Virus record (IMG/VR): IMGVR_UViG_3300048589_000566
Location: 1-40,073 of that record
Reading direction: 5' to 3' (one strand)
Length of the DNA: 40,073 bases
Origin: a virus
Below are positions 1 through 40,073 of this stretch, in pieces. Positions within the stretch are counted from its first letter, which is position 1, and the number at the start of each line of letters is the position of its first letter. The notes beneath the pieces are model-generated. The model was not told where the DNA came from. It did no database searches and saw nothing but the letters and a program-made list of their open reading frames with translations. The translations under genes and the position numbers were made by a program.

Positions 1-173
1 TCCACGCCGAGGTAGAAGTTGGTGCCCGCAGGAGGCGCCAACGGGCGCGTCATGCTCCCCACCAACCCGCCCCCCTGCGTGGCCAGGTACGTGAACCCTG
101 TGGGGTCGCCCGTCGCTTGAATCACGACCCATTGCACCGTGCCGACAAGGTTGGGGAAGTTTTGGAACGAGGC
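1..173. repeat. Terminal direct repeat, left copy (circular contig overlap)
   Basis: Bases 1-173 are the same as 39901-40073 except at position 46 (C here, T at 39946). An open reading frame runs through the join in phase, so this is best read as the overlap of a circular assembly rather than a true terminal repeat. The unit map is then 39,900 bp. A genuine short terminal repeat inside a structural gene would be unusual. Confidence 0.95.
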
Positions 174-581
174 GAGAATGTCCGGGAGGGTCGCCTCGGC
201 ATTACTCAGCACCATGCCGACGCCATTGCTATTGTCCCCCGGGTCAATGGCGGGGCTGACAAACTTCGCCCAGTGGGTTGCCTCCCCTCCCATCTCGGGT
301 CCATTGACGTTGGTCAATTCTGGGTCAAGTCCTGCGGACGGGAGGATGGTGGCGGCGTAGTCCGTCCCAGAGACCGCCGCGAACGTGGCGCCATCGGCGC
401 CGGAGGGAGCTGCGGGGACGTTGCTGGCCTGCGCCATCCACGGGTCCGGCTGCAGGCTGAACAGCCGCCGCAGAACCTCCTGCGAAATACGGACGTTGCT
501 GGTGCCGCGGCGAAGCACGAAGTCATCGTTGTCGTTCAGCGCGGTGGCCGCGGTCAGTTGGCTGATCTTCTGGTTCGCCAT
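1..581 (-). CDS. Fibre-like structural protein, N-terminal part (continues at 39900)
   Basis: This is the first 193 codons of a 697-residue protein completed by 39900 down to 38388. The ATG at 581 follows GGAG with a 5-base spacer and lies two bases after the stop of the head-tail adaptor gene. The N-terminus (MANQKISQLTAAT...) matches the short N-terminal segment common in phage tail-fibre and minor structural proteins, which usually anchors the fibre to the virion. The rest is rich in Gly, Pro, Ala and beta-prone residues, with no enzyme motif that I recognise. Its place between the head-tail adaptor and the gp10-like gene is unusual for a tail fibre, so a head fibre or collar whisker is possible. 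Residue 179 is Arg in this copy and His in the 39946 copy. Confidence 0.8.
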   Translation of the reverse strand, partial: MANQKISQLTAATALNDNDDFVLRRGTSNVRISQEVLRRLFSLQPDPWMAQASNVPAAPSGADGATFAAVSGTDYAATILPSAGLDPELTNVNGPEMGGEATHWAKFVSPAIDPGDNSNGVGMVLSNAEATLPDILASFQNFPNLVGTVQWVVIQATGDPTGFTYLATQGGGLVGSMTRPLAPPAGTNFYLGV

Positions 582-583
582 GA

Positions 584-1018
584 TCACTCCTGAAGCAAGA
601 AGTCGCCAGGTTCAAGGAGCATCAACCCGCCCCCCTCTTCCAGCGCGAAGCCATTATCAATGAGGTCGCCAGTCACCTGTTCGCCGAGACCGCGGCACGT
701 GAGTAGCATTTCACGGACGCCGGTGGCATCGAGTTGAATCGACCGCACGTCGTAAACGAAACCGCGCCACGTGATCCGCCAGGTCGGTAAGAAGTTCGGG
801 ATGGCGCGCAGCGCGACTTGAATAACGCTCTCGGCCTGACGGCTCTTGGCTTCCTCGAACTCACGCCCGGGTTCGCTCGTGATCTCGCACGGCACCGAGG
901 CGAAGAGCGTCGCCCAGGTTGGGATCACCTCACCCGTGACCGGGTCTTGCGTGGCGGCGGGTTCCTGCACCACGATCCGGTGGCGATAGCGACCGGGGTT
1001 CACGCCGCGCATCGTCAT
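584..1018 (-). CDS. Head-tail adaptor (SPP1 gp16 / HK97 gp7-like)
   Basis: A 144-residue protein whose N-terminal half (GRYRHRIVVQEP, then DPVTGEV, then W.TLFASVPCEI) matches the pattern of the small phage head-tail joining family (PF05521 type). These beta-rich proteins form a ring under the connector and help close the filled capsid. The ATG at 1018 overlaps the previous stop as ATGA; a second ATG six bases later is possible. It follows the gp6-like connector gene, the usual order in HK97-like morphogenesis modules, which supports the call. The C-terminus is rich in Gly and Leu. Confidence 0.75.
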   Translation of the reverse strand: MTMRGVNPGRYRHRIVVQEPAATQDPVTGEVIPTWATLFASVPCEITSEPGREFEEAKSRQAESVIQVALRAIPNFLPTWRITWRGFVYDVRSIQLDATGVREMLLTCRGLGEQVTGDLIDNGFALEEGGGLMLLEPGDFLLQE

Positions 1019-1344
1019 ACACCAAGACCGAGGCGCTGGAAGTGGAGCAGAGCGTCAGCGGCTGGCATGCGCGTGTATATCGTTCCGGTCACGCCCGCCG
1101 TGCGGTGCTCATAGAACTCGGCGCAATACGCGAGGATCGCCTGCACCACGGGTTTGGGCACCACGTCGTCGGGCGTGGCCAGCCACTCGGAGCCGGCGGG
1201 TTGGGCGTCGGCGATGGCCGTGCGGTTCATAATGGCGGCGCAATGAGCCTCGGCGGCGTCAAGGCACTGTTGAATATACGTGTCGTCGTCGGAGTGAATG
1301 ACCGCCAGGTGCGCCTTGGTCAAGTCGAGGCTAACGTAACTCAC
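1015..1344 (-). CDS. Head-tail connector protein (HK97 gp6-like)
   Basis: A 109-residue, mostly helical protein. The opening (SLDLTKAHLAV), the paired-helix pattern (YIQQCLDAAEAHCAAIM) and a middle segment (KPVVQAILAYCAEFYEHR) are typical of the gp6-like connector family (PF05135 type), which forms a ring at the portal vertex. The start is GTG at 1344, chosen because GGAGG lies 8 bases upstream. A 66-base gap with a GC-rich hairpin separates it from the capsid gene. It overlaps the adaptor gene by ATGA. Confidence 0.75.
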   Translation of the reverse strand: MSYVSLDLTKAHLAVIHSDDDTYIQQCLDAAEAHCAAIMNRTAIADAQPAGSEWLATPDDVVPKPVVQAILAYCAEFYEHRTAGVTGTIYTRMPAADALLHFQRLGLGV

Positions 1345-1369
1345 GCGATAGTCCTCCGATGAATGAAGC

Positions 1370-1393
1370 GCGGCGGGTTTCCGTCCCCGCCGC
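1370..1393 (-). terminator. GC-rich hairpin between capsid and connector genes
   Basis: A perfect 8-bp stem (GCGGCGGG at 1370-1377 pairing with CCCGCCGC at 1386-1393) and an 8-nt loop lie just after the capsid stop in the direction of transcription. No U-tract follows, so full intrinsic termination is doubtful. It could be a partial terminator or an RNA-stability element that raises capsid mRNA relative to downstream genes. Confidence 0.4.
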
Positions 1394-1410
1394 TACCCCA
1401 TCAGCCGCCC

Positions 1411-2595
1411 TTACAGGCCGGCAATGCTGCCCTTCACGAACGCCTGCGGCCGCTTGACCGCCATCGCCAGACGCTCTTCGACGCGGACGGTGATCATGTT
1501 GTTGACGAAGTCGTCCTCGTTCTGCGTGGCGATGACGACGTTCAGGTCCTCACGGTCGTAGAGCATCGCGCCCTGCTGGAAGGCACCGACCAGCGCGGTG
1601 TCGACTGCCATCGCCTGCGTGGCGACGACCGGGCGATTCCACAGGCTCGGGTTCAGCAGGTTGCCCGGCATCCCGAACAGGTAGGCGTTCGTGGTGTCCT
1701 TCGACAACTCGATGCCCGCCCAGTTGATCGGGTTGAGCACGAGAGCATCCGCTTCGTACTCCGCCAGCGAGGCCTGCAGGATCATCAGGCGCAGACGGTC
1801 GATCACGTTCTCCGCCACGACCGTCACGCCTGGGTTCACGTAGGCCTGCGCCTGCGTGTAAATGCCGTTCATGTTCAGGCCGACGCCGTTGCCGAGCAGC
1901 AGTTGCAGTTCTTCCTTGTACTTCAGCCCCCAGGTCATCGCGTTGTTGATCTCGCCCTGCAGCGCGGGCACATCGTCCAGAATCTGTTTGGCGAGTTTGA
2001 TGAAGTGGGCGATGGTCACCACGTTCGCGGTCATCGCTTCGTAGGTGATGTCGCTTTCCGGTTTCCGGGTGTTCTCGGCGACCGGGGCGGCGTTGTTGGT
2101 GAACAGCGTTTCCTTCATGTAGACGATGGAGGCGGCGCTCGTGCGGTTCTGCGCGAGGAGGTCACGGATCGTCAAGCGACGGCGGGGCGTCGGGATGATG
2201 CCGTCGTACTGCGGGACGAGGAGGTCACCGGCGGAAGCCGGATCGCTGGTCACCGCGGCGTTGACGTTGATCCGAGCCGACATGCCGACCTGAGCGCCAC
2301 CGGCAATGAGCGCCTTCAGTTGCTCGGAGCTCCCGGCGATCTCGCCCGCGGTCAGGCGCTTGACCCTGCCGCCGGCACCGCCCTGCTCCAGTTTCACGAT
2401 GAGTTGCTCGGCGGCCCCCAGGCGCTGAGTGAGCGCGCCCTGCTCGGAGAGCACCTTGTCCACGGCGGCGCGGGTCTCCCCCGTCATCTCGCCGAGGCGC
2501 TTCTGTTCCTTGGCCACGACTTCGGCGTGGGTACGGACCTGGTCACCGACGACCTTCAGGTCGTCGCGCAGTGCCTTGATGTCTTCTTCTTTCAC
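1411..2595 (-). CDS. Major capsid protein, HK97 fold, with N-terminal scaffold domain
   Basis: A 394-residue protein. Residues 1-70 are charged and heptad-rich, as in the delta (scaffold) domain of HK97-type capsid proteins that lack a separate scaffold gene. The main domain seems to begin near residue 105, after which come a DLLVPQY-type segment, an RLTIRDLL segment and a C-terminal VRVEERLAMAVKRPQAFVKG that are typical of the family. The adjacent upstream protease presumably removes the N-terminal domain during maturation; the cut site is not evident but probably lies around residues 80-108. The start is GTG at 2595, overlapping the protease stop as GTGA. Confidence 0.92.
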   Translation of the reverse strand: MKEEDIKALRDDLKVVGDQVRTHAEVVAKEQKRLGEMTGETRAAVDKVLSEQGALTQRLGAAEQLIVKLEQGGAGGRVKRLTAGEIAGSSEQLKALIAGGAQVGMSARINVNAAVTSDPASAGDLLVPQYDGIIPTPRRRLTIRDLLAQNRTSAASIVYMKETLFTNNAAPVAENTRKPESDITYEAMTANVVTIAHFIKLAKQILDDVPALQGEINNAMTWGLKYKEELQLLLGNGVGLNMNGIYTQAQAYVNPGVTVVAENVIDRLRLMILQASLAEYEADALVLNPINWAGIELSKDTTNAYLFGMPGNLLNPSLWNRPVVATQAMAVDTALVGAFQQGAMLYDREDLNVVIATQNEDDFVNNMITVRVEERLAMAVKRPQAFVKGSIAGL

Positions 2596-3455
2596 GACAG
2601 TATCCTCGTCAATTCACGGGAGAGTTGAGCGACCTCTTGCGCGAGTGCAGCGTTCTGCGTGCTCTCACCGGTGGGGTCATCCTCACCGTTGCCGGTAGCG
2701 CCAGGCGTACCGGTCTTGAACTCCTGCATGAGTTTACGCCGCTCGCTGCGGGTCATGCCAGACTTGGCAAGCATGACATCCATCTTGCGCGCTGCGTAGG
2801 CTCCTGCCTTGGCGGAAGTATCCACCGAAACCTGGTCGGAGTCAAGGAGCGAGTCAGCGAAACCTTTGTCGACCGCTTCGCTCCCGCCGAGCCACGTCTC
2901 CTTGTCCATCATGCCAGCGATATCCGCGGCGTCGCCGCCAGATCGTACCGCGTAGATGTCCGCCATGGCGCGGTCGAAAGGCTCGAGCGTGTCGGCGTAC
3001 TCCCGGAGATCGTGCCGGTTTCCCATGGCCACGACCCACGAGTTGTGAATCATCAGGAAACCGGCGCGGGCAATCTGCACCGTGTCGCCGGCCATGGCGA
3101 TGATCGACGCGGCCGACGCCGCGAGGCCCAGCACCTTGATCGTAACGTCGCCCTTGTGCTCGCGCAGCATGTTGTAGATGGCGAGCCCCTCGAACATATC
3201 GCCGCCCGGCGAGTTGATGCTGACCGACACAGGCGTTCCTTCCGCGAGGCCACGCAGGCGCTCCTGCACGGCGCGGGCCGTCACGCCCTCGCCCGACCAT
3301 GGGTCAAAGCCGATGACATCGAACATCTCGATCTCGACCGGGTCGGGTTTCTGCGTCCGCAGTTGCGGGTTCCAGCGCTCCAGTGCTGAGGGCGTGATAT
3401 CGCAGGACACGCCGTCGATGCGCGAGGCGGGGGCGGTGGGGAGTTTCTTTTTCAT
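2592..3455 (-). CDS. Prohead protease, ClpP-like
   Basis: A 287-residue protein with the ClpP/crotonase serine-protease fold. The oxyanion-type segment SINSPGGDMFEG is at residues 79-90, the nucleophile is expected at Ser114 in GLAASAAS, and the general-base His is at 137 in MIHNSW. An Asp of the MMDKETWLGG segment (about 182-191) is a candidate third member. The C-terminal 70 residues are charged and may be a scaffold-like tail. In HK97-like phages such proteases sit between portal and capsid and process the capsid N-terminus, as here. The ATG at 3455 overlaps the portal stop (ATGA). Confidence 0.9.
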   Translation of the reverse strand: MKKKLPTAPASRIDGVSCDITPSALERWNPQLRTQKPDPVEIEMFDVIGFDPWSGEGVTARAVQERLRGLAEGTPVSVSINSPGGDMFEGLAIYNMLREHKGDVTIKVLGLAASAASIIAMAGDTVQIARAGFLMIHNSWVVAMGNRHDLREYADTLEPFDRAMADIYAVRSGGDAADIAGMMDKETWLGGSEAVDKGFADSLLDSDQVSVDTSAKAGAYAARKMDVMLAKSGMTRSERRKLMQEFKTGTPGATGNGEDDPTGESTQNAALAQEVAQLSRELTRILS

Positions 3456-4687
3456 GGCGTATTCCCGAGTTGGTCAATCGGAATGAGGTTGCTCTGCACG
3501 GTGTACGTGTCGCCGCCGTCAATCGGCGGCATGTTCTCTTTCGCCCGGACTTCGTTGCGGCTCATCCAGCCATTCTGCGTTGCGCTCGCGTACATCTCGC
3601 GGCGGGCGGCGCTGTCGCCGCGCAGCAGCGCATCGACGTTGAACTCGGCGTAGTAGCGCCCCTGCTCCGCCGGGGTCAGGAGCATCGTGTTGATCCCCTG
3701 CTCGATCCGAGTCAGCCACGGGCGCAACGTGAACTGGAGGAAGCCAATCTGTTGCTGTTCAATACCGGTACCCCAGCTCGTTGACTTCTCGGAGTGCCCG
3801 ACCATGAAGGGCGGCACCCGGAACCAGCGGCAAATCTCTTCCACGCCGAACGCCCGCGACTCGAGGAGCTGGGCATCTTTCGGGTCGATGCCAATGCGCA
3901 TCGAGTCCATGCCCGCCTCAAAGATCGCTGGCTTGCCGGAGTTGAGCGCGCCAGAGATCACGGCGATGGCCTCTCGCGCTTGCTCGCGCTGGTTGTCCTT
4001 GAGAAGTTGCGGGAACTTGAAAGCGGTGGTTGGCATGAGCCCGTTCTTGAACGTCGCGCTCGACGCCTGGTCAGCAGCGAGCGCCGCGCCAAACATATTG
4101 GCGCCGTAACAGATCACCGACACGCCGTTCACGCCATCGAGGGAAAACCCGGGGAGCGTGAACACGTCCGCCTTGGCGATCTCGCGCTGAGTCACGCGGC
4201 CGAAGGCGTCGACCTCCTTGTATAGGTAGACCTCGCGGTTGCCGCGAATCGTGAGCATCAGGTTACCCGGCACGAGGAACTTCAGCGCGACGAGACGGTC
4301 ACCGATGCGAAGTTTCTCAGCGCGACCCGCGCCGCGCAAGAGCATCGCGGCGATGGTCGATTCCCAGTGCACCGCGGCCGTCGTGTCAGCGTTCGGCTTC
4401 GAGTGGATGATACTGTAGAGCGGATGGGTCGTGGCCGGAACCCGCGACCCGTTCGGCCGCCGCTCATAGAGGTTGAGCGGGAGCGTGGCGATGGTTTCAG
4501 AGATCAAGCGCGTGCAGGCCCAGGTCGCCGAGAGGGAGAGCATGCTCTGTTCCGTCACGGTCGTACCAGCGCCAGAACTCGTGGCGCCCAGAGTGCCGAG
4601 GAAAACCGACTCAGGCACCGGGGCTCCGCCGAGCATCGTGATCAGCGCCGAGCGAATCTTGCCGGGGGTTTTGCGTTGTTCAGTCAT
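3452..4687 (-). CDS. Portal protein (HK97 family)
   Basis: A 411-residue portal subunit; twelve copies form the DNA-entry ring at one capsid vertex and dock the terminase. Recognisable family segments are SATWACTRLISETIATLPLN near the N-terminus, HPLYSIIHSKPN, and the C-terminal FRVPPFMVGHSEKSTSWGTG followed by a QQQIGFLQFTLRPWL helix. The ATG at 4687 overlaps the large terminase stop (ATGA). The frame stays open further upstream inside the terminase gene, but that region has no portal character. Length is typical for HK97-type portals. Confidence 0.92.
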   Translation of the reverse strand: MTEQRKTPGKIRSALITMLGGAPVPESVFLGTLGATSSGAGTTVTEQSMLSLSATWACTRLISETIATLPLNLYERRPNGSRVPATTHPLYSIIHSKPNADTTAAVHWESTIAAMLLRGAGRAEKLRIGDRLVALKFLVPGNLMLTIRGNREVYLYKEVDAFGRVTQREIAKADVFTLPGFSLDGVNGVSVICYGANMFGAALAADQASSATFKNGLMPTTAFKFPQLLKDNQREQAREAIAVISGALNSGKPAIFEAGMDSMRIGIDPKDAQLLESRAFGVEEICRWFRVPPFMVGHSEKSTSWGTGIEQQQIGFLQFTLRPWLTRIEQGINTMLLTPAEQGRYYAEFNVDALLRGDSAARREMYASATQNGWMSRNEVRAKENMPPIDGGDTYTVQSNLIPIDQLGNTP

Positions 4688-6261
4688 GCCGTCACCGGAT
4701 TGCGGAGGAAGCCCATCATCGCGGCACCCTCGTCGGTTGACTTGGACCAGGCGCCAATGGCCATTGTCAGTGCTACCATGCCGTCGATCCTGCCCGTGAC
4801 CTTTTGCTTGTCCAGCTTCCGGTTGCCAGCGGGGTCCTTCGAGACCGCGGCGTTCGCTGCACACATTGTCAGGACCGGGTGCATGCCGTGCGCGAGTCTA
4901 TTATTCAAAAGTAACTCCTCCACTTTGTCAAGCGCGGGACTCATGTCTTTGTAACCCTGACCAAACGGTTGCAACGGCAGAACCAGGTCGAGGCGGTCGC
5001 ACTCCTTCTTGAACACGTCGATGCGCCAGCGGTCGAAACCAATCACCTCGCAGTCACTCTCGGCGAGAATGTCGGCGAGTTGTTTCGCCACGTACTCATA
5101 GTCCACGGTCTTGCTAGGCGTCGTGAGCAACCAGCCGTCACGGACCCAGACATCGTAGGGTTGACGGTCGCGGTCGCTCCTCTCCCGCAGCCCGTACTCT
5201 GGGGTCCAGAAGTACGGCCAGACCTGGATCACGCCGCCGACCTCGGCGATGAATACCGCGGCGGTCAGGTCCGTGCGCGAGGAAAGGTCGAGGCCGCCAT
5301 ATACGGTCACGTTGCGCATGGGCAAGGGAGGTGGGGAGTTAGATTCCCAGACGCGCCGCGACACGAACGGCGAGAACACGGTCACACGCTGGTTGAGGTT
5401 TAGGTTCCTAAAAGTGTTCTCGAACGAAGGCATGCGTGCGGCCTTCTCCGCCTGCTTGCGCATATCCTCCAGCGAACGGAACTTGCCGAGAGCCGGGTTG
5501 CTAGCGCGCCATCCTTCCTCACTCAACAGCGGAGCGTCGGGCGGCGTTTCGTAAACGTGGCACACTGTCTTCGCCGGTTGATTGCGCCGGGCGTCGTCGA
5601 TCTGCACGCTGAAGAAGTCGGCATCGGTCGCGGACTGCGTGCTGATATAGATGAGCAGCGGTTTCTCATACGCGCCCTGCGCGGTCGTGATCGCGTCGAC
5701 AAAGTCACTCTGCGGGCCGCGAATCTGTCCGACCTCGTCGAGGATCGCCAGCACGGGGCTCTTACCGTGCGCGGTCGTTTTCTCCGCGCTGATCGCCTGG
5801 TACTCCACGTTCATCGGCAGGCCGACCAGGCGTTTGGTCGAGGGTATCTGCCGGATCAACGGCCGGAGTTTCGGCGAGAGGCGGGCGCACTTCGAGGCGA
5901 GATTGTAGACCTCCGCCGCCTGATCTCGCGACATCGCGCCACTGATGATGCGCGAGTTCAGCATCGCTTCCGGGCCGACCAGGTGCGCCAGCAGGATGAA
6001 AGCGATGGTTGCGGTCTTGGCGTTCTTGCGGGCGATGCTCAGGATCGCCGTGTCCGTCACGGCGGGGTTGTCGTAGATGGCGAGGATGAACAACCGCTGG
6101 AAGTCATCGAGCACGACCGGCGTGCCAACGAGCGTCCCCTCCGGGACCACGCAGTGGCTTTCGATGAACCGGATGACCCGCTCGCCGCGGGTGAGGTCAC
6201 GGGTCGGGATGCCGGTCAGGTCGCGCAGGAGCGGGCGAGGCCCGCAGGCGATGGGGTCCAT
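4684..6261 (-). CDS. terL: Terminase large subunit
   Basis: A 525-residue packaging motor of the HK97-like terminase family. The ATPase part shows a degenerate Walker A (SIARKNAKTA, about residues 75-84) and a Walker B ending in acidic residues (VLAILDEVGQI). The C-terminal RNase H-like nuclease part has GGLDLSSRTDLTA, a central FDRW and a closing IDGMVALTMAIGAW, where the acidic metal ligands are expected. It acts at the portal, cutting and pumping DNA into the prohead. I chose the ATG at 6261, which overlaps the small subunit stop as TGATG; an in-frame TTG lies one codon earlier. Confidence 0.93.
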   Translation of the reverse strand: MDPIACGPRPLLRDLTGIPTRDLTRGERVIRFIESHCVVPEGTLVGTPVVLDDFQRLFILAIYDNPAVTDTAILSIARKNAKTATIAFILLAHLVGPEAMLNSRIISGAMSRDQAAEVYNLASKCARLSPKLRPLIRQIPSTKRLVGLPMNVEYQAISAEKTTAHGKSPVLAILDEVGQIRGPQSDFVDAITTAQGAYEKPLLIYISTQSATDADFFSVQIDDARRNQPAKTVCHVYETPPDAPLLSEEGWRASNPALGKFRSLEDMRKQAEKAARMPSFENTFRNLNLNQRVTVFSPFVSRRVWESNSPPPLPMRNVTVYGGLDLSSRTDLTAAVFIAEVGGVIQVWPYFWTPEYGLRERSDRDRQPYDVWVRDGWLLTTPSKTVDYEYVAKQLADILAESDCEVIGFDRWRIDVFKKECDRLDLVLPLQPFGQGYKDMSPALDKVEELLLNNRLAHGMHPVLTMCAANAAVSKDPAGNRKLDKQKVTGRIDGMVALTMAIGAWSKSTDEGAAMMGFLRNPVTA

Positions 6262-6737
6262 CAATGCGCGGGCGCCCGGGGGATCAGGTCTTCGTCGGCG
6301 TGGTCAAGCAGTTGTCCCGCCTCGCGCTGCTTCTTCAGCCCCTTGCCTTGGTCACGGCTATCGCCGTTTTTCGCCAGCGCGTGAATCTGTAGCGTGCGTG
6401 ACAGCCCCACGATCCGGCGTGTTAGCGTCTCAATGACCGCGTGTTTCGGGTTGGCGATGGGCGTGCCCTTGTTGTTCCTGATCACGTGACCCTCACGGTC
6501 GAGTTCCTCCTGTAACTTCTCCACGTCGGCCATGCAGCGCGCCAGCGCGGCCGCCATCGCCAGGTCGTGATCGTCCCAGGTCTCACGCGCGCGGGAGAGG
6601 ACAATACCGTCCCAGAACGGACGGTCGCCCGGGCGGAGCGTGAGGTGGGCCGGGGGATCGAGCGGGCCGGCCGCGGCGGCCGCCATCGCCCGGGTTTCCC
6701 CTGTCACGGAGTCGCATCTCTGCCGTCTGTTTGTCAT
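6261..6737 (-). CDS. terS: Terminase small subunit
   Basis: A 158-residue protein immediately before the large terminase. After a disordered Ala/Pro-rich start it has a helical middle (DDHDLAMAAALARCMADVEKLQEEL), a conserved-looking VIRNNKGTPIANPKHAVIETL segment and a closing helix of the type seen in P27-like small terminases. These recognise the packaging site and load the large subunit. The ATG at 6737 has GAGG six bases upstream. The charged C-terminal tail (GKGLKKQREAG, then acidic) could contact the large subunit. Confidence 0.82.
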   Translation of the reverse strand: MTNRRQRCDSVTGETRAMAAAAAGPLDPPAHLTLRPGDRPFWDGIVLSRARETWDDHDLAMAAALARCMADVEKLQEELDREGHVIRNNKGTPIANPKHAVIETLTRRIVGLSRTLQIHALAKNGDSRDQGKGLKKQREAGQLLDHADEDLIPRAPAH

Positions 6738-6820
6738 TTGTGGCCTCGTTTTCTGGGTTACCGCATTAGTTAACCTGCGGGTGCGGGCTTCAAAACCCGG
6801 CGCCGAACTTCTGTCCCCCC

Positions 6821-7156
6821 CTACGGGGAAGGGTCGGGTGGTCCATGTTGGGGCGCCTCGGTGGCCCAGTGGTGCGAGGGGTCACAGGGGAAGCCCTGCG
6901 CATCCCCTCCGCGCAGACCCCGCCCGTGCTCCATCGCCTGTTTGGTCCCATCGTGACAGAGCTTACAAAGGGACTGTAGCGCACCGTAATGAAAGAGGTG
7001 AGGGTCGCCGCGGTGGGGGATCACGTGATCGGCGATGGTCGCGCTCACGATCCGACCACGAGCAAGACAGAAGCGGCAGAGCGGTTCGGCGGCGAGTTGC
7101 GCGGCGCGCCGTTTCTTCCACGTGGCGTTGTTGTAGAGGTGATGATGTTGACTCAT
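6821..7156 (-). CDS. HNH endonuclease, terminase-associated
   Basis: A 111-residue HNH nuclease. Zinc-knuckle cysteines are at 27 and 30 (CRFC) and 64 and 67 (CKLC), the first catalytic His is in ADHVIPH (residues 42-48), and the last metal-binding His is 68 (CHDG). Small HNH proteins next to the terminase are typical of cos-packaging phages, where they work with the large terminase to cut concatemers. The Pro/His-rich C-terminus is probably disordered. The ATG at 7156 overlaps the preceding small gene as ATGA. About 80 bases separate it from the small terminase gene and hold nothing that I recognise. Confidence 0.88.
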   Translation of the reverse strand: MSQHHHLYNNATWKKRRAAQLAAEPLCRFCLARGRIVSATIADHVIPHRGDPHLFHYGALQSLCKLCHDGTKQAMEHGRGLRGGDAQGFPCDPSHHWATEAPQHGPPDPSP

Positions 7157-7311
7157 CGCGGCGAACCGTCGAGGTAGCAGGTCTCGTCGTCTCCCGGCTC
7201 ATCGACGGGGAGGGCGTCAAGCAGGACTGCCAGGTGCTGGAGCATCGTGGTCAAGACCCGCGTGTTCTCCCGGATGGCTTCGAGCAACTCGACGTGCTGT
7301 TGATCGGTCAT
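7153..7311 (-). CDS. Small protein opening the late operon
   Basis: A 52-residue acidic protein: a hydrophobic helical core (HVELLEAIRENTRVLTTMLQ) followed by an acidic tail (DEPGDDE). I do not recognise a family. The start at 7311 is supported by GGAGG about 10 bases upstream (7322-7326), and its stop overlaps the HNH start (ATGA), so it is translationally coupled. It is the first gene after the 7.3-7.5 kb intergenic region and thus the first late gene. Confidence 0.65.
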   Translation of the reverse strand: MTDQQHVELLEAIRENTRVLTTMLQHLAVLLDALPVDEPGDDETCYLDGSPR

Positions 7312-7562
7312 GCTGTTTGATCCTCCGGGGGATATTCTATAGGGGATTTTGGGGAAGTTTTTTTCTGGGTGGTATCACCTCGTATACGGTGAACTAGGTT
7401 GACTGATATCCCGCTCGAACCCTTGCAATCTCTGGCTTTGATCTCTGACAGGTATCATCCGTCAAACCATCCTGATACCCTACTGATAATCGTCTAACGC
7501 ATTGATCATCATGCAGAATCATTCGCTCAGTATCAGTAAATCACCAAAAACCGGGATTTTTT
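7312..7562. promoter_or_regulatory. Early/late boundary intergenic region A
   Basis: This 251-base non-coding stretch is visibly richer in A and T than its surroundings and separates the end of the early unit from the first late gene. It holds one CTATAGGGG palindrome half (7335-7345); a second copy lies just outside, within the nuclease gene end (7589-7600). It has CTGATA at 7403, 7472 and 7483, TATCAG at 7531, and a GGTGAACTAG motif at 7388-7397 that also occurs in inverted orientation at 28481-28490. The minus-strand sequence TATAGAAT at 7335-7342 could act as a -10 box just ahead of the late RBS, but I see no good -35. A packaging site may also lie here. Confidence 0.6.
7335..7345. promoter_or_regulatory. 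CTATAGGGG element, copy 1 (late leader)
   Basis: The sequence TTCTATAGGGG lies 9 bases upstream of the late-operon RBS (7322-7326). It is an imperfect version of the CCCCTATAGGGG palindrome found at 7589 and 28314. On the coding strand it reads CCCCTATAGAAT, so it could be either an operator or part of a promoter. Confidence 0.5.
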
Positions 7563-8042
7563 CTACTCAGCGCGTGCCATCCCTTTTTCCCCTATAGGGG
7601 GCCACGAAACGAGCACGGCCGCCAGCAACTCCCACTCTTCGGCGCTGACCCGCGGTCCTCCACGCCACGCCGCGGTCGACTCGAGATCGCCCACGGTCAT
7701 GCCGTTGAACTCGCGGCACCATGATCCGTGCACCAGGTAGAGGCGCTGACCGACCTGGGCGAATATCCACGCACGACCGCCCAGCGCCACGTGCTCGGCG
7801 ATCCAGTCGATCTGTTCAGGGGAGAGGCCGTGCTGACTCTTGAACACGGCGGTCGTCTCGCGCTTGGGCGGCTGCCCCTGCTTGAACTCGACCCATCCCT
7901 CCGCGGCGACCGTCCCCGGAAGGGGCACGACAAACGAGCAGTCCGGCGTCCCCCGCTCTAGGGCGTTTTCCATCCGGCGGAACCGCCCCCTCCCCCGGAG
8001 GCCGTCCCGGAACCGGGTCCAGGTCCCTGACTCCTTCCCCAT
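7563..8042 (-). CDS. PD-(D/E)XK nuclease, VRR-NUC-like
   Basis: A 159-residue small nuclease. The expected active-site residues appear in order: Glu25 (RRMENAL), Asp34 in GTPD (31-34), and Glu52 with Lys54 in EFK. A Gln/Leu-rich LSPEQIDWI helix (73-81) and a strand pair (RAWIFAQVGQRLYLV) complete the core seen in VRR-NUC and related structure-specific nucleases. It could resolve branched replication or packaging intermediates. It is the last gene of the early unit. The start at 8042 has only a G-rich RBS (GGGGG, 3-base spacer). A perfect CCCCTATAGGGG palindrome lies inside its last codons. Confidence 0.72.
   Translation of the reverse strand: MGKESGTWTRFRDGLRGRGRFRRMENALERGTPDCSFVVPLPGTVAAEGWVEFKQGQPPKRETTAVFKSQHGLSPEQIDWIAEHVALGGRAWIFAQVGQRLYLVHGSWCREFNGMTVGDLESTAAWRGGPRVSAEEWELLAAVLVSWPPIGEKGMARAE
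7589..7600. promoter_or_regulatory. CCCCTATAGGGG palindrome, copy 2
   Basis: A perfect 12-base palindrome within the 3' end of the nuclease gene, at the right edge of region A. Together with the nearby GCCATCCCT (7576-7584) it matches copy 4 at 28537, where GCCATCCCT again lies 7-8 bases away on the same side. This shared layout suggests that the two intergenic regions are related. Confidence 0.5.
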
Positions 8043-8060
8043 ACGCCCCCGGGAACCGGT

Positions 8061-8651
8061 CTAGGATCGCTCGGGAGCGGTGTTAGGGGGGAGGGGGCGC
8101 CCCTTCCCCACTCCCACCGCCCGAAACGCCCCCAGAAACGCCCCCAGCGCGTCCACGGGGGGCAGGGGGGACAGGACCGTCCCCCATCGGGTCCCCGATC
8201 CCGGAGGGGGCAGGCCCATCTCCCGGAGGATCGCCGGGGTCTGGGGGAACAGGGACTCCGCCTCCCATCGCAGGGCCAGGCGATCAGCGCGCTCGACCTC
8301 GGGGGGCATCTGTCGCGGTAAACCGAACGCCTCGGCGATCACTTCCCAGACCAGCGACTCGAGGCGCTGGTAGTCAGGCATCGCGTGCTTGATCGGTCGC
8401 GGGAGATCGACCAGGTACGCCTCGGTCGCATCGTGCAAGAGCGCGCAGCGGTAGAGGTCGGGCTCATCGTTCGGATCGCAGCAGAGGTTGGCGACGATCA
8501 CGGAGTGCTGCGCGACCGAGTAGAAGCGATCCGTGTGCCCGCCCCAGCGGCAGAGATTCGACAGGGCGTGAGCAATTGTCTTGATGTCGATGTCTCGCGG
8601 CGTGAGCCGCTCGATGTCGACCACGTTCCCGAATACGGTCACGATCTTCAT
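8061..8651 (-). CDS. HD-domain phosphohydrolase
   Basis: A 196-residue protein with the HD metal-dependent hydrolase signature: Arg35/His39 (RWGGH), His49 (SVAQHS), the HD pair at 73-74 (LLHDATEAYLVD) and a downstream Asp82. Phage relatives of the YfbR type act on nucleotides, most often deoxynucleoside monophosphates, and its neighbours (polymerase, clamp) fit a nucleotide-pool role; the exact substrate cannot be read from sequence. The last 50 or so residues are Pro/Gly-rich and lie outside the fold. The ATG at 8651 overlaps the preceding stop (ATGA). Confidence 0.78.
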   Translation of the reverse strand: MKIVTVFGNVVDIERLTPRDIDIKTIAHALSNLCRWGGHTDRFYSVAQHSVIVANLCCDPNDEPDLYRCALLHDATEAYLVDLPRPIKHAMPDYQRLESLVWEVIAEAFGLPRQMPPEVERADRLALRWEAESLFPQTPAILREMGLPPPGSGTRWGTVLSPLPPVDALGAFLGAFRAVGVGKGRPLPPNTAPERS

Positions 8652-8911
8652 GGCACGTAAATCTCGGTCGGTACGCGGGGGAGTTGCAGGCGTTCCGTCA
8701 CGGCGTCAAGCCCGCAACGACATTCCTTGTAATGCCGGCACCGCCACGACTGATGCACGGCGAAGGCCTCAAAGTTTCCTTTCAGTTCGGCGTGCCGTGC
8801 GCTGACCGCGATGAGGGCGCGACCAAGGGCGTCGGCCCGTTCGGTCTCTCCCTTCGCCCTGAGTGCCCTCACGCAGCCAAGCACGACCTGGTCGATCTCG
8901 GCGCCCGTCAT
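8648..8911 (-). CDS. Hypothetical protein with a Cys/His cluster
   Basis: An 87-residue protein that I do not recognise. The first half is helical (VLGCVRALRAKGETERADALGRAL). The second has a compact C-R-H-Y-K-E-C-R-C run near residues 58-66 that could bind a metal ion. It is coupled to its neighbours on both sides by ATGA overlaps, between the polymerase-linked small gene and the HD hydrolase. Confidence 0.6.
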   Translation of the reverse strand: MTGAEIDQVVLGCVRALRAKGETERADALGRALIAVSARHAELKGNFEAFAVHQSWRCRHYKECRCGLDAVTERLQLPRVPTEIYVP

Positions 8912-9138
8912 AGCCGGAACTCCATCTGCGCGTACCCTTCGTGCTCTTCCAGAGACGCCGGGCGCAGCACGCTGATCCTTCGCGCACGTGCCGCGGTTGA
9001 TCCCGTGACCGAATGTACGCCGCCGTCCTCGTCGATCATCCAGTACCGCGACGGACGTTTACCAGCGTAGTCACGCCGAACGAACCGCCAGCCCTCGCGC
9101 ATCCGCGCCAGTACCTCTTCCCCGCTCTTGACCATCAT
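8908..9138 (-). CDS. Hypothetical basic protein after the polymerase
   Basis: A 76-residue protein with many Arg and aromatic residues (REGWRFVRRDYAGKRPSRYWM), suggesting nucleic-acid contact, but no family is evident. I chose the ATG at 9138, which overlaps the polymerase stop; GGAG lies 9 bases upstream. An ATG at 9135 is equally coupled. Coupling to the polymerase hints at an accessory role, which is inference only. Confidence 0.6.
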   Translation of the reverse strand: MMVKSGEEVLARMREGWRFVRRDYAGKRPSRYWMIDEDGGVHSVTGSTAARARRISVLRPASLEEHEGYAQMEFRL

Positions 9139-11102
9139 TTGCACTTACTCCAGTCACTGCCAATCTTCATGTCCGCGACCACGGGGACGCGCAACGATAC
9201 GCATGACTCCATGATCCGCTTGACCTCATTGATCGCCTGGTCAGCCTCCGCCGTGCGTGGCTTCGACCAATCGAGTTCATCGTGGACCGTGAGCAGCGGC
9301 GCGCCCAGCACGTCGCAGACCCCTGAGTTCCATATGTCGACCATCGCTTTCTTCATAGCGTCCGCCGCCGACCCTTGCAGCAGGGCGTTCAGCGCCTTGT
9401 GGGTGAAGGCCCGCCGCACGGCCTGTCCCCACTTCTCGACCGCCTGGTCGTAGGGCAACGCGCCCTCTTCCCTGCTCGACCTGGGGGCGAAGAGATCGAA
9501 GCGCCGACGACGCCCGAGCAGGGTCATGATGTACCCGCGGTTCGTCGCCACGCGGCTGACCTCGTTGTAGGTATGGCGAACGAATGGCAGGCGCTGATGG
9601 TACTCATCGAAGATCGGCTGCACCTCGGCGCGGGTCTTGCCGAGTTGGCTCGCCATCAGTTCCTCGCCCATGCCATAGACCAGACCGAAGTTGATGTTTT
9701 TCGCGTAGCGTCGCGCCACCCCGGTCATCTCGGCGACCATCCGGTGGAAGTCGATGGTCGGGTCGCTGGCGTACTGCTCACGAGCGCGGTCGGCGCCGCG
9801 GCCACGACCGTAGTGACAGAGGAAGCGGAACTCGATCTGCGACCAGTCGAGCGATGCCCAGTCCTCGCCTTCCTCCGGGATGAAGAGCGACCGGATGAGC
9901 GGGCCGATCTCTTCGTCGCGTGTCGGGATGTTTTGCAGGTTGGGGTTGCTCGAAGAGAAACGACCCGACACGGTGCCATAGTCGTCGCTCTTCAGTTGAT
10001 TGAACTGGCAATGAATCCGGCCATGGCGGTGCAGGTCGAGCAGGTACCCCTTTACGAACGTGTCGCGGGCCTTCCGGGCCTTACGCTCTTCGTTCACGGC
10101 GCGGATCACGGGGTCGGCATGATGGTCGAGCCACGACTGAACGAAAGAGGGGTTGCCCTTCGCCGTGCGTGGATAGACGATGGCACGTCGGTCGCAATAC
10201 TTCGCCACGTCGTCGGCGCTGTACACGTCGATGCCGCCGTGCGTATCCTGCGCCCGCTGGAGGCGGTCGGTCAGCGCGTCGTAAATCGTCTGCGCCCGGG
10301 GGATGTCAACCGGCACGCCGCGTATCCTCATTGCGAGCAGCATGGGGATCAGCGCCGACTCAATATCAAACAGCGGCATCAGCGACTGCTGGGCGAGGAG
10401 TTCGCGCTGCTGGGCGAAGATACGGAGCGGGAGGTCGACATCGCCCTGCGCGTATGGCCCGACCAGTTCGGCGGGCGCTCGCCAGATACGACCAGCCTGT
10501 TGATTGCGCGTCGGCTCTCCGCCGAACGCCTGCGCCAGCCACGAGTAGAGCAGGGAGTCGACCTTATGCTCGCCGAGATACTTCTGCGCCAGGCGATCCA
10601 GGTTATAGTAGCGGGCGTTTTCATCGAGCAGCGGTTCGGCAACCTGCACGTCCCAGAAAGGACCCTCGACCTTCACGCCGGCCGCCGCGAGGAACTCGAG
10701 GTCGTACAGCAGGTTGGCGCCGATCTTCGGCTGACCGCGCCGACCGAGTTCGTGCCGTGCCCACGCCAGCACGCTCTCGCGCTCGAAGTTGAAGCCGCGC
10801 TCGTGACCAATCGGGAAATACCAACGCTCGCCGGTCGGCACGCCGATGGCGATGCCTGCGATGAATCCATCCCGGAACGCGCCCGGGCCTTTCTCCCTGA
10901 TATCAGGGTCGCACGTCTCAAGGTCGAGCGCGACGACCTCGGCGCTATCGAGTCGCGGGAACGACTCGGGCGGCGACCATCCCGTGTCGGGTATCGGTGG
11001 GATCGTCCGCACGGGCGCTGACCGCGCTGGGTTCTCTTTCGTTTTCTCTTTCACGACCGGGCGGTCTTCCCAGAACAACCCGATGGCATCGTAGCGGCTC
11101 AT
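9135..11102 (-). CDS. DNA polymerase, family A, with 3'-5' exonuclease
   Basis: A 655-residue replicative polymerase of the Pol I type. The proofreading domain is intact: Exo I Asp60/Glu62 (VVALDLET), Exo II around GANLLYDLEFL, and Exo III in YAQGDVDLPLRI. The polymerase domain has motif A (WASLDWSQIEFR), motif B (RRYAKNINFGLVYGMG, with Phe at the E. coli F762 position) and motif C (LLTVHDELDW). There is no 5'-3' exonuclease domain. The ATG at 11102 was chosen over an upstream in-frame start because GGAG lies 8 bases before it and it overlaps the stop of the 51-residue gene. It must accept a template carrying 7-deazaguanine. Confidence 0.96.
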   Translation of the reverse strand: MSRYDAIGLFWEDRPVVKEKTKENPARSAPVRTIPPIPDTGWSPPESFPRLDSAEVVALDLETCDPDIREKGPGAFRDGFIAGIAIGVPTGERWYFPIGHERGFNFERESVLAWARHELGRRGQPKIGANLLYDLEFLAAAGVKVEGPFWDVQVAEPLLDENARYYNLDRLAQKYLGEHKVDSLLYSWLAQAFGGEPTRNQQAGRIWRAPAELVGPYAQGDVDLPLRIFAQQRELLAQQSLMPLFDIESALIPMLLAMRIRGVPVDIPRAQTIYDALTDRLQRAQDTHGGIDVYSADDVAKYCDRRAIVYPRTAKGNPSFVQSWLDHHADPVIRAVNEERKARKARDTFVKGYLLDLHRHGRIHCQFNQLKSDDYGTVSGRFSSSNPNLQNIPTRDEEIGPLIRSLFIPEEGEDWASLDWSQIEFRFLCHYGRGRGADRAREQYASDPTIDFHRMVAEMTGVARRYAKNINFGLVYGMGEELMASQLGKTRAEVQPIFDEYHQRLPFVRHTYNEVSRVATNRGYIMTLLGRRRRFDLFAPRSSREEGALPYDQAVEKWGQAVRRAFTHKALNALLQGSAADAMKKAMVDIWNSGVCDVLGAPLLTVHDELDWSKPRTAEADQAINEVKRIMESCVSLRVPVVADMKIGSDWSKCK

Positions 11103-11254
11103 GCCAATGACTCCTTGACCTTCTCGAGTCCGTCGATGGCCCGCTGGTAGTCGCGCTTGAGGCACGGCTGCTGGGTTGACTTGATCGCCCGCCGGAGCAT
11201 GGCGATGGCGAAGGTCAGCGCGGCACGTGCCGTGGCGCGGTCAGCGGCGACCAT
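11099..11254 (-). CDS. 51-residue protein between clamp and polymerase
   Basis: A small ORF coding for 51 residues, beginning MVAADRATARAALTF and ending in a KVKESLA helix. It fits exactly between its neighbours: TGATG overlap with the clamp gene and ATGA overlap with the polymerase. It is predicted to be helical and basic (RRAIKSTQQPCLKRDYQRAI). No family is recognised. The position suggests a replication accessory or a coupling cistron. Confidence 0.6.
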   Translation of the reverse strand: MVAADRATARAALTFAIAMLRRAIKSTQQPCLKRDYQRAIDGLEKVKESLA

Positions 11255-12222
11255 CAGCGAACTCCGACAAACACGCCCTGCAGGCCGATGTCGTCATTGG
11301 TGAATGGGATGGCGCCGGGGTATCGCGTGAAGTCGACGCCGTGCGCGTGCTTCAGCGCGAGGCGGAGCGGCTCGAGTCGGTAGCGCCCCTCCGGGAGATC
11401 GAACCCCTCGACCTCGGCGGCGTGGTCGCCGTCGGGCGTCGTGACCTTTCCATCAGCGAACCAAATCTCCGGTGCCTTCAGGTCAGAGGAAAGCGGCGCG
11501 ACCATCTCGACCGCGTCGAGCAGGCCAGGCGGTACCGGCACGATCTCCGCGCCATCGAATGCCCGGTCGAAGTGCTGGTCGATGTCCGGCCATTGGTCAT
11601 GCGCGAACGAAGCGCGAACCCACCAGCCGGGGAAGTCACAAGCGATATAGTGCTCCGTCGCCCACGTGGCATCCGGTTCCACGCCGTTGCGCAGGAGTTC
11701 GTCGATCAGGTAAGAGGGGAACACGACCGGGCGCGACGTGTCGAGAGGAACCCGCACGGCGCTCACGTTGTTGGTCGCGTAGAGCCAGCCACCGAAGGCC
11801 TTGGCGCTCATGCTCCAACGCCGCGAGGCATCAACCCCGATGAAGTCACGAACGGCGCGCAGCGCAGCGATGATATCTCCCCCGAGGGCGACGGCGTTCT
11901 CTGCGGTCCGCTCTGGCTCATCGTGCGCGGGGTAGACCGACCTGGGATGCGATGCCATCTTGGCGCGGAACTTCCCCCGGCTCACGATCACCTTGCCGGC
12001 GTCGGTCACGATCTTCGGTTCGCCCGCGCAGGCGTCGACCGCTTTCAGGAACCGCTCGGCCGGCACGGCGAAGTCGCCCTCGAGTCCCGGACAGATGGCG
12101 TCGATGCAGAGGAAACCATTGGCGCCTTGAATGCGGCCATCGTACACGCAGAAGTGCGTGAGCATCGGCACCAGGTCTTTCGATGATACGGCCCCGCGAA
12201 CGAGGCGAAGAGTCTCGAGCAT
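11254..12222 (-). CDS. Sliding-clamp-like protein (DnaN/beta type)
   Basis: A 322-residue protein resembling the beta-clamp-like proteins of phages that pair with a family A polymerase. Clamp-style repeats are visible: an N-terminal helix and strand (LRLVRGAVSSKDLVPMLTHF), DGRIQGANGFLCI, then FAVPAERFLKAV, and later strands such as PVVFPSYLIDELL and RYRLEPLRLALKH. Such clamps ring the DNA and hold the polymerase. It is about 50 residues shorter than cellular DnaN, which may reflect compact or degenerate domains. I chose ATG 12222, with GGGG 8 bases upstream. A TTG at 12228 that overlaps the dpdA stop is less likely because it sits too close to the RBS. Confidence 0.7.
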   Translation of the reverse strand: MLETLRLVRGAVSSKDLVPMLTHFCVYDGRIQGANGFLCIDAICPGLEGDFAVPAERFLKAVDACAGEPKIVTDAGKVIVSRGKFRAKMASHPRSVYPAHDEPERTAENAVALGGDIIAALRAVRDFIGVDASRRWSMSAKAFGGWLYATNNVSAVRVPLDTSRPVVFPSYLIDELLRNGVEPDATWATEHYIACDFPGWWVRASFAHDQWPDIDQHFDRAFDGAEIVPVPPGLLDAVEMVAPLSSDLKAPEIWFADGKVTTPDGDHAAEVEGFDLPEGRYRLEPLRLALKHAHGVDFTRYPGAIPFTNDDIGLQGVFVGVR

Positions 12223-12224
12223 GG

Positions 12225-13145
12225 TCAAAACCCCTCGAAGAGTTCATAGTCGCGCTTGATGAAGCGCGGGTCAGGGCGCTCCATCATACGCTCGTAATAG
12301 GTGACGTTCGCGTGGTCGCGCCATCCGTACATCGTGCGGAGTTTCTCGATGTCGTAGCCCAGCGCCTCCAGTCGCTCGCGCACGAGCCGCTGCGTCACGG
12401 GGTCGAGCGAGTCGTAGTGACTGCCCAGCACCTTGGCGCTCGGCGACTGATCACTAATGGCGATCTTCAGGTCACGGGTCGGCAGGTCCACGTTCACGAA
12501 CCCGTAGCGCCCGGCGAGAACCCACGAGGTCGAGTCGACCGAGTACCACGGGTAGCGCCGCATGAGTTCGATGGCGGTCAAGCCGAACCCGTGCACCTTG
12601 ATCTTCGCCGTGCCGTCCGGGTTCGTCAGGTAGCGGTCGAAGATACGGTCGAGCCAGCGTCGAAGATATGGAGCGGACTCAGGTACCATGCCGCCCAGAA
12701 AGATATAGTCATAGCCCTCACCAATGTATTTTTCCAGCCAGTAGTCGTCGTCGCGTGCGTGGTGCACGGGTTGAATCTTCGCGCCCATCCGCTCGAGCGC
12801 CTTCTGGTTGGCGTAACTCTCCTGTTCCTTGCCAGCGCCGATCTCGTCCAGGTTGGAAGCGACATGGATCACGTCGGCGTTGTCGATGATGTACTGCGCG
12901 TACTTCTTCAGGTCGACCTTGATCCCCTGCGTGAACATGGAGAACGCGCCGGAGTCAAGGAAGATCGTGCGCCCCTTCGACCGCAGGTAGTCGATCACGC
13001 GCTGGCTATCGCCAATGTAGTGATACGACTCGAGGTCGTAAGGGTACGCGGCGCGCAGTTCGTCCGATACCATGACGTTTTCGCTGGTCGACTCCTTGCC
13101 GAACGTGAAGCCCGTTTGCAGGATGCCCGCCAGGTAGATTTTCAC
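12225..13145 (-). CDS. dpdA: DNA 7-deazaguanine transglycosylase DpdA-like
   Basis: A 306-residue protein of the TGT-like TIM-barrel family used by phages to exchange guanine in DNA for a 7-deazaguanine base. Family signs are IFLDSGAFSMFTQG (61-74; the DSGAF resembles the DSGGF of tRNA-guanine transglycosylases), DVIHVASNLDEIG (91-103), YIFLGGMVP (147-154) and KVHGFGLTAIELM followed by YSVDSTSW (183-208). Asp64 and Asp204 are likely active-site residues by analogy. The zinc site of tRNA enzymes is not obvious, as in other DpdA proteins. The start is GTG at 13145, overlapping the folE-fusion stop as GTGA. It sits directly beside the precursor genes. Confidence 0.85.
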   Translation of the reverse strand: MKIYLAGILQTGFTFGKESTSENVMVSDELRAAYPYDLESYHYIGDSQRVIDYLRSKGRTIFLDSGAFSMFTQGIKVDLKKYAQYIIDNADVIHVASNLDEIGAGKEQESYANQKALERMGAKIQPVHHARDDDYWLEKYIGEGYDYIFLGGMVPESAPYLRRWLDRIFDRYLTNPDGTAKIKVHGFGLTAIELMRRYPWYSVDSTSWVLAGRYGFVNVDLPTRDLKIAISDQSPSAKVLGSHYDSLDPVTQRLVRERLEALGYDIEKLRTMYGWRDHANVTYYERMMERPDPRFIKRDYELFEGF

Positions 13146-14134
13146 GCCCGCTTCCTCGCGCTGGTCAGGTTCAGGAACTCCGCCCGGGCCGCGGCATCGT
13201 CGCGCAGCACGCCGCGCAGCGCAGACGTGACGGTCACGTGACCCTGTTGGCATACGCCACGCGACTCCATGCAGAGGTGACGGCATTCGAGGACCACGCC
13301 CACGCCCTTCGGTTTCAGGTGCTCGGCGAGAGCATCGGCCACCTGATTGGTCAACCGTTCCTGAACCTGGAGCCGCCGGGCGTAGATGTCGACCAGGCGC
13401 GAGAGTTTCGACAACCCGACGATCTTGCCATCCGGGATATACGCCACGTGCGCCACGCCGAAGATTGGCGCCAGGTGGTGTTCGCAATGCGAGTACAGCG
13501 GAATGTCGCGCACGAGCACCATCTCATCGACACGCTCGGCGCCATCCTCGAACACCTTGAGCACGGCGGCGGGGTCGCGGTCGTAACCCGAGGTCCAGAA
13601 CTTCCACGCCTTCAGCACGCGCTTCGGCGTCTCCTGCAAGCCGCCGCGGGTCGGGTCCTCGCCGACGAAGGAAAGCAGGCGGGTCACGATGTCGTCGGCG
13701 CTGGAGTCGTCGCCCGTCGTGCTCATCTCCCACGGGAACACGAGCCAGCCGGAGAGCACCTGGCCCACGTGCACGCCCAGGTCGGTCCAGTTCTCGATGC
13801 GACCATACAGCGCGCCGAAGAGCACGCCCCGCGCCGCGTGCTGGGCACGGAGTCGCTTCATCGTCTCGCCCGTCTCGACAATGTCGTCGATGATGATGTC
13901 GGCGGTATTGGCGGAGTCGGTCAGCATCACCGGGCGTCCGAGCAGGGAGAGGTTCAGCGCGACCAACGCCGCGGCGGGGACGCCGCCACGCGGTACGCCG
14001 TACAGGTACCAGGTCGCGCCGGGGTTCGCCGTGCCGAGTTCCTCCAGCGAAGCGATGGTCGAAGAGAGGCCGTGCGCCAGCGAGAGCGCAGCGTTGTTCA
14101 CGTCAGCCTGCGTGAGTACGATCTTGTCGGTCAT
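13142..14134 (-). CDS. folE: Phosphoribosyltransferase-GTP cyclohydrolase I fusion (PRTase-FolE)
   Basis: A 330-residue two-domain protein. Residues 1-135 look like a type I phosphoribosyltransferase: YGVPRGGVPAAAL (45-57), the PRPP-binding loop IIIDDIVETGETM (80-92) and GWLVFPWE (129-136). Residues 145-330 are a type IA GTP cyclohydrolase: zinc ligands Cys217 and His220 in CEHHLAPIFG and Cys288 in HLCMESRGV, with GLSKLSRLVDIYARRLQVQE between. FolE opens the GTP ring to give dihydroneopterin triphosphate, the first step to 7-deazaguanine. The PRTase half could salvage purine or recycle the guanine released by DpdA to GMP and hence GTP; that is inference. The ATG at 14134 is 1 base after the queD stop. 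Confidence 0.9.
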   Translation of the reverse strand: MTDKIVLTQADVNNAALSLAHGLSSTIASLEELGTANPGATWYLYGVPRGGVPAAALVALNLSLLGRPVMLTDSANTADIIIDDIVETGETMKRLRAQHAARGVLFGALYGRIENWTDLGVHVGQVLSGWLVFPWEMSTTGDDSSADDIVTRLLSFVGEDPTRGGLQETPKRVLKAWKFWTSGYDRDPAAVLKVFEDGAERVDEMVLVRDIPLYSHCEHHLAPIFGVAHVAYIPDGKIVGLSKLSRLVDIYARRLQVQERLTNQVADALAEHLKPKGVGVVLECRHLCMESRGVCQQGHVTVTSALRGVLRDDAAARAEFLNLTSARKRA

Positions 14135-14135
14135 G

Positions 14136-14573
14136 TCAGCGGTTCTCGATGGTGGCGGTAGCGGAGCACTTCGCGGTCTCTTCGATCCTGACTTCGACCA
14201 GGCGGGCGCCCGTGCCCTTCAGTTGATGGGGGCCGATCACGTTCAGCAGGTACTCGGCCATGTTCTCGGCGGTCGGGTTAAACGGAACTTCGACCACGCC
14301 TTCCGGGTCGAGGTGCACGAGCGTCGTGCGCATCGGGTCCTGATTCCAGACAAGGAACTTGTGATCCCATTCCTGCTCCAGCCACTCGCAGAGCAGGGTC
14401 TTGATCACCGAGAAGTCGAGCACGCGCCCGATGGCATCGAGCGACGGCGCAAGGATCGCGAAGTGCACGCGGTAGTTGTGACCGTGGAGATGCGCGCACT
14501 TCGACTCGTGGTTGTGGACGCGATGCCCGGTGCAGATGTCGTGGTAACGCGATGCGGTGATAGTCATGCTCAT
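14136..14573 (-). CDS. queD: 6-carboxy-tetrahydropterin synthase QueD
   Basis: A 145-residue QueD/PTPS homologue that converts dihydroneopterin triphosphate into 6-carboxy-5,6,7,8-tetrahydropterin. The catalytic Cys and zinc His cluster are present in SKCAHLHGHNYRV, with a further His in the SRYHDICTGHRV segment. PTAENMAEYL and VRIEET match the substrate-binding C-terminus. A DFSVIKTLL segment follows the usual GRVLD. I chose ATG 14573, which overlaps the upstream stop (ATGA); ATG 14567 is an alternative. It is the second enzyme of the deazaguanine route, next to folE. Confidence 0.93.
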   Translation of the reverse strand: MSMTITASRYHDICTGHRVHNHESKCAHLHGHNYRVHFAILAPSLDAIGRVLDFSVIKTLLCEWLEQEWDHKFLVWNQDPMRTTLVHLDPEGVVEVPFNPTAENMAEYLLNVIGPHQLKGTGARLVEVRIEETAKCSATATIENR

Positions 14574-14749
14574 GGCGCGGGCTCCCAAAGTCCAGTGGCG
14601 GTGTAACTCCCGCGCTGCCCCTTCAGCACGATGTTCAGCGTGCCGGTGCCATTCGAGAGATAGACGGTCGTGCCGGAGAGCGGGCCGCCCTTCAGCACGA
14701 CCTTGTGTTCCGCGCAGTCACGCGGTCCCTTGTTAACCTTCTTAGTCAT
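14570..14749 (-). CDS. Hypothetical 59-residue protein in the deazaguanine cluster
   Basis: A 59-residue basic protein with a GGPLSG turn in the middle and a beta-rich second half (TTVYLSNGTGTLNIVLK). I do not recognise a family with certainty; small phage proteins carrying a K-GGP-x-G turn exist without known function. It overlaps the upstream gene by 8 bases (ATGACTAA) and queD by ATGA, so it is coupled to pathway genes. Cluster location is the only functional hint. Confidence 0.6.
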   Translation of the reverse strand: MTKKVNKGPRDCAEHKVVLKGGPLSGTTVYLSNGTGTLNIVLKGQRGSYTATGLWEPAP

Positions 14750-15050
14750 TGCTGCTCGCCTCCCGCGCCTGGTACGTGAGCGCCAACAGTCGCTGCTGGC
14801 TCTCTTCGAGTTCCGTGACCGCCTGGGCCGCCTTGGCGCGGACCTCGGCGATCTTCCCATCGAGCAGGGCGACGGCATCGCGCACAAAGTCCCCCTGCTT
14901 CCGCGGCGGGAACTCCACGTCGACCGCCTCGCTGATCGTGACATAACCCAGGTCGCCCATGGCGTTCGCCGAACTCTCGGCGACTACCGTCGTGGTCGTC
15001 GGGTAGCGGGCGTCGCGCATCAGCACGATCCGTTGTTTGTACTCGCTCAT
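14742..15050 (-). CDS. Hypothetical coiled-coil protein in the deazaguanine cluster
   Basis: A 102-residue protein. The first part is beta-prone (RIVLMRDARYPTTTTVV), and residues 60-97 form a likely coiled coil (IAEVRAKAAQAVTELEESQQ). The start at 15050 has GGAG 8 bases upstream. It lies just after queC. No family or catalytic motif is seen. Confidence 0.65.
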   Translation of the reverse strand: MSEYKQRIVLMRDARYPTTTTVVAESSANAMGDLGYVTISEAVDVEFPPRKQGDFVRDAVALLDGKIAEVRAKAAQAVTELEESQQRLLALTYQAREASSND

Positions 15051-15064
15051 TCTGCTTTCTCCTG

Positions 15065-15835
15065 TCAGGGGTTGGTCGTGAGTTTCAAGCGCGCCGAGTC
15101 GTAGTTCGGCGTTTCCGGCAGAGGCATCAGTCCTTCCTGATGCGCTCGCAGGATCAGGGGATCAGGCAGGCCCGCCTCGGCAAAACCTTTCGCCCGCAGC
15201 AGCGTGGCGTGGTCGTTGCCGAGCGGCGGGTACTGTCCATCGTATGCGGTATGCGTGAACGCCAGAGCGTTCCAGCACTCGGCGCCCAGGTCGTAGGCGA
15301 GACGGACGGTCGCCGCCTTCGACAGGTGCATCAGCGGGGTCTGGATACGGAACTGCGCGAACTCGTCGTGCAGGTCGTAGGCGAACCCGAGACCGATGGC
15401 CTGCTCGATGGCATCCACGAACTCGCGTCGGCAGTCAGGGTAGCCGCCGTAGTCTTCCTCGCAGACGCCCGACACGATGGTCGTGCAGCCGAGCGCGTAG
15501 GCGCGGTTGGCGGCGATCACGAAGAACAGCGCGTTGCGTCCGGGGACAAAGGTCTTTTCGAGACCGCCCGGCAGCGAGTACATGTCGGGATACTGCTCGA
15601 GCGTCGCGGCGCTCACGAGCGGGGACGAACCGACCAGCGGCTTGCCCAGGTCGATGAGCTCGTGACTCGCCACGCCGGCGAGTTCGCCCACGATCCGCGC
15701 CGCCTCGAGTTCACGCGCATGGCGCTGACCATAGTTGAACGTGACCGCGTGAACCTCGTCGTACTTCTGCTTGGCCCAGAACAGGCAGGTCGTTGAATCC
15801 TGCCCGCCCGAGAGAACAACCAGCGCCTTCTTCAT
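15065..15835 (-). CDS. queC: QueC-like ATPase lacking zinc-binding cysteines
   Basis: A 256-residue homologue of 7-cyano-7-deazaguanine synthase, which uses ATP to turn carboxy-deazaguanine into the amide and then the nitrile preQ0. The ATP loop (LSGGQDSTTCL), NYGQRHARE, FVPGRNALFF and GVCEEDYGGYPDCR are all present. The C-terminal zinc site is not: the usual Cys positions (TCY.G...CG.C..C.LRA) read TAYDGQYPPLGNDHATLLRA, so the four ligands are Ala, Leu, Asp and Thr. The fold and flanking residues are kept, so this is not a frameshift. I prefer ATG 15835, with GGAG 7 bases upstream, to ATG 15850, which overlaps the preceding stop. Confidence 0.88.
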   Translation of the reverse strand: MKKALVVLSGGQDSTTCLFWAKQKYDEVHAVTFNYGQRHARELEAARIVGELAGVASHELIDLGKPLVGSSPLVSAATLEQYPDMYSLPGGLEKTFVPGRNALFFVIAANRAYALGCTTIVSGVCEEDYGGYPDCRREFVDAIEQAIGLGFAYDLHDEFAQFRIQTPLMHLSKAATVRLAYDLGAECWNALAFTHTAYDGQYPPLGNDHATLLRAKGFAEAGLPDPLILRAHQEGLMPLPETPNYDSARLKLTTNP

Positions 15836-15846
15836 CGCATCGCTCC

Positions 15847-16137
15847 TCATGGATAGTCGCGGCCGCCGAATGCGGCCGCCTCGTCAATGTCGTAGTCATC
15901 CGGCGGATCGAAGTCGTCGCCGGCATCGGGTTCATCATCGACCGTGTCGTTGTCGCCGCACGCCGGGCACGCCCAGCCGAGCACGTCCTCCAGCGGTTCG
16001 GCTTCGCTCTGGTCGAAGTGGTGACCGCATTGCACGCAACGCATCGGCACGCCCTCGCGGGGCTCCGGCGGTTCGGCGTTGTCGTAGGCGGCCTGCGCCG
16101 CGGCCATCGCCCTGGCGTTCTTGTCGTCGATGCTCAT
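15847..16137 (-). CDS. Zinc-ribbon protein, acidic
   Basis: A 96-residue protein with two CxxC knuckles (CVQCGHHFD near residues 34-42 and CPACGDN near 56-62), the pattern of a zinc ribbon, followed by a strongly acidic tail (DEPDAGDDFDPPDDYDIDE). Such small proteins often bind protein or nucleic acid. It is immediately upstream of queC and overlaps it by ATGA if the earlier queC start is used. Its own start at 16137 is coupled to the small membrane gene (ATGA). A role as a zinc-bearing partner of the cysteine-less QueC is a speculation worth testing. Confidence 0.7.
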   Translation of the reverse strand: MSIDDKNARAMAAAQAAYDNAEPPEPREGVPMRCVQCGHHFDQSEAEPLEDVLGWACPACGDNDTVDDEPDAGDDFDPPDDYDIDEAAAFGGRDYP

Positions 16138-16274
16138 AGCGACAGCACCACGACCATGCTCACGTAGATCGACGGGACGGCGATGGCGACTACCACCATC
16201 AGCATCACCCAGTCGCCACGTGTGCGGGGGAAGTCCGGGTCATCCATCCGGGAGAGATCATACCACTTACGCAT
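16134..16274 (-). CDS. Small single-span membrane protein
   Basis: A 46-residue protein. Residues 1-21 are charged and probably cytoplasmic, and residues 22-46 (VMLMVVVAIAVPSIYV...) form one hydrophobic span reaching the C-terminus. It has a textbook RBS (AAAGGAG, 7-base spacer) and overlaps both neighbours, by 8 bases upstream and ATGA downstream, so I consider it real. Its function is unknown. Confidence 0.7.
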   Translation of the reverse strand: MRKWYDLSRMDDPDFPRTRGDWVMLMVVVAIAVPSIYVSMVVVLSL

Positions 16275-16533
16275 CGCGGTTCTCCTTTCCGTTGAGCGCC
16301 CGCCGTAGTGACGACAGGCCGCCGTTGACGAAGACCACCCGCTCTCGCGGCAGGTGGTCGCCATGCTTGTGACTCATGAACTTGGTCATTACATAACGCC
16401 GCTCGACGTGCTCGACTGCGGCGCCCAGAGAAGCGGGGCCGTCGTCGTCCGGGTGCAGGAAGCGCGCTCGGATGCCCCACGACTCCACGATGCGCTGCTG
16501 CTTCGGTAGCAAGCCAACGATGGCGATGGTCAT
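16267..16533 (-). CDS. DUF2325-like small protein
   Basis: An 88-residue protein with a Rossmann-like start (MTIAIVGLLPKQQ), a central MSHKHGD segment and a closing VFVNGGLSSLRRAL. This order (nucleotide-fold strand, SH-K motif, terminal GxSSL helix) resembles DUF2325 proteins, whose function is not established. The ATG at 16533 overlaps the queE stop (ATGA), and the end overlaps the small membrane protein gene. It belongs to the deazaguanine operon by position. Confidence 0.6.
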   Translation of the reverse strand: MTIAIVGLLPKQQRIVESWGIRARFLHPDDDGPASLGAAVEHVERRYVMTKFMSHKHGDHLPRERVVFVNGGLSSLRRALNGKENRDA

Positions 16534-17240
16534 GGCAGCCCCGCAATCTTATGCACCTGCACCGTGAGCCGGTAGTCGTAGGCGATCACGCGCTCGACTG
16601 CCTCGGCCAGGTTGCGCTGGTTCTTCTCCGGGTCGTGCTCGTCGCACGGTTGCATCCATACCGTGCTCGACAGATGCTCTGGCCGCGCCAGTTTCAACGG
16701 GCGACCATCGCTGCTCTGGGTCCGGGTGATCGGGATGCCGTCGGCGATATCGAACTGGTCGGCGTGCCGGACAATGTACTTCCAATGACGGCACTGCTCC
16801 TGAATCAGCGGGTGAACCTTGCCAGTCTTGGGCGAACAGACGATGGTCAGGAAGTCGCGCTCCATCGCATCGCGCCACCATGACTCCTGCATGGCGGGGA
16901 TCGCCACGGTGCCCGCGGTCTCGATCTGTACGTCATGATCGCGGTCGAGCAGCAGGGCGATGAATGGTCCGATGTTCTGCAGCAGGGGCTCGCCGCCCGT
17001 GATCACGACCAGACGACGCTCGCAGAGGTCGGTCAGGTCGTCGCTCCGGGAGAGGCGGCGCCCGCTCTCGAAGTCCGTGTCGCAGAACGTGCACGCCAGG
17101 TTGCAGCCCGACAGGCGCACGAAGGTCGCGGTCTTGCCCGCCAGCGGGCCTTCGCCCTGCACGGTATGGAAGACCTCTTGCACGAAGAGCGACTGCCCGT
17201 CGCCCAGGTCTTGCTTACGCAATGGATTGTTGCCGAACAC
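16530..17240 (-). CDS. queE: 7-carboxy-7-deazaguanine synthase QueE (radical SAM)
   Basis: A 236-residue radical SAM enzyme that contracts 6-carboxy-tetrahydropterin to 7-carboxy-7-deazaguanine. The iron-sulfur cysteines are in GCNLACTFCDTDF, a CxxxCxxC motif. EVFHTVQGEGPLAG at the N-terminus, VVITGGEPLLQ (SAM binding) and a late SSTVWMQPCDEHD are family features. The start is GTG at 17240, with GAGG 6 bases upstream. It overlaps the DUF6884-like gene by 26 bases, so the two are translated together. Confidence 0.94.
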   Translation of the reverse strand: MFGNNPLRKQDLGDGQSLFVQEVFHTVQGEGPLAGKTATFVRLSGCNLACTFCDTDFESGRRLSRSDDLTDLCERRLVVITGGEPLLQNIGPFIALLLDRDHDVQIETAGTVAIPAMQESWWRDAMERDFLTIVCSPKTGKVHPLIQEQCRHWKYIVRHADQFDIADGIPITRTQSSDGRPLKLARPEHLSSTVWMQPCDEHDPEKNQRNLAEAVERVIAYDYRLTVQVHKIAGLP

Positions 17241-17649
17241 GTGCCACCTCGTTTGTCAGGAACTGAAGTTGCCGCCCGATGGGGAGGCCCGCCATCGGCG
17301 CTTCCCCCGGCGGGAGATCGCGCCTATAAACCGCCCCAGCGAGATATACCAGGCGATCCCCTACCTCTGCCGGCCACGCCTCCAGCACGCGCCGTGCCCA
17401 GGTTTTCCGCTGTTGGCGCGTGGCGCCGACCAGCGACTCATTGTAGTCGAGGATCAGGTCAGTCGACCGGAGCACGCCGTGCTTGGCCGACAGGATGAAG
17501 ATGTCGCGATCATCCACGCCCACGACTTCGCGGGCGTAGGTCAGCGAGAGTTGGAACAGGGTGCTCGTGTATCGGTTGACCGCGGGCATCGGGATCGGGT
17601 TGTGATCCTTCCCAGCGCAACAGGCGATCATGACCAGCGTGCGTGCCAT
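17215..17649 (-). CDS. DUF6884/YaaA-like protein
   Basis: A 144-residue protein with the opening VMIACCAGKDHNPIPM, a central DIFILSAKHGVLR, YNESLVGATRQQRKTWA, and the closing VYLAGAVYRRDLP plus a QLQFL helix. This is the DUF6884-type layout (Cys/Lys loop, SAKHGL segment, LAG.Y). Such domains occur beside nucleic-acid modification genes, but I cannot state a reaction. It overlaps queE by 26 bases and begins the deazaguanine block, so a role in base handling or DNA recognition is a reasonable inference. Confidence 0.72.
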   Translation of the reverse strand: MARTLVMIACCAGKDHNPIPMPAVNRYTSTLFQLSLTYAREVVGVDDRDIFILSAKHGVLRSTDLILDYNESLVGATRQQRKTWARRVLEAWPAEVGDRLVYLAGAVYRRDLPPGEAPMAGLPIGRQLQFLTNEVARVRQQSIA

Positions 17650-17651
17650 GA

Positions 17652-17873
17652 TCAGTTCCCCTGCTCATCGGAGCACGTGAGGTCACGCATCGCCGCCCTG
17701 ACCTCGGAGTACTCGACCGTGACGCCCAGGTTGTCGAGCATGTCGGTCATCGTCATGATCAGGTCGTGCCGCGCCCGGTGCTCTTCAGCAGAGAGCGGGT
17801 CGAGCAAATGCTCGGCGCAGTCGCGAAGATCGTTCAGCGTGTTCTGGAATCGGCAGTAACTCATGTTCGGCAT
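17652..17873 (-). CDS. Conserved small phage protein (MSYCRFxNT type)
   Basis: A 73-residue helical protein beginning MPNMSYCRFQNTLNDLRDC. The MSYCRF-NT...DL-DC opening is shared by many small early phage proteins of unknown function. ATG 17873 has GGAG 8 bases upstream; an ATG three codons later is possible. It is two bases ahead of the DUF6884-like gene. Confidence 0.72.
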   Translation of the reverse strand: MPNMSYCRFQNTLNDLRDCAEHLLDPLSAEEHRARHDLIMTMTDMLDNLGVTVEYSEVRAAMRDLTCSDEQGN

Positions 17874-17885
17874 GGCACGTGCTCC

Positions 17886-18161
17886 TCAGTCCTTGATGCC
17901 GTGGGTTGCGCGGATCAGAGCCATGACCGCGTGGCCTTGCTCGTTGGTCAGGCCTTCCACGTCCGGGCCTACGCCCGCGAAGTCCGCCCGATGGCTCACG
18001 GTCTGCTTGATGAAGCGACCGATCATGCAGCCGCCCTCGATATTGTCGGGCGCTAGGAACACGAAGTAGCGCGGGAACTCGATGGCGTCCAGGTACTCGC
18101 CGATCACGGTCGAGTAGCCGGCGTCCGATAGTGAACGAAGCAGGGAAGGTATGGCAGTCAT
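17886..18161 (-). CDS. Hypothetical protein
   Basis: A 91-residue mixed alpha/beta protein (FPRYFVFLAPDNIEGGCMIGRF in the middle). I do not recognise it. The start at 18161 is fixed by AAAGGAG with a 7-base spacer; the frame is open further upstream, but those codons lie in the hairpin region. It follows the DUF932 gene after a 70-base spacer holding a strong hairpin. Confidence 0.65.
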   Translation of the reverse strand: MTAIPSLLRSLSDAGYSTVIGEYLDAIEFPRYFVFLAPDNIEGGCMIGRFIKQTVSHRADFAGVGPDVEGLTNEQGHAVMALIRATHGIKD

Positions 18162-18197
18162 GGCACGCTCTCCTTTCTGATCTCGATGATGGCGCAA

Positions 18198-18219
18198 GGG
18201 GATGGCTCGCGCCATCCCC
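18198..18219 (-). terminator. GNRA-capped hairpin after the DUF932 gene
   Basis: A perfect 9-bp stem (GGGGATGGC / GCCATCCCC) closed by four bases that read GCGA on the transcribed strand, a stable GNRA-type tetraloop. It starts 13 bases after the DUF932 stop. No U-tract follows, so it may be a weak terminator or a 3' stabiliser. The same GCGA loop caps the hairpin at 24861-24882. Confidence 0.45.
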
Positions 18220-18231
18220 CTCCGCCTCTAC

Positions 18232-19212
18232 TCACGCCGCCAGAAGCGTCACCGCGGCATCCCAAGCCTTGGCCTTCGCCGCCGCGCCATCGCCGAACCA
18301 CGCACGGTTCAGTCGGCTGTCGGCGGTGCGGGTCGGGCGGTGGTGGTCGTAGTACTCGGTCACCGCGTTGACCAGCCCCCAGGTCGTGCCGGCCGCGCTC
18401 TTCATCTCGGAACCCATGCCGTCGCCCGTGAACAACTCGTACACGCGCTTGATGGTCTTGGCATCCTCCTGCTCCTCGACCGGCTTGGTCTCGTCACCGA
18501 GCACGCGCACGAGGAACTCGACCGCCTCTTTGTTCGAGACCTTCCGGGTCGCCATCTTGCTCGCCTCTTCCACGAAGGACTGCCACGAGCGTTGTGCCAG
18601 ACCGAGTTCGGTCTTGACCGCCTGCGGGTCAAAGGTCGAGTTGTGCGGGACCTTCACGCTCATGCGGCGGTTGTTCTCGATATCCTGCACCGCGAAGTTC
18701 AGCGTGTTCTGGCAAACGATCCGTACCGACGTGAACGCCGCGGTTGTTGCCAGCGAGCCATCGCAGGACGTGCCGAGCATGAGGTAGCCGCTGATCGCGT
18801 CCTGTCCCATGATCCGCGCCTGCTCGCCGATGGACGCCAGCGCCCAGTAGCGACGACCGCCCGCCAACACGCCCGCGGTTTCGAGATCGAAGCCCGCTGC
18901 GCCGACCAGGTCGCGGTAGAACTCCAGCACTTCGCCCGGCTGCACGATGTTGTAGCGGTCGCTGACGATGCTCAGGGCATCCCGCGTGTCGCTACGGAGC
19001 AGGACGTTGCGCCCCTCGACGCGACCGAACTCACCGTCATCGTCCAGGTACAGGGCCGGCTTCGCCACCAGGTCGAAGTTCATGCCCGCGGCGATCTTCC
19101 AGGTCTCGATGTCCGCGCCCTTCTGGAGTTCGTGACCCAAGCCGTGCCACGGCTTCTCCCCGACGAAGGCGATGTTGGCGCGGTCGTTGCTCATGTCGAT
19201 CATGTGTGCCAT
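18232..19212 (-). CDS. DUF932 phage/plasmid protein
   Basis: A 326-residue protein of the DUF932 family (long phage/plasmid form). Diagnostic stretches are PWHGLGHELQKGADIETW near the start, RYNIVQPGEVLEFYRDLV, GRRYWALASIG, and FTSVRIVCQNTLNFA in the middle. Members are common in phages and plasmids and are expressed early; the function is unsettled, with roles in recombination or anti-restriction suggested only by context. The ATG at 19212 has AGGA 8 bases upstream. Length is normal for the family. Confidence 0.85.
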   Translation of the reverse strand: MAHMIDMSNDRANIAFVGEKPWHGLGHELQKGADIETWKIAAGMNFDLVAKPALYLDDDGEFGRVEGRNVLLRSDTRDALSIVSDRYNIVQPGEVLEFYRDLVGAAGFDLETAGVLAGGRRYWALASIGEQARIMGQDAISGYLMLGTSCDGSLATTAAFTSVRIVCQNTLNFAVQDIENNRRMSVKVPHNSTFDPQAVKTELGLAQRSWQSFVEEASKMATRKVSNKEAVEFLVRVLGDETKPVEEQEDAKTIKRVYELFTGDGMGSEMKSAAGTTWGLVNAVTEYYDHHRPTRTADSRLNRAWFGDGAAAKAKAWDAAVTLLAA

Positions 19213-19251
19213 GTCTGCGTTCCTCTTTCTCTGCTCTGGGTAGGGTGAAGG

Positions 19252-19267
19252 GGGCGCTTACGCGCCC
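19252..19267 (-). terminator. Hairpin around the stop codon of the 293-residue gene
   Basis: A 6-bp stem (GGGCGC / GCGCCC) with loop GUAA on the RNA. The UAA stop codon of the gene lies in this GNRA-type loop. It may influence termination or ribosome release, or separate the expression of adjacent cistrons. There is no U-tract. Confidence 0.35.
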
Positions 19268-20139
19268 GCCTCGTTGGTGGACTCGGCGCGCTTGTTCACG
19301 CGGAAGTTCTTGCCGAAGAAGCCGTACCACGTCGCCGCGGTCGCGGGCGTCACGCCGAGCCCGACAATCTCGGCGATGATGTCCTTGCGGCTCTTCGGTG
19401 GTGTGGTCGACAGACCCTCATCGTAGATGCGGCGGGCCTGCTCTTTCTTCGTGCCAGCGCGGTGACCGCCCGCGCCCAGTTCCACGACCTTGCGCTCCTT
19501 CGGCGCCTTCGGTTCCTTCGTGGAGGCGCGGACCTTCGTGGCTTCCTTGGCCTTGGCGACCAGGTCCTCGAACGTCTCGGCCTCGAACGGCGCGCCGACC
19601 TCGGCGGTGAACGTCTCGGCGGTCACGACCTGGGTGCCGTCGCCCGTCGCGCCGACGGCCTCCGGGCTCTTCGCCACGCCCGCCAGCACGAGCACGGCGG
19701 GGTCATCGGCGGACGGCTTCAGGATCACGGCGGGGTTCTTGCTCTTCGGCATCGCGGCTTTCTCCTTCCGGGGCTTCTGGTTGAAGATGTCCGGCGTGGC
19801 ATTCTCCCCGACGAAGGACCACGCCTTCTTGGCGGCGCGGTCCTTGTCGCGGTCGCGGTGCTCGGACGAGTACAGACCGCCCTCGCTCATGAGTTCGGCG
19901 ACCCTCTTCTCGATCTTGTCGAGGTCGGGACCGAACCCGCGCAGCGCCGACACGTGCGCGGTGATCTCGCGCATCTGCGGTTCGCTGAGGGAGGCGGCGA
20001 GATCGTCGGCGCTCGCGGCGATGACAATGGCGTCGTGCTTCTGGAGCAGCGCGGCTTTTACGCCTTCGGCCTCTTCCAGGTTACGGGCGACGCCGAACAC
20101 GCGGGCGGACTTCTGGGTGATGGTGATGATCAGGTGCAC
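19258..20139 (-). CDS. Hypothetical two-part protein with an internal start signal
   Basis: A 293-residue protein. Residues 1-129 start HLIITITQKSARVFGV and contain charged helical repeats. Residues 130-293 begin MPKSKNPAVIL, pass through an Ala/Glu-rich stretch and Lys/Arg/Pro-rich linker, and end in a likely DNA-binding helical segment (KKEQARRIYDEGLS..SRKDIIAEIVGLGV.PATAATWYGFF), reminiscent of helix-turn-helix type modules. The start is GTG 20139 after GGAG (8-base spacer), behind a promoter. A full RBS (GGAAGGAG) precedes the in-frame ATG at 19752, so the C-terminal 164 residues may also be made separately. No family is recognised. Confidence 0.65.
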   Translation of the reverse strand: MHLIITITQKSARVFGVARNLEEAEGVKAALLQKHDAIVIAASADDLAASLSEPQMREITAHVSALRGFGPDLDKIEKRVAELMSEGGLYSSEHRDRDKDRAAKKAWSFVGENATPDIFNQKPRKEKAAMPKSKNPAVILKPSADDPAVLVLAGVAKSPEAVGATGDGTQVVTAETFTAEVGAPFEAETFEDLVAKAKEATKVRASTKEPKAPKERKVVELGAGGHRAGTKKEQARRIYDEGLSTTPPKSRKDIIAEIVGLGVTPATAATWYGFFGKNFRVNKRAESTNEAGA

Positions 20140-20189
20140 GGTACTTTCTCCATTCTCGGTTGCCGGGAGGGGCGGAGCCCCGGCGACTC

Positions 20190-20225
20190 CTGCTCGAGTA
20201 TAACGTGCTCGCGCTTCACGTTCAA
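20190..20225 (-). promoter_or_regulatory. Sigma70-type promoter for the 19.2-20.1 kb gene
   Basis: On the minus strand there is TTGAAC (20225-20220), a 17-base spacer and TATACT (20202-20197); initiation is expected near 20190. It lies between the coiled-coil gene and the 293-residue gene. A GC-rich hairpin with core GGGGC/GCCCC at about 20170-20182 follows in the leader. Box matches are 4/6 and 5/6 with ideal spacing. Confidence 0.6.
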
Positions 20226-20228
20226 CGC

Positions 20229-20786
20229 TCAACCGAACATGCCCGGGAACTCGATGCCCTCGAGTTCGGAAGCGGCCTGCTCGATGGAGTCAGCCTGCGA
20301 CTCGAGTTCGCTGATGGCATCCTCGATCCGCGCAATCTCGTCGGCGCACGCCTCGGCCTCCGGGCCGTCAGCGGTCGCGCCTTCCTGCGGTTCTTCGTGC
20401 TTCAGTTCGTGCTCGCGCTTCAGTTCCTCGAGTTCACTGATGCGGTCCTGAATCGCGCCGGCGGCTGCCTGAAGCATCGCCGCGGCGTTCGCGGCGCGTA
20501 CCGCACGGGAGGGGGAGTAGCGCGCCGACCGGACAACCTGGATCGTGACGGTGCAGCGGGCGCTCTCGGCCTCTTCGTGCAGGTCTTCCTGCTGCTCGAT
20601 CCCTTCGAGGGAGTCGGCGGCTTCCGCCACGCGCTGGGCCTTGTCGGTATGGCCCAGGTTCCCGCCTTCGAGATTGTCCGCCCAGGTCCGCATTTCATCG
20701 GCGAGGTCGGCGATCTCCTGATTGGCGATGCTCAGGGCATCGGCGACGGCGAACTCTTCGGTCTTGCTCTTGTACTTGCTGCTCAT
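20229..20786 (-). CDS. Hypothetical acidic coiled-coil protein
   Basis: A 185-residue, very acidic protein made largely of helices. Residues 10-65 and 105-175 (RISELEELKREHELKHEEP and later DEIARIEDAISELESQADSI) look like coiled coils. The central part has a basic patch (RSARYSPSRAVRAANAAA). I recognise no family. The start at 20786 follows AAAGGAG with an 8-base spacer. It could be a structural or DNA-mimic type early protein, but nothing proves this. Confidence 0.65.
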   Translation of the reverse strand: MSSKYKSKTEEFAVADALSIANQEIADLADEMRTWADNLEGGNLGHTDKAQRVAEAADSLEGIEQQEDLHEEAESARCTVTIQVVRSARYSPSRAVRAANAAAMLQAAAGAIQDRISELEELKREHELKHEEPQEGATADGPEAEACADEIARIEDAISELESQADSIEQAASELEGIEFPGMFG

Positions 20787-20814
20787 GGTCGTGTTCTCCT
20801 TTCTCTATCTCGGT

Positions 20815-21168
20815 TCAGTGTTGACGCATCGCGGCGGCTACCGCGACGTTCGTTGCGTGGGTCTTCGCCGCGACCATCCGGCCGTGGTAGAACTGTTCCT
20901 GCTTCTGCACGAAGGTCAGGTGGCGCTGGGCGATGGGGAGCAGGGAGAGGTCGACGCCGAACTCTTCGTGCAGGGCGATGACCGCATGGTAAAGCGAACG
21001 CTCCGCCGTGTAGTACCACGCCTTCGCTTCGTCCATCGCTACGCCATCGTTCGCTTTCTCCGCCGCGATCAGTTCCTGCTCTTTCAGTTTGCTGATCTTG
21101 GTCATGTTCGCGTGCTGCTCGATAAGGTCCGCCATCCGGGTCGCGGCCTTCTTGCTGATCTTCGCCAT
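20815..21168 (-). CDS. Hypothetical helical early protein
   Basis: A 117-residue, mostly helical protein beginning MAKISKKAATRMADL, with a YHAVIALHEEFGVDL core and a basic C-terminus. The start at 21168 is fixed by the AAAGGAGAACGCAATC leader, which is a 25-base exact copy of the leader of the next upstream gene. No family is recognised. Confidence 0.65.
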   Translation of the reverse strand: MAKISKKAATRMADLIEQHANMTKISKLKEQELIAAEKANDGVAMDEAKAWYYTAERSLYHAVIALHEEFGVDLSLLPIAQRHLTFVQKQEQFYHGRMVAAKTHATNVAVAAAMRQH

Positions 21169-21190
21169 GATTGCGTTCTCCTTTCTGGGG
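21166..21190. repeat. 25-bp leader repeat, copy 1
   Basis: The 25 bases here match 21482-21506 exactly and include the start codon and RBS of the downstream gene. On the minus strand it is CCCCAGAAAGGAG followed by AACGCAATCATG. It is a duplicated translation-initiation cassette; weaker versions (AAAGGAGA) precede genes starting at 28244, 20786, 18161 and 16274. Confidence 0.85.
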
Positions 21191-21484
21191 TTATCCAAGG
21201 AACTCGATCTCGCTGGGACGGGCCGGACGCCCGAAAGAATCGGCATAGCCGTCGCACGTTACCCGATAGGCCTTCTCGCCGTATATCGTTCGCTGTACGC
21301 CAATAATGGTGAAGGAAAAGTCGCGAGTCAGAGTGCCCATTTTCGGTTCCCAGTTTATGAAACGAACGCGGCGCCCGATGTTCTTCTCTAGCTCCGCATC
21401 GGCGAGGGTCAAACCCATGCCAACCAACGCCCTTTGGGCATCTGGATGAGAGCGAAGGATCATTTGTGCCGTGGCCTTGTTCAT
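21191..21484 (-). CDS. Hypothetical small early protein
   Basis: A 97-residue protein. The N-terminal half is helical (TAQMILRSHPDAQRALVGMG) and the second half beta-rich (GTLTRDFSFTIIGVQRTIYG). No known family is recognised. It is the first gene after the 21.5 kb promoter. ATG 21484 sits behind AAAGGAG with an 8-base spacer. TAA at 21191 is followed by the next RBS. Confidence 0.65.
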   Translation of the reverse strand: MNKATAQMILRSHPDAQRALVGMGLTLADAELEKNIGRRVRFINWEPKMGTLTRDFSFTIIGVQRTIYGEKAYRVTCDGYADSFGRPARPSEIEFLG

Positions 21485-21506
21485 GATTGCGTTCTCCTTT
21501 CTGGGG
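21482..21506. repeat. 25-bp leader repeat, copy 2
   Basis: An exact second copy of the translation-initiation cassette at 21166-21190, including the start codon. Duplication of only the leader, with unrelated proteins after it, suggests recombination between RBS cassettes or gene insertion using shared leaders. Confidence 0.85.
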
Positions 21507-21528
21507 GAGGTCCGTATCGCCTCCCCAT

Positions 21529-21563
21529 GTCACCCATATTAACCGCCCCATCGGAGCGGTCAA
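21529..21563 (-). promoter_or_regulatory. Sigma70-type promoter with internal inverted repeat
   Basis: On the minus strand TTGACC (21563-21558) is followed by a 16-base spacer and TAATAT (21541-21536), with initiation expected near 21529. The spacer and box edges carry ACCGC-N9-GCGGT (21542-21560), an inverted repeat placed where a repressor or activator could compete with polymerase. It would drive the block from 21484 leftward. Confidence 0.6.
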
Positions 21564-21775
21564 CACCTTCGTTTTCCCCCTTTAGAATCAATGACTTACG
21601 AACCCCCCTTTCCCCCTGTTTTCCGGGGGGCATGACAAATACCAGGGAAATCAGGGGGTTGGGGCGCATAGTAAACAGGGGGCTTTTCCCCCCTTTATCC
21701 CCTCCCCGCCGCCCATTCATCCCTTGACATTCTCCCCGGAGTGTGATCCGGGGGAGGGGGCCGGGGATCAGGGGA
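21564..21775. other. Non-coding G/C-tract region upstream of the 21.5 kb promoter
   Basis: This stretch follows the UvrD-type helicase gene and holds no convincing ORF. It is full of G or C runs broken by short AT stretches. At 21688-21714 the minus strand has tracts GGG, GGGG, GGGG and GGGGGG separated by loops of at most five bases, which fits a G-quadruplex pattern. No clear terminator is seen. Confidence 0.5.
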
Positions 21776-23314
21776 TCAGGACGCGGCGTAAGGGTACGCC
21801 ATACGTGATCGTGGCGAGAGCAACACGAGGTTTCGGCGCGCTCGACTGACCGCCACGTAGGCAACACGGTGCTCATCGTCGGGCGACCGCTCGAAGCCTT
21901 GCCACGTCTGGTACGCCATGTCGGGCGCGACGATCACCGTGTCAGCCTCGCCGCCCTTCACGCCGTGTATGGTATTGACCATCAGTCGTGGCGCGGCGAT
22001 CAACGACCCGCCGTTGCGCAGGATCGTGCGATAGTACATTCGGTCAGCAAGGCTGATGCCATCGAGCGCCTCGAACCACGGTCCTGTTGCGAGCAAACCG
22101 AACTGTTCGCGGAGTTCCTGTTCCGAGTAAGGGCGGCGGTCGTCGATACCCTTACAACCTTTGTGCCCACGCTTCACGCCGAACCCGACCCGCAGTTGTT
22201 CATAGACCGCCTTAACATCAGCGCCTGGGATCGGTTGACCCTTCCTGACTTTCTCCCATGCATAGATGGCGCGGGCGTGCGAGGCGTTGACCGACGAGCC
22301 GCCGTACTGATTCACGAACGCGAGACCCTGTTGCCGGAGTTCCTTCGAGTACTCACCCAATAGGTACGTGTTGCGAGCGAGCAGGAGCATGCTCCCCTCC
22401 ATCGCCCGGAAGTCCAGCGTGGTCAGGTCGTTGCGCGTGATCACTTCCCCCTCGCCCCCTTCCTTCGGCGCCCACGCCTTGGCAAACCGTTTCCCGATCC
22501 TCCCGGCGATCCGATTGGCGAGAGCGTGCACGGCGGGCGGGCAGCGCCAGGAACGGTCGAGGACCGTGCGCGCTCCGCCGAGGGAGAGGAAGGCGTCAAC
22601 ATCAGCGCCCGACCAACGATAGATCGCCTGGTCATCGTCGCCGGCGATGTAGACCGTGCGGGCGTTTGAGAGCATCTTGCGGAGCACGTGCCACTGCAAG
22701 GTCGAAAGGTCCTGCGCTTCATCAACGAAGGCCACGTCGATGTCGAGGGGTTGCCCGACCTCCACGTACCGCTCGAGCATATCGGTGAAGTCGAAGAGGG
22801 CGTGCGAGCGTTTGTAGTTGGTCACGGCGCGAACTGTTCGCTCTACCGTCCAGTAGTCGAGGCCTTGGTCATCCTCTTGCCACTGCTCCTGCAGGGAGCG
22901 ACAACGGGCGCGGGCGAGGGAGTCGACGAACAGATGTTTGTCGCCGTCCCCTCCGCCCATGATCAGGCCGGTCGACTCATCAACCCGCGCCTTCGTGGAG
23001 AACTCACAGCCGATGCTCTGGCCGATCTCCCGAAGGTGCTCGACCGTCAGCACGTCACTCTTGCTCAAACCGAGCGCGGCGAACGTCAGCGAGTGGTTCG
23101 TGCGGAAGTAGCGGAGTTGGTCGCGCTTGAACGAGAACCGCTGACAGGCGCGCTCCACGGCCTCGCCCACGGCCTTGCGCGTGAATGACACGTAAGCCAC
23201 GCGCTCGGGCGCGATGCCCGCGGCGAGTTCCGCCTCGAGTCGCCCGAGTAGGTAGGTGGTCTTGCCGCAACCGGGCGGGCCGAGGATCAAGCGTTGGTCG
23301 TTGACAATCCGCAT
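21776..23314 (-). CDS. Superfamily 1 helicase, UvrD/Rep-like
   Basis: A 512-residue DNA helicase. The order of motifs is standard: Walker A GPPGCGKTT (12-20), motif Ia YVSFTRKA, Walker B VAFVDEAQDLS, motif III GDDDQAIYRWSGAD, motif IV DRSWRCP, motif V VNTIHGVKGGEADTV, and motif VI RVAYVAVSRARRNLVLL. Such enzymes unwind DNA 3'-5' in replication or repair. It is somewhat shorter than UvrD because the 2B region is reduced. The ATG at 23314 overlaps the primase stop (TAATG), so helicase and primase are coupled. Confidence 0.93.
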   Translation of the reverse strand: MRIVNDQRLILGPPGCGKTTYLLGRLEAELAAGIAPERVAYVSFTRKAVGEAVERACQRFSFKRDQLRYFRTNHSLTFAALGLSKSDVLTVEHLREIGQSIGCEFSTKARVDESTGLIMGGGDGDKHLFVDSLARARCRSLQEQWQEDDQGLDYWTVERTVRAVTNYKRSHALFDFTDMLERYVEVGQPLDIDVAFVDEAQDLSTLQWHVLRKMLSNARTVYIAGDDDQAIYRWSGADVDAFLSLGGARTVLDRSWRCPPAVHALANRIAGRIGKRFAKAWAPKEGGEGEVITRNDLTTLDFRAMEGSMLLLARNTYLLGEYSKELRQQGLAFVNQYGGSSVNASHARAIYAWEKVRKGQPIPGADVKAVYEQLRVGFGVKRGHKGCKGIDDRRPYSEQELREQFGLLATGPWFEALDGISLADRMYYRTILRNGGSLIAAPRLMVNTIHGVKGGEADTVIVAPDMAYQTWQGFERSPDDEHRVAYVAVSRARRNLVLLSPRSRMAYPYAAS

Positions 23315-24840
23315 TAGAACGGCGCCCCCTCGCTCTGGTCATCGCTGGCCAGTCGATGCGGCGCGGTCTGCTGCGCGTACCGATCCAGCGCCCATACCCG
23401 CACGCAACGCCCGTGAATCTGGAACTGGTCGTGCTCAACGCCGTAGCGGCGCAGGATATCCCAACCGCGGCGCTGGTTCACGGAACGGAAGTGGGCACGG
23501 TCGAGATACGCGAACAGATCGCTCGAGCGGAAGTAGACCTTGTTCTTCTCTGGGTCGGTCCACGGTTTGCCAAGTATGACCTCGTCTCGCTCCTTCGCCT
23601 GCGCGACAATCGTACAGAACTGCTCCACGTATTGCATGAAGCGGCCCTCGTCCGAGGAGTCGGGCGGCGGCTCGATGACCTCCACGTTGTTCAGTTTGTC
23701 CGTGATCAGTTCGTGCCACTGGCGCGGCTTCAGCGTGTTCGGCCATTTGTTCACGCGGTCAACGCATCGCTTGTGGAAGCGCGGTTGCTGGAGCAGGTCA
23801 TCCGTCTCGATCTCGAAGCGCAGGCCGTCCACGTCGATGATCCAGGTCGGTTGATCCTTGTGGTTGATCTTGACCAGCGGGCCGATGGTCACGTTCAGTT
23901 CGGCATCATCGTTGCCGATCCCATACTCGCGCTTGAGGCAGACCTCACGGTTGCAGAAGTTCTGACACGGCGCCTTCTTGCACGGGTAAAAATAGTTCTT
24001 GCGGTTGAGCGACTTTATAAGGGCGACCATCTCACGCGACGGTAGCGGCTCTGACGCCACGCGGTTGTTAATTGACTCGAGTTCCTTTTCCCACTCGTCG
24101 CCGTGCCTCAGTCGGCAGTAAACGCCAAAGGCGAACATGGCGTTGTTCCTGCTGCCCACGGGAACCCGCGCCGCGGCGATGGCCTGCAAGCAGGGGGGCG
24201 CGTCGCTGAAGTCCGTCTCGAAGTCAATGGTCAGCGCCTCGAGTTCGTCCGCGCTCACCATCAACCGCTTGGCGAGGTCGAGGAACTGCGAGGCGTTGAG
24301 TTCGTGCCCACGGAATACCGCGCAGCGCTTCGTCGTCTCGTGCGCGTAGTACGGCATGTTGAGCCAGTTACCGAAGTCGCGCTCGCTCGCCAGGCGTACC
24401 TGTTTCGGGAATATCTCCACGCCCGGGTGACCGAGGGCCACGGCGATCTCTGTCATCTTCGCCCGCATCAGACCGGCGGGCACCCAGTCGTTGGCGAAGA
24501 GCGCGACGTGCGCGCCGCCCGACTTCGTGCGCAGGACGACGCAGGGGAGGTCCAGTTTCTCGATCTTCTCGCCCAGCGCGACCAGGTCGAGCGGGTACAC
24601 GTCGATATCAACCGCGCCCCAGCGGACCATGCCGTCGTCATTGATCGGGACGATGCCGAGGCCCAGCATGCCGGCGAGATGTTCGCGCCACTTCTCAATG
24701 GTCACGGGTTCTGCGACCGTGACCGCGCTACCTGACGCCTTACCCTTGTCGTTCGTTCCAGTGATACGGTACACGCCATGAGCGCGACCCAGTCCTTCGT
24801 ATAACCTGAAGAACTGCTCCGCGAGTTCGTAGTCTTTCAT
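23314..24840 (-). CDS. AEP-type DNA primase
   Basis: A 508-residue protein with the archaeo-eukaryotic primase core: WGAVDIDVYPLD (motif I, DxD), VVLRTKSGGAHVALF (motif II, SGxH-like) and EIFPKQVRL downstream. A Cys-rich segment CKKAPCQNFCNREVC suggests a metal or iron-sulfur element. The rest resembles a PriCT-like helical region and a C-terminal basic module. It would make primers for the family A polymerase. The ATG at 24840 has GGAG 7 bases upstream. No helicase domain is fused; helicases are separate genes on both sides. Confidence 0.78.
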   Translation of the reverse strand: MKDYELAEQFFRLYEGLGRAHGVYRITGTNDKGKASGSAVTVAEPVTIEKWREHLAGMLGLGIVPINDDGMVRWGAVDIDVYPLDLVALGEKIEKLDLPCVVLRTKSGGAHVALFANDWVPAGLMRAKMTEIAVALGHPGVEIFPKQVRLASERDFGNWLNMPYYAHETTKRCAVFRGHELNASQFLDLAKRLMVSADELEALTIDFETDFSDAPPCLQAIAAARVPVGSRNNAMFAFGVYCRLRHGDEWEKELESINNRVASEPLPSREMVALIKSLNRKNYFYPCKKAPCQNFCNREVCLKREYGIGNDDAELNVTIGPLVKINHKDQPTWIIDVDGLRFEIETDDLLQQPRFHKRCVDRVNKWPNTLKPRQWHELITDKLNNVEVIEPPPDSSDEGRFMQYVEQFCTIVAQAKERDEVILGKPWTDPEKNKVYFRSSDLFAYLDRAHFRSVNQRRGWDILRRYGVEHDQFQIHGRCVRVWALDRYAQQTAPHRLASDDQSEGAPF

Positions 24841-24860
24841 GCGCTCGCTCCGGGGAAGAA

Positions 24861-24882
24861 ACGGGCGGCTCGCGCCGCCCGT
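24861..24882 (-). terminator. GNRA-capped hairpin before the primase gene
   Basis: A perfect 9-bp stem (ACGGGCGGC / GCCGCCCGT) closed by a GCGA loop on the transcribed strand, 16 bases after the preceding stop. It is followed by TTTCTT, a degenerate U-tract, so partial termination is possible. It leaves 20 bases to the primase start and may also mask or expose its RBS region. Confidence 0.5.
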
Positions 24883-24897
24883 CCACGATGGCTGTTG

Positions 24898-25689
24898 TCA
24901 GAACGCCACGCCGTCGTCGGTTTCCCCATGAGCCGCCGGTTCTGCCTGCGCGAAGTCCTCGCGCTTCTCGCCGGACACGACCGCGTCCCGGAACGCCTTG
25001 GCGGCGTTCACCAGGTTGACATCTTCGACCTGAGCGCCGGTCTCGATCTTCCAGCCCATCCACGAACCCTTGTCGTTTTTCTCGGGTACCGAGGTCAGGT
25101 GGTAGCGATGCGAGAACATCGGCGGCGTGAAGATCGAACCATCGGCGCGGCGCATCTTGATCGCCTGCATCTTCGCCATCCAGTTCTTCGACTTCTTGAT
25201 CTGGGTCGACGACAACGACATCACGGCCCACTCGACCACGCCATCGGACTTCACGACCAGCACGTAGTGAATGCGGGTATCGTTGACCTGGTTGCCATCC
25301 GGCAGGATATCGCGGCCGCGGTCGTCGCGCTTGGCCTGCGCGACCGTCGGGTCGTTCGGGTCCATCTCGCCGAGGAAGCCACCGCCCTTCTCACGCGGCA
25401 CCCACTTCAGGAAGGCGCGGCGGTAATGCACGGGGATGACCTCGATGCCCTTTTCGCCGTCGAAGAGTTCGCCGGTGACCGTGTTGATCAGCATGCCCTC
25501 TTCCGCGCCCTTGATGTAGGCGCCGTCGGTTTTCTTGACCTGGGGCGACAACGACTGCAGGACTTGCAGGAACGGGATGGCGAACGACTCGGCGGTGGCG
25601 TTCTCGAAACCGGCGCCAGCATCCTGTTCAAACTGAACGGCGAGGGTGGGCAGTTGGTCCTTCTTCTCGACTACTTCTTTCTTGCTCAT
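24898..25689 (-). CDS. Conserved phage protein, possible ssDNA-binding type
   Basis: A 263-residue protein of a type seen in the replication modules of many phages. Conserved-looking stretches are GFENATAESFAIPFLQVLQS, AYIKGAEEGMLINTVTGE, GIEVIPVHYRRAFLKWVPRE and HYVLVVKSDG. It ends in an acidic, aromatic tail (GETDDGVAF), a feature of ssDNA-binding proteins that recruit partners through their C-termini. That tail and its place beside the primase make ssDNA binding plausible but unproven. ATG 25689 is behind GGAG with a 9-base spacer. Confidence 0.65.
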   Translation of the reverse strand: MSKKEVVEKKDQLPTLAVQFEQDAGAGFENATAESFAIPFLQVLQSLSPQVKKTDGAYIKGAEEGMLINTVTGELFDGEKGIEVIPVHYRRAFLKWVPREKGGGFLGEMDPNDPTVAQAKRDDRGRDILPDGNQVNDTRIHYVLVVKSDGVVEWAVMSLSSTQIKKSKNWMAKMQAIKMRRADGSIFTPPMFSHRYHLTSVPEKNDKGSWMGWKIETGAQVEDVNLVNAAKAFRDAVVSGEKREDFAQAEPAAHGETDDGVAF

Positions 25690-25798
25690 GGGTATTGCTC
25701 CAAGTTCGGACGGCTTGCTTTACCCGCGCCGTCACGTCAACGGGCGCCCCTGTTTAGTCGGCACGGGGCTCTCCGATCAGCAGGCCGCGGTAGCAGCC

Positions 25799-26341
25799 CT
25801 ACTTGATCACGGCCTTGCGCCAGCGGTAGGCGCCAAGGGTTTCGAGCGGGACTTCCGCGCCCTGCTCGAGCAGTTCACGGATCAGTGACTTGAGCGTGCC
25901 GGTATTCACGCTCTGCGCCAGTTTCGGGATGATCCCCTTGCCGATCAGTTCCTGCGCCAGCGCCCGGGCCTTCTCTTCGTCGCCCGCGCCGAACCCGACC
26001 TCCACGTCAACCGAGACCAGGTCCGAGTAACCGTGCTCCTTCAGCCACGCAATGGCGCCATCTTTCTTGTCCCCGGCGAGCGAGGCGCTGATGTCCTCCT
26101 TGATCGTGACGCCGCGACCATCAAGCAGCGTGAACGTGGACATGCCGACCTCGGCCATCAGTTCCGGGAGTTCGCGCTCCTGAACCTTGGCGAGTTCCTG
26201 CCTCGCCTTCTTCAGTTCCGCTTCCAGCCGGGCGACTGTCGCGGCGCGCTCGAGTTGGGTCTTGGCAAGAGCCGCGAGGCGCGACAGCACGCCTTCATCG
26301 ACCGGGGCTTTCTCTTCATCGAACATCGTGGCATCTACCAT
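25799..26341 (-). CDS. Conserved phage protein with N-terminal coiled coil
   Basis: A 180-residue protein. Residues 25-65 form a coiled coil (RLEAELKKARQELAKVQER), then comes a conserved phage-type domain: ELPELMAEVGMSTFTLLDGRG, AIAWLKEHGYSDLV and VEVGFGAGDEEKARAL. Similar proteins occur in the replication region of various phages without assigned function. I prefer ATG 26341, preceded by GAGGA with an 8-base spacer; ATG 26359, overlapping the upstream stop, is the alternative. A 109-base gap after it holds no clear signal. Confidence 0.65.
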   Translation of the reverse strand: MVDATMFDEEKAPVDEGVLSRLAALAKTQLERAATVARLEAELKKARQELAKVQERELPELMAEVGMSTFTLLDGRGVTIKEDISASLAGDKKDGAIAWLKEHGYSDLVSVDVEVGFGAGDEEKARALAQELIGKGIIPKLAQSVNTGTLKSLIRELLEQGAEVPLETLGAYRWRKAVIK

Positions 26342-26355
26342 CTTTCTATCCTCTG

Positions 26356-26703
26356 TCATTGCATGCTGCCGGATATGTCTACCTGAACCGGAACGTAGCA
26401 GCCGCCGCGCCGGTCCCACTTCAGAATCTTGATGCGCCCGTTATTACGTGCGCCAGCGACCATCGCTGCCGCCGCCATCACCGAGGGGTCGCCGATGGGC
26501 AGGAGGTAGTCGTCCTCCCCAAAATCCGCGAGACGCTCACGCAGCTGGCGCACCACAGGCACGCTGGAAAACATCGACTGCGCCGACGACACGAGCACCT
26601 CAAGTGCTCCGAAGCGTTCGGCCGAAGTCAAGTCAAACTTGCGCACAAAATCACCCTCCAGTGACCTGACCAGAACATCTTGAGTAACAAATACTTTGCC
26701 CAT
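26356..26703 (-). CDS. Conserved small phage protein next to the helicase
   Basis: A 115-residue protein with KFDLTSAERFGALEVLV, then LLPIGDPSVMAAAAMVA and KILKWDRRGGCYVPVQVD. The GDP...A...LKWDR pattern occurs in small phage proteins located beside replication helicases; no function is known to me. ATG 26703 has GGAG 5 bases upstream; a GTG at 26709 overlaps the helicase stop but lies inside the RBS. Confidence 0.68.
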   Translation of the reverse strand: MGKVFVTQDVLVRSLEGDFVRKFDLTSAERFGALEVLVSSAQSMFSSVPVVRQLRERLADFGEDDYLLPIGDPSVMAAAAMVAGARNNGRIKILKWDRRGGCYVPVQVDISGSMQ

Positions 26704-26705
26704 GG

Positions 26706-28244
26706 TCACTCCAACCAGTTGTTAAAAGCGTCGCCCGTGATCAGGTCGGCGACGCTCTTCTTCGCCTTGAGCGTGTCGATGATCTTGGTGTCGATAGTTC
26801 CCTCGCATTCGTAGTCGATGTACAGCACCTTGTTGGTCTGGCCGATACGATGTGCGCGGTCCTCCGACTGGAGCCGATGCTCCAGGTTGAAGGAGTTTGA
26901 GTAGTAGATAACGGTGCTGGCCGCAGTCAGGGTCAGACCCGTGCCGCCGGCCTGCGGATTACCGACGAAGAAGCGACAGCTCGGGTCTCCTTGGAAGCGG
27001 TCAATGGCGAGTTCCCGCGCATCGCGACTGATCGCTCCGTAGTACGCCACGGCGGCTTGAGGACCATACGCGGCGCGCAAAGCGTCCGTGATCGCTTCGA
27101 TCTCATACGTGAACCGCGACCAAATGATGAACTTGCTCGTGTCGGGGAAGTCCTCAATGTCCTCAAGCATCGTGGCGATGCGCGGGTTCTTCTCGGGCGT
27201 GTCGAAGATCGGGCGGCCCGGCGGCGTGTCGAGAGGATCGACCACGTCCATGATCGCGCCCGGAGCGAACCCGCCTAGAATCTGCTGCAGAAACGTCAGC
27301 GATGCCAGACGGTTCACGGGACGCTGGCTGTCGTCGGTCGTTCCCTTCTTCAGCCGGCGCACGAGTTCGTTGTACAGGCCCGTCTGCTCGTCGCTCATCT
27401 CAACCGGACGGCGTTTGTAGAGTTTGTCCGGGAGGTCGAGGCAGTCGCGCTTGAGCACGCGGTATGAGTGCGGTTTCAGGATACTGTCGAGTTCTTCGAG
27501 GTTGCGGAACATCGGGCGACCATCCTTGTCGCGGGCGATGATCGCGGGGCCGAACGGGCGACCGCTCTTCGCTTTAATCGACTTCATCAGCGGGCTCGAA
27601 TCATCGAGCAGCACCGCATACCGCGCCCTGAAGGCCGTGAACGACTGGGTCGGTAGCACGTGCGGGTCGAGGAACATCATCTGCGCGAACACGTCAAGCG
27701 GAGAGTTCGGTACCGGGGTGCCCGTCGTCGCCCGGCGGTACTTCAGGAACTTACGGAGCGAGAGCACCGCCTTCGTCCGCTGGGCCGAGGGGTTCTTGAT
27801 CCGTGACGATTCATCAACCACGGCCATCGCCTGCGTGGCGTTCACGAACCGCTCGACAATCTTCACGGCGTCGCCACGGGCCAGGTACTCCACGTTCACG
27901 GCGAGGATGCGGAGGAAGTTACCCGGCGACAGGAGATCATCGAAGCGCGCCTTGTCCTTCTTCGACATGCCGCCGTTCAGCGTCGCGGCGCGGTATGGCA
28001 CGTAGTCAGGAAGATGGGCCGGCACCTCGCGGGCGATCCAGTTCCGGTGCACGCCGTTCGGCGCGATGATCAGCAGCGCATTGATCCGCCCCAGGTTGTA
28101 GAGGTAGGCGGCGGTGTCGAGCATGATCTTGGTCTTGCCCGTGCCCTGTTCGGCGAAGAGAGCAAACGCCTCACGGTCACGGCTCGACTCGAACGCTTCG
28201 AGTTGGTGGGCGAATGGTTTGGTCTTGAATGCGAAGTCAGTCAC
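26706..28244 (-). CDS. SNF2/DEAD-type superfamily 2 helicase
   Basis: A 512-residue SF2 ATPase. Motifs in order are Walker A LFAEQGTGKTKIM, the DExx box AMAVVDESSRIKN, motif III RRATTGTPVPNSPLD, then a second RecA domain with FIIWSRFTYEI, FVGNPQAGGTGLTL and motif VI RLQSEDRAHRIGQTN. The RAHRIGQ form is typical of SNF2-like enzymes. Phage members remodel or unwind DNA during replication initiation or recombination. It is the first early gene. The start is GTG 28244, fixed by AAAGGAG with an 8-base spacer. Confidence 0.92.
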   Translation of the reverse strand: MTDFAFKTKPFAHQLEAFESSRDREAFALFAEQGTGKTKIMLDTAAYLYNLGRINALLIIAPNGVHRNWIAREVPAHLPDYVPYRAATLNGGMSKKDKARFDDLLSPGNFLRILAVNVEYLARGDAVKIVERFVNATQAMAVVDESSRIKNPSAQRTKAVLSLRKFLKYRRATTGTPVPNSPLDVFAQMMFLDPHVLPTQSFTAFRARYAVLLDDSSPLMKSIKAKSGRPFGPAIIARDKDGRPMFRNLEELDSILKPHSYRVLKRDCLDLPDKLYKRRPVEMSDEQTGLYNELVRRLKKGTTDDSQRPVNRLASLTFLQQILGGFAPGAIMDVVDPLDTPPGRPIFDTPEKNPRIATMLEDIEDFPDTSKFIIWSRFTYEIEAITDALRAAYGPQAAVAYYGAISRDARELAIDRFQGDPSCRFFVGNPQAGGTGLTLTAASTVIYYSNSFNLEHRLQSEDRAHRIGQTNKVLYIDYECEGTIDTKIIDTLKAKKSVADLITGDAFNNWLE

Positions 28245-28313
28245 GTGCCGTTCTCCTTTCTTGCGCCCATTGAAAGCGGGGAGGCGCCCCCAGATCAAGC
28301 GCAAAGCGGGGGA

Positions 28314-28325
28314 CCCCTATAGGGG
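28314..28325. promoter_or_regulatory. CCCCTATAGGGG palindrome, copy 3 (early leader)
   Basis: A perfect 12-base palindrome identical to the one at 7589-7600. It lies 70 bases upstream of the first early start codon and downstream of the candidate early promoter, i.e. within the early leader, just as copy 1 lies in the late leader. Confidence 0.5.
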
Positions 28326-28366
28326 AAAAATCCCTGTGCGGCGCGAGAGAGAGAAAAGCGAAAGTG

Positions 28367-28393
28367 CTGATACTACTGATACTGCTGATAGCG
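28367..28393. repeat. Three tandem 9-bp CTGATA repeats
   Basis: CTGATACTA, CTGATACTG and CTGATAGCG follow one another without gaps. Further single copies are at 28433 (TATCAG) and 28473 (CTGATA), and four more occur in region A. Helical phasing of about 9 bp and overlap with the -10 box suggest binding sites for a regulator or initiator. Confidence 0.6.
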
Positions 28394-28404
28394 ATGATGG
28401 TCAA
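28369..28404 (-). promoter_or_regulatory. Candidate early promoter
   Basis: Minus-strand TTGACC (28404-28399), a 17-base spacer and TATCAG (28381-28376). The -35 match is good and the -10 weak, and the -10 lies inside the CTGATA tandem repeat. This would fit a promoter that needs help from, or is repressed by, the repeat-binding protein. The leader would be about 125 bases. Confidence 0.4.
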
Positions 28405-28422
28405 CGCTCAGAAGATCAGGGA

Positions 28423-28436
28423 GATAGCGCGCTATC
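28423..28436. promoter_or_regulatory. GATAGCGCGCTATC palindrome
   Basis: A perfect 14-base palindrome about 20 bases upstream of the candidate early -35 box. Its arms (GATAGC) extend the TGATAG of the third tandem repeat, so it may be a high-affinity form of the same recognition site. Confidence 0.4.
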
Positions 28437-28536
28437 AGGAACGGGATGCCGTGCTGATCAAAGAATCGGTTGCTGATACTCTAGTTCACCGCGCACGAGG
28501 TTTTGCTCGTATCGGTTATGCCATCCCTGATTCGCT

Positions 28537-28545
28537 CTATAGGGG
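28537..28545. promoter_or_regulatory. CTATAGGGG element, copy 4
   Basis: CTATAGGGG within CGCTC-N8-GAGCG (28533-28550), at the late-operon side of region B. GCCATCCCT (28520-28528) precedes it, as in copy 2. It is not a full palindrome. Confidence 0.45.
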
Positions 28546-28558
28546 GAGCGAGAGAGGC

Positions 28559-28580
28559 GGGGCGATGAATCCCTCGCCCC
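28559..28580 (-). terminator. Hairpin after the late operon
   Basis: A 7-bp stem GGGGCGA / TCGCCCC with an 8-base loop, about 46 bases beyond the last late stop codon. A second, smaller hairpin (GGCGG / CCGCC) lies at 28601-28618. The following transcribed sequence is C/U-rich but not a clean U-tract, so the terminator call is tentative. Confidence 0.35.
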
Positions 28581-28625
28581 TCCCCCTGATCGCCGCTCCT
28601 GGCGGTTTATACGCCGCCCCTCCCC

Positions 28626-29201
28626 CTAGAATCGCAGGCCCGCGCCCACGAAGGCGAAGCCCGGGACGGCGCCGCCCATGATCTCGAACGGACCGACAGC
28701 ACGACCGACCGCCCCTCCGGGATAGCATGACCCGTCCACGTCGCAGGCGCCGATGACCCACCCCCGCCAGCGTTGGTCACGCACGACAGGCGCGACTGGA
28801 CCGACCGGCGTGTCGACCGCGCCGATGATCTCCCCGCCCTGAGCGTGCGCCGCCTCCCGTGTTCCGCCCTCCTGATCCTTGAACTGGGTCAGGTCGAGCA
28901 CGACATCGGGGCATCGCACGATCTTCTGCTCCCCGGCGCATTCAATGGTCACGGGTTCCGGTCGGATCGTGACCGTAGCCTGCCGCGTGACCGTGGAACC
29001 CTCCGGGAGATAGTGGGGCCTCGGCGGTTTCGCCTTGGGTTCCTCGCGGGCGACGACAACGCCGCCATCCTTCAACGGCGCTTCCGGCTTCGCCTCCACG
29101 TGCTCGCCCGGAGGCGCCTCCGGGCGCGAGATCATCCAGTGCAGGAAGATGCCGAAGAGCGTGGCGAGGATCAGCGGTGTGTATCTATTCACCGCTTCCA
29201 T
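28626..29201 (-). CDS. Membrane-anchored lysis-module protein, spanin-like
   Basis: A 191-residue protein with an N-terminal membrane span (residues 8-24), a Pro/Lys/Glu-rich periplasmic stretch, a beta-rich middle with paired Cys (ECAGEQKIVRC) and a glycine-rich end (PGFAFVGAGLRF) that finishes in Phe like an outer-membrane strand. This fits a spanin-type protein that links inner and outer membranes at lysis. No overlapping lipoprotein gene is obvious, so a one-component design is possible. It is the last late gene, after holin and endolysin, and overlaps the preceding gene by 17 bases. Confidence 0.55.
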   Translation of the reverse strand: MEAVNRYTPLILATLFGIFLHWMISRPEAPPGEHVEAKPEAPLKDGGVVVAREEPKAKPPRPHYLPEGSTVTRQATVTIRPEPVTIECAGEQKIVRCPDVVLDLTQFKDQEGGTREAAHAQGGEIIGAVDTPVGPVAPVVRDQRWRGWVIGACDVDGSCYPGGAVGRAVGPFEIMGGAVPGFAFVGAGLRF

Positions 29202-29505
29202 CGGTCGGCCCCCCTTTGCTCGGCGGGTTCATCCTTTCAATGATCTTACCAACCAAGTACGCGAAGCCAGCAAGGATCATCAGGCAGACCGCGGTGATCC
29301 CATAAGCGAGGAGCATGGCATCCGTGTCGCTGACCTGACCCAGGCGCCAGCCGAGATAGATGGCGAGCAGGGCATAGACCGACGTGGCGATCAGCGCGGC
29401 GAAGCGTTTGGTGCTGGGGTTCCCGGTGCTGCCCTCTTCAGCGAAGCGACCGAGCCAGCGAACGAAATCGGGACCAAGCAGGAACGTGACCAGGCGCGAG
29501 ATCAT
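29185..29505 (-). CDS. Putative holin with two membrane spans
   Basis: A 106-residue protein with two hydrophobic helices (about residues 35-55, RFAALIATSVYALLAIYLGW, and 65-85, LLAYGITAVCLMILAGFAYL) and a charged C-terminus (KIIERMNPPSKGG). Position directly after the endolysin and this topology suggest a holin or a holin antagonist. ATG 29505 overlaps the endolysin stop (ATGA) with GAGG 5 bases upstream. Confidence 0.6.
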   Translation of the reverse strand: MISRLVTFLLGPDFVRWLGRFAEEGSTGNPSTKRFAALIATSVYALLAIYLGWRLGQVSDTDAMLLAYGITAVCLMILAGFAYLVGKIIERMNPPSKGGPTDGSGE

Positions 29506-29921
29506 GGGTACCTCTTGGAGCGTGGTAACTCGAAGTGCGGCATGTCGACGAACGACTCGTCCCCGCTGTCGCCGTTGCAATTCCAGTCGCCGCCCCATCT
29601 AAGCGGTACCTTGAGACGGCCGGCCGCGTCGAACATCGCCACCTTTATTTGAAGCATCAGCGCGGGGTTGTAACTAATTTTGCCATTCGGCACGCAGGCG
29701 ACAACGTCGATGGCGTTACCGCCGAGGTGGCGGCTCTTCATCGTCGTGCTCGCACCGCTCGCGACGTAGGCCCGCTGTTCTTCTTCGGTCCGTAACCCAT
29801 CAGTCACGGCGAAGTCGATGGGGGAGAGGCCCAGCGCGAGACGCGCCACCGCGACGAGATCAGGATGCACGCCGCTGAGTTCGCGCTCAGAGCGAGCACC
29901 GAACTTAAAGCCTTTAGCCAT
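29502..29921 (-). CDS. Endolysin, M15-type peptidase
   Basis: A 139-residue zinc peptidase of the VanY/L-alanyl-D-glutamate endopeptidase type that cuts peptidoglycan stem peptides. Zinc ligands are in SRHLGGNAIDV (His and Asp) and in MPHFEL (final His with the catalytic Asp/Glu nearby); FAVTDGLRTEEEQ is the conserved segment before them. There is no signal peptide or wall-binding domain, so it needs a holin. ATG 29921 follows GAGGGG and overlaps the upstream membrane gene by 8 bases. Confidence 0.9.
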   Translation of the reverse strand: MAKGFKFGARSERELSGVHPDLVAVARLALGLSPIDFAVTDGLRTEEEQRAYVASGASTTMKSRHLGGNAIDVVACVPNGKISYNPALMLQIKVAMFDAAGRLKVPLRWGGDWNCNGDSGDESFVDMPHFELPRSKRYP

Positions 29922-30198
29922 TGGCGCCCCCTCCCGTTTTCGCGGACAGCGCCGCCAGCACGACGGCGCCAATGAAGGCCAGCCCCTTCAGAATGCCCCC
30001 GATGATCGCCACCGTGATCGCGCCGACGACCGTGAGCTTGACTTTCTCGATCACGTCGTCCCACTTTTTTTCCCGGCGGCGCTGCTCTTCTACCCAGGCG
30101 TGGTCATCGCGGTGCGTCTGGGCGTCGATCCGGTCGCGGCTGTCGAGCGCGGCGTTGACCGCTACGGTAACCACTCGCTGTAACTCTTCCTGATTCAT
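29914..30198 (-). CDS. Small membrane protein, holin or XhlA-like
   Basis: A 94-residue protein. Residues 1-50 are charged and helical (EEQRRREKKWDDVIEKVK), then come one long or two short hydrophobic helices (LTVVGAITVAIIGGILKGLAFIGAVVLAAL) and a short Gly-rich end. The layout resembles XhlA-type haemolysin/holin partners: soluble helix first, membrane span at the C-terminus. It precedes the endolysin and shares an 8-base overlap with it. ATG 30198 overlaps the tail tip gene stop (ATGA). Confidence 0.6.
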   Translation of the reverse strand: MNQEELQRVVTVAVNAALDSRDRIDAQTHRDDHAWVEEQRRREKKWDDVIEKVKLTVVGAITVAIIGGILKGLAFIGAVVLAALSAKTGGGANG

Positions 30199-32543
30199 AG
30201 GTTAATAGACCACCTAAAGTCGCCGACATTGGCGAGGCCCACGAGAGAAAAGCCATCCACCGTCCAACCGGCAGCGCCACCAGCGCTGCCATAGAAGTAC
30301 GGACCGTTGCCGCTGAAACTGAGACCCGGCTGACCCAACCCCCCGGGGTAGAATCCCCAGTCAAGCACGCCGTCAACGCCGTCGGTGTTAGTCGTGCTCG
30401 CGCCGCTCGCGTTACCGCCCTGCCCAACCAGCGCACCGCAACCACCATCGCCTGCCTTCGCCACGATTGGGCCGGGGAACACGAGGTAGGCGCCGCCCCC
30501 ACCACCACCACCGCCCATCGTTCCGTAGTTCCAAACGTATATCTGATTGGTCGCCTTCAACGCCGTGCCGCCCCCTTGACCATTCGCCAACGGCAGCGTT
30601 CCGTCGGTGGAGGCGCCTTTGCCACCCCTGCCGACGATATGTCCATAGTTATACAAATGCACCAGCGTCGCCGCAGGCCACGAACCCGTGACGATGGCCG
30701 GTACGGCCACCGAGGTAGAGCCGACCACCACCCCGGTACGGATGATAAAGGTGATCGTTTCATCACCGGGGGGCGTGGCGTACTTTGAGTCGTACAACGC
30801 CCTCAGGTCGATGTTGAAAACGTCCGCCGATATCTCAATCCGTTTGCCAACGGTCGGGATATCAAAAAGGAACTGCTGCGCTGAGTACCGGAACCGAGAA
30901 CCAGCGCTCACTTCATTGACTGACATGATCTGCGCGGGGATGGTCGCGGGGTTCCCTTGGGCATCAACCGAGCGCCCAGTCGTGATATTGACGAAGTCGC
31001 CCACCCACACGCCGCGGTCCTTGGCGTCGAGGTCGAACTCAATTTTCCGGGGAGGCGCTCGATAGCGGGCGAGCAGTCGGGCGCCTAACTCCTGAGCGGC
31101 GGCTCCATCGGTGGGTTCGAGCCACCTAGAGAAAATAGTCTTAACGCGGGGGCCATTGCTCCTGTCGGGTGACTCCTCCCCCAGGTCCGTGAAAACATCG
31201 GCGGCGCGGTAGTTCGTGATCTCGCCGAGTTTCGCGGCGTAGTCACGTGGAGCGTAGTTGATCACGACCCTCGTTATCTGCTGGTCGGCGTCCTCCGAAA
31301 CATCGGTGCTCGACTCCACGATCTGGTCATCGTCGAGGCGGAGCACGATATCGCTGGAGGCTGGGCGGACGGCGCGCAAACGAATCAGGCCGGCGCGCTC
31401 ATCGAAGAAAATGTAGCAATACATCTGCTCACTGATCTCGGAGAGCAGTTGCTTGATGCCCGTCGGCTCTGCTATCAGGCAGGAGTAGCGCCGCTGGAGA
31501 TACGCGACCGTCTCCGCTTGCCACTGGGCCGTGTCTATCGCGCTCTCCGGGACCTGCCCGTAATCGACCAGAAGCGTGCGGATGATCTGCGCGGGCGTCT
31601 GGGAAAAGAACCGGAGGCACAGTTGCACCGCGGCGCCTTCGTCGTGATCATCCGCGGTGGTGTTGAATTGACCACGGGTCAAGGTGAGGGAATTACCAGA
31701 GCGGGAAAACGCCATCACCTCGCCCCCGATCCGGGCGTAGCCCTCGCTCGGGTACTCCTTGTTACCGACGCCGGCGGGTTGTAGAGAGGCGGAAGTCGCG
31801 CCGGCGGTGATCGCCGCCGCCAGTTTCCCGGAGCTCGCGGCGGGCGCCTGCGTCTTGTCGTTATTGACGATGGTCAAGACATCCTGCGCCTCGAACTGTA
31901 CATCGCCGCTCCGGTTTGGTCCCGTGAAGGAGGTCACAAGGAACTCGCGGCGCACGACATCATACAGATTGCCCGCCGCGTCCAGGTACCCCGAGCAATA
32001 GCGAAAGGCGCGATTGACCTTATACAGGTTCCGCGCCGACCACTTACGCCAAAAGGAGGACCGCTCCAGCGGATCGTACCCTATGCCGCCGAAGATGGCC
32101 GCGCCAGTGATTCGCTCGGTGGCGTAGGGGTCCACGACGCGGTCCGTGTGCGGATGATCCGTCAGGGTGGCGACGATCTTGGCGCGCGTCCCCAGCGCGG
32201 AGGCAGACTTATTACCGCCGCCGGGGTTGATCGCCGCCGGGGTGACCTTCGCGCTCTTCAGGTAAGGGAACCAGTACCCCTCACCGAGAGGGAGTCGCGC
32301 ATTTGGACGGCAGAAGCGTAGGGTCAGTTTCGAGGACGCGAAGTTGTCGACGCGCTGACAGGTGGTCAAGGTGTTATAGCACTTTTCCGGGGTCTCCGCT
32401 GAGAGGACCGCCTGGCACGTCAGGTCGCCATACACATTACCGCAAGTCGTCTGGTCGTACTCGATCCACTCAAACGGTTCGCGGTCGAGACCCTGAACCG
32501 ACTGAGGGCGGTAGTACGCCCAGAAGTGCGGGGCGATCCACAT
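30195..32543 (-). CDS. Tail tip protein with glycine-rich receptor-binding end
   Basis: A 782-residue protein. Residues 1-560 look like a tail hub/tip protein of the type found after the tape measure module: a Cys-containing beginning (CQAVLSAETPEKCYNTLTTC), then RVVINYAPRDYAAKL and RYRAPPRKIEFDLDAK segments. Residues 600-782 are different: HLYNYGHIVGRGGKG, a run of eight glycines, and repeated GGxG loops, as in the glycine-rich receptor-binding tips of gp38-like and related adhesins. The protein therefore seems to join the tail tip to the host-recognition module. ATG 32543 overlaps the upstream stop (TAATG). Confidence 0.78.
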   Translation of the reverse strand: MWIAPHFWAYYRPQSVQGLDREPFEWIEYDQTTCGNVYGDLTCQAVLSAETPEKCYNTLTTCQRVDNFASSKLTLRFCRPNARLPLGEGYWFPYLKSAKVTPAAINPGGGNKSASALGTRAKIVATLTDHPHTDRVVDPYATERITGAAIFGGIGYDPLERSSFWRKWSARNLYKVNRAFRYCSGYLDAAGNLYDVVRREFLVTSFTGPNRSGDVQFEAQDVLTIVNNDKTQAPAASSGKLAAAITAGATSASLQPAGVGNKEYPSEGYARIGGEVMAFSRSGNSLTLTRGQFNTTADDHDEGAAVQLCLRFFSQTPAQIIRTLLVDYGQVPESAIDTAQWQAETVAYLQRRYSCLIAEPTGIKQLLSEISEQMYCYIFFDERAGLIRLRAVRPASSDIVLRLDDDQIVESSTDVSEDADQQITRVVINYAPRDYAAKLGEITNYRAADVFTDLGEESPDRSNGPRVKTIFSRWLEPTDGAAAQELGARLLARYRAPPRKIEFDLDAKDRGVWVGDFVNITTGRSVDAQGNPATIPAQIMSVNEVSAGSRFRYSAQQFLFDIPTVGKRIEISADVFNIDLRALYDSKYATPPGDETITFIIRTGVVVGSTSVAVPAIVTGSWPAATLVHLYNYGHIVGRGGKGASTDGTLPLANGQGGGTALKATNQIYVWNYGTMGGGGGGGGAYLVFPGPIVAKAGDGGCGALVGQGGNASGASTTNTDGVDGVLDWGFYPGGLGQPGLSFSGNGPYFYGSAGGAAGWTVDGFSLVGLANVGDFRWSINL

Positions 32544-32854
32544 TACAGCAGCGCCACCAGCGCGGTGTACAGGGCGGTGACCTTCGCGGCATAGTCCCCC
32601 GGGACATCAGCGAGGACCAGCGTGTCAACCTGCTCCATCCACGTCAACCCCTCAGCCAGCGCCACGGCAGCGTCCGGGGACAACCGCACGCTACGCGCCT
32701 CGGTGCTCAAGGTCACTGCCCCCGGCTCCAGACTCACGGAGCGTACCCGGGCGCTCCTGAAGGTCTCGCAGGTAACCAGTGTCTCCGCAGAGTAATCCCC
32801 GTGATGCAGGGTGATCACCCCCGCGGCGCTGGTGATCTTCATGCCGTTAGACAT
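32543..32854 (-). CDS. Small tail-associated protein
   Basis: A 103-residue protein, rich in Val, Ser and Ala: a beta-prone first part (MKITSAAGVITLHHGDYSAETLV) and a helical end (YAAKVTALYTALVALL). Not recognised. It is coupled on both sides: 8-base overlap (ATGTCTAA) with the preceding gene and TAATG with the tail tip gene. Possibly a tip assembly chaperone or minor tail protein by position only. Confidence 0.6.
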   Translation of the reverse strand: MSNGMKITSAAGVITLHHGDYSAETLVTCETFRSARVRSVSLEPGAVTLSTEARSVRLSPDAAVALAEGLTWMEQVDTLVLADVPGDYAAKVTALYTALVALL

Positions 32855-33386
32855 ATGCCACCCCCAGTACCAGATCGCTTGCGCCAACCGCGTTCGCGTT
32901 CGCGTCACCGACCCCGGTGACCATCGTGTAGGCAATTCCGTTGACGAACTCAACGCCCTCCGGCGGGAGCGGCACGAAGGCAGAACCGTTCGCCGGCACG
33001 ATCACGGCAAACCGGATCGGCGTGGTGCCGGCCGTCGGCGCAAGGGCCGTGTCGTGGAACGCCACCTTGCGGATCGCGTTGTGGTTGTTGTAGCACCAGA
33101 TGCCAGTCACCTTCCCCGGCAGCGCCTTGATCACCGTCGGGTTGGTCGCGGCCAAGGACACTTTGTGGTGCACCGAGGACCCGGTGGTCTGCGCTTGATG
33201 GTCACTCGCGGGGACGACGCGCAGCGCCTCCGCCGCAGGACCGGAGCCCACCCGGGCGACCGCGGCGCCTGATACCGGATCGCCAATGGCGCCCACTTGC
33301 CGCTCAACGGTGCCAACACCGGTGGTGACGGTCCGGGTGTCCAGTTTCTGGGCTGTGCCCTGAACCAGAATGAATGAATCACTCAT
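32847..33386 (-). CDS. Minor structural protein, tail tip region
   Basis: A 179-residue beta-rich protein (ILVQGTAQKLDTRTV..., later AVIVPANGSAFVPLPPEGVEF). The composition is typical of phage structural proteins exposed on the tail tip, but I do not recognise the family. It overlaps the preceding gene by 8 bases (ATGAGTGA). Confidence 0.6.
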   Translation of the reverse strand: MSDSFILVQGTAQKLDTRTVTTGVGTVERQVGAIGDPVSGAAVARVGSGPAAEALRVVPASDHQAQTTGSSVHHKVSLAATNPTVIKALPGKVTGIWCYNNHNAIRKVAFHDTALAPTAGTTPIRFAVIVPANGSAFVPLPPEGVEFVNGIAYTMVTGVGDANANAVGASDLVLGVAYV

Positions 33387-34167
33387 CGTAGCCTAACCCC
33401 TCGATGTCCCAGCTTGAAGTCATACGGTCACGGTCACCCGTATATTCTACCCCGATATCTTCCTTGGTTCTTCCGAAAATAACCTCGCCGGCGTAGGCGT
33501 CAGGATTCCAAGCGAAGAAGTATGGCGCGACCCTCGCCGCCTTCACGAACGACTGGAACTCAGCGCGGACCCACGCCGCGGTCATCATTGGCTGGGCCAC
33601 GGTGGTCTTGTGCCCTTTGCGAAGGATGGAGCGCCCGAGGAACTGCCCTGACTCGCTGTCGTTGTCGTAGTACTCAGTACGGCGGTTGAGAGGCCCGGGC
33701 GAATGCGAGCGCATCAGGCACCGCTCGAAGGTCAGGCGCTGGCCGAGATAAAGCACCGCCAGTTCGTAGAAACCGCTGGAGACCGTGCCATCAAAGCGGA
33801 AGTTCCAATAGCGAAACGCGACCGCGCCGAAAGTCACGAGCGCGGGGCTCGCCGTCGTGAGCGCCGTCGGCCCTGCTACCGCGGTGGCGCCATCAGTGCC
33901 GGGCGTAATCGGGGAGGTATCACCGAAGAGTCTAGCGGTCCCTGCGTGCTGCCAGAGGTTATGCGCGGCGATACCAAAGTAGTCGCACGTGACCGGAGCG
34001 CCAGCGTCGATATAGATGCGGGCGACGCCAGTGGCGGAGAAGCGGCAGCGGTCGAAGGTCAGGCCGTTGGCGAGAGCCGCCGGGGGGAAACCACTGGCGC
34101 TCAAAGGGTCGCTGCTCACGTTCAGCGCGGTGATGATCGAGCGATATCCTACCACGGACTCAGACAT
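33379..34167 (-). CDS. Minor tail protein, possible distal tail protein
   Basis: A 262-residue protein placed directly after the tape measure gene, where distal tail (Dit) or equivalent hub proteins are normally encoded. It is beta-rich with many aromatic residues (FRYWNFRFDGTVSSGFYELAVLYLGQ) and an FERCLMRSHSPGPLNR segment. No motif proves the Dit assignment. It overlaps the tape measure gene by 8 bases (ATGTCTGA). Confidence 0.6.
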   Translation of the reverse strand: MSESVVGYRSIITALNVSSDPLSASGFPPAALANGLTFDRCRFSATGVARIYIDAGAPVTCDYFGIAAHNLWQHAGTARLFGDTSPITPGTDGATAVAGPTALTTASPALVTFGAVAFRYWNFRFDGTVSSGFYELAVLYLGQRLTFERCLMRSHSPGPLNRRTEYYDNDSESGQFLGRSILRKGHKTTVAQPMMTAAWVRAEFQSFVKAARVAPYFFAWNPDAYAGEVIFGRTKEDIGVEYTGDRDRMTSSWDIEGLGYDE

Positions 34168-36307
34168 AAGATTCCCTCAGCACGCCGCCATTAGCAATCG
34201 CTTCGTTGATCGCTTCCAGCATTTGCTGCCCGCTGTAGAGACCCTTCGGGTCGATCCCGTGGAAGAACACGTTGCGCCGCGACTGCTCCGCCACGGGGGA
34301 AACCTGGGTCGTCGCCGCGTTCACCGCTTGCGTGTTCGAGACGCCCGCCGCGCTGGGCGTCGATACGGTACCGCCGCCACCGAACTGCTGACTGCGTATC
34401 GCTTGGATTTGCACCAGACCCGCCGCCGCAATCGACGCCGCGAGAGCAGGGCCGAGGAACGGGCCGCCCTCCGCCAACGCTCTCGTTACCCCTTGGGCCA
34501 CGTTCACGATGGCTTGACCAAGAGCGGCGGCTTTACCGATCTCGAACAGCTTGCGACTGCCAGCGTTCATCAGGGTTGACAGGTTGCCAAGCGTGTCCCC
34601 GAGCATGCTCATTTTGAAGTCGCGCTCCTCTTGCGCCTTCTTCTTGCGCTTGTCGGCCTCCTCCTGCTCGATCCGCGTGACCGCGCTCTCATAGGCCATC
34701 TTTGACTCTAGGGCGAGTTGGTTGTACTCGTCCTCCATGATCCTATTCGACTCGAGCGCCTCTTGCAGGAGTTTCTGCTCCTCGACATACTTCACGCCAA
34801 GTGCCTGAGTCTCGCTTAGGAAAGAGTCGCGAAGGTTTTGCACGCCCTCGTCCATCTTCGAGAACTTGAGCTCGTCGAGTTGCTGCTCGTAGGCGTTGCG
34901 CGACTCCAACGACAGGCGCTGATACTCGTCCTGCGTCACTTGCTGGGCAGCGAGCGCCTCTTCAAGCATGACCTGCTCGTTGACGTACTTCGCGCCGAGT
35001 TTTTGCTCCTCGCTCTGGAACTGCTCATCGAGCCGTGCCACGGCGTCGCGCAGTTCCTTATCCTTCGCTTCGGCGGCCTTCTCGGCGGCGGCCCGCGCTT
35101 TCTCCTCCGCTTCAGACGCCAGGGGGTCAACGCCTCCCGTGGGTTCTGGGGGGGCCATGCCGCCCTGCTTCGCCACACGAGCGCGCACCTTGGCAAAAAA
35201 CGTGTCGACATCATCGAGGTATGACTGCGTCGAGGTGTCGATCAATCCCGCCATCGCCTCGCCGAGTTCGGCACGCGCCTGGTCGTAGTTCTTTGTGATG
35301 GCGACCAGGTCCGCCTTGAGTTTCTCGTCCTTCGGCGTGAGCGCCAACCCGAGCAGCGTGCCGGCCTTCGCAAGGCCGTGGATCGAGGTCTCGAGCGTTT
35401 TGACCAGAACCCACACGGCACGGAACGGGATGGTCAGCGCCTGCACGATGTCGCCGAGGAACGCCACCACCTTCGCGGAGGCATAGAAGGCCGCGACGAA
35501 CTTGTCACGAAACTCATCAGCGCGCAGACCGGCGCCAAGCAGTTCATCAGCGAACTCAGAGATGAGCGGCGCCATGGCCACGCCGAACTGGGTCTTGATC
35601 CCGGCGAGAGCCGCGACCATCGAGTTCATCCGGTCATCAGCGTCGGCGACTGCCGCGGCGTCGATCTCGTTGAGCGCGAGCCCAAAGTCGCGGGCCTCGC
35701 GGGCACCAGTCTCAAAAGCTACGGCGCCCTCTTCCAGAAGAGGGAGGAGCACCTGCCCGCCTCGGCCAAAGATATCTTGGGCGGCGGCGGCGCGCTCAGT
35801 CTGGGTCGACAGCCCGCTGATGCTCTCAGCGATGACCTGCATTCTCTCGCTGATAGGAAGCGCCGTGAGTTCCTGCGCCGTCAAGCCGAGGCGCGCCAGC
35901 GCGTCCTTAGCGGCGGTGCTTCCCGCCTGCGCCTCGCCAATGGTGTTGTTCATCCGCTTGGCGGCGAGGCCAAGTTCATCAGCGCTCACCCCAGAAAGCG
36001 CCGCAGCGCGTTCCATCCCAGCGAGTTCCGCCTGAGTCGCGCCCAGAGCACGGGCGAGGTCGATTTGTTCCGCGGTCGCCTTGATACTGGAAACGGCGAC
36101 CGCGGCGAGCGTTGACGCGGTAGCGAGGGCGGCGGCGCCAACCGCAGCGAAGGACGTTGCCGTGGAGTCAAGAGCGGTGGCGAGTTCCTTTTTGATGCGC
36201 TTTGAAGCGCGGTCGGCCTGCCGCTCGGCCTCGCTCATCCCGGAGACGAAACCACCGACCTTGGCGATCAAGTCAATGGTCAGGGTGCCAAGCGAACGAG
36301 AGGCCAT
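34160..36307 (-). CDS. Tape measure protein
   Basis: A 715-residue protein that sets tail length. Residues 1-160 include a helical start and an Ala-rich hydrophobic stretch (FAAVGAAALATASTLAAVAVS). The middle carries two related segments (DEQFQSEEQKLGAKYVNEQ and a later FLSETQALGVKYVEEQ), an internal duplication of about 55 residues. The C-terminus has a hydrophobic stretch (GPALAASIAAAGLVQIQAI). At roughly 1.5 angstrom per residue it implies a tail near 100 nm. It starts at 36307 with a TGATG overlap with the chaperone frame. Confidence 0.9.
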   Translation of the reverse strand: MASRSLGTLTIDLIAKVGGFVSGMSEAERQADRASKRIKKELATALDSTATSFAAVGAAALATASTLAAVAVSSIKATAEQIDLARALGATQAELAGMERAAALSGVSADELGLAAKRMNNTIGEAQAGSTAAKDALARLGLTAQELTALPISERMQVIAESISGLSTQTERAAAAQDIFGRGGQVLLPLLEEGAVAFETGAREARDFGLALNEIDAAAVADADDRMNSMVAALAGIKTQFGVAMAPLISEFADELLGAGLRADEFRDKFVAAFYASAKVVAFLGDIVQALTIPFRAVWVLVKTLETSIHGLAKAGTLLGLALTPKDEKLKADLVAITKNYDQARAELGEAMAGLIDTSTQSYLDDVDTFFAKVRARVAKQGGMAPPEPTGGVDPLASEAEEKARAAAEKAAEAKDKELRDAVARLDEQFQSEEQKLGAKYVNEQVMLEEALAAQQVTQDEYQRLSLESRNAYEQQLDELKFSKMDEGVQNLRDSFLSETQALGVKYVEEQKLLQEALESNRIMEDEYNQLALESKMAYESAVTRIEQEEADKRKKKAQEERDFKMSMLGDTLGNLSTLMNAGSRKLFEIGKAAALGQAIVNVAQGVTRALAEGGPFLGPALAASIAAAGLVQIQAIRSQQFGGGGTVSTPSAAGVSNTQAVNAATTQVSPVAEQSRRNVFFHGIDPKGLYSGQQMLEAINEAIANGGVLRESYV

Positions 36308-36630
36308 CAGCGTGCCCCCGCCGCCGGCGTCAGCAGTTGCAGGATGTCTTCAATGCTGGCGGGGGCTTCCCTTTCATGCGGCATGAAGGTGGACATCTCC
36401 ACGTTCTTCGCCCCTTTCGCTCGCAGGTACGTGGTTACGATGAGCGCCGCGGCGGCCTCGACTCTTCGCCCCAGGTGGACGCTACCCCGCGAGTGAAGAT
36501 AGGCGAACCAATCAACGGCTTCCGAGAATGACATGTTCTCTTTCGCCTCCGCTATGGTACGCCCGCCGACACCGTTCAGTACGAGTTCGTGCCACACCTC
36601 CTCGTCAGGAGTCAGGTCGCGGGCGGAACC
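36307..36630 (-). CDS. Tail assembly chaperone, frameshift extension (T part of GT)
   Basis: A reading frame entered by -1 frameshifting from the upstream chaperone gene. The slippery heptamer G GGA AAG is at 36636-36630 in the correct phase; after the slip the frame reads GSARDLTPDEEVWHELVL and continues to the stop at 36307. The fusion would have 213 residues (106 + 107). The same frame has a GTG at 36597 but no need to use it. The GT form recruits tail tube protein to the tape measure in lambda-type systems. It lies immediately before the tape measure gene, as expected. Confidence 0.85.
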   Translation of the reverse strand, partial: GSARDLTPDEEVWHELVLNGVGGRTIAEAKENMSFSEAVDWFAYLHSRGSVHLGRRVEAAAALIVTTYLRAKGAKNVEMSTFMPHEREAPASIEDILQLLTPAAGAR

Positions 36631-36947
36631 TTTCCCAGTTCGTTGACCTCGCTCACGGCGTTGGCAAACGCCTTGGCCAAGGTGGGTTTGAGTTGGAAGG
36701 CGTCATCGTAGGACAGTTGATCGGCGCCCTCGTCGCCCAGCCGTACCGCCGCGGCGATCAGGCTGGCGGCGCGGCTGTGACCGCGGGCTTCATCCCGGAG
36801 CACGCGCTCCACGTCACCAAAGGAGAGACGGCGCACGAAGATGTCAAAGGTCAGCGCCTCCTCACCCTCGCGCTCCCAGGTCACTGCGCACTTGACCAGG
36901 TCCGTCGAGACTACCCCACCAACCGCCTTCAGGTTCTTCAGGTCCAT
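36612..36947 (-). CDS. Tail assembly chaperone (G)
   Basis: A 111-residue protein, the 0-frame product of the chaperone pair. It has the TWEREGEEALTFDIFVRRLSFGDVERVL opening typical of tail chaperones and ends PPAT after the slippery site at 36630-36636. It is expected to be made in excess over the frameshifted form. The ATG at 36947 follows the tail tube gene by three bases. Confidence 0.82.
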   Translation of the reverse strand: MDLKNLKAVGGVVSTDLVKCAVTWEREGEEALTFDIFVRRLSFGDVERVLRDEARGHSRAASLIAAAVRLGDEGADQLSYDDAFQLKPTLAKAFANAVSEVNELGKVPPAT

Positions 36948-36950
36948 ACG

Positions 36951-37412
36951 TCAGACCGCCGGGGTCAGTTCGGGGTAACCGGAGACCTGCACCGCGATAG
37001 TGGACGCGACGACCGCGGAAAGCGCGAAGTCAAACGGGTAGTCGCTGATGTACCCCTCGAACGTGAGCCACGACCGCGTGGTGGGGAGCACGAAGTCCCC
37101 GGCAAGGATCGTCGGGGGTACGTTGTCGTCGCTCCAGCCGAGCGCCCACTTCAGGTTGACGCCCTCCTTGTACAGCTCGTGGAGACGAACGTGCGAGGCG
37201 TCCGCCGGGTCTACGTTGATCCCGAAGGATGCCGCGCCGGGGGTGAGCATCCCCGCCTCATACGACCGGGCCTGCGCTTCGAGGCACGTGGTCTCGATCT
37301 GGTCGCGGGAGGCGGTGATGCCGCTGATGGAGGTCACACAACCGACCGTGATCAGGGTCGTGCCGTCGGTGTCAATCAGGAACAGGTTGGTGCCTTGGGT
37401 CTTCTTCGCCAT
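36951..37412 (-). CDS. Major tail (tube) protein
   Basis: A 153-residue beta-rich protein with MAKKTQGTNLFLI at the start, TSISGITASRDQIETTCLE (a conserved stretch of siphovirus tube proteins) and WLTFEGYISDYPFDFA. Stacked hexamers form the tail tube. It is between the tail terminator and chaperone genes, the standard order. ATG 37412 has GGAG 6 bases upstream, one of the stronger sites in the late region. A 58-base spacer precedes it. Confidence 0.85.
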   Translation of the reverse strand: MAKKTQGTNLFLIDTDGTTLITVGCVTSISGITASRDQIETTCLEAQARSYEAGMLTPGAASFGINVDPADASHVRLHELYKEGVNLKWALGWSDDNVPPTILAGDFVLPTTRSWLTFEGYISDYPFDFALSAVVASTIAVQVSGYPELTPAV

Positions 37413-37470
37413 GTCGTTCTCCGGGAGCGTGACTGGTACTGGTTGATTCTAACGCACGCGAGTGGTTGGT

Positions 37471-37836
37471 TCAACGCTCCACGAACCACTCAACATCAAA
37501 GGAGGAGCGGTACAGTCTGGTACTCATCTCGCGGGTCTCGCCGCGGAGCGCGACAACGTGCGCGTGTTGTTCAATCACGGCGAACAACGCCGCTACCACC
37601 TGACGTACCCCCGCGGCGGTCTCGTCGTAGGCGTCGACTTGCAGGGTATACGAGTTGAGATCAGGGGTTTGCGCGAGATAGTTCGCGGGCTGGCCGCTAA
37701 TCGTTTGCCATGTGACGTAAGGTCTAGCAACCGCCTGGGGGGCGTCTCCCGCAGGGAATAGCCGGAAGGGCGCCGAGCCAAGCAATAGCGCCAGCGCGGG
37801 GTCGTCCGCGCAAATATCAAAGATTGGTGGCGTCAT
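37471..37836 (-). CDS. Tail terminator/completion protein (DUF3168-like)
   Basis: A 121-residue protein with the DUF3168-type layout: PPIFDICADDPALALLLG opening, RPYVTWQTISGQPANYL, then YTLQVDAYDETAAGVRQVVAAL and a final FDVEWFVE strand. Members cap the tail tube and join it to the head. It follows the gp10-like gene with a single-base gap and precedes the tube gene. Confidence 0.8.
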   Translation of the reverse strand: MTPPIFDICADDPALALLLGSAPFRLFPAGDAPQAVARPYVTWQTISGQPANYLAQTPDLNSYTLQVDAYDETAAGVRQVVAALFAVIEQHAHVVALRGETREMSTRLYRSSFDVEWFVER

Positions 37837-37837
37837 G

Positions 37838-38320
37838 TTACCCCCTGATCAGAGCCTTGGCCTTCCGCTTCAGCGCCCGGTCAATGGCGAGATCGGCGGA
37901 CCTGGCGAACTCATCGAAGGCGCCCTGCATACCCTGCTCCATCGCCGGGCGCATGAAAGGGTTTGCGGGCGTGGTGCTGGTCCCAAACTCAAGGAGCCGC
38001 CAGTGCGGGGTTGGCGCGCCCTTCGAGAGGTCGGGGTTGTCGTTGAGAACCGCGGTGCCCGCGACGCCCACGCGAGAGGTCAGGTTACCGGTCTTGCGTT
38101 CGGCGTTCTTCGTGCCGTTCCGTACCGTCACGTTGTCCGCAATCTGGCGCCCCGTTTCTGGGTCGTCGAGCGAGCGCGCCCTCGCGGCGGCGAGGTCCGC
38201 AATGACCTGCGCTGCGCGGCGCATGCCGAACCGGAGGGGGCGGCGCGTCTCTTCACCGGAGAGGAACCGCAGTTTCGCCACGATGACATCGAGACCCTTA
38301 ACAGTTACCTCGGTGGACAT
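37838..38320 (-). CDS. HK97 gp10-like head-tail joining protein
   Basis: A 160-residue protein matching the gp10 family pattern: VTVKGLDVIVAKLRFL at the start, RAAQVIADLAAARARSLD, RKTGNLTSRVGV, and the diagnostic HWRLLEFGTSTTPANPFMRPAM stretch near the end. It works at the neck or tail end in HK97-type phages. ATG 38320 overlaps the tiny upstream ORF as TAATG. Confidence 0.85.
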   Translation of the reverse strand: MSTEVTVKGLDVIVAKLRFLSGEETRRPLRFGMRRAAQVIADLAAARARSLDDPETGRQIADNVTVRNGTKNAERKTGNLTSRVGVAGTAVLNDNPDLSKGAPTPHWRLLEFGTSTTPANPFMRPAMEQGMQGAFDEFARSADLAIDRALKRKAKALIRG

Positions 38321-38391
38321 TACCTTTTCGGCAGGCGCTTGGCCTGCTCCTCAAGTTGCTTGCGCTGCTCTTCAGTGAGTACGTGCGTCAT
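38320..38391 (-). CDS. 23-residue ORF linking fibre and gp10-like genes
   Basis: A 23-residue charged helical peptide (MTHVLTEEQRKQLEEQAKRL plus three residues). It overlaps the fibre stop by ATGA and the gp10-like start by TAATG and has a G-rich RBS (GGGGG, 4-base spacer). The perfect nesting suggests it is translated, perhaps only to carry ribosomes across. Confidence 0.45.
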   Translation of the reverse strand: MTHVLTEEQRKQLEEQAKRLPKR

Positions 38392-40073
38392 ATTGCCCCC
38401 CGGCGATTGTACTTGAACGCGAACGAAACGGTGGCGCCCGGACTCGTCAGCGGGGAGGTGGGCCACGTCAGGCTCCCATCGGTCGCCAGCATCATCGGGG
38501 CCACTGACAAGGTGCCGCTGCCGCTGTCGTTGACCACTGCCGGGAAGTAAATCGGGGCGGAGGGCACTGCCTCTGCGGGAGTCGCGCCCGGCGCCAGCAA
38601 GGCGCCCGTAATGGGAGGACCCCCGAAGTATTCCAAGGACCCCCGCAATTCCACTTCATCGCCTGCGATCAAAAAGGTCAGGCGATCTTGCGTAGCCACC
38701 GGTTGTTGCCAAGGCGCGAGGGCCACCGCCGTGGCGTGATAGACCGCGTCCATCGGCACCATCGAAAAACCGCCAGCGCCGCCGGAGCGACGCACGAACC
38801 AAAACCGCCGCGTCTGGTACGGGGCGAAGTGCGCGATGGCCGGAGTGATGTTGCCGTAGAAACTCACGGTTGTCGGGGTGAGTGAGTCGTTGAACAGCTC
38901 GACGATGGAAAAGGCCGCCGCGGGTTCGTCAGGGATAGACCCTGCCCAAACCGTCCGCGACTGCACGTTGAGCGCCATGCTCCCCGAGGTGCCAAGGCGC
39001 AATATCTGTAACTCTGGACCCCCGACGTATAGCGGGTCGTTATCATAAAGGGCGGGCGGGGGGTACGCATTGTAGCCCGAGGTCAGCACCCCGATGCGGG
39101 GCGGCTGAATGATCCAGCCATTGGCCAGCACGTCGGGGTACGGCACGCTGCTCCCCGAGAACAACGAGGTAGTGGTGCCGAGTATGTGGCCCATAGCGGC
39201 ACTATCGTAGTTGTCGCGAGGAGCGCCGTCACCGCTGACCCCCACGCGCACTATCTCTGCACCTGGATACGTGTTGTTAGCGGAGTCCACCAGCGTAAAT
39301 CGTGTGCCAAGGAAGGCGTCCGGGTCGAATGGAACCCACTCGGTGCCGTCGAACACCACCACGTCCCACGGGGTGAACGTCGAAAAGTCCCCAGAGGGAA
39401 CCGGACCAACGATCACGGCAACGCCGACCATGGAGGCGAACCCGTTTGGCGGGGCGCTGTTGCGAACCCCGTAGCAAACCCGCTCCTGCTTGGCGCGCAT
39501 CAAGAGGGAGACCGGGGGGTTCAGGGCGAGGTAGTCGATGATCGCTTGCTCGACATCCACCTGCTCCGCCTTGGTGACCATGATCAGGGTCACGCCAGCA
39601 TAGAACTCCACGATGTCGCCCGTGGCGAAGGCGCTGCCCCCAAAAGTGCCGGGGGCCCCTGCAACGTACCGTTTACCATCGGTGGCGTCCCCCGGGGGCG
39701 CCGCGTCCCCCGTCACGTAGAACGGGACCCTGCCGCCGTCATCGGTGCCGAAGGAGAAAACGAGGGGTTGGTCCAACAGCACGCGGGGGGTGGCGTCCCA
39801 ACCCTGAATGAACCACGCCCGGATCGTGCCAATCGTGAACGGCGCCGGGAGAGCATCGACGGCGCCGCCGATGTCTTGAACGAACTCATTGGCGGCGTAG
39901 TCCACGCCGAGGTAGAAGTTGGTGCCCGCAGGAGGCGCCAACGGGTGCGTCATGCTCCCCACCAACCCGCCCCCCTGCGTGGCCAGGTACGTGAACCCTG
40001 TGGGGTCGCCCGTCGCTTGAATCACGACCCATTGCACCGTGCCGACAAGGTTGGGGAAGTTTTGGAACGAGGC
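38388..40073 (-). CDS. Fibre-like structural protein, main part (continued from position 1-581)
   Basis: The C-terminal portion of the 697-residue protein that starts at 581. It is in phase through the circular join, where bases 40073-39901 repeat 173-1. The sequence is beta-rich with many Gly/Pro turns, such as FGTDDGGRVPFYVTGDAAPP, WVPFDPDAFLGTRFTLVDSA and VPSAPIYFPAVVNDSGSG, and it ends FKYNRRGAI. No lysyl or glycosidase motif and no collagen-like repeat is seen. Residue 179 is His in this copy and Arg in the left one. Likely a virion appendage; whether it sits on tail, neck or capsid is open. Confidence 0.8.
   Translation of the reverse strand, partial: ASFQNFPNLVGTVQWVVIQATGDPTGFTYLATQGGGLVGSMTHPLAPPAGTNFYLGVDYAANEFVQDIGGAVDALPAPFTIGTIRAWFIQGWDATPRVLLDQPLVFSFGTDDGGRVPFYVTGDAAPPGDATDGKRYVAGAPGTFGGSAFATGDIVEFYAGVTLIMVTKAEQVDVEQAIIDYLALNPPVSLLMRAKQERVCYGVRNSAPPNGFASMVGVAVIVGPVPSGDFSTFTPWDVVVFDGTEWVPFDPDAFLGTRFTLVDSANNTYPGAEIVRVGVSGDGAPRDNYDSAAMGHILGTTTSLFSGSSVPYPDVLANGWIIQPPRIGVLTSGYNAYPPPALYDNDPLYVGGPELQILRLGTSGSMALNVQSRTVWAGSIPDEPAAAFSIVELFNDSLTPTTVSFYGNITPAIAHFAPYQTRRFWFVRRSGGAGGFSMVPMDAVYHATAVALAPWQQPVATQDRLTFLIAGDEVELRGSLEYFGGPPITGALLAPGATPAEAVPSAPIYFPAVVNDSGSGTLSVAPMMLATDGSLTWPTSPLTSPGATVSFAFKYNRRGAI
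39901..40073. repeat. Terminal direct repeat, right copy
   Basis: This repeats bases 1-173 with T at 39946 where the left copy has C at 46. It is best removed when closing the circle. The single difference changes one residue of the fibre-like protein and may be a real population variant or a sequencing error. Confidence 0.95.

Follow-up and report, generated by a model that had tools for sequence, protein, structure and literature searches.

The window analyzed in this work, i.e., the whole stretch of 40,073 nucleotides of the IMG/VR virus record IMGVR_UViG_3300048589_000566, harbors a cluster of genes for DpdA, FolE, QueD, QueC and QueE, along with those for a DNA polymerase A and a processivity factor (Table 1). 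The gene order of this cluster is shared with Stenotrophomonas phage Bhz54 and others. Neither QueF nor a glutamine amidotransferase was found among the window proteins scanned. The N-terminal region of FolE (ca. 140 residues) contains a PRPP-loop-like motif (IIIDDIVETGET) and matches PHROG 8995, phosphoribosyl transferase (3.5e-6), and, weakly, Pfam PF00156; FolE of Bhz54 and that of phage MMDA13 are likewise preceded by an N-terminal region of this kind, with a weak match to PF00156. Speculatively, this region might salvage the guanine freed by DpdA.

Table 1. Genes of the cluster and sequence elements of its QueC protein, in window coordinates
Feature	Coordinates	Strand	Remarks
DpdA-like DNA transglycosylase	12225..13172 (start approximate)	-	PHROG 887 queuine tRNA-ribosyltransferase, 185 bits
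FolE (GTP cyclohydrolase I, residues 149-323) with N-terminal phosphoribosyltransferase-like region	13142..14134	-	
QueD (6-carboxytetrahydropterin synthase)	14136..14588	-	PF01242
Cys-less QueC-family gene	15065..15835	-	256 aa, starts MKKALVV
QueC: conserved C-terminal tail, residues 224-245, PDPLILRAHQEGLMPLPETPNY	15101..15166	-	phage-type alignment
QueC: former zinc-knuckle segment, residues 195-218, HTAYDGQYPPLGNDHATLLRAKGF	15182..15253	-	sequence alignment
QueC: former zinc ligands A197; L205; D208; T211	15245-15247; 15221-15223; 15212-15214; 15203-15205	-	
QueC: YPDC substrate motif, residues 132-135	15431..15442	-	Y132 = E. coli Y131
QueC: SGGQDS ATP/pyrophosphate loop, residues 9-14	15794..15811	-	Ser-Gly-Gly-x-Asp-Ser invariant
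Small zinc-ribbon-like ORF, CxxC...CxxC, next to queC	15847..16137	-	96 aa
QueE-like radical SAM protein (7-carboxy-7-deazaguanine synthase)	16530..17240	-	assigned from gene position and from homology with QueE proteins of related phages
DUF6884 protein, adjoins queE	17215-17649	-	

The product of the queC gene, for which an in-frame ATG at 15850 offers an alternative start five residues upstream, is recognized by TIGR00364 (178.2 bits, above the cut-off of 150.3), by PF06508 (188.9 bits, cut-off 22; domain at residues 3-221) and by PHROG 1550 (208 bits), and its residues 1-220 align to the solved QueC structures 2pg3 and 3bl5. Judging by the motif definitions in a recent survey of the family (YxQxHxxE, VPxRN and YPDC; PMC13329287), the catalytic core of the protein is intact: YGQRHARE is complete (Y35, Q37, H39 and E42), and VPGRN (residues 97-101) and YPDC are unaltered. 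Together with the SGGQDS loop these motifs bear out the first-pass annotation, made from the window sequence, which had described the ATP loop and GRN as conserved. According to the same survey, mutation of Y35, R99, Y131 or Y189 kills E. coli QueC in vivo (PMC13329287). The corresponding residues Y35, R100, Y132 and Y198 are invariant among 67 aligned proteins, both those with all four zinc-binding cysteines (Cys4) and the Cys-less ones, and Y198 is kept inside the former zinc-knuckle segment.

Loss of the zinc ligands in a phage-type clade

The segment HTAYDGQYPPLGNDHATLLRA of the window protein aligns without gaps with HTCY.G..PPCG.C..C.LRA of related Cys4 bacterial QueC, which means that the cysteines C1 to C4 have been substituted in place, by A197, L205, D208 and T211, respectively. 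This is exactly the replacement by Ala, Leu, Asp and Thr that had been read from the sequence at first pass. In solved QueC structures it is the C-terminal knuckle that contains the four cysteines. The C(x)8CxxCxxC zinc motif of canonical QueC is absent, and as this motif is a hallmark, the window protein was not filed as a canonical QueC; it very likely works like one.

A tblastn search with the window protein against 50,697 phage records returned 320 matching records, 43 of which, at least 49% identical to the query, form a block above two Vibrio phages. All four cysteines are absent from each of the ten sequences read within this block (Pan1, R26L, Bhz54, MeZS1, ART, ZHS, MMDA13, HD01, Iggy and RHEph05), and are retained in GR7B, one of the two Vibrio phages below it. 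Scanning of IMG/VR with the clade alignment gave 80 loci, 78 of them Cys-less, one (L091) with all four cysteines and one (L087) with a mixed site. The resulting comparison set of phage-type Cys-less sequences (n = 91, window included) is diverse, its members being ca. 50-66% identical to the window QueC, and viral except for two sequences from cellular genome assemblies (L095 and L136). Thus the alignment proposed in the first-pass annotation for finding a Cys-less clade does reveal one, almost wholly viral, and the single odd phage enzyme supposed there belongs to a widespread group. Since all 91 phage-type relatives are devoid of all four cysteines, their loss in the window is neither chance nor a sequencing error.

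Each former ligand position shows its own pattern of replacement. C1 is occupied by Ser, Ala or Gly, C2 is variable (Thr, Val, Ile, Leu and others), and in all 91 sequences only Asp or Asn is found at C3 and only Thr, Ser or Asn at C4, the two positions covarying as D-T (57), N-N (25), D-S (7) and D-N (2). The clade is further marked by an invariant SPL, by an insertion at residues 79-92 with a conserved LEQY segment, and by the C-terminal tail, which beyond residue ca. 231 is mostly missing from Cys4 QueC and whose D225, P226, R230, P240 and Y245 are present in 91 of 91 sequences. Such strict conservation of the catalytic residues together with new invariant ones indicates strong purifying selection on the phage-type QueC. 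It also bears on the proposal that the enzyme is decaying and inactive, preQ0 being supplied by the host, whose own QueC could mask the lost activity; with an intact ORF, catalytic residues strictly conserved over 91 diverse sequences and new clade-specific invariant residues, this proposal appears extremely improbable.

The first-pass annotation had also suggested dependence on a partner, and the zinc-ribbon-like ORF, which stops 12 bases short of the queC start, with a weak match to PF09723 (E 6e-4, below the cut-off), could be thought to provide the missing zinc module in trans. Its distribution does not support this suggestion: a CxxC-CxxC ORF occurs within 1 kb in only 2 of the 89 Cys-less viral loci, and no match to the window ORF was found among the 50,697 phage records, so that we regard such a partner as highly unlikely.

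Several individual loci deserve a separate mention. In the mixed site of the viral L087 QueC (6986-7822) the first two cysteines are kept along with an extra one (HTCYDGCYPPCPNNHAS), and the last two are already Asn and Ser; on sequence grounds it is possibly an intermediate in zinc loss. Vibrio phage GR7B (L012) has two adjacent annotated QueC genes (5989-6795 and 6875-7579), the product of one being Cys4 and sharing the characteristic insert of the Cys-less clade, that of the other being divergent and devoid of YPDC. A phage-type Cys-less QueC frame (STNN) lies near 3911-4768 of a Microvirga lotononidis plasmid record (L229) and perhaps represents a prophage.

A second Cys-less group and the fold without zinc

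Genome scanning revealed that QueC proteins of Rhodothermia, Adhaeribacter and a Planctomycetaceae MAG carry HTDYNG...WGYG[RKQ]LDNPAS, a motif with no cysteine ligand, in which C1 has become Asp, C3 Asn and C4 Ser. It was found in all 11 strong matches among 60 genomes of the class containing Rhodothermus. Each of the nine Rhodothermia genomes searched (completeness not stated) encodes one full-length QueC, which is Cys-less, with QueF within ca. 1.2 kb of its gene; QueA was detected in each of those among the nine that were searched for it, and in a Rhodothermus MAG (G003). In Adhaeribacter (L125) a DUF6884 protein adjoins the Cys-less queC, followed by NurA- and HerA-like genes.

In the tree built without the zinc columns, the Rhodothermia-type sequences group with Cys4 Bacteroidota-type QueC, separated from the phage clade by a starred branch. 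Forcing all Cys-less proteins into one group lowered the log-likelihood by 38.6 with an AU p value of 0.076, i.e., a single origin is not formally rejected, and forcing the phage-type proteins together had no cost (p 0.57). Considering the tree placement and the different sequence backgrounds, the cysteine site was probably lost twice, independently in the phage-type and the Rhodothermia-type proteins.

Helix capping classically employs Asp or Asn as the N-cap and Thr, Ser or Asn at N3, with Pro at N1 being compatible. AlphaFold models of the window QueC (AF2, pLDDT 95.1) and of the Rhodothermus QueC (pLDDT 94.2) both have a helix that starts directly after the former C3 (residues 209-221 and 219-233, respectively), although AlphaFold tends to copy homologous folds and Cys4 sequences were present in both alignments, so that this high confidence is no proof of metal-free stability. 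In both models the former C3 is the N-cap and the former C4 is N3 of this helix, and the Rhodothermia group has Pro at N1. Judging by these models, a capping box seems to have taken the place of the knuckle's second half, at the same location in both Cys-less groups. In the window QueC, Asp208 (N-cap) and Thr211 (N3) would stand in for the CxxC pair, the small residues now found at C1 would help to replace the knuckle, and in the phage enzymes the conserved C-terminal tail may contribute as well. The idea of another fold-stabilizing solution, put forward at first pass, has thus gained support from the [Asp/Asn]xx[Thr/Ser/Asn] pattern in two Cys-less groups and its N-cap/N3 placement in both models.

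A metal might instead still be bound through new ligands, e.g., H195, D199, D208 and H209, as the phage-type Cys-less sequences all (91 of 91) have H195 and H209, and 98% of them have D199. However, the Rhodothermia-type sequences have H195 too, as do 63% of the PPC-type Cys4 proteins, and H209 pre-exists between C3 and C4 in several Cys4 relatives (CHSC, CHAC; L091, L096, L097 and GR7B); because both histidines already occur in Cys4 proteins, they were not gained as cysteine replacements. Moreover, the Rhodothermia group has Pro where the phage-type proteins have H209. A relocated metal site is therefore unlikely. With the site lost in nearly 100 related viral enzymes and, separately, in a group of ordinary bacteria, zinc in QueC is probably a replaceable scaffolding outside the chemistry.

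Product of the Cys-less enzymes

We consider it likely that the window enzyme is a working zinc-free preQ0 synthase of the QueC type, in which a capping box and a tail replace the structural zinc. In the proposed pathway the phage FolE, QueD and QueE would make 7-carboxy-7-deazaguanine. The Cys-less QueC would turn it first into the amide and then into preQ0, at the cost of two ATP, and DpdA would exchange preQ0 into the phage DNA. The zinc-free state, capping as the replacement and preQ0 as the product of the window QueC are what we infer from the comparisons described. FolE, QueD, QueE and QueC together with a DpdA-like gene were found in 65 of the 89 Cys-less viral loci. Since neither QueF nor an amidotransferase was seen in the window, dPreQ0 is expected in the DNA of this phage.

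QueF-family enzymes act on the preQ0 nitrile, and therefore QueF beside a Cys-less QueC argues for preQ0 as the product of the latter. Such enzymes are encoded in 22 of the 89 Cys-less viral loci (QueF in 17, QueF-like in 5). The 17 viral QueF carry the catalytic CP[KLM]TGQPD, and the eight of them tested score 98-111 bits (cut-off 27); of the QueF-like proteins (MMDA13 type), the two tested gave no Pfam match, the QueF-like gene of MMDA13 being an HHpred assignment by the authors who described that phage. Reports on phage DNA are consistent with preQ0 as well. For the Iggy lineage, whose QueC is Cys-less, dPreQ0 was reported in 2023, as far as the title of that paper and the papers citing it tell (Olsen, 2023; PMC11008142, PMC11945000), and 100% dADG was reported for Campylobacter phages CP220 and CPt10 (PMC8306585), whose QueC retain all four cysteines (C-C-C-C). 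With dPreQ0 beside a Cys-less QueC and dADG beside Cys4 enzymes, product and zinc site are evidently unlinked. Meanwhile, phage hosts, that of Iggy included, usually own a QueC, so that dPreQ0 in virions and QueF in the operon are no strict proof that the phage QueC makes preQ0, and in the bacterial groups preQ0 salvage is possible, which is a caveat to the argument from Rhodothermia.

The reading favored in the first-pass annotation was that the second half-reaction had been lost with the zinc site, the enzyme stopping at 7-amido-7-deazaguanine and the virion carrying dADG. The amide is indeed a QueC intermediate, dADG is known from phage DNA (PMC8306585, PMC6884629), the window has no QueF, and the Adhaeribacter genome with queC beside the DUF6884 and NurA/HerA genes gave no QueF match. 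Against this, the phages with 100% dADG encode Cys4 QueC (PMC8306585), Iggy with its reported dPreQ0 has a Cys-less one, 22 viral loci and 9 of 9 Rhodothermia genomes combine a Cys-less QueC with QueF (or, in some of the loci, a QueF-like enzyme), and the catalytic residues are unaltered. An arrest at the amide is thus improbable for the window enzyme. There is likewise a small chance that in QueF-less phages the Cys-less QueC releases another end product (the amide) or passes its product directly to DpdA, yielding a base other than dPreQ0.

The QueC proteins of CPt10 (L223, 3001-3660) and CP220 (L230, 2501-3160), in which the zinc cysteines are kept, have FPDC in place of YPDC and YGSNH in place of YGQRH. 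It may be these changes, rather than the loss of zinc, that mark a QueC stopping at the amide.

Significance and comparison with known QueC-type systems

In the text examined, the 2026 survey of the QueC family treats QueC as a zinc-binding enzyme, counts the zinc motif among the hallmarks, and nowhere mentions a subgroup that is Cys-less but complete in its catalytic motifs (PMC13329287). A text search, with incomplete coverage of the literature, found no other report of Cys-less QueC, nor was any remark on the missing zinc site found in the papers on these phages, one of which labels the QueC of MMDA13 'canonical'. Natural Cys-less versions exist in phages and as the sole full-length QueC in Rhodothermus, and two Cys-less groups with one helix-capping replacement would make the role of zinc directly testable. 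Loss of the cysteines should not be read as loss of preQ0 synthesis, and which of dPreQ0 and dADG a phage carries in its DNA is a matter separate from the zinc site.

The closest counterparts of the window protein are the QueC of Iggy, Pan1, R26L, Bhz54, MeZS1, ART, ZHS, MMDA13, HD01 and RHEph05, which belong to its clade, with the same cysteine loss and replacement motif at 51-63% identity over the alignment; the operons of Pan1 and R26L additionally contain QueF and that of MMDA13 a QueF-like gene, whereas the window has no QueF. The Rhodothermia and Adhaeribacter proteins are likewise Cys-less with [D/N]xx[T/S/N] at C3/C4, but on another background (WGYG[RKQ]LDNPAS), without the phage tail and, in Rhodothermia, with QueF adjoining. 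With canonical QueC (PF06508 cluster 1/TIGR00364; E. coli, B. subtilis 3bl5, Erwinia carotovora 2pg3) the window protein shares the ATP loop, YxQxHxxE, VPxRN, YPDC and the Y189-equivalent Tyr, as well as the fold (top PDB matches) and the QueD, QueE and FolE neighborhood; it differs in that all four zinc cysteines are missing and in possessing an insertion at residues ca. 79-92 as well as the conserved C-terminal tail.

The QueC fold and ATP chemistry also unite the window protein with Cap9 of type IV CBASS and with QatC, which, unlike it, have a Cys zinc site, a defense role and a protein substrate. As the catalytic core of QueC is preserved in Cap9 and the Cap9 structure 9nto ranks fourth among the best structural matches, the window protein might be considered a ligase of this kind, attaching deazaguanine to protein and no longer synthesizing the base. 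We find this exceedingly unlikely: Cap9 and QatC retain their Cys zinc sites, QatC is devoid of YPDC, and the window gene sits among queE, queD, folE and dpdA, no CD-NTase, QatA or QatD gene being recognized among the window proteins searched. Neither the Cap9 hallmark CE(x)6CxxCxxCxD nor a neighboring CD-NTase was found for the window protein, and in contrast to QatC, with its C(x)19CGxCxxRR, absent YPDC and qatABD neighbors, it has YPDC and no such neighbors recognized. Gat-QueC is distinguished by a fused glutamine amidotransferase domain, whereas in the 256-residue window protein the QueC domain (residues 3-221) is the only one. As a whole, the cluster corresponds to the phage preQ0-DNA pathway (second group of Hutinet, 2019), which consists of FolE, QueD, QueE and QueC homologs with DpdA and no amidotransferase, the same set as in the window.
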